Below are positions 1 to 64,000 of a stretch of 64,000 bases of DNA, piece by piece. The stretch is taken from NCBI GenBank assembly GCA_016779485.1, contig JADHNN010000001.1, forward strand, positions 66,681 through 130,680. Direction: 5' to 3'. A program made the position numbers and the translations under genes. This stretch comes from Gammaproteobacteria bacterium. Its GTDB lineage: Bacteria > Pseudomonadota > Gammaproteobacteria > GCA-002705445 > GCA-002716945. The first letter of the stretch is position 1, and every line of letters begins with the position of its first letter. The notes beneath the pieces were generated by a model. The model was not told the DNA's origin. It did not search any database and was given only the letters and a program-made list of their open reading frames with translations.

Positions 1-102
1 CTAGACGACCTTTCAAAAAAATATAATGTATCAAAAGAAAGAATCAGACAAATCGAAGAAAAATCTTTAGCTACACTTAAAGAAACAATCCTGCTCGCAT
101 AA
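1..102 (+). CDS. rpoH: RNA polymerase sigma factor, RpoH-type, C-terminal end (partial)
   Basis: Only the last 33 codons and the TAA stop are in the window; the gene starts upstream. The peptide contains LSKKYNVSKERIRQIEEK, a sigma region 4.2 helix-turn-helix that reads the -35 promoter element. The protein ends 13 residues after this helix, as heat-shock sigma factors (RpoH) do; RpoD-type factors carry a longer tail. The stop codon abuts the stop of the convergent ctaB gene with no base between and no visible hairpin terminator. The RpoH assignment rests on tail length and the helix only, so another sigma-70 family member is possible. Confidence 0.75.
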   Translation, partial: LDDLSKKYNVSKERIRQIEEKSLATLKETILLA

Positions 103-993
103 TCAGAGCATTAAAATATAATGATCAAAAAGAAGCGCTGCGAATAATAACGCAAGGTATGCAATTGAGTATTTGAACAGCTCAAAAGCTTTTCTGTCAT
201 TTTTAGTTAAATACAAACTATATGAATCAAGAATAAATTTCCCGCCAAGAATAAGTACAGAAATTAAATATATGTATGACACAAGATTAAGAAGATATGG
301 AAATAATGTTATGCAAAACAATAAAATTGAATATAAAAAAATATGCAATCGAGTAAAGTCGGCACCATGTGTCACAGGTAACATAGGTACATTTGCTTTG
401 CTGTAATCCTCTTGTTTATATACTGCTAATGCCCAAAAATGAGGTGGGGTCCATAAAAAAATAATTAAAAATAAAAGCAAAGGCAGCTCACTCACACTAT
501 TTGTCATTGCAGTCCAACCTAAAAGTGGGGGCATAGCTCCTGCAATACCACCTATTACAATATTTTGTGATGTTAAGTTTTTTAGATAAACTGAATAAAT
601 AATAGAATAAACAATAATTGAAAAAAGTGTCAAGATGGTAGTGATAGTATTTACGTACTCAAAAAGAATATATGTCGAGAGTAATGAAATACTTAGAGAA
701 AAATATATAGCGTGATTGGTCGTTACATTACCTCTGATTAGTGGGCGACTTTTCGTCCTATCCATAATGGCATCTATCTTCTGATCAACAACATGGTTTA
801 TAACTGCTGCTGCAGATGCGGCTAAATATATGCCAATGCTAGCGTATAGCATTAATGGATAGTCCAAATTAAAATCTTGGGCAAGAAGCATCCCAACTAT
901 TGCTGTAAATATTATTAAAAAATTTACACGAGGTTTTGTAAGAGCAATTAGATCAAATAAAATTGAATTAGTGTTTCTAGCTGTGTTGTTCAT
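103..993 (-). CDS. ctaB: Protohaem IX farnesyltransferase (haem O synthase)
   Basis: This 296-residue membrane protein adds a farnesyl group to haem B to give haem O, the first step towards the haem A of aa3 oxidases. It has the UbiA-superfamily signature: LTKPRV near the N-terminus, the Asp-rich motif NHVVDQKIDAIMDRT that binds the prenyl diphosphate through magnesium, and YKQEDY in the second Asp/Glu-rich loop. Several hydrophobic segments follow, as expected for about nine membrane helices. It lies directly after ctaA (the ctaA stop and ctaB start are adjacent) at the downstream end of the oxidase cluster, so it is probably the last gene of that transcript. Length is normal for the family. 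Confidence 0.95.
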   Translation of the reverse strand: MNNTARNTNSILFDLIALTKPRVNFLIIFTAIVGMLLAQDFNLDYPLMLYASIGIYLAASAAAVINHVVDQKIDAIMDRTKSRPLIRGNVTTNHAIYFSLSISLLSTYILFEYVNTITTILTLFSIIVYSIIYSVYLKNLTSQNIVIGGIAGAMPPLLGWTAMTNSVSELPLLLFLIIFLWTPPHFWALAVYKQEDYSKANVPMLPVTHGADFTRLHIFLYSILLFCITLFPYLLNLVSYIYLISVLILGGKFILDSYSLYLTKNDRKAFELFKYSIAYLALLFAALLFDHYILML

Positions 994-1998
994 CTATTTT
1001 ATTTTATAGAATGATATCAGACAATAATAAAAAGCGCTTGAAATAAAAGCCATTAAAATTGCAGCATTCATTGTATGCCACACTGCAATGTTAAGAGGTA
1101 GACTGTATACCACATTAGAAATACCAAGGATTATCTGTAATATAAAAAATATGGTACTTACGCCCATGAGTTTTTTTAGAATAATATGTTCCTTTAGTTT
1201 TAGAACTGTATAGACTGCTAATATATAAATTACTGTTAAAATTAAAGCTGTAATTCTATGCGAGTAATGAATAGCAACTTTTGCTCCATAAGCTAAAACT
1301 CCTCCTTCATAATTTACATCCGGTAGTCCTATTAAATCAAAAGCGCCATCAAAAACTATTTCTTTCGGATACCATTGGTCGAGACATTTTGGAAAATCAG
1401 TACATGCCAACGACGCATAGTTAGTACTTGTCCATCCTCCTAATAAGATTTGAGCGATTAAAAATAACCAAGTAGCAGATATTAAGACTAGAGCAAAAAA
1501 AGGAATACGCTTAGGGCTTACACTTATACCAGAATAATTAATAGCATTTATAAAAAGTAATGTGGCAGTTAACATTCCAAAAAATAAATGTGTCGTTACG
1601 ATGGTAGGTTTTACCAACATAGTTACTGTGAGCATGCCCATAATTGCTTGTATCACAATTAGAACAGATAAGAGGACCGGTAATGTATAATTTTTTTTTG
1701 AATATTTAACTGATATGAATGTGATGAAAAAAACATATAGTCCTAGAATACCTGCCATATATCGATGTAACATTTCTCTCCATGCTTTACCAACATCTAT
1801 GTCTGTATCGGGATAATTTTCTTTTGCTTTTGCCAATTCATCAGCTGTATCTGGTGTAGTTAATAATCCATAACATCCAGGCCAATCTGGGCAGCCGAGG
1901 CCTGCATCTGTTAATCTTACCCATGCCCCTAGTGAAATAACCACTAAGGTAAATAGTGCACCGATAAAACTTAATTTTGCTATTTTTAAATCATCCAT
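994..1998 (-). CDS. ctaA: Haem A synthase (COX15/CtaA family)
   Basis: The 334-residue integral membrane protein oxidises haem O to haem A. Four His-bearing helices fit the haem-ligand pattern of the family: EMLHRY, THLFFG, HYSHRIT and WHTMNAA. The first outer loop has the Cys pair in GCPDWPGC, and the second half has a matching loop with ACTDFPKC; such Cys pairs are usual in this family. It is four bases downstream of the Sco-like gene and abuts ctaB, so the four genes surf1, sco-like, ctaA and ctaB look like one transcription unit dedicated to oxidase assembly. Confidence 0.95.
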   Translation of the reverse strand: MDDLKIAKLSFIGALFTLVVISLGAWVRLTDAGLGCPDWPGCYGLLTTPDTADELAKAKENYPDTDIDVGKAWREMLHRYMAGILGLYVFFITFISVKYSKKNYTLPVLLSVLIVIQAIMGMLTVTMLVKPTIVTTHLFFGMLTATLLFINAINYSGISVSPKRIPFFALVLISATWLFLIAQILLGGWTSTNYASLACTDFPKCLDQWYPKEIVFDGAFDLIGLPDVNYEGGVLAYGAKVAIHYSHRITALILTVIYILAVYTVLKLKEHIILKKLMGVSTIFFILQIILGISNVVYSLPLNIAVWHTMNAAILMAFISSAFYYCLISFYKIK

Positions 1999-2002
1999 GA
2001 TT

Positions 2003-2512
2003 CTATATTTTTGAATATTTTAAAAGTTTTTTTAAATCTTTTAGTAATCCTTTCGCCTCAAAATTTTGATTATACCCTAGTATAATTTTCCCAAAAGGGT
2101 CGACAATGAATATTCCATCATCCATTTTTGATAATTTATTATAAAGCGTTTCTGGCTTATCTAAAACAATAACTTTTGGATAGTTATTCAAGTATTGATA
2201 CTGATTTTCATAACTTCGATTAAAAAGAATGTATCTTTGGACCCTATCCATATTTTTACCTAATAACGTATTTACCTGTCTAAGCATATAAGTGTTATCT
2301 TGGCATTTTAAATCACATTCTATTGGGAGAACTTGGAGAAGTGCCCAGTGTTCATCTTGATTATTTAAATTAATATTAATCTCTTCATCTAGAAACTTTC
2401 CATGGTTTGTTGTGCCTCTTGAATGTGTCGCGTTGTTCATATAGAAATATTGAGCGAATATAAAAGGTGTTATAAACACGAGAAGTATAAGTATAAGCTT
2501 AACTTTTCCCAT
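2003..2512 (-). CDS. Membrane-anchored Sco-like protein of the cox cluster
   Basis: The 169-residue protein has one N-terminal membrane segment (about residues 4-24) followed by a periplasmic domain. Residues 66-70 read CDLKC, a CxxxC pair like the copper-binding pair of Sco proteins, and the C-terminal part (DPFGKIILGY) resembles the end of a thioredoxin fold. Proteins like this sit between surf1 and ctaA in Pseudomonas cox clusters. I infer a role in copper delivery or thiol chemistry for the oxidase; there is no direct proof. It overlaps surf1 by 14 bases. No separate, full-length Sco gene is visible in the window. Confidence 0.7.
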   Translation of the reverse strand: MGKVKLILILLVFITPFIFAQYFYMNNATHSRGTTNHGKFLDEEININLNNQDEHWALLQVLPIECDLKCQDNTYMLRQVNTLLGKNMDRVQRYILFNRSYENQYQYLNNYPKVIVLDKPETLYNKLSKMDDGIFIVDPFGKIILGYNQNFEAKGLLKDLKKLLKYSKI

Positions 2513-3179
2513 TTTTCCTTCTGTTTAAAATAAATAAAAAAAACATACCAATAATTGTAAACAAAAACCACTGTCCCGCATACATGTAATGTTTTAGATG
2601 ATTGTTCTTATTTTTAATAGGAATATAAGTATATGCATATTGATTCTCTTCATTAAGATTAATTATGAAAGGATAGATATCTTTATTTAATATTTTAGAG
2701 ATTTGCTTTGTATTTATATTTTGTATTACATATGGTTTTTTTTTAGTAATGTTATTAGAGCTCAGTTCAAGTAACTGCATTGGGTATTTTACATATCCTT
2801 TAATGGTTACCATGCTTTTAGGGGTTTCAATTAATGGGTATTTTTGTCGAGAATGATTATCTACCCATCCTCTGTTAACCAATAATACTTTATCACCTAT
2901 AATCAATGGTGAAATTACGTAATAACCTGCTTTGCGTTTGAAAACAATATTATCTAATAAAAAAAATGACTCATCAAAAATACCTGTCGCATATAACTTT
3001 TTATATCTAACTGGTTTATCTACTAACTGTTTAATATCAGAGTATTCGGTATTGATCTGAGATTCAAAGTCTCTTTGAATAGAAAGTTTATCTTGACCCC
3101 TATCAATTTGCCAAGTACCTAAATAAAAGCATATGCCTATCAAGCTGATCAAACTTAAGTTTTTTAAAATATTTATCAT
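2499..3179 (-). CDS. SURF1 family oxidase assembly protein
   Basis: The 226-residue protein has membrane segments at the two ends (about residues 6-22 and 200-220) with a soluble periplasmic part between, the usual SURF1 layout. Family marks are GTWQIDRGQDK just after the first helix and LVNRGWVD in the middle. SURF1 proteins help insert haem A into CoxA. The gene is followed by the Sco-like gene with a 14-base overlap. Its start codon lies 20 bases from the divergent start of the DUF2909 gene, so a promoter for this assembly sub-operon may lie in or near that short gap; I see no clear hexamers there. Confidence 0.92.
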   Translation of the reverse strand: MINILKNLSLISLIGICFYLGTWQIDRGQDKLSIQRDFESQINTEYSDIKQLVDKPVRYKKLYATGIFDESFFLLDNIVFKRKAGYYVISPLIIGDKVLLVNRGWVDNHSRQKYPLIETPKSMVTIKGYVKYPMQLLELSSNNITKKKPYVIQNINTKQISKILNKDIYPFIINLNEENQYAYTYIPIKNKNNHLKHYMYAGQWFLFTIIGMFFLFILNRRKNGKS

Positions 3180-3199
3180 TCTAGTGTTAACATGGCTCT

Positions 3200-3400
3200 A
3201 TGTTTAAATATGCGATTGTAACTTTACTAATATTAATTATATACAATCTCGTTATGGGATTTATATATATACTGAAAGATAAGTCATCTAGTAAAAGAGG
3301 ACTTGCATCACTCAAAACAAGAATTATTCTATCATTGTTACTTTTTATCCTGATTATTGTCGGGTTTTACACGGATATGATAAAACCAAATAGTTTTTAA
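3200..3400 (+). CDS. Small twin-transmembrane protein, DUF2909-like
   Basis: This 66-residue protein has two hydrophobic helices (about residues 3-25 and 41-58) joined by a positively charged loop with KDKSSSKRGLASLKTRI. Its length, topology and loop match the DUF2909 family, which is found, also on the opposite strand, between the CoxIII gene and surf1 in Pseudomonas-type cox clusters. Its conserved place suggests a part in oxidase biogenesis, but no function is established that I know of. Its stop is directly next to the stop of the convergent CoxIII gene. Confidence 0.75.
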   Translation: MFKYAIVTLLILIIYNLVMGFIYILKDKSSSKRGLASLKTRIILSLLLFILIIVGFYTDMIKPNSF

Positions 3401-4258
3401 TCAGAGCCAGTAGACAAATACAAATAACCCTAACCAAACAACATCGACGAAGTGCCAATACCATGCGACAGCCTCAAAACCGAAGTGGTTCTCATTTGTA
3501 AAGTGACCTTTTATACATCTAAACAAAATAACAGTAAGCATAATTGCGCCTAATGTCACATGAAAACCATGAAATCCTGTTAACATATAAAATGTTGATC
3601 CGTACATACCTGAAGTCATTTTAAGATTCAAATCATTATATGCATGTGAGTATTCATAAGCTTGAAATCCAACAAATATAAAACCTAATAAAACTGTAGC
3701 TAGTAGTCCAAGAATAAGTTGATTTCTTTTTCCTTCTTTTAAACCGTGATGTGCCCATGTTACTGTCAAACCACTAATAAGAAGAATTATTGTATTAAGA
3801 GCTGGTATTCCTGCTGCTTTCATAACAACAAAATCACCTCCATAATTTGCTGGACCATTAGATGGCCATACATTTTCAAAAGTAGGCCATAATTCTTGGT
3901 TTGTGCTTACTTTTGTACCTTCGCCTGCAAGCCAAGGTAAAGACAATTCTCTGGCGTAGTACAAAGCTCCAAAAAAAGCTGCAAAAAACATTACTTCTGA
4001 AAATATAAACCAAGCCATTCCCCATCTAAATGACATGTCTACTTGTGCGTCATACAACCCGCCTTCACTTTCATTAACAACATAAGAAAACCATCCATAC
4101 ACAACAAGTAAAAGTAAAGCTAAGCCTGTGTAGGTTAATGTTAAGTTTGATTCATCATTCATATAATTTGCTAGACCTATAAACATTACAATTAATGCTA
4201 CAGTTGCAAGAAATGGCCACTTAGTTTCGTGTGGTACGTAATATGATGATCCGCTCAT
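3401..4258 (-). CDS. coxC: Cytochrome c oxidase subunit III
   Basis: The 285-residue protein is the third core subunit of the aa3 oxidase in the inner membrane. It starts with YYVPHETKWPFL and contains the family segments RWGMAWFIFSEVMFF, TGFHGFHVTLGA and WYWHFVDVVWLGLFVFVYW near the end, with seven predicted membrane helices. The start codon overlaps the ctaG stop by four bases (ATGA), so the two genes are translationally coupled. It follows coxB-coxA-ctaG in the standard order. Nothing is unusual in length or motifs. Confidence 0.96.
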   Translation of the reverse strand: MSGSSYYVPHETKWPFLATVALIVMFIGLANYMNDESNLTLTYTGLALLLLVVYGWFSYVVNESEGGLYDAQVDMSFRWGMAWFIFSEVMFFAAFFGALYYARELSLPWLAGEGTKVSTNQELWPTFENVWPSNGPANYGGDFVVMKAAGIPALNTIILLISGLTVTWAHHGLKEGKRNQLILGLLATVLLGFIFVGFQAYEYSHAYNDLNLKMTSGMYGSTFYMLTGFHGFHVTLGAIMLTVILFRCIKGHFTNENHFGFEAVAWYWHFVDVVWLGLFVFVYWL

Positions 4259-4791
4259 AATTTATTAGTCTCCTTGATATTATTTGAAATATCGAACATT
4301 GTATAAGAAAGCACAATGTCACCGCTGTCGTTTGGTAGCTCATTATCAATAATAAATTGAATACCTAAATCTTTAACCTCGCCAGCATTAATTGTTTGTT
4401 GGTTGAAACAAAAGCATTCAATTTTTTTGAAATATTCTGCGTGTTTACCTGGTGTTACACTTGGGCTAGCTGTTGTATGTAGCTGTTTGCTTGAATTATT
4501 TTTCATTACATAGTGAGTGTTGTATGGTTTTCCAACCTGAACTGTCATTTCTGAAACTGAAGGCTCAAAATATAATGGAGCGGAATTTGCTACATTTGAA
4601 ATAAATTTAACTGTAACAAATCTATTATCTTCTTTAATGTCATTAGCTACGTACGCAACTTCATTAGTTTTACCATTTAAGCCTGTAATCTCACAAAAAG
4701 TATCGTAGATAGGCACCAGAGCATATGAAAACCCGTACATAGCAACCACTGCTAGTGACAATTTTGTAATTGTTGATTTTATTCCTGTCAT
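4255..4791 (-). CDS. ctaG: Cytochrome c oxidase assembly protein CtaG (Cox11)
   Basis: The 178-residue protein has a single N-terminal membrane helix (about residues 10-28) and a periplasmic beta domain. Residues in KKIECFCFNQQ include the CFCF copper-binding motif of Cox11/CtaG, which delivers copper to the CuB site of CoxA. The N-terminal domain segment YDTFCEITGLNGKT is also typical. It overlaps coxA by one base and coxC by four, inside the structural oxidase operon. Confidence 0.95.
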   Translation of the reverse strand: MTGIKSTITKLSLAVVAMYGFSYALVPIYDTFCEITGLNGKTNEVAYVANDIKEDNRFVTVKFISNVANSAPLYFEPSVSEMTVQVGKPYNTHYVMKNNSSKQLHTTASPSVTPGKHAEYFKKIECFCFNQQTINAGEVKDLGIQFIIDNELPNDSGDIVLSYTMFDISNNIKETNKL

Positions 4792-6365
4792 TAGTCAACT
4801 TTTGGTGGAGTATCAAATGAATGGTATGGCGCTGGTGATGGTAATGTCCATTCTAGTCCCTCTGCTCCTTCCCAGCTTTTATCAGCTGCAGTTACAGGTT
4901 GTCTTAGTGTTAAGAACAAAATGTAAACAAATAGTAATTGGGATAAACCAAAACCAAAAGCTCCTACTGAAGCAATCATATTAAAGTCCGTAAACTGCAC
5001 CGCGTAATCTGGTATCCTTCTTGGCATTCCAGCTAACCCGACAAAGTGCATAGGGAAAAATGTAATATTTACAAATATTGTTGTCATCCAGAAATGAATT
5101 TTACCTAAAGTTTCGTTATACATTTTCCCTGTCCATTTAGGTAACCAGTAATATACAGCTGCAATGATAGCAAATACGGCACCTGGAACGAGTACATAAT
5201 GGAAATGTGCAACTACAAAATATGTGTCATGGTATTGGAAATCAGCTGGTGTTATAGCCAACATTAATCCTGAAAACCCGCCAATTGTAAATAATATGAT
5301 AAAGGCTAATGCAAATAACATAGGAGTTTCAAATGTCATAGAACCCTTCCACATAGTAGCTACCCAATTAAAAACTTTAACACCAGTTGGCACTGCTATT
5401 AACATAGTGGTAAACATAAAGAATATTTCTCCTGCTAACGGCATACCTACAGTAAACATATGATGTGCCCATACTATAAATGATAGAAGAGCAATGGATG
5501 CTGTAGCATAGACCATTGAGTCATAACCAAATAGTTTCTTTCTTGAAAATGCAGGAATGATTGTGGATACAATTCCAAAAGCAGGAAGAATTAATATGTA
5601 TACTTCTGGGTGACCGAAGAACCAAAATATGTGTTGAAACAATACAGGATCTCCACCACCTGCTGCTGTAAAGAAACTAGTTCCATAAAAACGATCTGTT
5701 AGAAGCATCGTTATAGCACCTGCAAGAACAGGCATTGATGCAATAAGAAGGAATGCTGTTATTAACCATGTCCATACAAATATTGGCATCTTCATTAATG
5801 TCATTCCTGGCGCTCTCATATTCAGAATAGTAGCAATCACATTTATAGCCCCCAAGATTGACGATGCTCCGAGTAAATGTAGAGAAAATATTACAAATGG
5901 CATAGAATTTCCACCCTGTAATGATAGCGGCGGATAAAGTGTCCACCCTGCAGCTGGACCTCCGCTTTCAAAGAATAAAGTGCTTAGTAACATTGTAAAA
6001 GCAAATGGTAAAATCCAGAAGCTCCAATTATTTAGTCTTGGTAAAGCCATATCTGGTGCTCCTATCATCATAGGCAACTGCCAGTTTGCTAAACCAACAA
6101 ATGCAGGCATAACTGCACCAAAAATCATTATTAATGCATGCATGGTAGTCATTTGATTAAAGAAACCAGGAACTACAAATTGTAATCCAGGTTGAAATAA
6201 CTCTGCACGAATCACTAGTGCCATGAGTCCGCCTACAAAAAACATTAGTAGACTAAACCATAAATAAAGTGAACCAATGTCTTTATGGTTAGTAGTTGTT
6301 ATCCATCTCATCAAACCTGACGGTTGATGATGTTCTTCTTTTAAGTGATCTATATTTGCGCTCAT
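4791..6365 (-). CDS. coxA: Cytochrome c oxidase subunit I (aa3 type)
   Basis: The 524-residue catalytic subunit carries haem a, haem a3 and CuB. Visible marks are [14 protein letters not shown] (CuB His and the cross-linked Tyr, with the Glu of the A1-type proton channel), the HH pair in [17 protein letters not shown] of the K channel, and [14 protein letters not shown] with the haem and CuB histidines. The D-channel region [14 protein letters not shown] is present. It sits between coxB and ctaG, 10 bases after coxB. With subunits II and III it makes a proton-pumping oxidase that takes electrons from cytochrome c; candidate donors c4 and c5 are encoded at 52-55 kb. Confidence 0.98.
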
Positions 6366-6375
6366 TTCAATTTCC

Positions 6376-7182
6376 TTATTTTGATTTATCTGCTACGCGA
6401 TTTTTTTGATTTAATGATACCCATTTTGTATATTCTTCTTTAGGTACTGCGCGGACAACAATCGGCATGAAACCATGATCCTTTCCGCATAATTCTGTAC
6501 ATTGGCCTCGATATACTCCTGGCTCTTTAATGTCTACCCATAATTCATTGATATATCCTGGAATAGCATCTTTTTTACCTGTAATCTCTGGGACCCACCA
6601 AGCATGTATTACATCACTTGCAGTTAATAATATTCTTACTTTGGTATTTGTAGGTAAGACCATTTCATTGTCTACGTTAAGGAGATAGTTATCAACTTTA
6701 TTAACATCGATTTTAGATCCAAGTTGTCTCGCTTCGTTGCTACTATCAGCTAGTTTACTAAAAAAAGAAACATCATCTTCTACATAATCATATTTCCACA
6801 TCCACTGGTATCCAGTAACCTTAACTGTAATCTCTGAATTCCTGGTGTCTTCCATCATTATAAGTGTTTTAGTAGCTGGTATCGCCATTCCTACAAGTAT
6901 TACAAAAGGGATAACGGTCCATATAACTTCAACTGTCGTGCTTTCATGGAATGATGCTGGTTTAGCACCCTTAGATTTTCTATGATGATATATTGAGTAA
7001 AACATTACTCCAAAAACAACTATGCCTATTACCACGGTGATATAGAAAATAAGCATATGTAAGTCATATGCAGCATTAGCTGTTGGTGATACACCTCTTG
7101 GCATGTTTACTTCCCAATCAGCCAGGGTTGTTAGCGGAACTAACATTGATACTATTAATATTGATAATCTATTCATTTTCAT
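6376..7182 (-). CDS. coxB: Cytochrome c oxidase subunit II
   Basis: The 268-residue protein starts with a cleavable signal peptide, then two membrane helices, then the periplasmic CuA domain. The CuA site is visible as HAWWVPE and [16 protein letters not shown] (Cys, Cys, His, Met ligands). The protein stops soon after, so there is no fused C-terminal cytochrome c domain as in Pseudomonas CoxB; a separate cytochrome c must supply electrons. There are two in-frame start codons two codons apart (7182 and 7176). An AGGGA sequence is well spaced only for the second, so the real start may be 7176. This is the first gene of the oxidase operon. Confidence 0.96.
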
Positions 7183-7187
7183 TCCCT

Positions 7188-7217
7188 AATATATGGTTAT
7201 TGATCATTCCATAACAA
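7188..7217 (-). promoter_or_regulatory. Possible sigma-70 promoter of the cox operon
   Basis: On the minus strand TTGTTA (7212-7217) and TATATT (7188-7193) are separated by 18 bases. They lie in the 70-base gap between bioC and coxB, and the -10 box is 5 bases before the first coxB start codon. The match is moderate and the region is AT-rich, so chance cannot be excluded. Confidence 0.4.
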
Positions 7218-7252
7218 CTTTTTGCATCCCAATATTAACAAAATATTAGTAC

Positions 7253-8089
7253 TTATGGAATTTCTAATTTACTCTTTTTTACTTCTTTAATGGGAATCAA
7301 TTTGCCTGATTTATCAAGGGTTTTTGCCTCTTTTAGAGCATAACCAAATATTATTTCGTATGTTAATTCGAATGAATCCGATACTTCATTATATAAGCTA
7401 TCCCTGATTGCTTGATACTCATGCTTATGGAGATATTGGCTATGATCAATACTAGTTGTATTTGTGCCAGTCAAACGTAAAGATTTCAGAAGCTGCTTAA
7501 GAGAGGGGAACTCAAGTGTTATAAATTCGCTGTCTACGACCGGATCCTTAAGTTTTGCGTTAAGCATAAAATCACCATAGTGATGCATGTCGATAAAATT
7601 GTTAAATCTAAGCTTTTTATAAATAGATTCAGGACATTTTCTAAACTCTCTGAAAGTATCTGGACCAGCTGCTGAGAATAATAGTAATCCATTTGGTCTT
7701 AATAAATTTGAATACCTTTTAAATAAATTGTCATCTAAATCGCACCAGTGTAATGTCAGGCTAGACAAGATTGTATCAAAAGATTCATTTTTAAAAGGTG
7801 GAGCTTCACCTTTTGTTTGAATACATCTTGCAGAATAATTCTTTTGTTTGTGTTCTTTTAACATTTCATGAGATAAATCAATTGAAACAATATCTATGCC
7901 TGGAAATTCTCTACAAAGAATTTGAGATAAATTACCAGTTCCAGACCCTATCTCAAGCAGATATTTTATATCATGCTTGATAAGGTTAAGTCTATTAAAT
8001 AATCTTTCATTAACATTTTTTTGAATAAATGAATAATCATCATAGCTACGAGCTCGTTTAGAAAATGATTTAATAATTTTTTTCTTCAT
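7253..8089 (-). CDS. bioC: Malonyl-ACP O-methyltransferase
   Basis: The 278-residue class I methyltransferase has the SAM-binding glycine motif LEIGSGTGNLS near residue 43, an acidic residue at the end of the next strand (IVSIDLS), and SSLTLHWCDD in the post-II region typical of BioC. The N-terminal KSFSKRARSYDDYSFIQ also fits BioC (FxRAAxxYD). BioC methylates malonyl-ACP so that it can enter fatty-acid elongation and yield pimeloyl-ACP for biotin. It overlaps the esterase-like gene upstream by four bases, the bioH-bioC pairing expected for pimelate synthesis. bioF, bioB and bioD are not in this window; bioA is at 23.9 kb. Confidence 0.85.
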   Translation of the reverse strand: MKKKIIKSFSKRARSYDDYSFIQKNVNERLFNRLNLIKHDIKYLLEIGSGTGNLSQILCREFPGIDIVSIDLSHEMLKEHKQKNYSARCIQTKGEAPPFKNESFDTILSSLTLHWCDLDDNLFKRYSNLLRPNGLLLFSAAGPDTFREFRKCPESIYKKLRFNNFIDMHHYGDFMLNAKLKDPVVDSEFITLEFPSLKQLLKSLRLTGTNTTSIDHSQYLHKHEYQAIRDSLYNEVSDSFELTYEIIFGYALKEAKTLDKSGKLIPIKEVKKSKLEIP

Positions 8090-8778
8090 AATATTTTTTT
8101 TATGATGTCATAGATTTTTTTAAATTCAAAAAAAGGATAATGAGGACTCTTCTCAAGTATATGCGTAGAGATTTTGTTTTTTTTGAGTTGATTAAAATTA
8201 TCTAAACTATTAATTTGGTCATGAGATGATTGAATAATATGAACATTTTTCGTATAAGAGATATCTTTATCTGCTTTATAAATTTTTTTTAAGTCGTCTA
8301 ACCCTAAACAAAGATTTTCTATTGATGGAATAAAATTATTATTAAAGAGACTTGTTAATTTAATAAAATCGCTTTTATTATTGTTGGCACCTTTAGTACA
8401 GTTGAAAATAAACTTTCGAAATGCTTCTTTTGAATTATTTTTTATACTTATATATAAACTATCAATAGTATAAGTTTTAGGTTCAAAAAAAGGGTTAATT
8501 AGTATAACTATAGCTTGGCATGAACTTAATTTTGAGGAGTTTAATATCAACGAGGCACTATAAGAATAAGCTATGATCATATCTCCCTTTTTTGCCGTAG
8601 ATAGAACATTATCAATCTTTCTAACATTACTAAAGTTACTTTTCTCTTCATAACCAGACAATATAATCTTGGTATGAAGCGCGGGCTGTCTAAAATACTT
8701 TATTACATCATTCCAAATATATGGCCCGAATAACCATCCATGAATATAAGTAATTTTCTGTATCTTTTGTATCAACAT
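8086..8778 (-). CDS. Alpha/beta-hydrolase, probable pimeloyl-ACP methyl ester esterase (BioH-like)
   Basis: The 230-residue protein has an alpha/beta-hydrolase pattern: HGW at residues 13-15 (oxyanion region), a nucleophile elbow AYSYS with Ser72, Asp187 in SSHDQ and His213 in SPHYPFFE. The His context resembles the HAPF segment of BioH. The elbow lacks the usual glycines of GxSxG. Its four-base overlap with bioC is the best evidence for a role in removing the methyl group of pimeloyl-ACP. The sequence is divergent and no signal peptide is seen. It could instead be one of the other non-homologous bioC partners or a hydrolase of unknown substrate. Confidence 0.6.
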   Translation of the reverse strand: MLIQKIQKITYIHGWLFGPYIWNDVIKYFRQPALHTKIILSGYEEKSNFSNVRKIDNVLSTAKKGDMIIAYSYSASLILNSSKLSSCQAIVILINPFFEPKTYTIDSLYISIKNNSKEAFRKFIFNCTKGANNNKSDFIKLTSLFNNNFIPSIENLCLGLDDLKKIYKADKDISYTKNVHIIQSSHDQINSLDNFNQLKKNKISTHILEKSPHYPFFEFKKIYDIIKKIL

Positions 8779-8820
8779 TACAAATTAGAATAATATAAAT
8801 CTCTAGTGTATGCTTTATAA

Positions 8821-9396
8821 ATGGAAACTAATCTTAGTAATTTTCTAATTATTATTTCTTTTTATTTAATTGGGTCTGTACCATTCGCTGTATTGACCTA
8901 TAAATTGATGTCAACTGAGGATCCTAGAAAGCTTGGGTCTGCTAACCCTGGTGCAACTAATATGTATCGAATTGCAGGGCCATTACCTGGTATCTTGACA
9001 TTTCTTGGAGATTTTCTTAAAGGATTTATCCCAATATATTTATTAGCAGAACAAAACATTACTATTTCATATGTATATTCATTTTTTATTCTATTTGGTC
9101 ACATGTTTCCTATTTTTAATAAATTTAAAGGAGGCAAGGGAGTGGCTGCCTCTTTTGGATTTATTCTTGCTCTAGATTATCTAACTGGCCTTTCAATTTT
9201 GTTAGTTTGGTTAGTAGTGTTTTTATTTAAAAAGATTTCTGGCTTATCTGCTGTGATAAGTTTTATATTTTTGCCAATCTTTATATTTATATTTATAAAT
9301 AGCATTATTTTATTTTTAATTGCTTTATTTCATTCATTGATAATTTTATTCAATCATCGAACAAATATTAGAGAGTTAATGAAGGATTCGGTTTAA
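8821..9396 (+). CDS. plsY: Acyl-phosphate:glycerol-3-phosphate acyltransferase
   Basis: The 191-residue inner-membrane enzyme transfers an acyl group from acyl phosphate to glycerol 3-phosphate, the first step of phospholipid synthesis. It shows the three PlsY motifs: GSANPGATNMYR, GHMFPIFNKFKGGKGVA and HRTNIRELM at the C-terminus, with five hydrophobic segments. It is divergent from the bioH-like gene with a 42-base gap and converges on tsaD, overlapping it by 29 bases. A TATGCT hexamer ends 6 bases before the ATG and no Shine-Dalgarno sequence is evident, so translation may begin near the mRNA end. Confidence 0.95.
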   Translation: METNLSNFLIIISFYLIGSVPFAVLTYKLMSTEDPRKLGSANPGATNMYRIAGPLPGILTFLGDFLKGFIPIYLLAEQNITISYVYSFFILFGHMFPIFNKFKGGKGVAASFGFILALDYLTGLSILLVWLVVFLFKKISGLSAVISFIFLPIFIFIFINSIILFLIALFHSLIILFNHRTNIRELMKDSV

Positions 9397-10357
9397 TTTT
9401 ATAATTTTTTGTAAATTTATGTGTTTTTGATTTCAATAAGCCAGCATATGCAATCATCGCCCCATTGTCAGTACTAAATTTTATATCTGGGAAATAAGCA
9501 TTGCATTCCTTTATTAAAGAAAATTCATCTCTGAGTTTTTTATTTGCACTAACACCTCCTGTAATAACAATATTACTAATACCTAATTCATTAGATGCTT
9601 TTCTTGACTTACTGATTAAGGTCTCAACAATAGCATTTTGTAATTCGAAAGATATATTATTTATATTCTTATTGGTTAGTTCGGTTTGATTTACGATATT
9701 TATCGCATGAGTTTTTAATCCACTAAAACTAAAATCATAACTATTACTTTTAATCATAGGCCTAGGAAAAACAAAGTTATTGTCAAAAGAACTCTCTGCT
9801 CTTTTTGAAATTTGTGGTCCCCCTGGATATGATAAGCCTAGTTTTCTTGCAATTTTATCAAAGCATTCTCCGGCAGAATCATCTAATGTTGTTCCTAGAG
9901 TTTGTATATTAAAATTTAAATCTACGGATGATAAAATTGTATGGCCTCCAGATACTAACAGAGAGATAAAAGGTGGTTTTAAATTTTCTTCAGTCATCAT
10001 GGGAGAATATATATGAGCTTCGAGATGATTTACCTCTAATGTTGGAATATTATTGCTCCATCCAAGTGCTTTTGACAATGATGCGCCTACTAATAATGGT
10101 CCAAGTAAGCCAGGGCCATTAGTAAAAGCAATCAGATGAATATCTTTTATACTTAAAGAATTCCTCTCCAATAATATACTGAGTAGAGGTATAAATTTTT
10201 TGACGTGATCTCTTGAAGCTAATTCAGGAACTATACCTCCGTATTGAGCATGAATTTCATGCTGTGAACTGGTAATGTGATCTAAAACTTTTCCATTTGG
10301 ATTGACAATAGCTAATCCAGTGTCGTCACAAGAAGATTCAATTCCAAGGGTAATCAT
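9368..10357 (-). CDS. tsaD: tRNA N6-threonylcarbamoyladenosine transferase TsaD
   Basis: TsaD transfers threonylcarbamoyl to A37 of ANN-decoding tRNAs, with TsaB and TsaE. I place the start at 10357 (329 residues, beginning MITLGIESSCDDTG) because this aligns with the family N-terminus; a longer reading frame from 10399 adds 14 unrelated residues and would contain the promoter. Metal ligands are His111 and His115 in HLEAH; the ATP-binding segments SGGHT and DDSAGECFDK follow. The gene end overlaps plsY by 29 bases on the other strand. The divergent neighbour is rpsU, as in many gammaproteobacteria. Confidence 0.95.
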   Translation of the reverse strand: MITLGIESSCDDTGLAIVNPNGKVLDHITSSQHEIHAQYGGIVPELASRDHVKKFIPLLSILLERNSLSIKDIHLIAFTNGPGLLGPLLVGASLSKALGWSNNIPTLEVNHLEAHIYSPMMTEENLKPPFISLLVSGGHTILSSVDLNFNIQTLGTTLDDSAGECFDKIARKLGLSYPGGPQISKRAESSFDNNFVFPRPMIKSNSYDFSFSGLKTHAINIVNQTELTNKNINNISFELQNAIVETLISKSRKASNELGISNIVITGGVSANKKLRDEFSLIKECNAYFPDIKFSTDNGAMIAYAGLLKSKTHKFTKNYKIKPNPSLTL

Positions 10358-10363
10358 AGGTGT

Positions 10364-10393
10364 ATTATAAGTTAAAACTTGCTTTATAAACAA
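10364..10393 (-). promoter_or_regulatory. Sigma-70 promoter of tsaD, placed for a leaderless mRNA
   Basis: On the minus strand TTGTTT (10388-10393) and a perfect TATAAT (10364-10369) are 18 bases apart. The -10 box ends 6 bases before the tsaD start codon, so transcription should begin at or within a base or two of the A of ATG. No Shine-Dalgarno sequence could fit in such a message. Confidence 0.55.
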
Positions 10394-10406
10394 TATCAAG
10401 TAATAT
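10379..10406 (+). promoter_or_regulatory. Possible promoter of rpsU
   Basis: TTGCTT (10379-10384) and TAATAT (10401-10406) are 16 bases apart, upstream of rpsU. Unlike tsaD, rpsU has a Shine-Dalgarno sequence AAGGA at 10427-10431, five bases before its ATG. The hexamers are only moderate matches and overlap the divergent tsaD promoter. Confidence 0.35.
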
Positions 10407-10436
10407 TACGCAATATTTAGATAATTAAGGATTTAT

Positions 10437-10661
10437 ATGCCAAGTGTACAAGTAAGAGATAACGAACCTTTCGAAATCGCGCTAAGACGATTCAAAAGAG
10501 GTTGCGAAAAAGCAGGTATCTTAACAGAAACACGCAGAAGAGAATTTTATGAGAAACCAACAGCTATGCGAAAAAGAAAAATTGCAGCTGCAACTAAAAG
10601 ATCTAAAAGAAAAGTTAGTATGGATACTCTCAGAAAAAAACCTCCCTACAAAAAATTCTAA
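10437..10661 (+). CDS. rpsU: 30S ribosomal protein S21
   Basis: The 74-residue basic protein matches S21 along its length: [18 protein letters not shown], then [14 protein letters not shown] and a Lys/Arg-rich tail. S21 sits on the 30S platform and helps initiation on natural mRNAs. It is preceded by AAGGA with good spacing. In relatives it heads the macromolecular synthesis operon rpsU-(yqeY)-dnaG-rpoD. Here the YqeY gene follows after 6 bases, but dnaG is 8.6 kb further on and rpoD is absent from the window. Confidence 0.97.
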
Positions 10662-10667
10662 TTTCTA

Positions 10668-11120
10668 ATGTCAAAATCAGCTATCAAAGATAGTATCCAG
10701 AGCGATCAGATAAAGTTCTTAAAAGACGGGAATAAAGAAGATTCCTCAACTCTCAGATTTGCTCTATCTTTTCTTAACAAAGAAGAAAAAGATAAAAAAA
10801 TTGAACTTGATGATTCTGGAGTTGTTAAGATATTAAAGTCTATTATTAAAAGAAATCAAGATTCATATAATCAATTCATCGAAGCAAATAGAAAAGAATT
10901 AGCAGCCAAAGAAAAAAAAGAAATGGCGCTTATAAGTAAATACTTACCTGAAGTTCTCGCAGAAGAGGAAACAGAAAATATAGTTAAAAAAGTAATTGAG
11001 GATCTTGAGATTTCTTCATTGAAAGAAATGGGAAAAGCTATGAGCTCAATTAAAAATAACCATGGTGATAATATTGATATGTCACTCGTCAGCATACTCA
11101 TTAAGCAACTTTTAAAGTAA
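10668..11120 (+). CDS. GatB/YqeY domain protein
   Basis: The 150-residue protein has the YqeY pattern: an N-terminal helical part with LRFALSFLNKEEKDKKIELDD, then QFIEANRKELAAKEKKEMALISKYLPE and a C-terminal GatB-tail-like domain with LKEMGKAM. Proteins of this family are thought to interact with tRNA or with the aspartyl/glutamyl amidotransferase system, but the function is not settled. It lies 6 bases after rpsU, its usual place between rpsU and dnaG. Confidence 0.88.
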   Translation: MSKSAIKDSIQSDQIKFLKDGNKEDSSTLRFALSFLNKEEKDKKIELDDSGVVKILKSIIKRNQDSYNQFIEANRKELAAKEKKEMALISKYLPEVLAEEETENIVKKVIEDLEISSLKEMGKAMSSIKNNHGDNIDMSLVSILIKQLLK

Positions 11121-11154
11121 TCCTTATTTCACAAATATCGCTAAATAGTTATAA

Positions 11155-13609
<2,455 letters not shown>

Positions 13610-13613
<4 letters not shown>

Positions 13614-14113
13614 ATAAAAAAATTTTTCTAATAGGTTCGATGGGTTCTGGAAAATCTACCATAGGCAGACTATTAGCAAAAAAACTTAATCTCCCTCATT
13701 ATGACTTGGATACAATGATTGAAAAACAGCAAAAAAAAACAATTTCAGAAATTTTCCAAACATATAAAGAGGAATATTTTAGAGATCTTGAGTCGAAAGC
13801 TCTAGAAAAATATTCTATGTTAGAAAAGTTTGTAATTTCTACAGGCGGCGGAACTGTTCTTAGAGAAGAAAATCAAAAAATATTTAAAATTGGGTTTGTA
13901 GTATATCTAAGTATTTCATTAGATGAACAATATCATAGAATTAAAAATAGAACACATAGACCGCTGATAGAGAATAAAGATATAAAGACTACAATTAAAA
14001 ACCTAGATGATATAAGAGGAAAAATATATCAAAAAGTTTCTAATGCTGAAGTGGATGTTTCAAATTTAGATAAAGAAGATGTAATATCTAATATTATAAA
14101 TAAACTACACTAA
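13610..14113 (+). CDS. aroK: Shikimate kinase
   Basis: The 167-residue P-loop kinase phosphorylates shikimate in aromatic amino-acid synthesis. The Walker A motif is GSMGSGKSTIGRLLA (residues 9-23), the shikimate-binding DLDTMIE follows, and STGGGTVLRE is the second substrate loop. RTHRPLI carries the lid Arg. It overlaps hemE by four bases and is five bases from aroB, the common aroK-aroB pair. Confidence 0.95.
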
Positions 14114-14118
14114 ATCTA

Positions 14119-15195
14119 ATGAAGAAAATAATCCTAGAGATGTCTGAAAGAAAAATACCTATTTGTATGGGCGAGGGTCTTCTTCAAAGTTTTAATCCAT
14201 CGAAATATGTAAAAAATAAAGATGTACTGATTATAACTAATACTACTGTTGGTAAACTTTATCTAAATAGAACAAAAAAACTCTTTTCTAAATTCAAAGT
14301 TAATTCGTTGGTTCTTCCAGACGGAGAGAAATATAAAAATACAAATATACTCAATAAGATTTATGATTTCTTGGTAAAAAACCATTATGACAGATCCTTA
14401 ACTATTGTTGCTCTTGGCGGAGGTGTCATAGGAGACATGACAGCTTTTGCGGCAGATACATATATGAGAGGTGTTTCGCTGATACATATTCCTACAACAC
14501 TATTATCACAGGTTGATTCCTCTATTGGAGGTAAGTGCGGAATTAATCATACATTAGGTAAGAATCTAATAGGCTCATTTAAGCATCCTGAACTTGTTTT
14601 AATAGATCCAAAAGTTTTGAAGTCATTGCCACAAAGAGAGTTTTTAGCAGGTATGGCAGAAGTTATAAAATATGGACTAATAAGAAACAAAATATTTTTT
14701 AATTTTTTAAATAATAATCATAGAAAAATATATAAGTTTGATAGTGCGTGTATTACAAAAATGATTACTACGTGTGTACAAACTAAATCACAAATTGTAA
14801 AAGAGGATGAATTAGAAGGTGGCATTAGAGCTTTACTTAACTTTGGACATACATTTGGTCATGCAATTGAGGCATCAAAAAACTACAAAGGTATTCTTCA
14901 TGGTGAAGCGGTTAGTATAGGCATGAATATTGCTGCTGCTATATCAGCTGATCAAAACTTTTTGACTGATGAACAATATTGCGAAATTGAAGATATGATA
15001 TTGAGGCTCGGTCTACCAACTATGATTCCAAAAAATGTTACACCGTCCAATATAATGAAACATTTAGGTCATGATAAAAAGAAATTATCAGGAAAGAATA
15101 GATTTATACTTTTGAAGAATATCGGTGCAGCATTTATCACTGATAAACTAGAAAATAAATATCTAAAAGATTTATCCAAAAACTTCATCAGTTAA
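14119..15195 (+). CDS. aroB: 3-dehydroquinate synthase
   Basis: The 358-residue NAD- and zinc-dependent enzyme makes 3-dehydroquinate from DAHP. Visible motifs are LPDGEKYKN, ALGGGVIGDMTAFAADTYMRG (NAD and substrate binding), QVDSSIGGKCGIN, and the metal ligands in EVIKYG, NFGHTFGHAIE and LHGEAVSIGM. It follows aroK after five bases. The gene product is of normal length and no change in key residues is seen. Confidence 0.96.
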   Translation: MKKIILEMSERKIPICMGEGLLQSFNPSKYVKNKDVLIITNTTVGKLYLNRTKKLFSKFKVNSLVLPDGEKYKNTNILNKIYDFLVKNHYDRSLTIVALGGGVIGDMTAFAADTYMRGVSLIHIPTTLLSQVDSSIGGKCGINHTLGKNLIGSFKHPELVLIDPKVLKSLPQREFLAGMAEVIKYGLIRNKIFFNFLNNNHRKIYKFDSACITKMITTCVQTKSQIVKEDELEGGIRALLNFGHTFGHAIEASKNYKGILHGEAVSIGMNIAAAISADQNFLTDEQYCEIEDMILRLGLPTMIPKNVTPSNIMKHLGHDKKKLSGKNRFILLKNIGAAFITDKLENKYLKDLSKNFIS

Positions 15196-15213
15196 TCTTA
15201 AAATAAATATTTA

Positions 15214-15222
15214 TGGTAATAT
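15214..15222 (+). promoter_or_regulatory. Possible extended -10 promoter of gltB
   Basis: TGGTAATAT (TG at 15214-15215 and TAATAT at 15217-15222) fits an extended -10 element in the 36-base gap between aroB and gltB. It ends 9 bases before the gltB ATG, so the message would have almost no leader. No Shine-Dalgarno sequence is evident. Confidence 0.35.
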
Positions 15223-15231
15223 GTCCATACT

Positions 15232-18200
15232 ATGAATAACGGACATAATTCAAAAAACACCATGTATTCTCCTACTTTTGAAAGGGATAATTGTGGCTTT
15301 GGACTTATAGCAAACATGGATGATAAACCATCAAGCTGGATAATTGACACAAGCATAGAGGCATTAAATAGACTTAAGCATAGAGGCGCGGTGTCTGATG
15401 ATGGTAAATCAAGTGATGGATGCGGACTACTAATAAAAAAACCAAATGAATTTCTCCATTTTTGTGCAGAAGAAATGGGTATTGAACTCAGAAAAAATTA
15501 TGCATTTGGAACAATATTTTTGCCTAGAAATAAAACTAAGCATAAAAAAATCAAAGAGACATTTTTCTTCCAAATAAAAAAATTAGGGATGGAAGTTTTA
15601 GGTTGGAGAAATGTACCAATAAATAAAAAGGTTTGTGGTGATGATGCTTTAACATCTCTTCCTGATATACAACAAATAATAATTTCCGGATCTGATGATT
15701 TACATGAAAATGAATTCGAAAAGAAACTATATATAGCAAGACTTCAGGTTGAAAAAATATTGAATGATCCTGATTTATACGTCTGCAGCATGTCATCTAA
15801 AGTAATATCGTATAAAGGTTTAATAGTATCTGAAAATATTCAAAAATTTTATCCAGATCTAGTTCACTCAAAAATGAAAACATCTTTGTGCGTGTTTCAT
15901 CAAAGATTTTCTACAAATACATTACCTCAATGGAAACTAGCGCAACCATTTAGGCACTTAGCTCACAACGGTGAAATTAATACTATTCAAGGTAATAGAC
16001 AGTGGTACATGGCGAGAAGAAATAAACTTGATATAACAGATTTGCCCGAACTTAATGATATGCATCCAGTTGTATCAATGAGTGATTCCGATTCTTATTC
16101 ACTGGATAATATGCTTGAATACCTCCTGGCTGGTGATATGGGTATATTCAGAGCTATGCGTACTCTTGTTCCTCCAGCATGGCAAAATAATAATAAGATT
16201 GATAAAAAATTAAAAGCCTGCTTTGAATATCACTCAATGCATATGGAACCATGGGACGGGCCAGCAGGTATAGTACTTACAGACGGAAGATATGCGGCAT
16301 GCGTACTAGATAGAAATGGTTTAAGGCCTGCAAGGTACATTATTACTAAAGACAGACATATAACACTTGCCTCCGAAGTAGGTGTGTATGACTATGACGA
16401 CTCTGAAGTGTTAGAAAAAGGTAGACTTGCTCCTGGTGATATGCTCGCTGTTGATACACTAAATGGCGAAGTATTACTTTCAGACGATATTAATAAAATA
16501 TTAAAAGACAGACATCCATATGATGAATGGCTGAATAAAAATTCTTTAAATTTAGGTGGATATGATTTAAAAAAAGAAAAGCCATTAAAATATAGTAATG
16601 AGGAGTTAATAGCATACAAAAAATTCTATGGAGTTTCTCTTGAAGAAGAAGTTGATGTAATACTTCCTCTTGCTAAACTGGCTGTCGAAGGAACTGGCTC
16701 AATGGGAGATGATACTCCAATGCCCGTATTATCGAAACAATCAAGATCTCTTTATGACTATTTTAGACAGCAGTTTGCACAAGTAACTAATCCTCCAATT
16801 GACTCCCTAAGGGAAAGCAGTGTCATGTCGCTTGAGACGTGTCTTGGTGTTGAGAGAAATCTCTTTGAAGAGTCATCTCTTCATGCTGGCAGACTAGTTT
16901 TAGATTCTCCAGTATTGTCTAATCAGGTATTTGAAAAAATAGTCAACTATAAGAAAAAAGGTTTTCCAAATGATACTCTAAGTCTTCACTATGATAATAA
17001 TATTGATCTAGAAGAAGCTATTAATACAATCTGTGATAGAGCTGTAAGAAGTGTTAAGAAAAAAAATGTGCTGATTATTTTATCTGATCAAAATCTAAAC
17101 AAGGATCAACTTACTATTCCAGCTGCTATGGCAGTTGGTGCAGTTCATCATAGGCTTATTACTGAAGGGTTGCGATGTGATTGTAATATTATTGTCGAGA
17201 CGGCATCAGCATGGAATTCACATCACTTTGCTGTGTTATTGGGTTATGGCGCATCTGCTATATACCCATATCTTGCATTTAATATTATTAATGATTTACT
17301 TGTGAGAAATAGTATTGATAAAAATGCTTACCCATCTCATGTCCAAAACTTTGTCAAAGGCATTAATAAAGGGTTATTGAAGATTATGTCTAAGATGGGG
17401 ATTTCTTGTATTTCCAGTTATAGAGGTGCACAACTGTTTGAAACTATAGGAATTAATTCTGATGTTATTGACCTTTGTTTTAGAAACAACATTTCAAGAA
17501 TAGAAGGAGTAGGTTTCAAAGATATCGAGAATGACTTAGAAAAAAACAAAGCTTATTCTCTAAAAATATCTGAGGGCATCAATAAAGGTGGGCTTCTTAA
17601 ATTCACAGTTGGAGGTGAATATCATGATTATAATCCAGATGTTGTTAAAACTTTACAGGCATGTGTAACCAGCGGTGAATATGAAGATTACAAAAAGTTT
17701 GCTTCATTAGTTAATTCAAGAGATCCAAGTTTTCTTAGAGATTTATTTAATGTTAAAAACAAAAAACCAATTCCTTTAGAACAGGTCGAATCTTCTAAAA
17801 AAATATTAAAAAGATTTGATACAGCTGGAATGTCTCTTGGTGCACTATCTCCAGAAGCTCATGAAGCTTTAGCTATTGCAATGAATACAATTGGAGGTCG
17901 ATCTAACTCTGGTGAAGGTGGAGAAGATATTAAAAGGTATAACTCGCCAAAAACATCTAAAATTAAACAAGTAGCCTCCGGTAGATTTGGAGTAACTCCT
18001 CATTACTTAGTAAATGCTGATGTAATACAAATAAAGATTGCTCAAGGAGCTAAACCAGGTGAAGGCGGACAGCTGCCAGGTGATAAAGTCGATCAATATA
18101 TTGCTAAACTCAGATATTCAGTACCAGGAGTTACACTAATTTCTCCGCCACCTCATCATGATATTTATAGTATTGAAGACTTAGCTCAACTTATATACGA

Positions 18201-19683
18201 TTTAAAACAGGTTAATAATAAAGCATTAATATCTGTTAAATTAGTATCACAAAAAGGAGTTGGAACTATAGCTGCTGGTGTAACTAAAGCATATGCAGAT
18301 TTGATCACCATATCTGGATATGATGGAGGTACAGGGGCGAGTCCTCTTACGTCTGTAAAATATGCAGGTGCTCCATGGGAAATGGGTATTGCAGAAACAC
18401 AACAAACCCTTATGCTTAATAAACTCAGACAAAAAGTACGAATACAAACTGACGGAGGTCTGAAAACTGGATTAGATGTTATTAAAGCTGCAATTTTTGG
18501 AGCAGAGAGTTATGGTTTCGGTACTTCAGTGATGGTAGCTTTAGGTTGTAAATATCTTCGTATATGTCATCTCAATAATTGTGCTACTGGTGTAGCAACT
18601 CAAAATAAACTTTTAAGGATGAAACATTTTTCAGGCAGTCCAGAGCGAGTAGTAAATTATTTTAAATTTATTGCACAGGATGTTAGAGAAATTATGGCAT
18701 CTATTGGCGTTAAGTCTATTGACGAACTTATAGGACAAACTCAATATTTATCCATAAGTAAAGGAGTTACTCAAAAACAGAAATCTTTAAGCCTTAAAAA
18801 AATGTTAACGATCTCAGATAAAAAATCACCTAAATATTGTAATGTGAAATCTAATAAACCATATGATAAAGGCATTCTTGCTAAGAGAATTCTTAGAGAT
18901 TCAAAAGATGCAATATTGAATCGAAGAAGTAAAACTCTAAATTATGATATTAAAAATCTTGATCGATCTATTGGTGCAAGTTTATCTGGTGAAATTGCAA
19001 AATTATATGGAAATCACGGGCTTTCAAAAACACCAATAATCTTGAATTTAACCGGAACAGCAGGACAAAGTTTAGGAGTATGGAATGCAGGTGGAGTTGA
19101 TATATATCTTACTGGTGATGCTAATGATTATGTAGGTAAAGGAATGTCAGGTGGAAAAATAATAATTAAGACATCAAAACATTTTAAAAAGATTGCTGAT
19201 AAAAATAGCATAATTGGAAATACTTGTCTTTACGGTGCTACTGGAGGAAAAATGTATGCTGAAGGAAAAGCAGGTGAGCGATTTGCTGTTAGAAATTCAG
19301 GAGCAGTAGCTGTTGTAGAGGGAGCTGGAGATCATTGTTGTGAATATATGACCGGAGGTTGTTCAATAATATTAGGTGATGTTGGAAACAATTTTGGTGC
19401 TGGTATGACCGGTGGAGTAGCTTTTATATATGATAAAAACAAAACTCTTCATAAGAATATAAATGATACTTCCGTTGAGTATGTTGATTTATCAAGCGCT
19501 GATAAAATTACCCTAAAATATTTCAAAACCATCATTAAAGACTATATTAAAGAGACAAACAGCATGAATGCAAAAGAGATAATGAAAAATTTAAATAATG
19601 AAATTAAACATTTTAAACTAATCAAGCCAATTAATGCGTCAATGGAAGACATTATAAAAAATACAATCAATAAAGTTGCTTAA
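15232..19683 (+). CDS. gltB: Glutamate synthase large subunit
   Basis: The 1483-residue enzyme makes two glutamates from glutamine and 2-oxoglutarate using GltD electrons. Cys21 in ERDNCGFGL is the expected N-terminal nucleophile after removal of a 20-residue propeptide. The glutaminase domain has FHQRFSTNT and HNGEINT. The central and FMN domains include RSNSGEGGED and DGGTGASPLTS. Cysteines 1106, 1112 and 1117 (CKYLRICHLNNC) bind the 3Fe-4S cluster. The C-terminal beta-helix has many short GG repeats. An internal ATG at codon 11 is an alternative start. dnaG follows after two bases. Confidence 0.97.
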   Translation: MNNGHNSKNTMYSPTFERDNCGFGLIANMDDKPSSWIIDTSIEALNRLKHRGAVSDDGKSSDGCGLLIKKPNEFLHFCAEEMGIELRKNYAFGTIFLPRNKTKHKKIKETFFFQIKKLGMEVLGWRNVPINKKVCGDDALTSLPDIQQIIISGSDDLHENEFEKKLYIARLQVEKILNDPDLYVCSMSSKVISYKGLIVSENIQKFYPDLVHSKMKTSLCVFHQRFSTNTLPQWKLAQPFRHLAHNGEINTIQGNRQWYMARRNKLDITDLPELNDMHPVVSMSDSDSYSLDNMLEYLLAGDMGIFRAMRTLVPPAWQNNNKIDKKLKACFEYHSMHMEPWDGPAGIVLTDGRYAACVLDRNGLRPARYIITKDRHITLASEVGVYDYDDSEVLEKGRLAPGDMLAVDTLNGEVLLSDDINKILKDRHPYDEWLNKNSLNLGGYDLKKEKPLKYSNEELIAYKKFYGVSLEEEVDVILPLAKLAVEGTGSMGDDTPMPVLSKQSRSLYDYFRQQFAQVTNPPIDSLRESSVMSLETCLGVERNLFEESSLHAGRLVLDSPVLSNQVFEKIVNYKKKGFPNDTLSLHYDNNIDLEEAINTICDRAVRSVKKKNVLIILSDQNLNKDQLTIPAAMAVGAVHHRLITEGLRCDCNIIVETASAWNSHHFAVLLGYGASAIYPYLAFNIINDLLVRNSIDKNAYPSHVQNFVKGINKGLLKIMSKMGISCISSYRGAQLFETIGINSDVIDLCFRNNISRIEGVGFKDIENDLEKNKAYSLKISEGINKGGLLKFTVGGEYHDYNPDVVKTLQACVTSGEYEDYKKFASLVNSRDPSFLRDLFNVKNKKPIPLEQVESSKKILKRFDTAGMSLGALSPEAHEALAIAMNTIGGRSNSGEGGEDIKRYNSPKTSKIKQVASGRFGVTPHYLVNADVIQIKIAQGAKPGEGGQLPGDKVDQYIAKLRYSVPGVTLISPPPHHDIYSIEDLAQLIYDLKQVNNKALISVKLVSQKGVGTIAAGVTKAYADLITISGYDGGTGASPLTSVKYAGAPWEMGIAETQQTLMLNKLRQKVRIQTDGGLKTGLDVIKAAIFGAESYGFGTSVMVALGCKYLRICHLNNCATGVATQNKLLRMKHFSGSPERVVNYFKFIAQDVREIMASIGVKSIDELIGQTQYLSISKGVTQKQKSLSLKKMLTISDKKSPKYCNVKSNKPYDKGILAKRILRDSKDAILNRRSKTLNYDIKNLDRSIGASLSGEIAKLYGNHGLSKTPIILNLTGTAGQSLGVWNAGGVDIYLTGDANDYVGKGMSGGKIIIKTSKHFKKIADKNSIIGNTCLYGATGGKMYAEGKAGERFAVRNSGAVAVVEGAGDHCCEYMTGGCSIILGDVGNNFGAGMTGGVAFIYDKNKTLHKNINDTSVEYVDLSSADKITLKYFKTIIKDYIKETNSMNAKEIMKNLNNEIKHFKLIKPINASMEDIIKNTINKVA

Positions 19684-19685
19684 AA

Positions 19686-21365
19686 ATGACAAGCATTGAT
19701 AGAGCGTTTATTGATCAAGTTCTTGCATCTACAGATATTGTTGAATTGATAAAAGAGAGAGTATCACTCTCAAAAAATGGAACGAATTATAAAGGCCTTT
19801 GCCCTTTTCATAACGAAAAAACTCCTTCTTTCAATGTTTCCTCAACGAAGCAGTTTTACCATTGCTTTGGTTGTGGCGCATCCGGAGATGCCATTAAGTT
19901 TTTGACAGAACATGATCATTTAACATTTATTGAAGCATTAAGTAAGCTTGCACAAGCAGCGAATCTTGAATTGTCGGATGGCACAAAAAAAAATGATTCA
20001 TCCTATAACCTTTTTATATCAAATAAAAAAGCATCTGATTTTTATAGCAAGACATTAAAAACAAATAAAGAAGCTATGAGTTATTTATCAAAGCGAAATA
20101 TCAGTGAAACTATGATAGAAACCTTTCAATTAGGATTAGCGAATGATAGTTGGGATGATCTATCCAAGATATTTTCTCAACTTAAGTTAATAGAAAATGC
20201 TATTGAGGCTGGCCTCTTGATTAAATCGAATAATAAAATTTATGATAGATTCAGAAATAGAATTATGTTCCCGATTAGAAATTCAACAGGAAACATTATT
20301 GGTTTTGGGGGAAGAGTTTATAACAAACAAGATGGAGCTAAATACCTTAACTCTCCAGAAACTAAACTCTTTCATAAAAGCTATGAACTTTACGGATTAT
20401 ATGAAAGTAAGAAACATATTAATCAAGAAAATAAAGTTTTAATTGTTGAGGGATACACTGATGTGATTGGTCTTCATAATTCAAATATTAGAAATTGTGT
20501 TGCTACACTTGGGACAGCATTTACCAAATATCACTTTAAGAAAATAATAAGATATACAAATAATATTGTTTTTTGTTTTGATGGCGATACCGCGGGAAAA
20601 TCTGCTGCATGGAAGGCTATTAATAATTGCCTTCCTGAATTAAAAGATGGAATACAGATATATCTTATCTTTCTGCCTGAAGGAAGTGACCCCGACACAT
20701 ATGTACATGAAAAAAAAGATATGTTTTTAAACTTAATAGACGATGCAATGCCTTTATCAGAATATATTGTTCAATCACTTAAGGAGGGTCTTAATATCAG
20801 TACTGTTGAGGGGCGCACAACATTTTCTTTGAATGCTAAAAAATTAATTGATCAAATGCCGAATATCACGTATACGGCTATTTTAAAAGATGAACTTGAA
20901 AATATAGGTGGGAGTCTAATAAGTAGTAACCCATCTCCTAGTTTAGATAAAAAGAAGATAGAACATATTGATGAAAGTAACTTTGATATTAAAGAAATTA
21001 CCTTGATGAATTTATTGCTTGAATATCCAAACTTACTTAAAGAAAGTGCCTATTCAGATTACATATCCAATGATATATTAAAAGAAATATATTTATCAGC
21101 ATTAGAAGGAAGAAAAATAAATGAATCTTTTAAGGCAGTAAATCTTATTAATCAATATCCTGAAAATCACATTATACATAAAATAATTACGATGGACTCT
21201 AATGAAAAATCTGAGGATTCTGCAAAATTGACTGTTAATGAAATTATTGATCAGCTTAAGAAGACTTCGGATGAAAAAGTTTATTTTGATCTGCTTAATA
21301 GATATTCAACAGGGCAACAGTTGACACAAGACGAACGAGAATTTATTAAAAACTTCAAAAAATAA
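19686..21365 (+). CDS. dnaG: DNA primase
   Basis: The 559-residue enzyme makes RNA primers for replication. The zinc-binding domain has Cys39, His42, Cys60 and Cys63 (CPFHNEKTPSF, YHCFGCGASGDA). The RNA polymerase core includes FGGRV, and the toprim domain has EGYTDVIGLH and CFDGDTAGKSAA with the catalytic acidic residues. The last 130 residues are weakly conserved and would be the DnaB-helicase binding region. It begins two bases after gltB, so it is likely cotranscribed with that block rather than with rpsU. No rpoD follows; metK is next. Confidence 0.96.
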   Translation: MTSIDRAFIDQVLASTDIVELIKERVSLSKNGTNYKGLCPFHNEKTPSFNVSSTKQFYHCFGCGASGDAIKFLTEHDHLTFIEALSKLAQAANLELSDGTKKNDSSYNLFISNKKASDFYSKTLKTNKEAMSYLSKRNISETMIETFQLGLANDSWDDLSKIFSQLKLIENAIEAGLLIKSNNKIYDRFRNRIMFPIRNSTGNIIGFGGRVYNKQDGAKYLNSPETKLFHKSYELYGLYESKKHINQENKVLIVEGYTDVIGLHNSNIRNCVATLGTAFTKYHFKKIIRYTNNIVFCFDGDTAGKSAAWKAINNCLPELKDGIQIYLIFLPEGSDPDTYVHEKKDMFLNLIDDAMPLSEYIVQSLKEGLNISTVEGRTTFSLNAKKLIDQMPNITYTAILKDELENIGGSLISSNPSPSLDKKKIEHIDESNFDIKEITLMNLLLEYPNLLKESAYSDYISNDILKEIYLSALEGRKINESFKAVNLINQYPENHIIHKIITMDSNEKSEDSAKLTVNEIIDQLKKTSDEKVYFDLLNRYSTGQQLTQDEREFIKNFKK

Positions 21366-21425
21366 AACGTAAATCAGTATATATAATATTAATACTCTTT
21401 ATTCTTTATTCTGGATTAAATCTCG

Positions 21426-21431
21426 TATAAA
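21426..21431 (+). promoter_or_regulatory. Possible -10 element of metK
   Basis: TATAAA lies 9 bases before the metK ATG in the 75-base gap after dnaG. No strong -35 hexamer and no well-spaced Shine-Dalgarno sequence are seen. No SAM-riboswitch-like structure is apparent in this gap, which is also too short for most known classes. Confidence 0.3.
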
Positions 21432-21440
21432 CTTCTGAAG

Positions 21441-22601
21441 ATGTATTATTTCACCTCAGAAAGTGTATCTCCTGGACATCCCGATAAATTATGTGACCAT
21501 CTTTCAGATTCTATTCTTGATCATGTATTAGAACAAGATAAACATTCTAGAGTAGCTTGCGAAACATTTGTTAAAGGAAAAGAAAATCAATCAGGTACGG
21601 TAGTTGTTGGTGGTGAAATAACCACAAGTGGAAACTTAAATATTGATAAGTTAATTAGAGAGACAATTCTAGAGATTGGCTACAATTCGAATGAACTAGG
21701 ATTCAACGGCAATGAATGCGAAATTATAAAATTATTAACTAAACAGTCTCCAGATATACAGATGGGTGTTGATCGCTCAGATCAAAAAAAGCAAGGTGCC
21801 GGCGACCAAGGTTTAATGTTTGGTTATGCCACAGATGAAACAGAATTTTTAATGCCCTCACCTATTTATTACTCTCACCGTTTAGTTGAAAAACAGACTG
21901 AACTATTAAGATCAAAAAAAGTGTCTTGGCTCAGACCGGATGCAAAAAGCCAAGTTACTTTTCGGTATGAAAATGATAGGCCAACTTTTGTTGATACTGT
22001 TGTTCTATCCACACAACATTCCTCAGAGATAGATCTTGAAGAATTAAGAGAATTTGTAAAAAATGAGATTATATTTAAAGTGATACCTAGTTCACTTATA
22101 AATGAAAAAACAAGAATATTTATTAATCCTACAGGAAACTTCGTTGAAGGCGGACCTCTTGGAGATTCAGGATTAACTGGAAGAAAAATTATTGTTGATA
22201 CTTACGGAGGAATGGCTAGACATGGCGGTGGAGCATTCTCAGGTAAGGATCCATCTAAAGTTGATAGGTCAGCAGCATACGCTGCAAGATATATTGCAAA
22301 AAATATTGTTGCAGCCAATTTAGCAACAAGATGTGAGATTCAACTATCGTATGCAATCGGTGTAGCAGAGCCTACATCAACACTAGTAAATACTTTTGGG
22401 ACAGGCGTTATATCCGATGAAAAACTTTCCAGTATTATTAATAATGTTTTTGACTTAACACCATATGGTATTATCACTTCATTAGATTTATTAAATGTTA
22501 AATATAAACCAACTGCAGGATTTGGGCATTTCGGTCGAAATGATAAGAATTTTACATGGGAACAAACAGATAAGGTTGATATACTTAAATCTGCAATTTA
22601 A
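21441..22601 (+). CDS. metK: S-adenosylmethionine synthetase
   Basis: The 386-residue enzyme makes S-adenosylmethionine from methionine and ATP. Signatures are [17 protein letters not shown] at the N-terminus, [15 protein letters not shown] in the middle, and [20 protein letters not shown] with the P-loop-like segment. The end [13 protein letters not shown] is typical. It is followed after 13 bases by ahcY, so synthesis of SAM and recycling of S-adenosylhomocysteine are linked in one unit. Confidence 0.97.
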
Positions 22602-22614
22602 ATATAGGTTAAAT

Positions 22615-23928
22615 ATGGAATTAGATAAAGTTAAAAAAATTAAGGATGATTACAAGGTTGCAGATATGAGTCTTGCAAGCTTTGGACACAAAGAAATCAG
22701 AATTGCTGAGACAGAAATGCCTGGTCTTATGGCACTTAGAAAAGAATATGGTTCTAAGAAACCACTTGAAGGAACTAGAATTATTGGCTGTTTACATATG
22801 ACGATTCAAACAGCTGTGTTAATTGAAACTTTAGTTGAATTAGGAGCAGATGTCAGATGGTCGTCTTGTAATATTTTCTCTACTCAGGACCATGCGGCGG
22901 CAGCTATAGCTGATCAAAATATTCCAGTATTCGCTTGGAAAGGAGAGACAGAAGAAGAATATATATGGTGTCTGAAACAGTCCATCGAGGGTAACCCAGA
23001 CTGGAAACCAAATCTATTGCTTGATGACGGCGGAGACCTAACAAGCATGATACATAAAGAATACCCTCATCTGATTGAGGACATCAAAGGCGTTTCAGAA
23101 GAGACTACTACAGGCGTTCTGAGATTATATGATATGGCAAAAGAAGGATCACTAAAAATGCCAGCAATAAATGTGAATGACTCTGTAACTAAATCAAAAT
23201 TTGATAATTTGTATGGCTGTCGAGAATCACTTGTAGATGGCATTAAAAGAGCAACAGATACAATGATTGCAGGAAAGCATTGTATTGTCTGTGGATTTGG
23301 AGATGTAGGAAAAGGTTCAGCTGAATCACTGAGGGCTCTTGGTGCAAAAGTTATGGTTACAGAGATAGACCCTATCTGTGCACTTCAAGCGTGTATGGAA
23401 GGTTACGATGTAGTAAGACTTGAGGATAAGATAGGTGAGATAGATATCTTTTGTACAGCAACCGGTAACTACAACGTCATTACCCATGAACATATGAAAA
23501 ACATGAAAAGTGGAGCTATTGTTTGTAATATTGGACATTTTGATAATGAAATTGATGTAGCAAGTCTCAAAAACTATGAGTGGACTAATATAAAACCCCA
23601 AGTTGATGAAATTGAGTTCCCTGATGGTAAAAAAATTGTATTATTAGCGGAAGGAAGACTTATTAATCTTGGTTGCGCTACAGGTCACCCAAGCTTTGTA
23701 ATGTCTTGTTCATTTACAAATCAAGTAATGGCTCAAATAGAACTTTGGGAAAATAATAGTGAATATAAAAAAGACGTTTATGTGTTACCAAAGCACCTTG
23801 ATGAAAAAGTTGCGCTCTTACACCTTGATAAACTTGATGCTAAGATTACTAATCTCACTAAAGAGCAAGCAAACTATATAGGCGTTAAAACAACAGGGCC
23901 TTTCAAAAAAGATACATATCGATACTAA
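22615..23928 (+). CDS. ahcY: Adenosylhomocysteinase
   Basis: The 437-residue NAD-dependent enzyme splits S-adenosylhomocysteine to homocysteine and adenosine, relieving inhibition of methyltransferases. The start at 22615 ([18 protein letters not shown]) is chosen because the 40 residues encoded upstream lie inside metK and do not fit the family; AGGTT precedes this ATG. Motifs include [16 protein letters not shown], the NAD-binding [18 protein letters not shown] and [14 protein letters not shown]. The C-terminus [13 protein letters not shown] supplies the Lys/Tyr that reach the partner subunit's NAD. Confidence 0.97.
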
Positions 23929-23944
23929 TTAGTTTAATCTAATT

Positions 23945-25300
23945 ATGAAACACTCTAAGTTAGTAAAAAAAGACTTAAAAGTTGTATGGCACCCGTGCAC
24001 TCAAATGAAGGATCACGAGAAAATTCCTATGATTCCTATCAAATCAGGTAAAGGTGTTTGGCTATATGATTATGATGATAATAAATATCTTGATGCTATA
24101 AGTTCTTGGTGGGTAAATATCTTTGGTCATTCTAATACCTTTATTAATAACAGCATTAAAAAGCAGTTATCAAAACTTGAACATGTACTGTTAGCTGGTT
24201 TCACTCACGAGCCAGCCATAAATCTTGCTGAAAATTTAATATCACTTACACCAAAGAAAATTACTAAGTGTTTCTTTACAGATAACGGATCATCATCTGT
24301 GGATGCAGCAATGAAGATGAGTTATCACTATTGGCAAAACAAAGGTAAGAGATCTAAAAAAAGTTTTATTGCATTGTCTAATAGTTATCATGGAGAAACA
24401 TTAGGTTCGCTATCTGTAAGTAATATTGATTTATATAAAAAGACCTATGAAAGCATTCTAAAAGACACAATAATTGTCGAATCACCTGATAATTATAATA
24501 AAAAAGATAATATATCTGAAGCACAACATGCTGAATTGATGTTTGATAAGATGCATCAAACAATTAAGAAAAATCATAAAAATGTTTGCGCTGTTATAGT
24601 TGAGCCATTGATACAATGTGCTGGATATATGAGGATGTATCATCCTAGGTATTTAGAACTTTTAAGAGAGGCATGCACGAAATATAATATTCACTTAATA
24701 GCAGATGAAATTGCGGTTGGTTTTGGAAGAACAGGAACTATGTTTGGTTTTGAGCAGGCCAAGATAACTCCTGACATAATTTGTTTATCAAAAGGAATAA
24801 CAGGTGGATATATGACACTTTCTACTATCCTAACTACAGATGATATTTATGAAGCCTTCTATGATGAATATGAAAAACTCAATGCATTTTTACATTCACA
24901 CAGCTATACTGCGAACCCTATTGCCTGCTCTGCAGCGAACGCAACATTAGAATTATTCAAAACTAAAAAAACTATAGAAAAAAATAAAGCATTATCTTCT
25001 TATATGGAAAAATCATTTGAATCATTAAAAGATCATCCACATGTATCTGATGTTAGACAAACAGGTATGGTGCTTGCAATTGAGATGGTGAAAAATAAAA
25101 AGAATCGTAGAGCTTATAATTGGAAAGAAAGAAGAGGTATAAGAGCCTATCTCCATGGTTTGAAAAATAATGTTCTTATGAGACCTCTAGGTAATGTACT
25201 TTATTTTATGCCGCCTTATGTTATTTCAAAAAAAGAGATATCATTTGTATCAGAGATTATGAAAGAAGGTGTCAATGAAGCAACAAAAAAAAGTTCATAG
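23945..25300 (+). CDS. bioA: Adenosylmethionine-8-amino-7-oxononanoate aminotransferase
   Basis: The 451-residue PLP enzyme converts KAPA to DAPA in biotin synthesis using SAM as amino donor. It has WHPCTQMKDH at the N-terminus (BioA signature), DNGSSSVDAAMKM (PLP phosphate loop), IADEIAVGFGRTG with the PLP Asp, and SKGITGGYMTLS with the Schiff-base Lys. It lies just after metK-ahcY, which fits its use of SAM. It overlaps rsmE by about 26 bases. The other biotin genes seen here, bioC and the bioH-like gene, are at 7-9 kb. Confidence 0.95.
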   Translation: MKHSKLVKKDLKVVWHPCTQMKDHEKIPMIPIKSGKGVWLYDYDDNKYLDAISSWWVNIFGHSNTFINNSIKKQLSKLEHVLLAGFTHEPAINLAENLISLTPKKITKCFFTDNGSSSVDAAMKMSYHYWQNKGKRSKKSFIALSNSYHGETLGSLSVSNIDLYKKTYESILKDTIIVESPDNYNKKDNISEAQHAELMFDKMHQTIKKNHKNVCAVIVEPLIQCAGYMRMYHPRYLELLREACTKYNIHLIADEIAVGFGRTGTMFGFEQAKITPDIICLSKGITGGYMTLSTILTTDDIYEAFYDEYEKLNAFLHSHSYTANPIACSAANATLELFKTKKTIEKNKALSSYMEKSFESLKDHPHVSDVRQTGMVLAIEMVKNKKNRRAYNWKERRGIRAYLHGLKNNVLMRPLGNVLYFMPPYVISKKEISFVSEIMKEGVNEATKKSS

Positions 25301-26039
25301 AATATATATAGAATCTGACTTTTCCGATGATTCCCATGAATGTTCTGATCATTTAGCTCATAGATTAATAAATGTCTTAAGAATCAAACAATGTGATGAA
25401 ATAATTATTTTTAATCATAAAAAGAAACAATATTTATGTAACTTAGAAATTAAAAAAAATAATACAATACTTCTTAAGATAAATAATGAAATTATAAGCA
25501 CAAGTACCCCACAAATAAATATTTCTTTATCAGTAGCAATAGTTAGCATGAATATAATGGATTTAATCATTCAGAAATCTGTCGAGTTAGGAGTCAAAAA
25601 CTTTTATCCTGTTTATTCTAAAAGAAGTCAATATTCTGATGTTAATAAAAAAATTGAACATTGGAATAAAATAATTATTCACTCAAGTGAACAGTGCGGA
25701 AGATATGAATTAATGAATATTCATACTCCTATCTCTCTTGAAGAGCATGTTGCATTAGATAAATCAATACCAAGATATCTTCTTCATCAAAATGGACAGT
25801 CATTTACATCTAAAGAGCTATCTGATAAAAGTATCTCTTTTTTTGTTGGACCAGAAGGTGGTTTTGATGAGAGTGAACTAGAACTATTTTCAATAAATAA
25901 ATGGAAAATAAAAAAAATTAGTGAGAATATACTTAGAACTGAAACAGCATGTATATCTGCAATAACATTGGTAAATAATTATGAAAGCTTTTCAAGACAT
26001 AGTATACAGCGATCGAAAAAGTCATCAAAATATTCATGA
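25275..26039 (+). CDS. rsmE: 16S rRNA (uracil-1498-N3)-methyltransferase RsmE
   Basis: The SPOUT-family enzyme methylates U1498 of 16S rRNA with SAM. I use the ATG at 25275 (254 residues), which has AGAAGG six bases upstream; a GTG six bases earlier is an alternative. The N-terminal PUA-like part has HRIYIES and HLAHRLINVLRIK; the knot region has FVGPEGGFDESELELF and ILRTETACISAI. The end of the gene overlaps gshA by 59 bases, the longest same-strand overlap in this run; in many bacteria rsmE and gshB are neighbours. Confidence 0.92.
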   Translation: MKQQKKVHRIYIESDFSDDSHECSDHLAHRLINVLRIKQCDEIIIFNHKKKQYLCNLEIKKNNTILLKINNEIISTSTPQINISLSVAIVSMNIMDLIIQKSVELGVKNFYPVYSKRSQYSDVNKKIEHWNKIIIHSSEQCGRYELMNIHTPISLEEHVALDKSIPRYLLHQNGQSFTSKELSDKSISFFVGPEGGFDESELELFSINKWKIKKISENILRTETACISAITLVNNYESFSRHSIQRSKKSSKYS

Positions 26040-27216
26040 ATGTATAATAGCTAATTATCAGATAATAGAGAGTTGGTTCAGAAATCAATGGCTTAAATAT
26101 CCAGCACCTTTTTATTCGTCCATAGATATAAGAAACTCTGGATTTAAGATATCACCTATTGATACAAATTTATTTCCTGCTGGTTTTAACAATCTAAATA
26201 ATGATTTTGAATCTTTATACATAACAGCCGTAAAGCACTCTCTTGATAGCTTTAAGACAAGTATTGATAAGATTTTAATAATTCCCGAGGACCATACGAG
26301 AAATTTACATTACCTAAAAAGTTTAGAATATTTGTCTAGTTTAATTGAAAAAGCAGGTTATGAAGTTAAAGTTAGCAAACCAACAATCGTAGATAATACT
26401 AACTTCAAAATAGTCAACTCAATACTTGAGTATGACGGATTTGTTCCTGATGCAATTCTTTTAAACAATGACTTATCTTCAGGCATTCCCTCATTCTTAG
26501 ATAACGTCAAACAACTAATCTTGCCCTCTAAAAATATCGGCTGGACGAAAAGATCAAAATCAGAACATTTCAATTATTATAGTGATGTATGCAGCAACTT
26601 CTCTAATCTTCTTGATATTGATTCTTGGTTGATTGACCCAGAGTTTAGAAACTGCGGTGAAATTAATTTCAAAACTAAGCAAGGTGAAGAATGTTTAGTT
26701 TATCACGCCGAGAAACTGTTTGATATAATAACTGATAAATATGAAAAATATGATATTAACGAGAAGCCATTTATCATTATTAAGGCTGACTCAGGAACCT
26801 ATGGAATGGGTGTAATTTCAATTGATAATATAGATCAAATTAAAAATCTTAATAGAAAGCAAAGAAATAAAATGCTATCAACTAAAGGTAACAACTCTCT
26901 AGATAAAGTTATTTTACAGGAAGGTGTTTATTCATTTGAACAAACTAGAGAATCATCAAATGTAGCAGAGCCAGTGATATACTCATTCTCAAATTTTCTT
27001 ATCGGGGGTTTCTATAGAACTCATGAAAATAAAGCTAATAATGAAAACCTAAATTCACCTGGAATGGTTTTTCATCCAATACCTCTTAATGATATTTGTA
27101 TAGCGCCAAATTTAAAACTTCCAATTGATTCACCAATAAACAAATATTATGTATATGGTGTAGTTGCACGACTTGCTATTTTAGCAGCGGCAAAAGAACT
27201 ATTTAATATAGATTAA
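25981..27216 (+). CDS. gshA: Glutamate-cysteine ligase, Acidithiobacillus type
   Basis: This 411-residue enzyme is read as the first step of glutathione synthesis, joining glutamate and cysteine. It belongs to the GshA family (PF08886-like), unrelated to the E. coli enzyme. Marks are PFYSSIDIRNSGFKISPIDTNLFPAGFNN near the N-terminus and KADSGTYGMGVIS later, an ATP-grasp-like glycine loop. It is directly followed by gshB, which supports the role. The start overlaps rsmE by 59 bases; no later ATG would keep the conserved N-terminal helix, so I keep it. Confidence 0.9.
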   Translation: MKAFQDIVYSDRKSHQNIHECIIANYQIIESWFRNQWLKYPAPFYSSIDIRNSGFKISPIDTNLFPAGFNNLNNDFESLYITAVKHSLDSFKTSIDKILIIPEDHTRNLHYLKSLEYLSSLIEKAGYEVKVSKPTIVDNTNFKIVNSILEYDGFVPDAILLNNDLSSGIPSFLDNVKQLILPSKNIGWTKRSKSEHFNYYSDVCSNFSNLLDIDSWLIDPEFRNCGEINFKTKQGEECLVYHAEKLFDIITDKYEKYDINEKPFIIIKADSGTYGMGVISIDNIDQIKNLNRKQRNKMLSTKGNNSLDKVILQEGVYSFEQTRESSNVAEPVIYSFSNFLIGGFYRTHENKANNENLNSPGMVFHPIPLNDICIAPNLKLPIDSPINKYYVYGVVARLAILAAAKELFNID

Positions 27217-27217
27217 T

Positions 27218-28162
27218 ATGTTTGTAATTGGAATATTAATGGACTCAATTGAATCAATAGACTTTAGGTCCGATTCGACAATTAGTCTAATCAAATGTCT
27301 TCAGAACAAATCCAATATAAAACTTATTGATCCTAAATCAATCTATCAAGAATCAAATATTATTAATGGCATAGTATATGATGTCCAAATAAATTCTATT
27401 CGTAAGTCAGAGTATGAACTCACTAAAAGAAAAAATATCAATCTTAATAAATTAGATTGTATTCTCTTTAGAAAAGACCCGCCTGTTGATAGCCGCTATA
27501 TTTCTCTTCTTCAAATAATAAAACAACTTGAGTACCAAAATACGCTTATTTTGAACTCTCCTGATAGTCTAATAAAATTTAATGAAAAGATACTTGGCTA
27601 TGAATTATCAAATCCTAAAGTGCCGACTGTAATCGGATCTAGTTTAAAAAAAATAAAAGTTCTTTTGAATACTCATAAAGAAATTGTACTTAAACCGATG
27701 AACATGATGGCTGGAAAAGGTATTATAAGATTGAAACAGAATAAGGACTCTATCAAAAAAATAAATGAATATTTGGAAAAATATAAAATAATAATTGCTC
27801 AGAAATTCTTAAGAGAAATAAAAGATGGAGATAACAGGATTATAATTTATGACGGTATAATTCATGATAAAGTTATGACCCGTTATCCTAGTAAAGGAGA
27901 TTTTAGATCTAACTTAGCATGCGGCGGCAGTTATAAAATACAGGAAATAAATAAGTCTTATTTGCCATTACTATCTGATATTGCATCTTTTCTAAAATAT
28001 CATGGTATTTTTTTTGCAGGGATAGATATGATAGGTAAATATATAACAGAGATTAATATAACTTCGCCAACAGGTCTCCAACAAATTGGCAAAGGTCTAT
28101 CTAACAAAATCTCTAATAAGTTACTCGAAAGAGTAAAAGTTTTTCATGAATTTACTAAATAG
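27218..28162 (+). CDS. gshB: Glutathione synthetase
   Basis: The 314-residue ATP-grasp enzyme adds glycine to gamma-glutamylcysteine. The N-terminus ILMDSIESIDFRSDSTISL matches GshB, FRKDPPVDSRYI is the substrate region, and VLKPMNMMAGKGIIRL and GDNRIIIYDG are the ATP-grasp parts. ITEINITSPTGLQQI near the end binds magnesium and substrate. It lies one base after gshA and abuts ruvX, forming a compact gshA-gshB-ruvX-pyrB series. Confidence 0.95.
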   Translation: MFVIGILMDSIESIDFRSDSTISLIKCLQNKSNIKLIDPKSIYQESNIINGIVYDVQINSIRKSEYELTKRKNINLNKLDCILFRKDPPVDSRYISLLQIIKQLEYQNTLILNSPDSLIKFNEKILGYELSNPKVPTVIGSSLKKIKVLLNTHKEIVLKPMNMMAGKGIIRLKQNKDSIKKINEYLEKYKIIIAQKFLREIKDGDNRIIIYDGIIHDKVMTRYPSKGDFRSNLACGGSYKIQEINKSYLPLLSDIASFLKYHGIFFAGIDMIGKYITEINITSPTGLQQIGKGLSNKISNKLLERVKVFHEFTK

Positions 28163-28582
28163 ATGAATAATTACTTTTTGCTTGGTATTGATTATGGCCA
28201 AAAAAAATCAGGCCTAGCTATAGGCCAAAGTATTACAAAAAGCTGTCGCCCGTTAAAAATAATATATAATAATCTACTGGATGAAATTGAAGCAACAGTT
28301 CTTGAATGGGATATAAAAATAATAATTATAGGATATCCAGAATATAAAAAAGAAGGAAAAATACAAAAAAAAATAAAGTTATTATCAGAGGAAATTAAAA
28401 CAAGAATCAATAATCAAATAAAAATAATATTACATAACGAAGCGCTAACTAGTGAAATGGCAAAGAGTAAATTCAAAGAAATGAGAAACAAAGGGCTTAC
28501 AAAAAAGAAATTAAGTGATTATGATGATATATCTGCATCTATTATCTTGCAAAGCTGGGTCAATGAAAATATTATTGACTAG
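28163..28582 (+). CDS. ruvX: RuvX/YqgF family nuclease (putative pre-16S rRNA nuclease)
   Basis: The 139-residue RNase H-fold protein begins with LGIDYGQKKSGLAIG, the Asp-bearing first strand, and has ILHNEALTSEMAK and DYDDISASIILQSW with the remaining acidic residues. YqgF/RuvX proteins process the 5' end of 16S rRNA and were once viewed as Holliday junction resolvases. It abuts gshB and pyrB without a base between. In Pseudomonas a yqgE gene lies between gshB and yqgF; it is missing here. Confidence 0.9.
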   Translation: MNNYFLLGIDYGQKKSGLAIGQSITKSCRPLKIIYNNLLDEIEATVLEWDIKIIIIGYPEYKKEGKIQKKIKLLSEEIKTRINNQIKIILHNEALTSEMAKSKFKEMRNKGLTKKKLSDYDDISASIILQSWVNENIID

Positions 28583-29521
28583 ATGAAGATAAATCATAAT
28601 ATTCAAATTCAAGATAATAAACTTAAACACCTCCTTAATATTAAATCTCTTCCGAAAACTCATATAATAGATATTATAAACAGAGCAGATCAATTTCATG
28701 ATAATGGAACTATACCTAGATATCATGGTAAAGTAGTAGCTAGCTTATTTTTTGAGCCCAGCACACGTACAAAAACCACATTTGAATTAGCATCTAAAAA
28801 AATATCTTCAGATTTCATAAATATCGATATCGCTAATTCGTCTACTCTGAAGGGTGAATCAATACTAGACATGATAAAAACAATTGAAGCAATGAGTTGT
28901 CAAATGTTTGTGGTCAGACACTCAGTGCCAGGCACTGCACATTATATTGCTGAATCTGTCAGTGACAAAATATCTGTTATCAATGCTGGGGATGGATCTA
29001 ATGAGCATCCAACGCAAGCAATGCTTGATATGTTTACTATTAAGAAACATAAAGGTAGATTTAAAAATCTAAAAGTTTCTATTGTTGGAGATATCCTACA
29101 TTCACGTGTAGCAAAATCACTTATTTACGCACTCAATACTTTACAGACAGGGGAGATTAATATTGTTGGTCCAAAGAAATTAATACCTGAAAATTACTCA
29201 GATATGAATGTAAACTACTACTCAAATATGAATGAAGGGATTAAAGATTCAGATGTAATTATAATGCTAAGACTTCAGAAAGAAAGAATGCATGATGCAT
29301 TGATTTCTATAGATTCATATTATGATGATTATGGTTTGAATCGAGAAAGATTAAAGTATGCACATAAAGATGTAATAGTTATGCATCCAGGGCCGATTAA
29401 TAGAGGTATAGAAATAGAATCTTCAGTCGCTGACGGTCCTAATTCTGTAATTCTTAATCAAGTATCCTATGGTATATCAGTAAGAATGGCCATCATGTCA
29501 ATATTGTTTGATAATAACTAG
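28583..29521 (+). CDS. pyrB: Aspartate carbamoyltransferase catalytic subunit
   Basis: The 312-residue enzyme joins carbamoyl phosphate and aspartate in pyrimidine synthesis. It has the carbamoyl-phosphate site FFEPSTRTKTTFELA, the GDGSNEHPTQAMLDMFTI segment and HPGPINRGIEI with the aspartate-binding residues. It directly follows ruvX. Neither pyrC nor a pyrR regulator is next to it, unlike the pyrR-pyrB-pyrC order of Pseudomonas. Confidence 0.96.
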   Translation: MKINHNIQIQDNKLKHLLNIKSLPKTHIIDIINRADQFHDNGTIPRYHGKVVASLFFEPSTRTKTTFELASKKISSDFINIDIANSSTLKGESILDMIKTIEAMSCQMFVVRHSVPGTAHYIAESVSDKISVINAGDGSNEHPTQAMLDMFTIKKHKGRFKNLKVSIVGDILHSRVAKSLIYALNTLQTGEINIVGPKKLIPENYSDMNVNYYSNMNEGIKDSDVIIMLRLQKERMHDALISIDSYYDDYGLNRERLKYAHKDVIVMHPGPINRGIEIESSVADGPNSVILNQVSYGISVRMAIMSILFDNN

Positions 29522-29523
29522 CC

Positions 29524-30180
29524 ATGTCTAATGATTATATTAATAACTATAAAAAGATAACAAATTTAATAAATAGCTATAAAAAAAAATATAATAAAGA
29601 TATCAAGTTAGTAGTAGTATCTAAAACACAAAATTTTAAAAAGATAGTTGAACTTCATAAAAATGGACAGAATGACTTTGGGGAAAACTATGTGGATGAA
29701 GCAGAATCCAAAATCAAACAAATTAATAATCAAACAATTAAATGGCATTTTATTGGCAAGATTCAATCAAATAAAATTAAAAAGATTTCAGAGTATTTCT
29801 CATGGATACATACTATTGATACAGAAAAACATATAAGAAAAATAGACGCTTTCTGTTCTCAACTGGATAAAATTATGAATGTATGCATACAAATTAATAT
29901 TGATAATGAAGCATCAAAAGGCGGTATTCATATAGATAATTTTGCAAACCTTTCAAATATTATTCAACAAATGAAAAATATTAAACTACGTGGAATAATG
30001 GCAATACCAAACCCGAATAAATCATGTTCAAGTGCTTTTGCAAAAATGAAAGATTTGTATAATAGTTGTACATATTTAGATACACTGTCTATGGGTATGA
30101 GTAAGGATTATTTATCTGCAATAGAAAACGATGCCAATATAATTAGAATAGGGAAACAAATATTTGGAGAAAGAAAATGA
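29524..30180 (+). CDS. yggS: YggS family pyridoxal phosphate homeostasis protein
   Basis: The 218-residue PLP-binding protein has the Lys in LVVVSKTQ, the segment GQNDFGENYVDEAESK, HFIGKIQSNKIKKI and the phosphate-binding LSMGMSKDY near the end. It keeps PLP levels balanced and is not known to have an enzyme activity. It lies two bases after pyrB and overlaps proC by four bases; yggS-proC-yggT is a widely kept order. Confidence 0.94.
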   Translation: MSNDYINNYKKITNLINSYKKKYNKDIKLVVVSKTQNFKKIVELHKNGQNDFGENYVDEAESKIKQINNQTIKWHFIGKIQSNKIKKISEYFSWIHTIDTEKHIRKIDAFCSQLDKIMNVCIQINIDNEASKGGIHIDNFANLSNIIQQMKNIKLRGIMAIPNPNKSCSSAFAKMKDLYNSCTYLDTLSMGMSKDYLSAIENDANIIRIGKQIFGERK

Positions 30181-30974
30181 GTAGTGAAGTAAGTATTATA
30201 GGTGCTGGAAATCTTACAGTTTCATTACTTAATGGGATTCGAAAAATAAAACATACTTATAAAATAAATGTAATCGATATTAATAAAAAAAAGCGTTCTA
30301 TTGCAAAGAAGTTCAATATTAATTTCTTTTCATCATATACAAATGTACTTTGCAAATCTGATCTGATAATTCTCATGGTTAAACCAAATAATTATAAAGA
30401 TGTTATAGACTCTATTAACCCATTCATATCTGATAGAAGTATTGTCTTAAGCTTTATGGCTGGCATAAGTACTGAAAAAATAAAAAATCAAATAGATGTT
30501 AATGTCCCGGTAGTAAGATGTATGACAAACATAACAATTAGTAATGATAAATCTTATATCTTTTATTTCGTGAAATCGTTCAATAAGCACATAAATATAA
30601 AAATAAATAAATTCTTTAATAAGTTCTCGAAATTAAAAAAATGTAAAAGCGAAGAGGAAATTGATAAAATAACAGCTCTATATGGAAGTGGTCCGGCGTA
30701 CTACGTATATTTTAATCAAATTATTAGAGATTCGTTTACAGCAATGGGTTACAAGGAAAAAGAAGCTATAGATTATACAAATGATTTAATATCAGGATCA
30801 GCAAATATCATAAAAGATAATAAGAGAAGTGATGACCTTATAGAGAAGATTGCGTCTAAAGGAGGAACTACCCAAGCTGCTTTATTAGAGCTCAATAATA
30901 ATAAACTAAATAATATTATTTCTAAATCTATTATCAAAGCATATAAGAAATCAAAAAATATTTTGAAGAAATAA
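30177..30974 (+). CDS. proC: Pyrroline-5-carboxylate reductase
   Basis: The 265-residue NAD(P)H enzyme makes proline from pyrroline-5-carboxylate. The N-terminal nucleotide-binding segment is IIGAGNLTVSLLNG, and the C-terminal domain has LYGSGPAYYVYF and SKGGTTQAALLEL, the family signature. It overlaps yggS by four bases and yggT by one. The AT-rich gene has many Lys and Asn codons, as elsewhere in the window. Confidence 0.94.
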   Translation: MSSEVSIIGAGNLTVSLLNGIRKIKHTYKINVIDINKKKRSIAKKFNINFFSSYTNVLCKSDLIILMVKPNNYKDVIDSINPFISDRSIVLSFMAGISTEKIKNQIDVNVPVVRCMTNITISNDKSYIFYFVKSFNKHINIKINKFFNKFSKLKKCKSEEEIDKITALYGSGPAYYVYFNQIIRDSFTAMGYKEKEAIDYTNDLISGSANIIKDNKRSDDLIEKIASKGGTTQAALLELNNNKLNNIISKSIIKAYKKSKNILKK

Positions 30975-31522
30975 TGTCTACAATATCCTCAATTACTTAT
31001 TTAGTTCTAAGCGCATGCCAATTTTTAATATTATTGAGGTATATTTGTCAGACAACTGATGTTAGCTATTACAATACTGTAACCCAGTCGATAGCTAAGC
31101 TTAGTGGTTTCTTAATAAAGCCTTTTGAAATCCTTGGAATTAAAATAAACTCTTACGTATTATTTGTACTCTTGTATGGATTTACTTATCTCAAACTTTA
31201 CCTACCTCTATTAGTTAATAATCAAACTTATCCATTAGATAGCCTCACTATTGTATCTTTTGGATATTTGTTAAGAGACCTAATTAATATATATTGGTAT
31301 TTAATAGTTATTTCCGCAATTAAGAGTTGGTTCAATGTATTCGTGAGTCACCCAATTTTTAACCTCGTAGATGAATTATGTGAGCCATTGTATAGGTATG
31401 CTAGATCTGCCATTCCCTCAATTTCAGGTATTGATTTCTCTCCAATAATAATCCTTGTAATATTGCAAGTTTTGGAGATAGTATTTGTCCCAAGAATTTT
31501 TAACTTAACGAGTCTGTTATAA
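30974..31522 (+). CDS. yggT: YggT family membrane protein
   Basis: The 182-residue protein has two YggT repeats, each with a membrane pair and a short amphipathic region (FLIKPFEILG, and LCEPLYRYARSAIPSISGIDFSPIIILVIL in the second half, abbreviated by motif). Its role in bacteria is not well defined; related proteins affect osmotic tolerance and division-plane or membrane organisation. It overlaps proC by one base and ends one base before metX. Confidence 0.88.
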   Translation: MSTISSITYLVLSACQFLILLRYICQTTDVSYYNTVTQSIAKLSGFLIKPFEILGIKINSYVLFVLLYGFTYLKLYLPLLVNNQTYPLDSLTIVSFGYLLRDLINIYWYLIVISAIKSWFNVFVSHPIFNLVDELCEPLYRYARSAIPSISGIDFSPIIILVILQVLEIVFVPRIFNLTSLL

Positions 31523-31523
31523 T

Positions 31524-32627
31524 TTGAATATCGTCACAGAACAAAAGCTGCATGTAACAAAACCGCTAAATTTAAAATCCGGTAATGTACTGAAAGCCTA
31601 TGAATTAGCTTATGAAACATATGGGCAACTAAATGCTAAAAAAGATAATGCTGTTTTGATATGTCATGCTCTTTCAGGCAATCATCATGTTGCTGGATAT
31701 CATGAAGGTGCGGATAAACCTGGATGGTGGGATAACATGATTGGTTCTGGAAAACCTATAAATACAGACAAGTTGTTTGTTGTATGCATGAATAATTTAG
31801 GTGGTTGTCATGGCACCACTGGACCTGTAAGTATAAATAAAGATACAGGTAAAGAATATGGATTTGATTTTCCCATAGTTACCGTTGAAGATTGGGTAAG
31901 GACTCAAAAAGTACTTATGGATGCACTAAATATTTCTAAATGGCAATTCATTATTGGGGGGAGCTTAGGTGGAATGCAAGCATTTCAATGGACTCTTGAT
32001 TATCCTGCATGTGTAAGTAACTCTATAATTATTGCAGCCGCACCTAAGTTAACTGCACAAAATATAGCTTTTAATGAAGTTGCCCGACAAGCAATTATGG
32101 GTGATCCCGATTGGTGTAATGGTAATTATCTTAAGAATGAAAAGGTGCCTAAACGAGGATTAGCTTTGGCAAGAATGCTTGGTCATATCACCTATCTATC
32201 AGATAAGTCTATGGCAAAAAAGTTTGGTAGAGATCTAAAGGAAGAAAAATTTAACTTCAATTTTGATGTAGAGTTTCAGATAGAAAGCTATTTAAGATAT
32301 CAAGGTGAAAAGTTTGTTGATTCATTTGATGCAAATACATACCTTTTAATGACGAAAGCTTTAGATTATTATGACCCTTTTAATGAAGTAGATTTTGACA
32401 AAAAAATTACTATTAGTAATTCCAAATATTTACTACTATCATTTACATCTGATTGGAGGTTTCCTCCAAGCAGATCAGAAGATATTGTTAAGACTCTTAT
32501 AAATTATAATAAAAATGTTTCTTATGCTTGCATAAATTCTGATGGAGGCCATGATGCTTTTCTTATGAAGAATGATAATTATTTTGAGGTTATGAGAAAT
32601 TTTATAGAGAATAATATCGATGGCTAG
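31524..32627 (+). CDS. metX: Homoserine O-acyltransferase MetX
   Basis: The 367-residue alpha/beta-hydrolase-fold enzyme activates homoserine for methionine synthesis; acetyl or succinyl specificity cannot be told by eye. It has CHALSGNHHVAG, NNLGGCHGTTGP, the nucleophile loop GGSLGGMQAFQW and the His of DGGHDAFL at the end. The start is a TTG: an in-frame stop lies 18 bases upstream and no ATG or GTG fits the family N-terminus. A TATAAT ends right before this TTG. metW overlaps its end by eight bases. Confidence 0.93.
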   Translation: MNIVTEQKLHVTKPLNLKSGNVLKAYELAYETYGQLNAKKDNAVLICHALSGNHHVAGYHEGADKPGWWDNMIGSGKPINTDKLFVVCMNNLGGCHGTTGPVSINKDTGKEYGFDFPIVTVEDWVRTQKVLMDALNISKWQFIIGGSLGGMQAFQWTLDYPACVSNSIIIAAAPKLTAQNIAFNEVARQAIMGDPDWCNGNYLKNEKVPKRGLALARMLGHITYLSDKSMAKKFGRDLKEEKFNFNFDVEFQIESYLRYQGEKFVDSFDANTYLLMTKALDYYDPFNEVDFDKKITISNSKYLLLSFTSDWRFPPSRSEDIVKTLINYNKNVSYACINSDGGHDAFLMKNDNYFEVMRNFIENNIDG

Positions 32628-33207
32628 AAAAGATTTTAAAATAATTTCTAATTGGGTTAAGCCTAACTCTAAAGTACTTGACCTTGGATGTGGCGATGGA
32701 AATCTCCTTCAAATACTTAGCAAAGAGAGAAATATTACTGGTTATGGCGTGGATATATCAATAGATAAAATAATTAAATCACTAGATAATAATATAAATG
32801 TAGTACATACAGATATAAATAAAAAGTTAGACTACTTCAAAGATAAGAGTTTTGACTATGTTATTCTAGCTCAATCATTACAAGTTGTTGATAATCCTGT
32901 CAATCTAATTAATGAAATGTTAAGAATTGGAAATGAAGTTATTATTTCTTTTCCTAATATGGGCTATTGGAAATCTAGACTGTACTTATTTTTGAAAGGT
33001 AAAATGCCAATTACAAGTGAATTACCATTCAGCTGGCACTCTACACCGAATATACATTTGTGTACGATAAAAGACTTTAAAGAAATGTGCGATCTTAATC
33101 AATTTGTAATTGTAGATGAAGTAATTAGTAGCAATAATGATGAAAAGGGTTCAATTAGATTACTAAGTAATTTATTTGGGGAATCCGCAATTTTTAAGAT
33201 TAAATAG
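32620..33207 (+). CDS. metW: MetW, methionine biosynthesis protein
   Basis: The 195-residue methyltransferase-like protein has KVLDLGCGDGNLLQIL (SAM-binding loop) and the MetW marks DYVILAQSLQVVDNP and ISFPNMGYWKSRLYL, with PYSWHSTPNIHL-like PFSWHSTPNIHLCT. MetW works with MetX; it is needed for MetX activity in several proteobacteria. It overlaps metX by eight bases, which suggests the two proteins are made together, and converges on the terB-like gene with an eight-base overlap. Confidence 0.94.
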   Translation: MARKDFKIISNWVKPNSKVLDLGCGDGNLLQILSKERNITGYGVDISIDKIIKSLDNNINVVHTDINKKLDYFKDKSFDYVILAQSLQVVDNPVNLINEMLRIGNEVIISFPNMGYWKSRLYLFLKGKMPITSELPFSWHSTPNIHLCTIKDFKEMCDLNQFVIVDEVISSNNDEKGSIRLLSNLFGESAIFKIK

Positions 33208-33640
33208 TTCTCTGATTTTTTAGATTGATAAAGTCTACATGCTTGACATGTATCAAGTCACAAACTTTCCTAATAGTATAATCTTCGTATTTATCTAGTC
33301 TTTCATCTGTAAAAGCAATATCCCACATAAAACCAATGATTGTGAGTTTTTGTTCATAACTACATTCTGAATTAATAATATCTGTCCATTCATAAAGTGA
33401 CGTCATTTCATTATGTTTATCCTTACTAAGTGTAAATAAATGCTCAATTTGGCTGTCTGACAAGTTGAATTTAGATTTGATTAATGACTGGATTTTTTTT
33501 TGTTCCTCAAGATCAAAATTATCATCACTTTTTGATACTTCTATAAGAAGTATACATGTTGCGAGTCTAAGGTTTTCATCTACATCATTTTTATGTGATG
33601 ACTCATCAGTATCCTTAAAAAGTTTTTTAAAAATATTCAA
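33200..33640 (-). CDS. TerB family protein
   Basis: The 146-residue, mostly helical, acidic protein fits the TerB/DjlA-like fold: LRLATCILLIEVSKSDDNFDLEE and MWDIAFTDERLDKYEDYTIRKVCDLI each hold an acidic, possibly metal-binding turn. TerB domains occur in tellurite resistance clusters, but single copies like this one are common and of unknown role. It lies three bases after hspQ and its end overlaps metW on the other strand. Confidence 0.78.
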   Translation of the reverse strand: MNIFKKLFKDTDESSHKNDVDENLRLATCILLIEVSKSDDNFDLEEQKKIQSLIKSKFNLSDSQIEHLFTLSKDKHNEMTSLYEWTDIINSECSYEQKLTIIGFMWDIAFTDERLDKYEDYTIRKVCDLIHVKHVDFINLKNQRTI

Positions 33641-33643
33641 ATC

Positions 33644-33973
33644 TTAGTTGAATGTTTGCTTTAGAGAATATTGACCGCTGTTATCATATTCATAAAAGAA
33701 TATGTCAACAAAAGGATGGTCTACAGGATCTATGTTTTGATCAGATGTCAGATTGGATTCAGCAACATATGTCTCATTGCCTTGCCCATGCACGAGTACA
33801 TGGTACCAAGGTTTATTCTTATCGGGCTTAGACTTAGCAACCGAATCATACCATTCGTCAGTCCCTTGAAAATTTGGATCTGCATCAACTATGACTCCAC
33901 GGTATTTAAATTTTGAGTGGTATACTATTTGTCCAAGACTAAATTTTGCATTTTTTGGTGATAATTCAGACAT
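33644..33973 (-). CDS. hspQ: Heat shock protein HspQ
   Basis: The 109-residue protein contains the YccV/HspQ fold: AKFSLGQIVYHSKFKYRGVIVD, NKPWYHVLVHG and TYVAESNLT. HspQ binds hemimethylated DNA in E. coli and acts as a specificity factor for Lon. It is followed by the TerB-like gene after three bases. The upstream gap to the oxygenase gene is 49 bases and shows no clear promoter. Confidence 0.9.
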   Translation of the reverse strand: MSELSPKNAKFSLGQIVYHSKFKYRGVIVDADPNFQGTDEWYDSVAKSKPDKNKPWYHVLVHGQGNETYVAESNLTSDQNIDPVDHPFVDIFFYEYDNSGQYSLKQTFN

Positions 33974-34022
33974 ACCTCTATTATATGACTTTAATTAGAT
34001 ATTTCCAACAGCCTTTCCTTTA

Positions 34023-35555
34023 TTATGAATAAAGAAATGTAACATTTAATCTACGGTTTATGTATTTTGAATCAAAGTTAATGGAATCTGTTGCATGATA
34101 CAATTTAGAATCAAAAATAACTGCTCTGTTTGCCTTGTAGGGTACTCTGATAGAATCTGAGTTATTAACCTCTTTGAACATCTTTTCAGAATTAAGTTCA
34201 GAATTAAATTCATCAAAACTAGCAAATTCATCAGGTTTTTTCTTCCAAATTATCAAGCCACCAGAATTCTTGTCAAGATTCGCACTATCGGATGTTAGCC
34301 ATAAATTTACATTAACAATTGCATCATCAGCATGAATATTAATGCCTTTATGTTCACTATCATATTTAAATGCCCAGGCTTGAGAAAGATTATGTTCTTT
34401 AAAGATATCAGGTAATTCATTTTTTAAATCTAAACTAAATTGTAGAATAGGTTTATTAGCCATACCTGTTCCTAAAAATGTCCCCACGTAACCTCTTGGG
34501 TATGGGCGTTTAAAGATATTAGCACAACGATAAAATACATTTAAATCAGTATAAAATGAATCCGATAAAAGATTATCGACAACACATATTGAAGGATTAG
34601 AAGTATGGTATTCGTTTTGAATTGATTTAAAATCCAACATAGGATTTAGTAAAGATGATTTAGTTTTCGGTGGTTTATTATATTTAATTTTATGAATGGT
34701 TGAGATAAAGCTCAAATCATTTTTTGAATAATTCTCATAATTTTTACTATTGATCATCGCTAAAGAATCAAAAAACTTTTGAGTAATTTTCATATTCCTA
34801 ATTCCATCAATATCTGAGTCTATATGACAGATTTGTTCATATTCATGCTTAACAAAATGGCTCAGTACACTTTTATCCTTTATTTTTAATAATGTTTTTA
34901 ACTCTGGAACTATTTGTGATTTTTTTTCTGCAATTTTAAATAAATTATATGATTTGTCTAAGTCATTATTCCATAGGTATACTAGAGCATAGTTGCAAAT
35001 TGTTTTGTGATCAAATGTCTCATTAACATCAATTTGATTTAAATTCTCAATGCAATGAAATAAATCATCGCTATTTTTGAATTTATTGAACTTCTCTATG
35101 TATATGCCAATGATATTTTTAGTAAGTCTAATATCAGATGAATCAATTTTTCTTCCTTGATTAAATACCTTCAAAGCTTCATCATATTTTTTTTGTACCG
35201 CATAACAGTTACCTAGATTGATATATGATTTTACAAAGCTTGCATTTATACTAATGCAGCTATTAAGAACATCTTCACATTTCTGATAGTTTTTTATATT
35301 TTTAAGAGAGATCCCATAATTATTCAATAGCTCACAATTATTTTTATTTATTTTGTAAGCTTTTTCATAATATATTGTAGATGTCTTAAAATCCTTCTTT
35401 TGAGCAAGAACTACGCCATGTAAATGATTAGAGTCAAAATTATCAGGATTATTTTTTAGAATTTCTAAATATATCTCATCGGCTTTGTCAATACTGCCAT
35501 TTCTGTGCAGATCTAAAGCTTGTGATAGTAATTTATTTAAATTAAGTTGTTTCAT
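34023..35555 (-). CDS. TPR protein with C-terminal 2-oxoglutarate/Fe(II) oxygenase domain
   Basis: I start the protein at 35555 (510 residues); an upstream in-frame ATG lies inside the tRNA-Phe gene and is rejected. Residues 1 to about 190 form tetratricopeptide repeats (AYKINKNNCELLNNYGISL, ALKVFNQGRKIDSSD and similar). The C-terminal 180 residues look like a 2-oxoglutarate/Fe(II) dioxygenase: metal ligands His408, Asp410 and His487 (INIHADDA, LYHATD) and an Arg at 501-502 for 2-oxoglutarate. Such enzymes often hydroxylate proteins. The start codon is only seven bases after the 3' end of tRNA-Phe, so the mRNA may be formed by tRNA processing. The substrate is unknown. Confidence 0.75.
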   Translation of the reverse strand: MKQLNLNKLLSQALDLHRNGSIDKADEIYLEILKNNPDNFDSNHLHGVVLAQKKDFKTSTIYYEKAYKINKNNCELLNNYGISLKNIKNYQKCEDVLNSCISINASFVKSYINLGNCYAVQKKYDEALKVFNQGRKIDSSDIRLTKNIIGIYIEKFNKFKNSDDLFHCIENLNQIDVNETFDHKTICNYALVYLWNNDLDKSYNLFKIAEKKSQIVPELKTLLKIKDKSVLSHFVKHEYEQICHIDSDIDGIRNMKITQKFFDSLAMINSKNYENYSKNDLSFISTIHKIKYNKPPKTKSSLLNPMLDFKSIQNEYHTSNPSICVVDNLLSDSFYTDLNVFYRCANIFKRPYPRGYVGTFLGTGMANKPILQFSLDLKNELPDIFKEHNLSQAWAFKYDSEHKGINIHADDAIVNVNLWLTSDSANLDKNSGGLIIWKKKPDEFASFDEFNSELNSEKMFKEVNNSDSIRVPYKANRAVIFDSKLYHATDSINFDSKYINRRLNVTFLYS

Positions 35556-35561
35556 ATTATG

Positions 35562-35634
35562 TGGCCAGGGACAGAATCGAACTGCCGACACGAGGATTTT
35601 CAGTCCACTGCTCTACCGACTGAGCTACCTGGCC
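35562..35634 (-). tRNA. tRNA-Phe (GAA)
   Basis: A 73-base cloverleaf can be drawn: acceptor GGCCAGG/CCTGGCC, D-arm with AGCTCAGTCGGTAGAGC, anticodon loop CTGAAAA giving GAA, and T-arm GGCAG-TTCGATT-CTGTC. The discriminator base is A and the CCA end is not encoded. The anticodon stem has a U-U mismatch at pair 28-42. The gene is five bases after yggX and seven before the oxygenase gene, all on the minus strand; mutY-yggX-tRNA-Phe is also the order in Pseudomonas. Confidence 0.96.
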
Positions 35635-35639
35635 ATATA

Positions 35640-35906
35640 TTATTTTTCTGGGACAAAACCCTGTGGAGCCTGAGAACCGTCTCCAAAAAAGAATTTTTCC
35701 ATTTCTTCTTCTAAAAATTTTCTTGCTTTAGGTTCAACAGGTGTAAGTCTCATTTCATTAATCAACATAGTTTGATGACTGACCCATTGCTCCCATGCTT
35801 CTTTACATATAGTTTCTTGAATTTTTTTACCCAAATCACCAGGATAAGGGAGATAGTCGAGCGCTTCTGCTTCTTTATTGAGCTTTTTACACATTATCTT
35901 TTTCAT
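35640..35906 (-). CDS. yggX: Fe(II)-trafficking / oxidative protection protein YggX
   Basis: The 88-residue protein matches Ygg[44 protein letters not shown] and a C-terminal GFVPE end. YggX protects iron-sulphur clusters from oxidants and is linked to iron traffic. It overlaps mutY, itself an FeS enzyme, by 20 bases, as in many gammaproteobacteria. An alternative start four codons later would shorten the N-terminus; the first ATG aligns better with the family. Confidence 0.93.
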
Positions 35907-36930
35907 GCTTAGACCTATATATTGTTAGTGCTTTATCTAGATACCTTGGTAAGCCAACATTAATGTCAGATAGATTATACCAATTCTTAGTTGATAAACT
36001 AACTTTTTTGTCATTTTTCAAAAAATAATATTGAACATTAAAATGATAAATTTTATTAGTAACCCTATGAGTAAACGATGATTCATACATAGGGTCTAGA
36101 TGAACAAGATTATTATTTAACATCCAATTGTTTTTTAAACTTTGTGAATTAAAAGTAGGACTACTGAATAAACCTAACCAAAGTTTACCTGTTGTAATTT
36201 TTTCAAGATATACCTGATTGTGTTGATTTATGATTACAGTTAATAATGTACTAATTTTTTTGATAGTTTTTTTTATGTCTTTTTTTTGTTTTATGTCTGG
36301 TTCATAAAGACATCCGCATTTTTTGATTGGACATATTAGACAGTCAGGTTGTGTTCGCTTACATACTGTTGCACCCAAATCCATTAAGCCTTGAATAAAA
36401 TCAGATGTTCTTTTTGGTGGTGTAATAAATTCAGATTTTTTCCATAAGATTTTATCTAATTCAGATTTAGCGTAAGTATCATTTATATTAAAGAATCTTA
36501 ATAATATCCTTTTTACATTTCCATCTAATATAGCTCTGTTAGAAAAACCCGAAAATGTTGATATTGCTGATGCTGTGGTCCTTCCTATTCCAGGTAACAT
36601 TAATATTTCATCAAATGATTTAGGGAACATATCATTATAGTGATTAGATATAATTTGAGATGCTGCATGTATATTTTTAATTCGAGTATAGTAACCTAAT
36701 CCGCTCCATATCAATAATAAATCATCAAGACTTGCTTTTGATAATGATTTGATATCTGGATACTTTTTTATAAATTTCAAATAATATGGAATTACAGTTT
36801 GTACCTGAGTTTGTTGTAACATTATTTCTGATATCCATATTTTATATGGATCATCAACTTTCCATGGTAGATTTTTTCTTCCAAATTTATCATACCAATC
36901 TAGAACGCTCTCAGAAATACTAGATTGCAT
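35887..36930 (-). CDS. mutY: Adenine DNA glycosylase MutY
   Basis: The 347-residue enzyme removes adenine opposite 8-oxoguanine. The catalytic Glu lies in [12 protein letters not shown], the helix-hairpin-helix in [14 protein letters not shown], and the catalytic Asp in [11 protein letters not shown]. Four Cys form the FeS loop in [18 protein letters not shown]; the last spacing is 4 (or 6) residues rather than the usual 5. The C-terminal 120 residues are the NUDIX-like 8-oxoG reader. It is two bases after the AsmA-like gene and overlaps yggX. Confidence 0.95.
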
Positions 36931-36932
36931 TT

Positions 36933-37730
36933 TTAGAAAGGTAATTTGATATTAATTTCTGATTCAAGTTTTTCTTTGATTTTATCTTTGATAGATTTTA
37001 CTGCTCTATCTTTAATTTCTTTTTTTAATTTTTCTGTAACGATATCTGAAACATTAATATCTATATTTGGATTATCGAAGCTTCCTGAAATAAGAACAGG
37101 TAATTGTGTATCTATAAGATATTTTGGATAAAACTCATTATATTTGCTTTTTAAATAGTCATTTTGTTTAATAAACGTAGATGCCGATATATTTATTGTT
37201 TCTTTGAAGGGATTAATTTTTCCAAAACCATTTCCTTCAATGAGCTCTGTGTCTAATAGCATATTTTCTATTCGTAAAAACTCTCCTTCAAAATAACCTT
37301 TAGCTTCAATTAGTTTAATGTCAGAGTATTTTGTATTTTGTAATTTATATGTTCTGCCCGCAACAATGTTATAAGACTTAATAATTGACTCATCAATATT
37401 TATTCCATAAAGCTTTGAATCTTTAAAACTCAGAGAATCAATATCAAATCGTCCTTTAAGGATCTCTGATAACGAAATAGATGCATTAAAGATTTCTGAT
37501 TCGAATAACAATACTTTATTTTTACGCACTGATAATGCTTCTGCACTGATTCTTGTTTGTATGCCCAAATCTAAATTCAAATCACCTAGTATCTTAAATT
37601 CTATGTTTGCTTGATTTGAAATCATCTTTTCAAGATCACTTTTATAATTATTTATATCAAATATAAAATTGATATAGACAAAAAAAGCAATAAACAAAGC
37701 TATTAATATATATAAAAATTTTTTAATCAC
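36933..37730 (-). CDS. Short AsmA-like protein
   Basis: The 265-residue protein has one N-terminal membrane helix (about residues 5-24) followed by a beta-rich periplasmic part beginning FDINNYKSDLEKMISNQANIEFKILGDLNL (given by its start and end), which matches the AsmA N-terminal domain. AsmA proteins are linked to outer-membrane biogenesis and lipid transport. It is much shorter than the 600-plus residues of E. coli AsmA, and ends in a Lys/Glu-rich stretch. An asmA gene also precedes mutY in Pseudomonas, which supports the call. It overlaps moaC by eight bases. Confidence 0.72.
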   Translation of the reverse strand: MIKKFLYILIALFIAFFVYINFIFDINNYKSDLEKMISNQANIEFKILGDLNLDLGIQTRISAEALSVRKNKVLLFESEIFNASISLSEILKGRFDIDSLSFKDSKLYGINIDESIIKSYNIVAGRTYKLQNTKYSDIKLIEAKGYFEGEFLRIENMLLDTELIEGNGFGKINPFKETINISASTFIKQNDYLKSKYNEFYPKYLIDTQLPVLISGSFDNPNIDINVSDIVTEKLKKEIKDRAVKSIKDKIKEKLESEINIKLPF

Positions 37731-38205
37731 AGTTTTTTGCTAGGTAATCTCCAGACTTTCCTCCAGTCTTAGAAAGTAATTTAATATCTGTAATTTTCAT
37801 ACCTCTATCTAAATATTTGCACATATCATAAATTGTCATTAGCGCAATCTCAACACCGATTAGTGACTCAATTTCTACTCCAGTCTTTCCGTCAGACTTG
37901 ACGGATACAGAGCAATTAATTTTTTTTTCGTTTTCAATAATATCAAAATCTATAGTCACAGAATTTATTGGGATAACGTGTGCGAGAGGTATAAGATTAG
38001 CTGTCTGTTTAACAGCATTAATTCCTGATATTCGAGCAGTATTCAAGACATCTCCTTTTTTATTATTCATAGATACCACAGATTCAAATGCATCTTTATT
38101 AAGTATAATAGAACCACGTGCCCTAGCTATTCTTGTAGTTACATCCTTTGAACTAATATCTATCATGTGTAGATCACCAGTCTGGTTAATATGATTATTC
38201 TTCAT
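37723..38205 (-). CDS. moaC: Cyclic pyranopterin monophosphate synthase MoaC
   Basis: The 160-residue enzyme converts the MoaA product to cyclic pyranopterin monophosphate in molybdenum cofactor synthesis. It has MIDISSKDVTTRIARARG, GDVLNTARISGINAVKQT, IPLAHVIPI and the KTGVEIESLIGVEIAL-type substrate motif ending in DMCKYLDRGM. No other cofactor gene and no molybdoenzyme is in the window. It is divergent from rdgB with a 57-base gap. Confidence 0.93.
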   Translation of the reverse strand: MKNNHINQTGDLHMIDISSKDVTTRIARARGSIILNKDAFESVVSMNNKKGDVLNTARISGINAVKQTANLIPLAHVIPINSVTIDFDIIENEKKINCSVSVKSDGKTGVEIESLIGVEIALMTIYDMCKYLDRGMKITDIKLLSKTGGKSGDYLAKNCD

Positions 38206-38262
38206 TGTTTACCTACGTATTTATATTACAATAGTATAGCAAATATATTCATTCGGTGTTTT

Positions 38263-38868
38263 ATGAAAATTTTTTTGGCCACTAAAAATAATGATAAGAT
38301 AACTGAGTTCCAGCAAATACTATCTAACATGAATAATGTCGAACTAGTAACCTCGAAAGATATCGATATTCCAGATGTTGAAGAGACAGGTTCCACGTTT
38401 GTAGAAAATGCAATACTAAAAGCAAGAAGTGCCGCAAACTTTACATCACTTCCATCTATAGCAGATGATTCAGGTATAGAAGTGGATTACTTAAATGGGC
38501 GTCCAGGTGTTTGGTCAGCTAGATATGCTGGAGAAGATGCTACTAATGAAATGAATAATGAAAAACTTTTAAAAGAACTGGAGGGTGTGTCTACTGACAA
38601 AAGAGGAGCATGTTATAGATGTGTGATAGTATTTATGAGATTCTCAAATGATCCATTTCCATACATTGCTCAAGATTCTTGGAAAGGAAGAATTAATGAT
38701 AAGAATTCTGGTGCTAATGGCTTTGGATACGATCCTATTTTTTTCTTACCTGAGAGAAATATAACATCAGCAGAACTAGAACCAAGTGATAAACATAAAA
38801 TTAGTCACAGAGGTAAGGCTCTTACTAAATTCTCAAATTATTTTACAGATTATGTTAAAAACATATAA
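38263..38868 (+). CDS. rdgB: Inosine/xanthosine triphosphate pyrophosphatase (RdgB/HAM1)
   Basis: The protein removes non-canonical purine triphosphates from the nucleotide pool. I start it at 38263 (201 residues, MKIFLATKNNDKITEF), which fits the family; an in-frame ATG 72 bases earlier overlaps the start of divergent moaC. Motifs are ADDSGIEVDYLNGRPGVWSARYAG and GFGYDPIFFLPE, and SHRGKAL near the end. It overlaps the next gene by 17 bases. In Pseudomonas rdgB follows metW; here the two are separated by the 33-38 kb minus-strand run. Confidence 0.95.
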   Translation: MKIFLATKNNDKITEFQQILSNMNNVELVTSKDIDIPDVEETGSTFVENAILKARSAANFTSLPSIADDSGIEVDYLNGRPGVWSARYAGEDATNEMNNEKLLKELEGVSTDKRGACYRCVIVFMRFSNDPFPYIAQDSWKGRINDKNSGANGFGYDPIFFLPERNITSAELEPSDKHKISHRGKALTKFSNYFTDYVKNI

Positions 38869-40336
38869 TTCAAGAATATCTTTCTTAATTCTAATAACTT
38901 TCTTGGCTTCATGTGCTAAAAACCCGGTTTCTGGTATGCCTGATTTTGTAACTATCACAGAACAGCAAGAAGTTGATATGGGACGAGCTTACCATAGGGA
39001 AATACTTAAAAATTCTAAGGTTCTAAAAAATAAAGAACTTACTAAATATTATAAAGAACTTGGAGAAAAAATAGCAAGTTCTAGTCATCGTCCAAACTTA
39101 GACTGGAAGTTCACAATAATTGACAATCCTACACTTAATGCATTCGCAACTCCTGGGGGATATGTTTATTTTTATCGAGGCCTGCTAGCTCATTTTAACT
39201 CTGAGGCTGAACTTGCAGGTGTACTTAGTCATGAAATTGCTCATATCACAGCAAGGCATGCTGTGAGAGGTATGAGTGCTGCACAAGTAACAAATTTACT
39301 TATAGGTCTTGCAGCATCTAATGTTCCAGGGGGATCTATTTCTAATAGTGGCTTTAATTTATTAAATCAATTAGCTAATAAAGGCTATAGTAGGAAATAT
39401 GAGTCTGAAGCTGATGAAATAGCAAAAGAATACCTTGGTAGAAATGGTTATAACCAAGATGCTATGGCTAAATTCTTGCAAACCATGAAAAGTGCGGATG
39501 ATCTTGAAAATGAAATTGCAAAGAAAGAAGGTAGGACAGTAAGTGCTGGATATCATAATATTTTTTCAACTCATCCTTCTACAGAAAATAGAATTGAAGC
39601 AATGAATCAAACTGAAAGCATGACAGGCAAGAAAAATAAAGATGAATTTCTTAAAATGATCGATGGTCTCCCTTATGGTACAAGCGATGAAGAAGGATAC
39701 GTGAGATACAATACATTTTATCATCCCTTTTTTGCAATAAAATTCACCATACCTAAAGGATGGGACCTTAAAAATCTTCCAGATCGGTTAATTATTACAA
39801 AAAACAAATCAGAAATTATTCTAATGTCTGATAATCTTCTTAGAGATGATATTGATAATGGCTTAACTCCTAAGGATTATTTAGATCAGAATATTGATAA
39901 GACATCGTTTTTATCTAGTAATAAACTAGTTGAGCAGAAACCACTCAATAAAAATAAAATGACTGGTTATACATATTTATATAAGACTTCATCCATGATT
40001 GACATAACTTATACTCGGTATTCCGTATTTTTTGATATTGATCAAGAAGATAAAAAACCAAAAGCATGGATATTTATAAAAAAGTTTAGAGAAATTAATG
40101 ATGATAATATTACAAAAGTTATTGATGAATCATTTCAAAAAATGACTGAAGAAGAAATAAGTAAATCCAAGGGCTTAACAATAAAAGTCATCAGATTTAG
40201 AGAGGGAATGTCATACAAAAAATTAGCAGATAACAGTCCTCTTGGGAGGTACGCTGAGGGAAAACTTAGATTATTAAATGGTCACTATCCTAAAGGTAAA
40301 CCTGAAATTGGTAGTTTAATAAAAATAGTGGAGTAA
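38852..40336 (+). CDS. M48 family lipoprotein metalloprotease
   Basis: I start this at 38852 (495 residues). The N-terminus is a lipoprotein signal peptide with lipobox LASC and Cys21, so it is probably anchored in the outer membrane. The zinc site is HEIAH at residues 127-131 (VLSHEIAHITARH) with the third ligand in YESEADEIA. The last 45 residues (IRFREGMSYKKLA to GSLIKIVE) look like a LysM-type or similar small domain. It resembles BepA/LoiP-like quality-control proteases of the outer membrane, but has no clear TPR part. It is followed by the phosphofructokinase after two bases. Confidence 0.88.
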   Translation: MLKTYNSRISFLILITFLASCAKNPVSGMPDFVTITEQQEVDMGRAYHREILKNSKVLKNKELTKYYKELGEKIASSSHRPNLDWKFTIIDNPTLNAFATPGGYVYFYRGLLAHFNSEAELAGVLSHEIAHITARHAVRGMSAAQVTNLLIGLAASNVPGGSISNSGFNLLNQLANKGYSRKYESEADEIAKEYLGRNGYNQDAMAKFLQTMKSADDLENEIAKKEGRTVSAGYHNIFSTHPSTENRIEAMNQTESMTGKKNKDEFLKMIDGLPYGTSDEEGYVRYNTFYHPFFAIKFTIPKGWDLKNLPDRLIITKNKSEIILMSDNLLRDDIDNGLTPKDYLDQNIDKTSFLSSNKLVEQKPLNKNKMTGYTYLYKTSSMIDITYTRYSVFFDIDQEDKKPKAWIFIKKFREINDDNITKVIDESFQKMTEEEISKSKGLTIKVIRFREGMSYKKLADNSPLGRYAEGKLRLLNGHYPKGKPEIGSLIKIVE

Positions 40337-40338
40337 AT

Positions 40339-41598
40339 ATGAAAGGAAATATATTTTATGCACAATCTGGTGGGGTAACACCTGTAATTAATGCAACTGC
40401 TGCAGGTGTAATAGATGCATATGAAAAAAACAGAGACATGTTTGGCAAATTGTATGTAGGTAAGAATGGAATTCTTGGTGCATTGAAAGAAGAATTAATT
40501 GATATTTCTACAGAATCTAAATCAGAACTAAAACTTTTAAAACAAACACCTGGCGGTGCCTTTGGATCATGCAGACTAAAGCTTAATGATTTCAAAAAAT
40601 CAAAAAAAGACTTTGAGAGAATTTATAATGTGTTTAAAAAACATAATATAAAATATTTCTTATACAATGGAGGTGGAGACTCTCAAGATACAACAAATAA
40701 AATTAATAAGTTTTTTAATGCTAAGAATTTTCCTATAACATGTATTGGCCTACCAAAAACAATTGATAATGATTTACCAATTACTGCTAATTGCCCGGGA
40801 TTCGGATCCGTTGCAAAATATATTGCAACATCAACATTGGAAGCATCATTAGATGTTAAATCTATGTGTCAAACATCTACAAAAGTATTTATTTTAGAAG
40901 TAATGGGTAGGCATGCAGGATGGTTAGCTGCTGCTGCTGGGGTAATCAAAACAAAGGCAGGAGACCCACCTCATATAATACTATTTCCTGAAATTGCATT
41001 TGACCAAAAATACTTTCTGAACAAAGTAAAAGAAGTGACTGAAAAATATGGATATTGTGTAATAGTTGCATCAGAAGGCATCAAAGATAAGAAGGGTAAT
41101 TTTTTAAGTGATAGTGGACTCAAAGATAGTTTTGGACATTCACAATTAGGTGGTGTGGCACCAGTATTATCCTCTATTGTAAGTAATAAACATAATTTCA
41201 AAGTACATTGGGCAGTTTCTGATTATCTACAAAGAGCAGCAAGACATATTGCATCAAAAGTTGATGTCGAGCAGGCATATAAACTAGGTCTATCATCAAT
41301 AGCTTATGCAAAAAAGAACAAAAGCGATATTATGTTAACTATCAAGGATGAATCTAATAAAAATAATTACAAGTGGTCAATAGGGTCAACTAAGCTTGAT
41401 AATGTAGCAAACGTTGAAAAAATGCTGCCAGGAAATTATATTAAAGCGAGCGGAATAGAGACAACTTCAGCCTGCAATAGATATATATCAAATTTAATTA
41501 AAGGTGAAAATTATCCTAGCTATGATAATGGATATCCTAGATACGCTAACTTGAAGTGCAAAACCATAAGGAAGAAATTAAAATCTTATAAATTATAG
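40339..41598 (+). CDS. pfp: Phosphofructokinase, probably pyrophosphate-dependent
   Basis: The 419-residue enzyme phosphorylates fructose 6-phosphate. The N-terminal loop is QSGGVTPVINA, the phosphoryl-donor loop GGGDSQDT lies at residues 111-118, and the catalytic PKTIDND at 139-145. A Lys before TIDND and an Asp in the donor loop are marks of PPi-using enzymes; ATP-using enzymes usually have Gly there. MGRHAGWLAAAAG binds the sugar phosphate. With PPi the step is reversible, so it can serve glycolysis and gluconeogenesis. Its end overlaps hemH by six bases on the other strand. Confidence 0.88.
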   Translation: MKGNIFYAQSGGVTPVINATAAGVIDAYEKNRDMFGKLYVGKNGILGALKEELIDISTESKSELKLLKQTPGGAFGSCRLKLNDFKKSKKDFERIYNVFKKHNIKYFLYNGGGDSQDTTNKINKFFNAKNFPITCIGLPKTIDNDLPITANCPGFGSVAKYIATSTLEASLDVKSMCQTSTKVFILEVMGRHAGWLAAAAGVIKTKAGDPPHIILFPEIAFDQKYFLNKVKEVTEKYGYCVIVASEGIKDKKGNFLSDSGLKDSFGHSQLGGVAPVLSSIVSNKHNFKVHWAVSDYLQRAARHIASKVDVEQAYKLGLSSIAYAKKNKSDIMLTIKDESNKNNYKWSIGSTKLDNVANVEKMLPGNYIKASGIETTSACNRYISNLIKGENYPSYDNGYPRYANLKCKTIRKKLKSYKL

Positions 41599-42579
41599 AA
41601 TATGTAAAGTTGGTGATGTATGAATATCCATTAGTGCCTCGATAAATTTATCATCACTATTCAAACATGGAATGAATGTAAATTTCTCTCCTCCATGATC
41701 CATGTAATCTTCTCTGGACTCTCTACCTATTTCATCTATTGTTTCAAGACAGTCAGATGAAAATCCGGGACAGAAAACATGTATATTTTTAATACCTTCT
41801 TTTGGAAGCTGCTCTAGTCTTGAAGATAAATAAGGCTTAATCCATTCAGCCTTGCCAAACCTTGACTGAAATGCAATCTCATACTGTTGATCATTAAGAT
41901 TTAGCTCTTCAGCAATAAGCTGTGCAGTTTTTATACACTCTTTTTGATAAGGCTCATCATCTCCTATATATGATTCTGGAATACCGTGGAAAGAAAATAA
42001 AAGGATGTCAGGTTTATCAAGTGTTTTTTGCGTGTTAATAATCTTCTGTGCACATGCTTTTATATATAATTTATTATCATGGAAGCTATTAACAGCATTT
42101 ATTTTCACCCCAGAAAACATTTTTTTGTCTTTTTGAGCAATTGATTTTACTAGTTCGAAAATTGATAACGTAGTAGTAGTTGAATATTGCGGAAACATAG
42201 GCAAGATAGTAATTTCTTTATAACCATTGTTAACAGCGCGATATAATATTTTTTTAATTGATGGGTTTCCGTACCTCATTGCGGTATCGAAGTGAAAGTT
42301 AAATCCTAATTTTTCGTTTAGTTTTCTTAGTTGCCCAGTTTGTGCATAGGTATGAAAAAGTAAAGGTGATCCCCACTGAGTCCATACTTTTCTATATAAT
42401 TCAGCACTTTTCTTTGGCCTTGTCCTTAATATGACCAAATTTAGCAGCGTAAGCCAGAATATTCTCGGTAACCTGATAACAAATTTATCTGATAAGAATT
42501 CTCTCAAATATGTTCTGACTTCTTTTTCATATGGCTGATCAGGAGTACCTAGATTAACCAAGATAGTTATTTTGGACAT
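41593..42579 (-). CDS. hemH: Ferrochelatase
   Basis: The 328-residue enzyme inserts ferrous iron into protoporphyrin IX. It begins ITILVNLGTPDQP, has the metal-binding His in LFSFHGIPESYIG, YEIAFQSRFGKAEWIKPYL, and the Glu in FCPGFSSDCLETIDEIG. The length is normal. It follows the HNH gene after four bases and converges on the phosphofructokinase gene. Its haem feeds the cytochrome oxidase and the c-type cytochromes of this window. Confidence 0.95.
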   Translation of the reverse strand: MSKITILVNLGTPDQPYEKEVRTYLREFLSDKFVIRLPRIFWLTLLNLVILRTRPKKSAELYRKVWTQWGSPLLFHTYAQTGQLRKLNEKLGFNFHFDTAMRYGNPSIKKILYRAVNNGYKEITILPMFPQYSTTTTLSIFELVKSIAQKDKKMFSGVKINAVNSFHDNKLYIKACAQKIINTQKTLDKPDILLFSFHGIPESYIGDDEPYQKECIKTAQLIAEELNLNDQQYEIAFQSRFGKAEWIKPYLSSRLEQLPKEGIKNIHVFCPGFSSDCLETIDEIGRESREDYMDHGGEKFTFIPCLNSDDKFIEALMDIHTSPTLHIL

Positions 42580-42583
42580 GTTC

Positions 42584-43168
42584 TCATCCTAATGTATATC
42601 TCTTGCGTATTAGACTGGATTTCGGAACATGAGACAATAAAAAGTTCATCTGATCTGCCAAAATAGTTCTACCTCTTAATATTAAATATTCTATCCTTGA
42701 TGGTACAAAAGGAACTGCCAGCAAAGTCATTCCTGACTGCTCTAAAGTCATATTACCCTTGTGATTATTACACCTTTTACACGCAGTAACAGTGTTCATC
42801 CAACTATCTTGTCCACCCTTAGATAATGGAATAATATGATCTCTAGATAGACTTTTTAAAGAGAAGGATTCCCCGCAATATAAACATGTTGAGGCATCTC
42901 TTTTGAAGAGCGTGGTGTTTGTCAGTAGAGGAGTATAATCACGATAAGAAATTTTATTGTAGTTTTTTGTAGCAACAATAGAATTAATAACAATTGTACT
43001 TTGATTGCCAGATATCTTATTAGCTCCCCCTCTTATAAGTAGAGAACTATTACCACATTCATAGGTGACTTGATTATTACAATATAATCTTACCGCTGTT
43101 TGATAAGAAACCCACCCAATAGGTAATCCAGCATAATTTAGCCTGAGAATTTGTTTAGTAATATCCAT
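42584..43168 (-). CDS. HNH endonuclease family protein
   Basis: The 194-residue protein has an HNH domain at about residues 95-136: CLYCGESFSLKSLSRDHIIP with Cys95, Cys98 and the catalytic His, then CKRCNNHKG with Cys130, Cys133 and Asn134. The N-terminal 80 residues (LRLNYAGLPIGWVSYQTAVRLY) are the conserved partner domain of a widespread chromosomal HNH family in gammaproteobacteria. The family is not a restriction enzyme by context; its role is not known to me. It is the first gene of the HNH-hemH pair and borders the DnaA-box region. Confidence 0.82.
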   Translation of the reverse strand: MDITKQILRLNYAGLPIGWVSYQTAVRLYCNNQVTYECGNSSLLIRGGANKISGNQSTIVINSIVATKNYNKISYRDYTPLLTNTTLFKRDASTCLYCGESFSLKSLSRDHIIPLSKGGQDSWMNTVTACKRCNNHKGNMTLEQSGMTLLAVPFVPSRIEYLILRGRTILADQMNFLLSHVPKSSLIRKRYTLG

Positions 43169-43439
43169 ATTTATCTAATATTACAAGAATACATCATAAG
43201 ATAAACATAGACGAATAATATATTTTAAATAAAAAATCACCATTATTGCTCATTTATCAACAGTGTTAGATAACTGGGTGAGAATCTCAATTATCATATA
43301 TTTATAATCATTTATATAAATTAAACTGATTATTTTATCTGCAAGTATATGATATATATAAGTATATTTAATTTGACTATAAATTGAACAATTCGAGAAA
43401 AGTATTAATACGTTTAGGTTTTTTCATTTTAAAGTAGAA

Positions 43440-43474
43440 TTATTCACAGATTTATCCACAGATTCTGTGGATAA
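43440..43474. repeat. DnaA boxes: two direct and one inverted
   Basis: TTATTCACA (43440-43448) and TTATCCACA (43452-43460) are direct copies 12 bases apart. TGTGGATAA (43466-43474) is the inverted copy. The last two form a perfect palindrome with 11-base arms (43452-43462 and 43464-43474) around one central T. Both TTATCCACA copies match the E. coli DnaA consensus exactly, and the first matches TTATNCACA. Confidence 0.85.
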
Positions 43475-43515
43475 ACTCACTTCTTATAATGATAAAAGCC
43501 CAGTTAAACATAGTT

Positions 43516-43521
43516 TATACT
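43516..43521 (+). promoter_or_regulatory. Possible -10 element of priA
   Basis: TATACT ends 7 bases before the priA ATG, with no Shine-Dalgarno sequence between. A second hexamer, perfect TATAAT at 43485-43490, lies 38 bases before the ATG and 11 bases after the last DnaA box. Either could serve; if the latter is used, DnaA bound to the boxes would sit over the -35 region. Confidence 0.35.
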
Positions 43522-43528
43522 ACTAGTT

Positions 43529-45490
43529 ATGCATAAATTTGTATCTGTAGCTCTAGATGTTCCTATAAATAAATTATTTGACTATAAATGCACCTTTGAT
43601 AATCCCGAAGTAGGAGCTAGAGTTAAGGTGCCATTTGGCAGATCTACTAGAGTAGGCATTATTGTTAAGATTTTTCAAAATATAGATAATAGTGGTTCCT
43701 ATAAAATTAAGGAGATATATGATTTGCTTGATGATATTCCAGTCATAACGCCAGAATTACTTAAAACTTCTAAATGGACTGCAAAGTACTACCATTATCC
43801 GCTAGGTCAAGTTCTGTTCAATTCCATCACTCCAATACAAAGAAAAAATCAAGCTACCCCAAAGAAAAAATATGAGCAAGAGAAAATATTAAAACCGGAG
43901 AGTTTGATGCTTAATGATGAACAGTTAAAGGTTGTAAAAAGCATAGATAAAAATATTAATAAGTATCAAGTTCATTTTATTCATGGCGTAACTGGTTCAG
44001 GCAAGACAGAAATTTATTCACATCTTGCATCATCTTTGCTGAAAGATAATGCTCAAGTTCTCATATTAGTACCTGAAATTAATTTAACCCCTCAAACTGT
44101 ATCAAGATTTCAGAAATATTTGACTATAAAGCCGCTTGAATATCATTCACACTTAACATCATTACAAAAGTATAAAGTTAGTCAGGCGTGTCGTGATGAG
44201 AGTCAATTAATCGTTATTGGAACAAGATCTGCAGTATTTTTACCGTTTAAAAATTTGAAACTAATTGTTGTAGATGAGGAACATGATCAATCATATAAAC
44301 AAAATGAAAAATTTAAATACAATGCTAGGGACATTAGCATTGTTAGGGCTAAAAATTTTAATTGCCCCGTTGTTCTTGGAAGCGCTACTCCATCTTTTGA
44401 GTCGCTTCATAATATTAATATAAAAAAATATAAACAATATAAATTACTTAATCGCTTTCATAAATCAAAAATGCCATTAATTACAATTGTTGATACCTCT
44501 GTTGATAAACCAGATGAGGGATTATCAAAAGTTCTTAAGGATAAAATGAAATCTGAATTAGACAAAAATAAGAAAATAATACTTTTTATTGGCAGACGAG
44601 GTTTTAGTAATACAGTTCTTTGTAGTGAATGTAAAACTATTGTTAAATGTCCAAAGTGCAATACAATCATGACATATCATAAAAATGTTGAAAGACTAAT
44701 ATGTCATCAATGTGAATTTAGTCAAAAATTTGATTCTGTAAAAACTTGTTGTGACAAACCATCTTTAGTACCGTTAGGTGTTGGTACCCAGAGAGTAGAA
44801 AATAAAGTAAAAGAATTATTTCCAAACAAAAATGTATTAAGAATCGATAGTGACAATATTTCATCTAAGAAGGAATTAAAAAATTTTATTGAAAGTGCTG
44901 CTAATAATAAAATAGATATCTTCGTAGGAACACAAATGATTGTTAAAGGACATGATTTTCCAAATATATCGCTCGTTGGAATAATTAACATTGATGCTGG
45001 ATTATATAGTACAGACTTTAGAGGACTAGAAAAGACCGGACAGTTAATTACACAAGTTTCTGGAAGAGCAGGTAGACAAAAATCACAAGGAAATGTAATC
45101 ATCCAAACCAATAATCCTAAGCATAATTTATTGTTAAAGATTCTTAAAGAGGGATATGAAGAATTCAGTAAAGTTGCTCTCAAAGAACGCGAAAGTGTTA
45201 ATCTGCCACCCTATAGTCATATAGGCATAATTAATATATCCGCTACGAGTAAATACAAGCCTAAATCAATACTTTCAGAAATAGTGAAATTTAAAAAAAA
45301 TAAGTCTGTATTTGTCTATGGGCCTTCTCCAGCAGAGACATTCAAGAAGAATAATGCTTATTCCTATCAAATAATAGTTGGATCAAAAAGTCATAAGCTT
45401 TTATCGGAACATATAACTAGAATTAAGTTATACTTAGCCAGCATAGATAGTAAAATTAAATGGTATATTGATATTGATCCAGCGCAATAA
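43529..45490 (+). CDS. priA: Primosomal protein N' (replication restart helicase PriA)
   Basis: The 653-residue 3'-5' helicase reloads the replisome at stalled forks. The N-terminal DNA-binding part (DVPINKLFDYK, GARVKVPFGRS) is present. Walker A is GVTGSGKT at 153-160 and the DEEH box is at 249-252. Zinc-binding Cys pairs are in CSECKTIVKCPKCN and CHQCEFSQ, with the last pair less regular (KTCCDKP). VSGRAGRQ is helicase motif VI. It is about 80 residues shorter than E. coli PriA. argS follows with a one-base overlap, as in Pseudomonas. Confidence 0.96.
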   Translation: MHKFVSVALDVPINKLFDYKCTFDNPEVGARVKVPFGRSTRVGIIVKIFQNIDNSGSYKIKEIYDLLDDIPVITPELLKTSKWTAKYYHYPLGQVLFNSITPIQRKNQATPKKKYEQEKILKPESLMLNDEQLKVVKSIDKNINKYQVHFIHGVTGSGKTEIYSHLASSLLKDNAQVLILVPEINLTPQTVSRFQKYLTIKPLEYHSHLTSLQKYKVSQACRDESQLIVIGTRSAVFLPFKNLKLIVVDEEHDQSYKQNEKFKYNARDISIVRAKNFNCPVVLGSATPSFESLHNINIKKYKQYKLLNRFHKSKMPLITIVDTSVDKPDEGLSKVLKDKMKSELDKNKKIILFIGRRGFSNTVLCSECKTIVKCPKCNTIMTYHKNVERLICHQCEFSQKFDSVKTCCDKPSLVPLGVGTQRVENKVKELFPNKNVLRIDSDNISSKKELKNFIESAANNKIDIFVGTQMIVKGHDFPNISLVGIINIDAGLYSTDFRGLEKTGQLITQVSGRAGRQKSQGNVIIQTNNPKHNLLLKILKEGYEEFSKVALKERESVNLPPYSHIGIINISATSKYKPKSILSEIVKFKKNKSVFVYGPSPAETFKKNNAYSYQIIVGSKSHKLLSEHITRIKLYLASIDSKIKWYIDIDPAQ

Positions 45491-47190
45491 TGAAAGAACA
45501 GATAGTTATTGAAATAAATAAAGTTCTAAAAAAGCTTTATGAATCTTATGATGATATTAACAAGATAAATATTGAAGTTAATAAAACTACTGATAGTTCC
45601 CATGGTGACCTTTACACAAATATAGCTATGAAGCTGGCAAAGATTCTTAAAAAAAATCCTATGCTCATAGCAAAAGAAATAGTTAATGATTTAGAAACTA
45701 TCAATTATGTTGAAAAAACTAATGTAGCCTCTCCTGGATACATAAACTTCTTCATTACAAAATCAAATAAATTTCAAGAACTAAAGAGAATAGTTAAAAA
45801 TAATTTAAATTTCGATAAAGTGAAAAATAAAAAAAATATTCATGTAGAGTATGTTTCAGCTAATCCGACAGGACCATTGCACATTGGGCATGGAAGAGGA
45901 ATGATAGTCGGTGACACCACAGCTAGATTTATGTCATTAATCGGACATAATGTTACTCGAGAATATTATATCAATGATGCTGGAAGACAAATAGATTTAT
46001 TATTAATTAGTGCTATTTTATGCCATCATAATAAGAAAGATCATGTTTTTAGTGATGAAAGAGATGACCCAGAGGGGCGCTTAATAACGTATAAGGGCTC
46101 GTATGTTAGTGATGTATCAAAGTTAATAGCAAGTGATCTTCAAGATATTGATAAAGAGAAAGTTTTATCTCTATTAGATAATCCAATAGATGAAATAATT
46201 TATTATATCAAAAGTATTGATGGTTACTTAAAGATTAGAAAATCATTAGTTAATGCAATTATAGAAAACTATATTAAAAAAGATTTATCATCGGTTAATA
46301 TTAATTTTGATAGTTGGTTTAATGAAAGTGATTTATATGAATCGGGTCTATTAAAGACTGTCCTAAAAAAAATCGATGATAATGATTTAAGCTATACAAA
46401 GGATGGCGCCTTATGGTTTAAAAATACTTCTTTTGGTGAGAATAAAGATAGGGTTCTTATAAAAAGTAATGGTGATATGACATACTTTGCTACTGATATT
46501 GCCTACCATGTTCATAAGTTTAAAAATCATGACATTCTAATAAATATCTGGGGTGCGGACCACCATGATTATGCAGTGAGACTTACAAACGCTATGAAAG
46601 CTTTGGGATATGATGTAGAAAATAGATTGCAAATTCATCTAGTTCAATTTGCTAATCTTATTATGTCTGGCAAGTCTATCTCAATGTCTACAAGAAGTGG
46701 CGATTTTTATCCAATACAAGACTTAGTTAATGAAATTGGGCGTGATGCTACAAAATATTTTTATTTAATAAAAAAGAAAGAACAACATTTAGAATTTGAT
46801 GTAGATCTTGCAATCAAAAAAAATAAAAATAATCCGATTTACTATATACAATATGCTCATGCTAGGATTACAAAAATTATTAATGATTTGGATAATACAC
46901 CTTTTGAAAAAGACAATCTTAATAACTTAGATACAAAAAATGAAATTGAACTGATAGAGTTAATTAATAGTTTTCAAAATGTAATGGATAAAGCTATTAA
47001 TATGGTAAGGCCAGACATTATAACAAACTATTTATATAAAGTTGCACAGACATTTCACTCCTACTATGCAGAGACTAAAATCATAGTATCATCAATAAAG
47101 GGTGAAAAAGTTACCCTAATAAAGTGTATAGATAAAATTATAATTAGCGGCCTAAAAGCATTAGATATAAAGCCAATGGATAGGATGTAA
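45490..47190 (+). CDS. argS: Arginyl-tRNA synthetase
   Basis: The 566-residue class I synthetase charges tRNA-Arg. The HIGH motif is in ANPTGPLHIGHGRGMIVGD, and the region equal to KMSKS reads GKSISMSTRSG, normal for ArgRS. The N-terminal domain begins with KEQIVIEI and the anticodon-binding C-terminal domain ends in LKALDIKPMDRM. Its start overlaps the priA stop by one base and the HAD gene overlaps its stop by one base. A tRNA-Arg(CCG) gene is at 52.6 kb. Confidence 0.96.
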   Translation: MKEQIVIEINKVLKKLYESYDDINKINIEVNKTTDSSHGDLYTNIAMKLAKILKKNPMLIAKEIVNDLETINYVEKTNVASPGYINFFITKSNKFQELKRIVKNNLNFDKVKNKKNIHVEYVSANPTGPLHIGHGRGMIVGDTTARFMSLIGHNVTREYYINDAGRQIDLLLISAILCHHNKKDHVFSDERDDPEGRLITYKGSYVSDVSKLIASDLQDIDKEKVLSLLDNPIDEIIYYIKSIDGYLKIRKSLVNAIIENYIKKDLSSVNINFDSWFNESDLYESGLLKTVLKKIDDNDLSYTKDGALWFKNTSFGENKDRVLIKSNGDMTYFATDIAYHVHKFKNHDILINIWGADHHDYAVRLTNAMKALGYDVENRLQIHLVQFANLIMSGKSISMSTRSGDFYPIQDLVNEIGRDATKYFYLIKKKEQHLEFDVDLAIKKNKNNPIYYIQYAHARITKIINDLDNTPFEKDNLNNLDTKNEIELIELINSFQNVMDKAINMVRPDIITNYLYKVAQTFHSYYAETKIIVSSIKGEKVTLIKCIDKIIISGLKALDIKPMDRM

Positions 47191-48020
47191 TGAAACAAAA
47201 TACTATAGCATTGGTCTACGATTTTGATGGAACACTGACTCCAAAGACAATGCAAGAATATACAATAATTCCTCGGTTGAAAATTAATTCAAAGAAATTT
47301 TGGGCGAAAATTTTGCTAGAAGCAAAAAAAACAGATGGTGAAATCATGATGATATATATGAGAGAACTAATTAGTCATGCTGAAAAGATCGGTATTAAGA
47401 TTACAAAAGAAGAATTTATTGCCATGGCAGATAAAATCAAATATTTTGTTGGCGTAAAAGATTGGTTTAAAAATATAAATAAATATATAAAAACTTATCA
47501 TAAGAATATTAATGTTTCACATTATGTGATTTCAGCTGGACATCATGAAATATTAGATGCTTCAGCTATAAGAAAAGATTTAACAAATGTTTTTGGTTCA
47601 CAGTATTATTTTGATAAAGATGGTAATGCTACTTTTCCAAAAATAGTAGTTACAGATACAGCAAAAACACAGTTTCTATTTAGAATTAATAAAGGAAAAG
47701 AGAGACTTTCAGAGTCAATTAATAGTCATATGCCCGAAGAGTCCAGACCAATACCATTTGAAAATATGATTTACATTGGTGATGGACTAACTGATGTTCC
47801 AAGTATGGCATTAATAAAAAAACAGAATGGCCATGCTATTTCAGTTTATCCTAAAAATAGTCTGGAACAAAAAAAGGTTTGTACTGAACTGCTATCGGCT
47901 AAAAGAGTCGATTTTATCTCTGAGGCAAACTATAAAGTAAACGGTATTTTATTCAAAAGAATGTGCCTTCTAATAGATATGATAAGTGCAAGGATAAAAT
48001 ATACAAATGCAGTATCTTAA
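47190..48020 (+). CDS. HAD family phosphatase, substrate unknown
   Basis: The 276-residue protein has HAD motif I DFDGTLTP (nucleophile Asp and the acid Asp two residues on), a Ser in VISAGHHEI for motif II and IGDGLTDVPSMALI for motif III/IV. A helical cap lies between motifs I and II. The pattern resembles phosphoserine phosphatase-like enzymes, but substrate residues cannot be read by eye. It is in a one-base overlapping series with argS and converges on the speD-like gene with a one-base gap. Confidence 0.82.
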   Translation: MKQNTIALVYDFDGTLTPKTMQEYTIIPRLKINSKKFWAKILLEAKKTDGEIMMIYMRELISHAEKIGIKITKEEFIAMADKIKYFVGVKDWFKNINKYIKTYHKNINVSHYVISAGHHEILDASAIRKDLTNVFGSQYYFDKDGNATFPKIVVTDTAKTQFLFRINKGKERLSESINSHMPEESRPIPFENMIYIGDGLTDVPSMALIKKQNGHAISVYPKNSLEQKKVCTELLSAKRVDFISEANYKVNGILFKRMCLLIDMISARIKYTNAVS

Positions 48021-48021
48021 G

Positions 48022-48405
48022 TTAGCTTTCATCGATAACTTTCATACCGGATGTTCTGTCAAGAAATTTATACTGCATATTTAAGACATTGAAATAATCT
48101 TTAATGTGTTTCATGACAATATCCAATTTAAATTCCTTACAGCTATAGATATCTAATTGAATTAATCCTGGGTTAGGCTCATCCCATATATGAATGACAA
48201 TATGACTCGTTTCAATTAATGCCATACATGTTGTCCCACGATTGCCAGGTTGGTCTACATAGCTAATGGCAGGGCCTTGCATTAATTTCATATCAATTTT
48301 TTTTATTAAGGTTTTCATCCAATCAAGGATTTCATGAAGAGAATCTTCAGCAGGGCAATCACTTACCTCAGCTCTTAAAACAAGATGTTTATGGTCTAAT
48401 TGCAT
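48022..48405 (-). CDS. SpeD-family pyruvoyl-dependent decarboxylase
   Basis: The 127-residue protein matches prokaryotic S-adenosylmethionine decarboxylase proenzymes (class 1b). Ser67 in IETSHIVIH should become the pyruvoyl group; His72 and Cys89 (LDIYSC) match the processing and catalytic His and Cys. Two differences stand out: the residue before the cleaved Ser is Thr instead of the usual Glu, and the loop between His72 and Cys89 is two residues longer. It is divergent from speE with 49 bases between. The likely product is decarboxylated SAM for spermidine, but an ornithine or arginine decarboxylase role, reported for other SpeD homologues, is possible. Confidence 0.75.
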   Translation of the reverse strand: MQLDHKHLVLRAEVSDCPAEDSLHEILDWMKTLIKKIDMKLMQGPAISYVDQPGNRGTTCMALIETSHIVIHIWDEPNPGLIQLDIYSCKEFKLDIVMKHIKDYFNVLNMQYKFLDRTSGMKVIDES

Positions 48406-48454
48406 AATATAAAAAGTTAAATATAATCAATATAAATTTATAAATGACAAGTTA

Positions 48455-49177
48455 ATGAGCATAAAAAAAATATATCATGAATATGACGATGCAACTGGCA
48501 TATCAATCGGTATAAAGTATGAGAAATATTTATATCAATGTCAAAGTAAATATCAAAATATTGAAATCATAAAAACAAACAAATACGGAAATGTACTTTA
48601 CCTCGATGGATGTTTTATGTTGTCTCAAAAGAATCAAGATTTTTATCACAACGAATGTCTTGATCTAATCCCAAAAACTGTAAGAAAAATATTAATTATA
48701 GGTGGAGGAGATTGTGCCATTGCAAGCATGTTGGCACGAAAGGAATGTGTAACAGAAATAATAATAGTTGAAATTGATGATGCAGTAGTAAATATCTCAA
48801 AAAGGTATTTTCCTGAAAATTTTAAGCTCACAAAAAAGCAATCAAAAAAAATAAAAATAGTTATTAATGATGGAATGATTTATCTAAAAAATAATAAAAT
48901 TAAATATGACGCTATAATTGTCGATTCCACCGATCCTGTGGGTGATGCTAAAGTATTATTTTCTAAAAAATTTATAAGAGCATGTAATGATGCTCTGAAG
49001 AAAAATGGTGTCTTAATACAACAATCAGGTTCACCTTTAAAAGATATGAAAACTGTCATCAAGCCCTTAGTTAAAAAATATGAAAGTATTGGACTTAGGG
49101 ATATTGTTATTTCTAGCTTTCCAATGCCATTGTATCCTACTGGAACATGGAGTTTCTTGAAAGCTAAAAGAGCGTAG
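48455..49177 (+). CDS. speE: Spermidine synthase (aminopropyltransferase)
   Basis: The 240-residue enzyme transfers aminopropyl from decarboxylated SAM to putrescine. It has the nucleotide loop IIGGGDCAIASML (usually GGGDG), VEIDDAVVNIS, the catalytic Asp in DSTDPVGDAKVLFS and LIQQSGSP. It is shorter than the 280-300 residues of typical SpeE. The divergent SpeD-like gene would supply its donor. The stop codon is inside the stem of a terminator hairpin shared with amt. Confidence 0.9.
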   Translation: MSIKKIYHEYDDATGISIGIKYEKYLYQCQSKYQNIEIIKTNKYGNVLYLDGCFMLSQKNQDFYHNECLDLIPKTVRKILIIGGGDCAIASMLARKECVTEIIIVEIDDAVVNISKRYFPENFKLTKKQSKKIKIVINDGMIYLKNNKIKYDAIIVDSTDPVGDAKVLFSKKFIRACNDALKKNGVLIQQSGSPLKDMKTVIKPLVKKYESIGLRDIVISSFPMPLYPTGTWSFLKAKRA

Positions 49178-49191
49178 CTATCACTACGCTC
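49160..49191 (-). terminator. Intrinsic terminator of amt (possibly bidirectional)
   Basis: GAGCGTAG (49170-49177) and CTACGCTC (49184-49191) form a perfect 8-base stem with a 6-base loop. On the minus strand it is followed by TTTTAGCTTTC, so it can end amt transcription. On the plus strand the tail is CCTTAGAT, poor in T, so termination of speE would be weaker. The plus-strand stem includes the speE stop codon. Confidence 0.75.
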
Positions 49192-49205
49192 CCTTAGATA
49201 TATGC

Positions 49206-50483
49206 TTATTGCTCAGGGTAAACTGAAGGTTTAATGCCTGTAGCTTTACTAAATTCTGGGTATGCTTCTAATCCACACTCAGATATATCTACACCATCTT
49301 GTTCTTCTTCTTCTGTTACTCTTAAACCGAAGAACATTTTTATGATGTACCAAACAATTACACTTGTAATAAATGTCCAAAGTATAATCATTGAAGCGCC
49401 ATAAATTTGAGCTCCAAGAGATCCGCCAGTAAGAGTTACTGCGAGTAATCCCCAAATACCACATGTTCCATGTGCAGATATTGCACCAACAGGATCGTCT
49501 ATTCTCATTTTATCAAGCATGACGATAGACATTACTACTATCAATCCACCAATTGCACCAATGATTAAAGCAAGTCCTGGTGTTGGAGCTAATGGTTCAG
49601 CTGTAATTGACACCAAGCCTCCTATAGCGCCGTTTAATGCCATTGTAAGGTCAGATTTACCGAACATTAGTTTGGATAATAATAATGCTCCCATGACGCC
49701 ACCAGCTGCTGCTAAGTTGGTATTTACAAATACCATAGATACAGCATTAGCCTCTGCAACATTGGAAATGATTAATTCAGATCCACCATTAAATCCGAAC
49801 CAACCTAACCATAAAATAAATGTACCAAGGGTAGCAAGTGGGAGGTTAGCTCCTGGCATAGCGTTTACTTTGCCGTCTGTATATTTACCTTTTCTTGCAC
49901 CTAGAACAAGTACACCAGCTAAAGCTGCAACTGCGCCGCATAGGTGTACCACACCAGATCCAGCAAAGTCAGAAAAACCAGCTTCGTCTAAGAAGCCGCC
50001 GCCCCATTTCCAATAACCTTGAACTGGGTAAATAACACTTGTCATCACTACACAAAATAGTAGAAATGGCCATAGTTTCATTCTTTCCGCTACTGCTCCT
50101 GAAATAATTGAACAGGCTGTTGCTACAAATACTACTTGAAAGAAATGATCTGATATTGATGAGTAATAAACATCTCCACCACTCGCGATCACAGCCTCAG
50201 CTGTATTGTCAGCACCTAGAAAAAATGATAGCTCAGGAATGACACCTGTGCCTCCACCTGGATACATTAAATTGTATCCGACAATCATATACATGATCAC
50301 TGATATTGAATATAACGATATATTTTTTGTAAGAATTTCAGCTGTATTCTTTGCTCTAACAAGACCAGATTCTAACATGGTAAAACCTGCAGCCATCCAC
50401 ATGACAAAGGCACCCATGACTAGAAAATAGAATGTATCTAAAGCATAAGCAAGTTCAATTACTTTACCTTCTAAAGCTTCCAT
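49206..50483 (-). CDS. amt: Ammonium transporter
   Basis: The 425-residue membrane protein has 11 predicted helices and the Amt marks: FVMWMAAGFTMLESGLVRAKN near the start, the pore His in VVHLCGAVAALAG and the second pore His in AHGTCGIWG. There is no cleavable signal peptide or fused domain. Its start has AGGAG with good spacing. It is downstream of glnK, 27 bases away, in the usual glnK-amt pairing where GlnK closes the channel when nitrogen is ample. The cluster head carries sigma-54 and NtrC-type sites (see 51669-51833). Confidence 0.96.
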   Translation of the reverse strand: MEALEGKVIELAYALDTFYFLVMGAFVMWMAAGFTMLESGLVRAKNTAEILTKNISLYSISVIMYMIVGYNLMYPGGGTGVIPELSFFLGADNTAEAVIASGGDVYYSSISDHFFQVVFVATACSIISGAVAERMKLWPFLLFCVVMTSVIYPVQGYWKWGGGFLDEAGFSDFAGSGVVHLCGAVAALAGVLVLGARKGKYTDGKVNAMPGANLPLATLGTFILWLGWFGFNGGSELIISNVAEANAVSMVFVNTNLAAAGGVMGALLLSKLMFGKSDLTMALNGAIGGLVSITAEPLAPTPGLALIIGAIGGLIVVMSIVMLDKMRIDDPVGAISAHGTCGIWGLLAVTLTGGSLGAQIYGASMIILWTFITSVIVWYIIKMFFGLRVTEEEEQDGVDISECGLEAYPEFSKATGIKPSVYPEQ

Positions 50484-50510
50484 TGCAATCTCCTAATTAA
50501 AAATGTTTAA

Positions 50511-50849
50511 TTAAAGAGCTTCTGGACCTTTTTCTCCGGTACGAACACGTATTGCTTCTTGAATATCAAGAACAAAAATCTTTCCATCACCAATTTTACT
50601 AGTACTAGCAGATGACAAGATAGTCTCAATTGTTTGATCAACAAGGTTATCATTAACAGCAATTTCAAGCTTAATTTTCGGTAGAAAATCAACCACATAT
50701 TCAGCACCTCTATAAAGTTCCGTATGGCCCTTTTGTCTTCCAAACCCTTTTACTTCAGTTGCGGTAATTCCAGTGACCCCTATTCCTGATAGAGCTTCTC
50801 TTACCTCATCTAATTTAAATGGTTTGATAATTGCTATTACTAATTTCAT
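50511..50849 (-). CDS. glnK: PII nitrogen regulatory protein (GlnK/GlnB family)
   Basis: The 112-residue trimeric PII protein has the T-loop [19 protein letters not shown] with Tyr51, the site of uridylylation, and the B-loop [20 protein letters not shown] that binds ATP/ADP. Being next to amt argues for GlnK over GlnB. No clear Shine-Dalgarno sequence precedes it. It is 39 bases downstream of the porin gene and no terminator separates them, so all three genes may share the sigma-54 promoter. Confidence 0.95.
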
Positions 50850-50888
50850 TGTTAAATGTCTACTATCACAAATTATAAACTAAATTAT

Positions 50889-51572
50889 TTAGAAACTATA
50901 CCCTAAAGTAAAGTTTGCATATGTTGAATCGTCGTTGTCTTCAAGACCAGTAGCATGACTAGTATCAATATTTCTTCCAACCATAAGTCCAACATCAACT
51001 CCACTTACTGTCATTCCATAATGAAGTTCATGGTTATGTCCTGTTATTGCCTCACCAGTCCATGTTTGGTATTGGTAATCAATCGGCAGACCAACAAAAG
51101 ATAGTGGAACTGTAATTGTATAATGCTGATAACCTTGATCACCTGCATCAAGTTGATATTCGCCATCAATAGCTGCATCAATAGACATAAAGCCCATATC
51201 AGCACCTATATTTATTTCTTGGTAATCACTATCGAAGTTATCTGAATAGTAATATCCAGTAAAACCAGCGTACATTGGAACACCCATTAATGAGAAGTTA
51301 TATCCGCCATAGATATCATACTCTACGCCTTTATCAACATCTGCCCACCATGTGCCAATATAGAAATTACCCATTTCAGCATCAGCACCAAAACTCACTG
51401 ATGATTCTGACATATAGTATCCTCTATACCAATATTCAGACATGTAACCTATGTTATAGCTTACCGCGCTGCTTGACTCATCTGCAACTGCTTCACCGGC
51501 TTGTGCAAACATTGATATTGACATCAACGCTGCTAAAGCAACAGATAAAGATGATTTAATTATTTTTTTCAT
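50889..51572 (-). CDS. TorF-like outer-membrane porin (Gcw_chp family)
   Basis: The 227-residue protein has a signal peptide (MKKIIKSSLSVALAALM to AQAGE) and a body of alternating beta strands rich in Tyr, Trp and Gly, ending in aromatic Phe (FTLGYSF) as outer-membrane barrels do. NIGYMSEYWYRGYYMSESSVS and YDIYGGYNFS match the TIGR02001/Gcw_chp family of putative porins. A strong GGGAG ribosome site precedes the ATG. It heads the unit porin-glnK-amt, so it may help ammonium or small nitrogen compounds cross the outer membrane; that is inference from position and promoter. Confidence 0.82.
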   Translation of the reverse strand: MKKIIKSSLSVALAALMSISMFAQAGEAVADESSSAVSYNIGYMSEYWYRGYYMSESSVSFGADAEMGNFYIGTWWADVDKGVEYDIYGGYNFSLMGVPMYAGFTGYYYSDNFDSDYQEINIGADMGFMSIDAAIDGEYQLDAGDQGYQHYTITVPLSFVGLPIDYQYQTWTGEAITGHNHELHYGMTVSGVDVGLMVGRNIDTSHATGLEDNDDSTYANFTLGYSF

Positions 51573-51668
51573 TTATATCTCCCTTTCGTAAAATGGTTAT
51601 ATTATTTAGTTATTTTGTGATAGTCGACATTTATCAATGACAAATAGTAAAGCTATCAATAGTAGATA

Positions 51669-51684
51669 TGCATAAACTGTGCCA
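51669..51684 (-). promoter_or_regulatory. Sigma-54 promoter (-24/-12) of the porin-glnK-amt unit
   Basis: The minus strand reads TGGCACAGTTTATGCA. The invariant GG and GC are exactly 10 bases apart, as sigma-54 requires; only the first base of the -12 box (A for T) and the base after TGGCAC differ from the TGGCACG-N4-TTGCW consensus. Transcription would start near 51659, giving an 87-base leader before the porin ATG at 51572. Confidence 0.72.
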
Positions 51685-51702
51685 ACTGTTAATATTACTG
51701 TT

Positions 51703-51719
51703 TACACCTGAAATGTGAG
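51703..51719. promoter_or_regulatory. Possible weak NtrC site
   Basis: TACAC-N7-GTGAG has the right 17-base span for NtrC but three mismatches to TGCAC-N7-GTGCA. It is about 45-60 bases upstream of the predicted sigma-54 start. NtrC sites often come in a strong and a weak pair, which is why I note it. Confidence 0.3.
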
Positions 51720-51816
51720 TGTTTCTCTAATAACATTGGAAATATGATATATTAATAATACAAGTAGTAAAGTAAACTTTTATAAAATTATTTATAATCA
51801 ACATAAGAGTTAAATT

Positions 51817-51833
51817 TGCACAAAAAATGTGCA
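51817..51833. promoter_or_regulatory. NtrC-type enhancer site
   Basis: TGCACAAAAAATGTGCA is a perfect TGCAC-N7-GTGCA palindrome, the core of the NtrC consensus in enteric bacteria. It is about 160-175 bases upstream of the predicted start of the porin transcript, a usual enhancer distance. It is also only 3 bases before the divergent ubiK start codon, so bound protein could block ubiK. Confidence 0.6.
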
Positions 51834-51836
51834 TGA

Positions 51837-52073
51837 ATGGAGTGCAAAGTGAAAAATAATAGATTTAAAGAATTGGTAGAGGGTATTTTAAGCATAATCC
51901 CTAAAAATACCGAAACTATGAAAGATGACATAAAAGATAATCTTAAAATTCTCTTAAATGATTATCTTAGAAAAATAGATGTAGTTACAAGAGAGGAATT
52001 TGATGTCCAGAGAGAGGTTCTTTTAAAAACCAGAAAAAAATTAGAGGACTTAGAAGATAAATTAAATAAATAA
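51837..52073 (+). CDS. ubiK: UbiK family ubiquinone biosynthesis accessory factor
   Basis: The 78-residue protein is of the YqiC/BMFP type: an amphipathic N-terminal helix (FKELVEGILSIIP) and a C-terminal coiled coil with REEFDVQREVLLKTRKKLEDLEDKL. UbiK binds UbiJ and helps the soluble ubiquinone synthesis complex. The ATG at 51837 lies right after the NtrC-type palindrome; a GTG four codons later (51849) is an alternative start. ubiK next to glnK-amt is also seen in Pseudomonas. It converges on the cytochrome c5 gene with a one-base gap. Confidence 0.85.
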   Translation: MECKVKNNRFKELVEGILSIIPKNTETMKDDIKDNLKILLNDYLRKIDVVTREEFDVQREVLLKTRKKLEDLEDKLNK

Positions 52074-52074
52074 A

Positions 52075-52554
52075 CTATTTCGATTGTTCAAGCATATAAT
52101 CAACAGCAGATTTAACCTCATCATCGCTTAGTGACATTAATCCACCTTTGGCAGGCATGACCCCTATTCCGTTAATTGCATTACTGTATAAAGTATCATT
52201 TCCTTTCGCTAATCTATCCGTCCACTGATCTGCTTTTCCAGTAATAGGTGCGCCAGCCGCGCCACTCATATGGCATGACATGCATACTGAATTATAGACA
52301 TCCTTACCTGATTTGGCAGATGTAACTTCTATTACTTCTGTCTTAAATGTAGGGTTACTTGCTAAATTTATTTTTTCAGATGATGATAAGCGCTGTTCAG
52401 TTGCTTTTTCCCTTGCATCATCATAGTTATCATTCACTACAGAGGAAGCAAAAACATTAGATAAAATAGCTATAATTATAGCCAGCGCAATAATAAACAC
52501 GCTCACATAGCTGAAAATTTTATAAAACTCTTTATCTGATGTTGTTCCGCTCAT
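52075..52554 (-). CDS. Membrane-anchored cytochrome c5 family protein
   Basis: The 159-residue protein has an N-terminal membrane helix (about residues 13-36), a linker of about 50 residues and a C-terminal class I cytochrome c domain with CMSCH and a Met ligand in GVMPAKGG. The helix is not clearly cleaved, so it is probably tethered to the inner membrane facing the periplasm. It is a candidate electron donor to the aa3 oxidase. A TATAAT box lies at 52582-52587 on the minus strand and GAGGGA precedes the ATG, so this gene has an ordinary leader. Confidence 0.88.
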   Translation of the reverse strand: MSGTTSDKEFYKIFSYVSVFIIALAIIIAILSNVFASSVVNDNYDDAREKATEQRLSSSEKINLASNPTFKTEVIEVTSAKSGKDVYNSVCMSCHMSGAAGAPITGKADQWTDRLAKGNDTLYSNAINGIGVMPAKGGLMSLSDDEVKSAVDYMLEQSK

Positions 52555-52581
52555 TTTTCCCTCATTTTTTACTTTCAGTAG

Positions 52582-52587
52582 ATTATA
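52582..52587 (-). promoter_or_regulatory. -10 element (TATAAT) of the cytochrome c5 gene
   Basis: A perfect TATAAT on the minus strand is 27 bases before the ATG at 52554, with GAGGGA as ribosome site between. The best -35 candidate is a weak TTCAAA 16 bases upstream (52604-52609). It shows that this genome also uses normal, leadered promoters. Confidence 0.45.
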
Positions 52588-52618
52588 CTTGAAAAGTAAT
52601 TTATTTGAATAGCTTTTT

Positions 52619-52692
52619 GCGTCTGTAGCTCAGTTGGATAGAGCGTTAGCTTCCGAAGCTAAAGGTCAGAAGTTCGAATCTTCTCAGGCGCT
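52619..52692 (+). tRNA. tRNA-Arg (CCG)
   Basis: A 74-base cloverleaf: acceptor GCGTCTG/CAGGCGC with one G-U pair, D-arm AGCTCAGTTGGATAGAGC, anticodon stem TTAGC/GCTAA with loop TTCCGAA giving CCG, and T-arm AGAAG-TTCGAAT-CTTCT. It reads the CGG codon, rare in such AT-rich DNA. The discriminator base is T, unusual for arginine tRNAs, and CCA is not encoded. Its last nine bases overlap the end of folD on the other strand. Confidence 0.94.
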
Positions 52693-53538
52693 ATGTATTC
52701 TCTCTGCTGCGATAATAGTATTTTCAATTAAAGCACATACTGTCATTGGACCTACTCCTCCAGGGACAGGTGTTATCGCAGATGCTTTTTCTTTAGCTGA
52801 ATCAAAGTCAACATCTCCACAAAGCTTGCCATCGATATTGTGAATACCTACATCGATTACAACTGCGCCATCAGGAATCTGATCCCCTGATATAAACTTA
52901 GGCACACCAACTGCAACAATTATTACATCAGCATCAGAAAGTTTATGATTCAAATCTTTTGTTCTTGAATGACACATTGTTACAGTTGCATTCTCTGATT
53001 GGCATAATATAGAAACGGGTTTACCCACAATGTTAGATCTTCCAATTACAGTCACGTTCTTTCCGTTTAAGTCAGTTCCAGAAATTCTTAACATTTGCAT
53101 GATTCCTTTTGGTGTGCAAGATACCAATGTATCCTCACCGAGGAATAACTTGCCTACGTTGTTTGGCGTAAAGCCATCAACATCTTTGCTCGGATGAATA
53201 CTATTTAATACTTTAGCAACAGAAATATGATCAGGTAATGGTAGCTGTACAATTACACCATGAATAAGTGGATCCTCATTAATCTTATCAATTTCTGTAA
53301 GAATATCTTGTTCGCTTATATTTGACTCAAACCTTCTAACTTCAGATTTAATACCGGCTTTTTCAGCAAATTTTTCTTTTTGTTTTACATAACTAGCTGA
53401 GGCTTTCATGTCGCCTACTAATATTACTACTAGATTAGGAATAATATTTTTAGATTTTAGGACTTCTACTTTTTTAGAAAGTTCATTTTCAAGTATATGT
53501 TCTGCAGTCTCTCTTCCGCTTATGATTCTTGCTGTCAT
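52684..53538 (-). CDS. folD: Methylenetetrahydrofolate dehydrogenase/cyclohydrolase
   Basis: The 284-residue bifunctional enzyme interconverts methylene-, methenyl- and formyl-tetrahydrofolate. Motifs: VGDMKASASYVKQKEKFAEKAGI with the catalytic Lys, VQLPLPDHI, KDVDGFTPNN, the NADP-binding GRSNIVGKPVS, and PVPGGVGPMTVCALIENT near the C-terminus. The stop codon lies inside the acceptor stem of tRNA-Arg on the opposite strand. It follows dsbA by 9 bases on the same strand. Confidence 0.96.
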   Translation of the reverse strand: MTARIISGRETAEHILENELSKKVEVLKSKNIIPNLVVILVGDMKASASYVKQKEKFAEKAGIKSEVRRFESNISEQDILTEIDKINEDPLIHGVIVQLPLPDHISVAKVLNSIHPSKDVDGFTPNNVGKLFLGEDTLVSCTPKGIMQMLRISGTDLNGKNVTVIGRSNIVGKPVSILCQSENATVTMCHSRTKDLNHKLSDADVIIVAVGVPKFISGDQIPDGAVVIDVGIHNIDGKLCGDVDFDSAKEKASAITPVPGGVGPMTVCALIENTIIAAERIHSA

Positions 53539-53547
53539 TTTTTTCTC

Positions 53548-54159
53548 CTATAAACTATTTCTTTCTCTTTCAACTAATAAATTAACAACGCTAAATAATT
53601 CATCATAACTCGAGACATATGAACCACTAGTCAAAAATTTTCCATTCACGATAATCGTGGGTACTGAGTTAATTTGATATTTTCTTGCAAGATTACTAGA
53701 TTTTTTTACTCTTGCTTCTGTACCAAAACTATTATACTTCTGTTTGAATTCTTCTGTGTCAATACCATGTTTACCTAAAAAGTCTACCATCTGTTGTTCG
53801 GTGTTTAAGCGATTATTTTCTATGTGAATTTCTTCAAATATCAAGTTGTGCACTTCATCAATTTTTCCCATTTGTTTTAAAGCATAGTAAAGTTTTGCGT
53901 GTGGCAACCAACTGTCCCTTAGTGCAATAGGAACTTTAACAATTTTTGTATCCTTATTTAAGTCTGCCTCAATCCTATCCATTGTGGGTTCAAGGTTAAA
54001 ACAATGAGGACAGCCATACCAAAAAAATTCATAAATAATAATATCGTTTGATTCTTGTTGCTTTTCTGTGGAGATTTGAATGTACTTTTGAGCATATGCA
54101 CCTGGTGCTATAAGAATAGTGAGAAATAACCCATAGATGAAATGCTTAATTTTAAACAT
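53548..54159 (-). CDS. dsbA: Thiol:disulphide interchange protein DsbA
   Basis: The 203-residue periplasmic oxidase has a signal peptide (about residues 1-23), the active site CPHC in FFWYGCPHCFN, and the cis-Pro loop NSVPTIIVNG. It forms disulphides in exported proteins. It starts one base inside the stop of the cytochrome c4 gene. dsbA next to cytochrome c4 is also the Pseudomonas arrangement. Confidence 0.94.
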   Translation of the reverse strand: MFKIKHFIYGLFLTILIAPGAYAQKYIQISTEKQQESNDIIIYEFFWYGCPHCFNLEPTMDRIEADLNKDTKIVKVPIALRDSWLPHAKLYYALKQMGKIDEVHNLIFEEIHIENNRLNTEQQMVDFLGKHGIDTEEFKQKYNSFGTEARVKKSSNLARKYQINSVPTIIVNGKFLTSGSYVSSYDELFSVVNLLVERERNSL

Positions 54160-54773
54160 TAGTATAAGCCTTCAATATAGCTTGCTACAGCTTTCATTTC
54201 CTCATCAGTCATTCTGTGCACAATATTTCTCATCATCTTATTATAATCGTTTGATCTCATAGATGTTTGGAAATTTTTAAGTTGTTGATACGTGTACTGG
54301 GAATGTTGACCTGAGAGCATAGGTATGGCCGCAGCATAATTTCCCTGTCCATTTGGACCGTGGCAACTTATACAAGCTTGCATTTTAATTTCCATATTAC
54401 CGCCACGATAGATATTTCGACCTAACTCTAGGTATTCGTCTTTTGTTAAACCTACTGTAGATTTCAAAGATGAATAATATTCAGAAAGGTCCTCTATGTC
54501 CTGATCAGATAAGTTTACTGCTATTCCATACATAACAGCATTATTTCTATTACCATTAGGGCCTTTTTTAAATTCATGTAATTGAGAAGCTAGATATTTA
54601 GGGTTCTGACCAGCTAATTTAGGCCAAACCGAATTCAGTGAAATACCATCATCACCATGGCACGCCGCGCATGAAGCAGATAACTCTTTTCCTTTCTCAA
54701 TATCAGAATAAGCAGGGTTAATAAGGATAAGTGCTAGAAATATATAAGTGATTAGTCCGCTATGAAATTTCAT
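54159..54773 (-). CDS. Dihaem cytochrome c4
   Basis: The 204-residue periplasmic protein has a signal peptide ending near ALINPAYSD-like LILINPAYSD and two class I haem domains: CAACH at about residue 35 and CISCH at about residue 134, each with later Met ligands (AVMYG, MMRNI). Cytochrome c4 passes electrons from the bc1 complex to terminal oxidases and is the likely partner of the aa3 oxidase encoded at 3-7 kb. It is followed by dsbA with a one-base overlap. Confidence 0.93.
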   Translation of the reverse strand: MKFHSGLITYIFLALILINPAYSDIEKGKELSASCAACHGDDGISLNSVWPKLAGQNPKYLASQLHEFKKGPNGNRNNAVMYGIAVNLSDQDIEDLSEYYSSLKSTVGLTKDEYLELGRNIYRGGNMEIKMQACISCHGPNGQGNYAAAIPMLSGQHSQYTYQQLKNFQTSMRSNDYNKMMRNIVHRMTDEEMKAVASYIEGLY

Positions 54774-54780
54774 TGGGCTA

Positions 54781-54808
54781 ATTATAACGAAATATTAATA
54801 TAGTGCAA
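54781..54808 (-). promoter_or_regulatory. Sigma-70 promoter of cytochrome c4, placed for a leaderless mRNA
   Basis: On the minus strand TTGCAC (54803-54808) and a perfect TATAAT (54781-54786) are 16 bases apart. The -10 box ends 7 bases before the ATG at 54773, with no ribosome site between. The layout matches those of tsaD and gltD. Confidence 0.5.
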
Positions 54809-54819
54809 TCTATCTAGCT

Positions 54820-57504
54820 TTAGACATCTCTCCATGAGTTACCATGGAATGTATTTACAATAAGGGGAACTTTTAAAGCTTCAGCATTTGTCATCAAGTT
54901 GATTATTTTTGGCCCAATAGTGGGGATGTCCGTCTCTTTAATTTCAAAAATAAGCTCATCATGAACTTGCATAATCATAAAAATATTCGATATTTTTTCT
55001 TCATCAAGCCAATTTTTAATCCTAATCATTGCAAGTTTGAGAATATCAGCTGCTGTTCCCTGAATTGGAGCATTGATAGCTGTTCTCTCAGCACCGCTCC
55101 TAACTTGAAAATTAGAGTGAGAAATATTTGGGAGAAAGATTTTTCTACCATACATAGTTTCTACATACTCGTGCTCTTTAGCCGTTTCTTTTAGCTCATC
55201 CATGTATTGTCTTACTCTTTTATATTTTGAAAAATATGTGTCAATAATATTCTTGGCTTCTATATTATCAATTTTTAATTGTCGAGCTAAACCATAAGCG
55301 GATATTCCATAAATAAGACCAAAGTTAATTGCTTTTGCTGCTCTTCTCTCGTCTGGGGTAGGCTCTCCTTTTGTATTGAAAACTTTTTTAGCAGTCGAAG
55401 AGTGAATATCTTCTCCATTAACAAAGCTTTTAATCATTTCAGGGTCATCGGATAAATGAGCCATAATTCTAAGTTCAATTTGCGAATAATCAGCTGAAAA
55501 TAACTTAAATCCATCCCTAGGTATAAAAGCTGTTCGTATTTTCTTACCATCTTCGGTCCTTATTGGTATGTTCTGAAGGTTTGGAGAAGATGATGATAAT
55601 CTACCAGTAATAGTAATAGTTTGGTTGTATGACGTATGAAGCCTATTCGAGATAATAGATACTTCTGTTCCAAGTTTATCTGTGTAAGTATTCTTTAATT
55701 TCAAAAGATTTCTAAAAGATAATATCAAACTTGGTAATTCATGGTCCTCTGCCAATTGAGTCATAACATCTTCATTGGTAGAAGGTTGGCCTTTTGGAGT
55801 TTTCTTAAGTACAGGAAGCTTTAGCTCATCATAAAATATCTCTTGAATCTGCTTAGGTGAACTAATATTAAACTCGCGTCCAGAGAGTTTATATATTTTT
55901 TTTTCAATTTTATTAATCCTTGTTGCTAAGTCTTTGGATTGCTTTTCGAGTTCATCATTATCTATTGATACTCCTAAATATTCCATATCGGCAATAATTT
56001 TCATTAATTTAATTTCAATGTTCTTATAAACTTCATATAAGTGTTTATCTTTTTTAAGTTTATCTTCCAGTATTTCAAACAATAGAAAAGTAAGATCTGA
56101 ATCTTCGCATGCATATTCTTTAGCTTTGTCTAGGTCTATATCTGCAAATGATATTTGATCTTTTCCTTTTCCGACTACATCCTCATAAGAAATTACTGCA
56201 TGATCAAGAAATACTGATGATAAAGTTCCTAGGTCATGTTTTCCAGATGAATTAATAACGTACGACATCAGCATGGTATCTTCTACAGAACTAAGTACCT
56301 CAATAGAATATTTTTTCATAACATTTATGTCATATTTTAAATTCTGACCGATTACAGTAATATTTTTATCCTTAAATAATTCTTGTAAGATTAAAATAAT
56401 TTCATCAAAAGGTAGATTGCTTTGAGGTGTACAATTGTGCCTTAATGGAAAATAAAATCCATGATCATGCTTATAAGAGATACTAAAACCTACTAGCTCT
56501 GCTTCATTAAAATCTAATGATGTTGTTTCAGTATCAAATGCAAATAGTTTTATTTTTTTACATTCATTAATAATCTTTTTGGCCTGACCTATAGAGCCAA
56601 CTAATTGGTAGTTTTTTTTAACTTTCTTTTTAATAGCTTTTATCTTTAATTGATTAGATAATGATTTGAGTTCGTATTTAGTAATTATTTTCTCTAATGA
56701 TGCTTTATCTTGCTTATCGATTAATAATTGACTCTCTTCTAAGTTTAACGGGAGATCAGATTTTAGAGCTACTAGCTTCTTTGCTAGCTCGACTGTTTCT
56801 ATAGAATTTTCAATATTTTCTTTTAGCTTGCCCTTTAGTTGACTAGAATTTTGAAAAACACCAGCAAGATTTTTGTATTTTGTTAATAGGGTTGCGGCAG
56901 TTTTAGGGCCCACTTTTGGGACTCCAGGTATATTGTCTGATGTGTCGCCTACTAAACATAGATAATCAAATATCTGTTCAGGTCTTACTCCGAATTTTTC
57001 AATAACACCCTTAGTATCTAAAATTTTTGAATCAAAATTATTCATTAAAACTACATCCTTTGAAACAAGTTGTGCTAGATCTTTATCTCCAGATGAAATC
57101 ACTGTTTGTGTATTTTTTATTTTGATTTGTTTTACAGCAGAAGCAATCACGTCATCTGCCTCAACATCCTTCTCTTGCAGAACTGTAATTCCATATGCTT
57201 TTACTAAATCTATGATAGGTCCCGTTTGTTCAGATAATTCACTTGGCATTGCATTTCTATTTGCTTTGTATAAATCATATATTGCGTGTCTAAAGTTCTT
57301 TCCTTTTGCATCAAATACCATTAATAAATACTTTGGATCATACTCACTTATTATACGATTGAGCATGTTTGCAAAACCATGGATAGCTCCAGAATGAAGC
57401 CCTGAGCTAGTTTTAAGGTTGGGCAATGCATAGTAAGCTCTGTATAAATAAGAAGAGCCATCAATAATAATAAAATTATCTTTACTTTTTGCTTGGAAAA
57501 CCAT
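54820..57504 (-). CDS. polA: DNA polymerase I
   Basis: The 894-residue enzyme has all three parts: the 5' nuclease domain (IIDGSSYLYRAYYALP, SGDKDLAQLV, GDTSDNIPGVPKVGPKTA), the 3'-5' proofreading domain with FDTETTSLDF and its acidic residues intact, and the polymerase domain with SADYSQIELRIMAHLS, AINFGLIYGISAYGLA and VHDELIFEI. The length is close to E. coli Pol I. polA lies between cytochrome c4 and divergent thrB, as in Pseudomonas. Confidence 0.97.
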   Translation of the reverse strand: MVFQAKSKDNFIIIDGSSYLYRAYYALPNLKTSSGLHSGAIHGFANMLNRIISEYDPKYLLMVFDAKGKNFRHAIYDLYKANRNAMPSELSEQTGPIIDLVKAYGITVLQEKDVEADDVIASAVKQIKIKNTQTVISSGDKDLAQLVSKDVVLMNNFDSKILDTKGVIEKFGVRPEQIFDYLCLVGDTSDNIPGVPKVGPKTAATLLTKYKNLAGVFQNSSQLKGKLKENIENSIETVELAKKLVALKSDLPLNLEESQLLIDKQDKASLEKIITKYELKSLSNQLKIKAIKKKVKKNYQLVGSIGQAKKIINECKKIKLFAFDTETTSLDFNEAELVGFSISYKHDHGFYFPLRHNCTPQSNLPFDEIILILQELFKDKNITVIGQNLKYDINVMKKYSIEVLSSVEDTMLMSYVINSSGKHDLGTLSSVFLDHAVISYEDVVGKGKDQISFADIDLDKAKEYACEDSDLTFLLFEILEDKLKKDKHLYEVYKNIEIKLMKIIADMEYLGVSIDNDELEKQSKDLATRINKIEKKIYKLSGREFNISSPKQIQEIFYDELKLPVLKKTPKGQPSTNEDVMTQLAEDHELPSLILSFRNLLKLKNTYTDKLGTEVSIISNRLHTSYNQTITITGRLSSSSPNLQNIPIRTEDGKKIRTAFIPRDGFKLFSADYSQIELRIMAHLSDDPEMIKSFVNGEDIHSSTAKKVFNTKGEPTPDERRAAKAINFGLIYGISAYGLARQLKIDNIEAKNIIDTYFSKYKRVRQYMDELKETAKEHEYVETMYGRKIFLPNISHSNFQVRSGAERTAINAPIQGTAADILKLAMIRIKNWLDEEKISNIFMIMQVHDELIFEIKETDIPTIGPKIINLMTNAEALKVPLIVNTFHGNSWRDV

Positions 57505-57552
57505 TTGAATTTAGATATCGTTTGTTGATTAAAAGTTATATATCATAATTAC

Positions 57553-58479
57553 ATGTCTGTATACACAAATCTTACTGCTAAAGATGCTTCAAAACTACTG
57601 TCACAATATGATATTGGTTCGTTAGTATCTTATAAGGGCATTTCTGATGGAATAACTAATACAAATTATTTTTTAGTTACATCCAAAGGAAAATATGTCA
57701 TAACAATTTTCGAGGACATGACTAAGGCAAAAGCTAAAAAATATCTAAAATTAATGAATTACTTTTCAAAGCATGGTCTATGCTCCCCAGAAATAATGCT
57801 TACAAAAAAAGATGAAGTCATTTGTACGTTCAAATTAAAACCTTGTTCAATTATGGAAAGATTGGCAGGTAAAACCATCACTGAAACAAATATATCTCTA
57901 TGTAAATCAGTTGGTAAAATTGTAGGTAGCTTTCATCTTTCTAGTAAAAATTATAAAAATAAAATTATAAATAGTAGAGATATTAAATGGGTTAATGAAA
58001 ATATGAAAAAAATTAAAGCTCATATATCTAAGGATCAGTATAAGCTTCTGAGTCAATCAAGAAAAATATTTAGGAAGATATTTGAAATGGACTTTCCTAA
58101 AGGGATAATTCACTCAGATTTATTCAGGGACAATGTTTTAGAAAAAAGTAATAAAGTTACAGGAATTATAGATTATTACTACTCATTCCATGGCCCATTT
58201 ATATATGAGCTAGGAGTAATTATAAATGACTGGTGTAGCAATAAAGACGGATCGATTAATATTAGAAAATATAATAGCTTCATTAATAGCTATAACAGTG
58301 TACGTCCTCTTACACCTAAAGAAAGAAAATATATTAATAGCGCTATGGTAGCAGCAGGCCTCAGATTTTACTTATCTAGATTAGTAGATATGGCTTTTCC
58401 GAAAGTAGGTGAAATTACTCACATAAAAGATCCAAAAACTTTTGAAAGAATAATTAAAAGCAGGATTGCTTGTCTATGA
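57553..58479 (+). CDS. thrB: Homoserine kinase (ThrB, aminoglycoside-phosphotransferase fold)
   Basis: The 308-residue kinase phosphorylates homoserine for threonine synthesis. It is of the choline-kinase-like type: GISDGITNTNYFL for the ATP loop, HSDLFRDNVL with the catalytic Asp and Asn, and GIIDYYYSFHGPFIYEL with the second metal Asp. It is divergent from polA with 48 bases between. TATCAT ends 6 bases before the ATG. It shares the homoserine branch with metX at 31.5 kb. The TRAP genes follow with an ATGA overlap. Confidence 0.92.
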   Translation: MSVYTNLTAKDASKLLSQYDIGSLVSYKGISDGITNTNYFLVTSKGKYVITIFEDMTKAKAKKYLKLMNYFSKHGLCSPEIMLTKKDEVICTFKLKPCSIMERLAGKTITETNISLCKSVGKIVGSFHLSSKNYKNKIINSRDIKWVNENMKKIKAHISKDQYKLLSQSRKIFRKIFEMDFPKGIIHSDLFRDNVLEKSNKVTGIIDYYYSFHGPFIYELGVIINDWCSNKDGSINIRKYNSFINSYNSVRPLTPKERKYINSAMVAAGLRFYLSRLVDMAFPKVGEITHIKDPKTFERIIKSRIACL

Positions 58480-58940
58480 AATATACACAGAAAGTCAATA
58501 ATTACACAAAATATTTTACAGTGAACTTCTTTTATTTAATGTTTGTAGTTGTATTAATAAATATCGTACTTAGATATTTATTTAACATTAACTATATATT
58601 CCTTCAAGAGTTAGTAATGTACATGCATGCTTTCATTTTTCTTTTTGGAGTCTCATTATGTATGAATGATGATGCGCATGTCAGAATTGATATTATCTCT
58701 AGCAAGTTGGACCAAGGTTATAGAAAACTGATTGATAAAATTGGTCTATATACATTAGTTGTACCTTTCTGTTTATTTGTTTTTTATGAAAGTACAGAAA
58801 TGATTACAAGATCATGGGTTATGTTAGAGGGTTCCAGTGAACCAGGCGGATTGCCAATTGTATTTCTATTGAAGTCTTCAATATATATATTCTCTTTCTT
58901 GATATTTGTTCAGGCTATAGAGAAATTAAAAAATAAATAA
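58476..58940 (+). CDS. TRAP transporter small membrane subunit (DctQ-like)
   Basis: I use the ATG at 58476 (154 residues), which overlaps the thrB stop as ATGA; a TTG six bases earlier is an alternative. The protein has four hydrophobic helices, with LQELVMYMHAFIFLFGVSLCMNDDAHVRIDI (start and end shown), a DctQ signature around the QE and DAHVRID segments. It forms the small subunit next to the DctM channel. The M gene follows after four bases. Confidence 0.9.
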   Translation: MKYTQKVNNYTKYFTVNFFYLMFVVVLINIVLRYLFNINYIFLQELVMYMHAFIFLFGVSLCMNDDAHVRIDIISSKLDQGYRKLIDKIGLYTLVVPFCLFVFYESTEMITRSWVMLEGSSEPGGLPIVFLLKSSIYIFSFLIFVQAIEKLKNK

Positions 58941-58944
58941 TAAG

Positions 58945-60282
58945 ATGGATATAGTAATAATTTTTCTATTTTTAACATTCTTCCTGCTGCTAAGCGGCTT
59001 CCCCGTAGCTTTCATATTAGCTGGAGTATCACTTATTTTTGGATTGATTGGAGTATTATTCGAATTTTTTGATTATGCGTACTTAATGGCATTTCCTAAT
59101 AGATTATTTGGTGTAATGGGAAATCAAAATCTTCTTGCAGTACCTCTATTTATATTTATGGGACTAATATTAGAAAAAACAAAAATTGCAGAAAATCTCA
59201 TTAAAGATATGAATGCGCTATTTAGAAATGCTAATAGCGGTCTTGCAATTTCTGTAGTCGTAGTTGGAGCACTAATGGCAGCTAGTACCGGTATTGTTGG
59301 GGCTAGTGTTGTGACACTAGGATTATTAACTTACCCTGTGTTAGTTAAAAATGGATATTCTACCAGTGTAGCTACAGGGACAATATGTGCTGCCGGAACA
59401 CTTGGCCAAATTATTCCACCATCTTTAGTATTGATTCTCCTTGCAGATGTTTTGTCATCATCATACCAACAAGCACAATTAAATATGGGAATTTTTAGCC
59501 CTGAAAGTATAACAATAGCAGATTTATTTTTAGGAGCTCTCGTACCAGGTTTGATACTTCCCATTTTATATATCATATATTTAAAAATGTTACGTATAAA
59601 AACTAAAGTTGTATCGCCTACAGAGGCAGCAAATATTTCATCTGTTGTATATCCGCTTGGACTTATGTTTATAGTCTTAGGGTCTATCATATTTGGTATA
59701 GCTACACCCTCTGAAGCTGCCGGTATTGGAGCTTTAGGAGCAATTCTGTTAGCTCTTTTTCAAAAAAATCTATCAAAAAATATTCTCGATAAATGTGTTT
59801 ATGAATCTATTAAATTAACAAGTATGGTCTTTATGATATTGATTGGCGCAATGTTATTTTCTCTCGTATTTAGAGGCTTAGAAGGCGAAGAGTTTATTCA
59901 TAAATTTTTAATAGAACTGCCAAATAATAAGTTAATGACTCTAGCAATTGTTCTTTTAATAATGTTTCTATTAGGATTTATTTTAGATTTTATAGAAATT
60001 ATTTTTATTGTAATTCCATTAATAGGTCCCGCACTATTTACACTTGGCTTTGATCCACTATGGGTAGGGATATTAATTGCTTTAGTATTACAAACCTCAT
60101 TCATAACACCGCCGTTTGGATTTTCTTTATTTTACTTAAGAGGTGTGTTACCAAAAAATGTAGAGACAATCGAAATATATAAAGGAATAATACCTTTTTT
60201 GTTAATACAGGTTTTGTTGGTTGTTGCAGTATTCATGTTGCCAGCTCTTGCAACAAACCTCCCCCATATGCTACTTAAGTGA
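58945..60282 (+). CDS. TRAP transporter large membrane subunit (DctM-like)
   Basis: The 445-residue protein has about 12 hydrophobic helices and the DctM features: SGFPVAFILAGVSL at the start, VPLFIFMGLILEKT, ASTGIVGASVVTLGLLTYP, TLGQIIPPSLVLILLAD and TPPFGFSLFYLRGV near the end. It is the sodium-coupled permease of a TRAP carrier. Its last 12 bases overlap the end of the binding-protein gene on the other strand. Confidence 0.94.
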   Translation: MDIVIIFLFLTFFLLLSGFPVAFILAGVSLIFGLIGVLFEFFDYAYLMAFPNRLFGVMGNQNLLAVPLFIFMGLILEKTKIAENLIKDMNALFRNANSGLAISVVVVGALMAASTGIVGASVVTLGLLTYPVLVKNGYSTSVATGTICAAGTLGQIIPPSLVLILLADVLSSSYQQAQLNMGIFSPESITIADLFLGALVPGLILPILYIIYLKMLRIKTKVVSPTEAANISSVVYPLGLMFIVLGSIIFGIATPSEAAGIGALGAILLALFQKNLSKNILDKCVYESIKLTSMVFMILIGAMLFSLVFRGLEGEEFIHKFLIELPNNKLMTLAIVLLIMFLLGFILDFIEIIFIVIPLIGPALFTLGFDPLWVGILIALVLQTSFITPPFGFSLFYLRGVLPKNVETIEIYKGIIPFLLIQVLLVVAVFMLPALATNLPHMLLK

Positions 60283-61353
60283 ACTAAGATATCCGTCCTC
60301 GGATATAAGAGTCCAAGGTCTTACTCTTTTAAGAAAGTTTGTATAAGAGTCATAAACTTTTTTTGATATTTTATTTTCATAGCTTAAATCAAGCAAGACT
60401 TCATCGCTAATTTTATTAAGCTTGACTAGTACTTCTCTTGGAAATTGTCTCATTGAAACTTTCTCTTTTTCAAAATACTCAAGAGCTTGATAATTTTTAG
60501 CCATATAATCTGATAGCATATCGATATTTGCAGCTTTACATGCAATATCAATTATTTTTTGAAGTTGTTTTGATAACTTATTATATGCCTGTCTATTAAT
60601 AATACATTCAAGAGTGGGTCCGGGTTCATGCCAACCAGGGTAATAATAATATTGTGCTGCTTTGTGTAAACCAAATGCTCGATCATTATAGGGCCCAACC
60701 CATTCAGTAGCATCTATCACCCCGGTCTGAAGTGATGTAAATATTTCTGAACCAGCAAGTGTAAATGGCGTGCCGCCAGCTCTTGCTAAAACTTCTCCTC
60801 CTAATCCTGGTATGCGCATTTTTAAACCATTCAAATCATCAGTCGAATTAATTTCTTTGTTAAACCATCCTCCCATCTGGACACCAGTGTTACCAGCAGG
60901 TCGTGGTATTAAATCAAAATATTTATAAACTTCTTCCCAGAGTTTTAAGCCCCCTCCATAATATAACCATGAATTCATTTCTTGTGCTGTCATACCAAAA
61001 GGAACAGATGAGAAAAACTGTGCAGCTTCAGTTTTTCCTTTCCAATAATATGCTCCGGAGTGCCCCATTTGTGCTCCTCCAGACGAGACATAATCAAAGA
61101 CACCTAGTGGGGGTACTAATTCTCCGGCACCAAATACTTTTACAGTCAAGCTGCCTCCTGATAGCTGATTGATGTAATTAGCAAGTGTCTCGGCGCCTGC
61201 ACCAAGTCCAGGAAAGTTTTTAGGCCATGATGTAACCATTTTCCATTTTACTTTTTTACTTGCAGATACTTGTCTGGGATATAATCCGCCAATAATAGAT
61301 GTTGCTGTAGCTAGTCCGATTGTCTTAAAAAATTTTCGCCTATTGTTTTTCAT
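60271..61353 (-). CDS. TRAP transporter substrate-binding protein (DctP/TakP-like), Tat signal
   Basis: The 360-residue periplasmic protein begins NNRRKFFKTIGLATATSI, a twin-arginine signal. The mature part fits the DctP family of the TakP type: MVTSWPKNFPGLGAGAE, GAYYWKGKTEAAQF, GLKMRIPGLGGEVLARAGG with the carboxylate-binding Arg, and ATEWVGPYNDRAFG. TakP-like proteins bind 2-oxo acids or lactate, so a small organic acid is the likely substrate; I cannot tell which. The gene is one base after uvrD on the minus strand and converges on the genes of its own membrane subunits. Confidence 0.88.
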   Translation of the reverse strand: MKNNRRKFFKTIGLATATSIIGGLYPRQVSASKKVKWKMVTSWPKNFPGLGAGAETLANYINQLSGGSLTVKVFGAGELVPPLGVFDYVSSGGAQMGHSGAYYWKGKTEAAQFFSSVPFGMTAQEMNSWLYYGGGLKLWEEVYKYFDLIPRPAGNTGVQMGGWFNKEINSTDDLNGLKMRIPGLGGEVLARAGGTPFTLAGSEIFTSLQTGVIDATEWVGPYNDRAFGLHKAAQYYYYPGWHEPGPTLECIINRQAYNKLSKQLQKIIDIACKAANIDMLSDYMAKNYQALEYFEKEKVSMRQFPREVLVKLNKISDEVLLDLSYENKISKKVYDSYTNFLKRVRPWTLISEDGYLSSLK

Positions 61354-61354
61354 G

Positions 61355-63508
61355 TTATAAAAATTCTAGATGTGCATATGTAAGTACTAACCATTTCGAT
61401 CCATAGTCTTCAAAATTAATATATAGTTTTAAATTATCATCTTCGCCTTCATAGCTCAATACAACACCATTGCCAAATTTTTGATGTTTAACTCTTTGTC
61501 CAATTTTAAAACCTACATTGTTATGTGTATTACTTTTACTTGTTGGATATTTTTTTTTAATTTGCTGATGACTATCTGATTTTATATTGTCTAATAATTC
61601 GGAAGGAATTTCATTAATGAATCTTGATGGCATTAAATAATTATATGAACCATGAAGATATCTTGCGTTAGCATGGGTTATATAAAGCAACTTCATTGCC
61701 CTTGTGATAGCTACATAACATAGCCTTCTTTCTTCCTCCAAAAAGTCATTACCACTTTTTCTATTTTCATTAGGAAATATACCTTCTTCCAAACCAGTTA
61801 AAAATACTACCGGGAATTCAAGTCCTTTTGCAGAGTGGATAGTCATTAATTGGATTGGATCTTCATCTAGTTTAGCTTGATAATCTCCAGCCTCTAAAGC
61901 TGCATTGTCCAGAAACTCGTCTACAATATTATCACTATCAATATTGTTTCTTATGAAGTTTTCTGCAGTCACAAAAAGTTCTTCTATATTCTCTTGTTTA
62001 GAAATAGCTTCTTCACCCTTTTGTTCTGAGAAATATAGCTTCAACTTCGAATCACTGTATATTCTCTTAAGAATTTCATCTAATGATAAGTCATTAATGT
62101 CTATAGCAATATCTTCTATAATTTTTATATAAGTAGAAAGAGATGATTTAACTCTTGCTGTAATATCTTTATATTCTTGTTGTTCAAAATTTTTGATTGT
62201 CCTCCACAAAGATAAACCTTTTTGCTTAGCGATAGTTCTTATGATATCGATAGTCTTCTGACCTATACCTCTTGGAGGATTGTTGATAGTTCTCTCAAAA
62301 GCAGCATCATCATCAGGGTTAACAATTATTCTCAGATAAGCAATCATATCTTTTATCTCGGCTCTTTCAAAAAAACGAAAGCCTCCATAAATCACATAGG
62401 GAATACCTCGGCCATTTAATTCTTCTTCTAGTCTTCTTGACAAGAAGTTATTTCTATACAAGATTGCAATCTCTGATTTCTTATAGCCGTCTCTTTCAAG
62501 CATTTTTATTTTATCAACAATAAATGATGACTCTTCATCATTATTGTAAGCTTCAAATATTTTTACCTGATCTCCTCTGCTAGTGTTTGTCCATAACTCT
62601 TTACCAAGTCTATTTTTATTATGGGTGATCAAACTATTAGCAACTTTAAGAATCTTATCAGTAGATCTATAGTTTTGTTCTAGCTTAAAAATTTCAACAT
62701 TGGCAAATTGGTCTGTGAAGTTTTTTATATTTTTACTTAAAGCTCCTCTCCAACCATATATTGATTGATCATCGTCTCCCACAGCATACATAGACCCTGT
62801 GTCACTATTAAGGAGTCTCAGTAATTTAAATTGCAATAAATTAGTATCTTGAAACTCATCTACCATTATATGTTTAAACCTTTTAACATAATATGACAGT
62901 ATGTTTTTGTGTTTTGATAAAAGTTCATATGTTTTTAAAATAAGATCAGCAAAATCAACTGAAAGTGTTTGTTTTAAAATGGACTCATACTCTTTATAGA
63001 CAAGAACATATATTTCATCATCTTTTTCATTTACTTTATTACTCCTAATGCCATTATCTTTTTTCCGGTTTATAAATGATTGAATAGATTTAGCATCATA
63101 TAGTTTTTCATCAAGGTTATCAGATTTAATAATTCTTTTAACAAGTCTTAATTGATCTTGAGAATCTAGTATCGTAAATCTTTCAGATAGTTCTGCCTCT
63201 CTCCAATGTATTTTCAATATTCTTCTACAAATTCCATGGAATGTTCCAAACCATAAACCTTGTGATGATATTTTAAGAAGAGATTCAATTCTCTCTTTCA
63301 TTTCTCTAGATGCCTTATTTGTAAATGTGAGAGCAAGAATATCAGATGGCCGTACATTAAAATCTTTAATAAGTTTTGCAACTCTATAGGTAAGTACTCT
63401 TGTTTTGCCACTGCCTGCACCAGCAAGAACAAGCTTATTACCTTCATTACAGTTAACAGCAGTAAGCTGTTGTTTGTTTAATGATTCGCTAAAATCTATT
63501 TCATTCAT
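61355..63508 (-). CDS. uvrD: DNA helicase II (UvrD)
   Basis: The 717-residue superfamily 1A helicase works in nucleotide excision and mismatch repair. Motifs: Walker A GAGSGKTRVL, DEFQDTNLLQF (motif II), GDDDQSIYGWRGA (III), QNYRS (IV), HSAKGLEFPVVFLTG (V) and VAITRAM (VI). The C-terminus VGFKIGQRVKHQKFGNGVVL is the Tudor-like end found in UvrD and PcrA. It overlaps ubiB by four bases and is one base from the dctP-like gene. Confidence 0.96.
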   Translation of the reverse strand: MNEIDFSESLNKQQLTAVNCNEGNKLVLAGAGSGKTRVLTYRVAKLIKDFNVRPSDILALTFTNKASREMKERIESLLKISSQGLWFGTFHGICRRILKIHWREAELSERFTILDSQDQLRLVKRIIKSDNLDEKLYDAKSIQSFINRKKDNGIRSNKVNEKDDEIYVLVYKEYESILKQTLSVDFADLILKTYELLSKHKNILSYYVKRFKHIMVDEFQDTNLLQFKLLRLLNSDTGSMYAVGDDDQSIYGWRGALSKNIKNFTDQFANVEIFKLEQNYRSTDKILKVANSLITHNKNRLGKELWTNTSRGDQVKIFEAYNNDEESSFIVDKIKMLERDGYKKSEIAILYRNNFLSRRLEEELNGRGIPYVIYGGFRFFERAEIKDMIAYLRIIVNPDDDAAFERTINNPPRGIGQKTIDIIRTIAKQKGLSLWRTIKNFEQQEYKDITARVKSSLSTYIKIIEDIAIDINDLSLDEILKRIYSDSKLKLYFSEQKGEEAISKQENIEELFVTAENFIRNNIDSDNIVDEFLDNAALEAGDYQAKLDEDPIQLMTIHSAKGLEFPVVFLTGLEEGIFPNENRKSGNDFLEEERRLCYVAITRAMKLLYITHANARYLHGSYNYLMPSRFINEIPSELLDNIKSDSHQQIKKKYPTSKSNTHNNVGFKIGQRVKHQKFGNGVVLSYEGEDDNLKLYINFEDYGSKWLVLTYAHLEFL

Positions 63509-64000
63509 TTAGGTTTTGAGAAGTACATTAGAGATGCCAATAATAGCAGAACTTCTCCTTTATAGATATCAAGAAAACCTAGAGGTGCAATAAATATAAT
63601 TACAAGAAGTATGGTAGAAAAATAAAAGTGATTTCTTATCTTGTTTGAATTAAGTTTTTTTTCTATAACCTTCAACTGATCAAAGTTCTTTGTTAAATCT
63701 GAAGAGTTGCCACTGTAATGATTGGAGATTCTTCTGAAGAATGATGGTATCTCTGGAATAATTTCTAAATAATCATCAAAATTATTTATGATTTTCTTTG
63801 CTATCACTTTCGGTCCTTTTTGTTCTTTCATCCATTGTTCTAAAATAGGTTTAGACGTTTTCCATAAATCTAATTCAGGATTGAATTCCCTACCTAAACC
63901 TTCAGTATAAAGCAGTGTCTTTTGCATCAAAATTAATTGTGGTTGGACTTCAAGTTTAAATCGTCTTGCTGTATCAAAAAGGCCTACGATGATGTCGCTG
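63505..64000 (-). CDS. ubiB: UbiB family protein, C-terminal part (partial)
   Basis: The gene runs off the right edge; the window holds the last 164 codons. The reading frame is open up to base 64000, and the part before the first internal Met (LEVQPQLILMQKTLLYTEGLGREFNPELDLWKT, by its start and end) matches the UbiB C-terminal region. Two hydrophobic helices (about the last 45 residues) form the membrane anchor. UbiB is an atypical kinase/ATPase needed for ubiquinone synthesis. It overlaps uvrD by four bases and fits with ubiK at 51.8 kb. Confidence 0.88.
   Translation of the reverse strand, partial: SDIIVGLFDTARRFKLEVQPQLILMQKTLLYTEGLGREFNPELDLWKTSKPILEQWMKEQKGPKVIAKKIINNFDDYLEIIPEIPSFFRRISNHYSGNSSDLTKNFDQLKVIEKKLNSNKIRNHFYFSTILLVIIFIAPLGFLDIYKGEVLLLLASLMYFSKPK

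Follow-up and report, generated by a model that had tools for sequence, protein, structure and literature searches.

The region described here is an intergenic gap within the window (the whole stretch of 64,000 nucleotides that was analysed) of a genome from an uncultured marine gammaproteobacterial family whose other members are known from single-cell genomes and MAGs of approximately 1 Mb each. The host genome comprises 911,577 bases in 12 contigs, is 90% complete and has a G+C content of 31%. On one side of the gap, genes encoding a TorF-like outer-membrane porin, the P-II protein GlnK and an ammonium transporter follow one another on the minus strand, in the order given in the original prediction (Table 1). 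The spacing amounts to 39 nt between the porin gene and glnK and to 27 nt between glnK and amt, and a search of these two gaps for terminator-like sites returned none; a single transcript covering the three genes is predicted. On the other side lies a divergent ubiK gene, followed by a cytochrome c gene, downstream of which a tRNA gene was observed at 52619-52692 (plus strand). The ubiK start is probably the GTG at 51849 and not the ATG at 51837, as the relatives carry an ATG at the same place with a GGAG ahead of it. The gap consequently measures about 276 bases instead of the 264 first reported, and the second of the two NtrC dyads overlaps the ubiK ribosome site, which means that NtrC might act on ubiK as well.

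Table 1. Genes and predicted regulatory features at the porin-glnK-amt locus (positions in the window)
Feature	Position	Strand	Remarks
amt, ammonium transporter	49206-50483	-	425 aa; Pfam and NCBIfam; TIGR03644 marine subtype, 645.7 bits
glnK, P-II protein	50511-50849	-	112 aa; clear in Pfam and NCBIfam
TorF-like outer-membrane porin, first gene of the unit	50889-51572	-	227 aa; TIGR02001, 42.1 bits
Probable mRNA leader hairpin	51618-51658	-	starts close to the predicted +1; folding energy -11.1 kcal/mol (z -1.2)
Predicted sigma-54 (-24/-12) promoter	51669-51684	-	TGGCACAGTTTATGCA; GG-N10-GC; 1 mismatch to TGGCACN5TTGCW
Perfect NtrC dyad, TGCAC-N7-GTGCA	51817-51833		TGCACAAAAAATGTGCA; 0 mismatches
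Second NtrC dyad	51830-51846		TGCATGAATGGAGTGCA; 1 mismatch; overlaps the first at a 13-bp pitch, half-site in common
ubiK (BMFP)	51849-52073	+	start moved from ATG 51837 to GTG 51849

The gap carries the two elements expected of an NtrC-activated promoter. The sigma-54 site foreseen on the minus strand is present, with its GG-N10-GC core in a TGGCAC/TTGC-like -24/-12 context, and would place the transcription start near 51658. The perfect palindrome, which had been put about 160 bases upstream of the start, is centred approximately 167 bp upstream of it, about 150 bp from the promoter. No other exact TGCAC-N7-GTGCA occurs among the 911,577 bases of the genome; when a single mismatch is tolerated, the pattern is found at seven places, two of which are the overlapping pair at this locus. 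A weaker dyad copy had also been proposed between the palindrome and the promoter. The corresponding sequence, CTCACATTTCAGGTGTA, does exist at 51703-51719; with three mismatches and no conservation in the relatives, it was rejected as a genuine NtrC site, and the second dyad lies on the far side of the perfect one. In the 64-kb window, TGGCAYN6TGCA was observed once against 0.21 expected, so that the strict sigma-54 pattern alone is not overwhelming; position and conservation supply the weight.

Within the bacterial family, a relative of the porin was identified in 22 of 25 genomes, and the gene order cytochrome c-ubiK/porin-glnK-amt is near-universal where the contig permits. All 21 family porin-glnK-amt loci bear the sigma-54 site, 66-120 bp ahead of the gene, and 19 of them have an NtrC dyad with no more than two mismatches (14 perfect), while loci G009 and G010 show the sigma-54 site and no recognisable dyad. 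Six paralogous porins located elsewhere in the family genomes have neither element. At the genus level the alignment reveals a clear footprint, in which the dyad pair, the sigma-54 site and the transcribed leader are conserved against a drifting spacer; the overlapping pair with its 13-bp pitch is kept in six of the seven genus members. Both types of site are thus retained among relatives.

The proposal that this streamlined genome has kept rpoN and ntrC was confirmed. The rpoN gene is situated ahead of ptsN, and glnA-ntrB-ntrC are present, the last encoding one full NtrC-type activator with an AAA+ sigma-54 domain, located behind ntrB and glnA. The other match to the sigma-54 activator domain is weak (19.5 bits, below the cut-off) and belongs to an 800-aa protein. 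NtrC is therefore the single convincing sigma-54 activator in the genome, and all sigma-54 promoters should answer to it. It was found in 22 of the 25 family genomes (E < 1e-50), and the remaining three are incomplete assemblies.

Genome-wide, the sigma-54 pattern with at most one mismatch occurs at 19 places, 18 of them coding; the one at 51669-51684 is intergenic and upstream of a gene. Intergenic GG-N10-GC sites with up to two mismatches number four, namely ahead of porin-glnK-amt, glnA-ntrBC, a gene for a DUF2721-like membrane protein (139 aa, the name being assigned by eye and not via a family search) and a sulfate-permease-like gene, where the candidate is weak. Five copies of the clade consensus TGGCAYN6TGCA were counted in the genome, and three of these are intergenic promoters conserved in relatives (porin-glnK-amt, glnA-ntrBC and the DUF2721-like gene). 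The glnA-ntrBC promoter candidate has the same two elements as the porin locus, its GG-N10-GC being accompanied by NtrC-like dyads, and is conserved in 23 of 23 family loci. A relaxed genome scan yielded no further candidate with dyads; ORFs were called from the most upstream start, and a promoter under an over-long ORF could escape the scan. These results suggest that RpoN may serve only about three promoters, glnA-ntrBC, porin-glnK-amt and the small DUF2721-like membrane protein, such that marine bacteria whose genomes measure only about 1 Mb would keep a whole sigma factor for so few targets. Regarding the third of these, the DUF2721-like gene (about 140 aa; G000:C11:371-547, L227; relatives L228-L233 and L236) has the sigma-54 site in five genus members and three other relatives, and no NtrC dyad was recognisable before it in L227 and these relatives. 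In genome G015 (L236), this gene is divergent from amt.

With the regulators present and the sites conserved, control of the porin together with glnK and amt is well supported, as is the original prediction that the porin belongs to the nitrogen-starvation response. We estimate a probability of about 0.9 that the sigma-54 promoter in the gap is real and activated by NtrC, and that it drives the three genes together, as a single transcript of the nitrogen-starvation response.

The association extends well beyond the family. TIGR02001, the TorF family of putative porins, is represented in 145 of 276 genomes drawn from Gammaproteobacteria, and 90 TorF-like porin loci were read as a class sample. 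The porin lies ahead of glnK-amt in 48 of the 90 loci. Named examples of the arrangement with glnK come from Thioalkalivibrio, Polaromonas and HTCC2143; in the OM182/K189A group, comM-like and ubiK genes stand between the porin and glnK. A sigma-54 site precedes 43 of the 48 glnK-amt-linked porins, an NtrC-like dyad with no more than two mismatches precedes 45, and 40 have both. The porins away from glnK show a sigma-54 site in 22 of 42 cases, in 16 of them together with an NtrC-like dyad. Named examples of the porin alone, with a sigma-54 site, come from Neptuniibacter, Pontibacterium and Colwellia. Control scans for the sigma-54 site returned 0 of 90 loci with the reversed pattern and 0-4 of 90 with shuffles. 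The reversed dyad control gave 8 of 90, so the dyads alone are less telling than the sigma-54 site. Judged from these counts, nitrogen control is not universal for TorF-like porins, since barely more than half of the members away from glnK bear the site. A sigma-54 site of their own is nevertheless frequent in TorF-like porins far from glnK (L289, L292, L318 and L321 in the class sample; Oceanospirillaceae L125-L140), and in some of them it matches the full consensus.

The spacing of NtrC dyads across the class is of two kinds, 13 bp (overlapping) and 29-33 bp. The latter is the usual one, and overlapping dyads sharing a half-site were seen in the window and in about ten class-sample loci from many lineages. 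The distance of about 150 bp between dyad and promoter in the window exceeds the usual 80-125 bp, which counts against the promoter reading, as do the two family loci lacking a recognisable dyad. The papers searched contained no statement that connects TorF-like porins with NtrC across the class. Nitrogen control of porin-glnK-amt is thus a widespread rule and not a novelty of this genome, and its class-wide extent is new here. Widespread 'putative porins' that had no assigned function become a testable part of the gammaproteobacterial nitrogen-starvation response.

When compared to known systems, the arrangement is ordinary in kind and well founded, with a precedent in Herbaspirillum seropedicae. 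There, the nlmA-glnK-amtB operon has the same order of a membrane-associated protein, glnK and amtB, is NtrC-dependent and rises 21-fold under nitrogen limitation, while NlmA itself was detected in membrane extracts and was regarded as periplasmic and of unassigned function (PMC3023670). Our comparison of NlmA with the TorF-like porin is one of operon position, not of sequence. NlmA would very probably be a putative member of the porin family, because in Burkholderiales a porin relative occupies that place before glnK, with a sigma-54 site, in Polaromonas L145 (a TIGR02001 member, 133 bits) and Comamonadaceae L152. In Escherichia coli, glnK-amtB and glnA-ntrBC likewise have a -24/-12 promoter with upstream NtrC dyads; unlike in E. 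coli and other bacteria, a porin gene comes first in our locus and the regulon is apparently cut down to about three promoters. The TorF family shares its name with torF of Shewanella oneidensis (SO4694), which is listed as an outer membrane porin of the TMAO reductase system (PMC5955497). The likeness is one of name and listing, and the S. oneidensis gene is grouped with genes of TMAO respiration rather than those of nitrogen assimilation.

The window porin matches TIGR02001 with 42.1 bits (E 7e-11), below the curated cut-off of 47.15, and is therefore called TorF-like only, although the aligned relatives L094, L109, L116, L125, L127, L142 and L145 pass that cut-off. A Pfam search at E 0.001 returned no family for it, and porin relatives were not found in plasmids. 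The AlphaFold2 model built with 40 relatives shows, with good confidence (mean pLDDT 83), a barrel that has 12 main strands and the features of an outer-membrane beta-barrel, namely a signal-peptide-like N-terminal helix (residues 2-22), an even number of strands and a C-terminal F. The best fold matches are KdgM (Z 16.8, rmsd 2.7 over 159 residues) and VhGalP (Z 15.2 over 182 residues), which share the predicted 12-strand porin fold at 12-14% identity; the resemblance is one of fold and we do not claim KdgM family membership. Known KdgM-type porins handle acidic sugars, while the window porin is itself strongly acidic, with about 27 acidic against 3 basic residues in the mature protein (net -24), and is the most acidic per length among 700 genome ORFs of at least 180 aa. 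The model is consistent with a cation-preferring pore and does not single out ammonium. Acidity is common to the whole porin family and no stronger in the glnK-linked members, and as a mark of the latter it was rejected.

A second line of evidence comes from phages. A scan of IMG/VR identified 15 contigs encoding a porin 43-49% identical to that of the window. Across contigs L329-L343 and L354-L370, T4-like marine phages carry amt and a TorF-like porin as a pair lacking glnK, with only one of the two genes seen on some contigs. In 13 of them amt is situated directly before the porin without glnK (e.g., the pair at L330:690-2558), and in two the porin occurs alone. The phage Amt is 78-84% identical where the alignment is long. 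The neighbouring genes are T4-like, encoding a gp32-like single-strand binding protein, a gp59-like loader and an exonuclease, and the position is that taken by Mosig_00151 in Pelagibacter phage Mosig, flanked by homologues of Mosig_00152 and Mosig_00150. In the porin tree the phage proteins form one clade within the 26-row clade of the bacterial family (100/100), and in the Amt tree one clade within its 20-row clade (100/100). Because both genes branch inside the family clades, the phages very probably took both amt and porin from this bacterial family, which they may infect. Against named phages, the phage porin had no match and the Amt matches were less than 60% identical. Viruses of ocean oxygen-minimum zones are known to carry glnK-amtB-ompL and glnK-amtB cassettes (PMC8115048), which are likewise marine viral ammonium transport genes, one type with a beta-barrel porin. 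Those differ in having a porin of Flavobacteriales origin and glnK, whereas the T4-like phages described here have a gammaproteobacterial TorF-like porin, no glnK and their own leader. In the papers searched, no viral cassette was found that pairs amt with a TorF-like porin and lacks glnK; this cassette, like the near-minimal sigma-54 regulon, is new here.

The leader shared by the phages comprises about 60 bases, and is nearly identical in 20 contigs (L330:604-690, L335:3640-3724 and 18 others). It stands before amt-porin, before the porin alone, or before an amt for which the examined stretch shows no porin match. It folds with a z of about -2, and a GGTG/CACC pseudoknot, picked out by eye, may compete with base pairing between CACCT and the ribosome site GAGGT. 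The leader is a candidate regulatory RNA. A search of Rfam at E 1 gave no match, and the leader is absent from the 25 bacterial family genomes. The amt-porin pair supports a joint uptake role of porin and Amt, serves as natural evidence that the two work together and provides a gene set for viral metatranscriptomes. A more tentative reading, which we regard as possible and short of probable, is that the porin would be the outer-membrane half of a two-membrane route for ammonium (or a small nitrogen compound) under Ntr control, and that the phages took the pair, dropped the brake GlnK and added their own RNA leader, in which a possible pseudoknot would expose or mask the ribosome site, thereby forcing nitrogen uptake in infection.

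For the bacterial unit, we propose the following mechanism. When nitrogen is short, NtrB phosphorylates NtrC, as is established for these protein families, and NtrC would bind the overlapping dyads about 150 bp upstream and loop to the RpoN-polymerase at the -24/-12 site, and the transcript would begin at the predicted start with a small hairpin. At the inner membrane, GlnK would gate Amt as it does elsewhere among bacteria, and the porin would raise the permeability of the outer membrane so that high-affinity uptake is not limited there. That the porin serves ammonium or other small cationic or neutral nitrogen compounds in this manner has, in our judgement, slightly better than even odds, a role made more likely by the class-wide linkage, the acidic 12-strand barrel and the phage amt-porin pair without glnK. 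Should the porin be limiting for the capture of ammonium at the concentrations found in the ocean, permeability of the outer membrane would be a selected step in the competition for nitrogen.

Other explanations differ in how much of this they leave standing. It is very improbable that the matches in this AT-rich gap arose by chance and that the unit is driven from a sigma-70 promoter: single sites do arise by chance, as the 18 coding matches among the 19 in the genome indicate, and sigma-70-like hexamers are also present in the gap, but these are no commoner than in shuffles, and chance accounts neither for conservation at every family locus nor for the class-wide signal over its controls. 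The chance reading of the gap sites was accordingly rejected on position and conservation. The promoter could be real and the porin a passenger: a general or structural protein of the outer membrane that plays no role in nitrogen uptake and whose gene precedes glnK-amt by coincidence. About half of the TorF-like porins away from glnK do lack a sigma-54 site, and the assignment of Shewanella torF to the TMAO system (PMC5955497) indicates that the family serves other systems. We nevertheless consider a passenger unlikely, given that its order before glnK-amt persists across the class (48/90), that porins away from glnK have their own sigma-54 site in 22 of 42 cases, with an NtrC-like dyad too in 16, and that phages retained the porin with amt and without glnK.

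A reading that we regard as doubtful, though less so than the passenger, is that the porin admits another nitrogen compound, such as amines, urea, amino acids or small peptides, and that amt recovers the ammonium which this compound yields. Being small, ammonium usually passes through general porins, so larger molecules would seem to benefit more from a pore of their own; KdgM and VhGalP, whose fold the porin shares, take oligosaccharides. The TMAO link of Shewanella TorF (PMC5955497) points in the same direction, and an NtrC-influenced porin of Burkholderia cenocepacia is reported to carry biological amines (PMC10117139, PMC5491218). However, the partner kept in both phages and bacteria is Amt and not an amine or urea system. 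The B. cenocepacia amine porin presumably belongs to another porin family.

The hairpin region at the 5' end of the predicted mRNA is strongly conserved in the genus, and the position of the hairpin is retained in most of the family, with arms that differ yet match. With the arms matched by hand across the family, 53 of 60 cells were paired, a value reached by 0 of 2000 shuffles; for the count of pair types, 112 of the 2000 shuffles did as well, and this measure is not significant. RNAalifold gave no consensus structure on the MAFFT alignment of the leader, and the bacterial leader had no match in Rfam. On this mixed evidence, the hairpin is likely. The ompA mRNA has a 5'-terminal stabilising stem-loop, and by analogy this is the likeliest role that the hairpin would play in the porin-glnK-amt mRNA.
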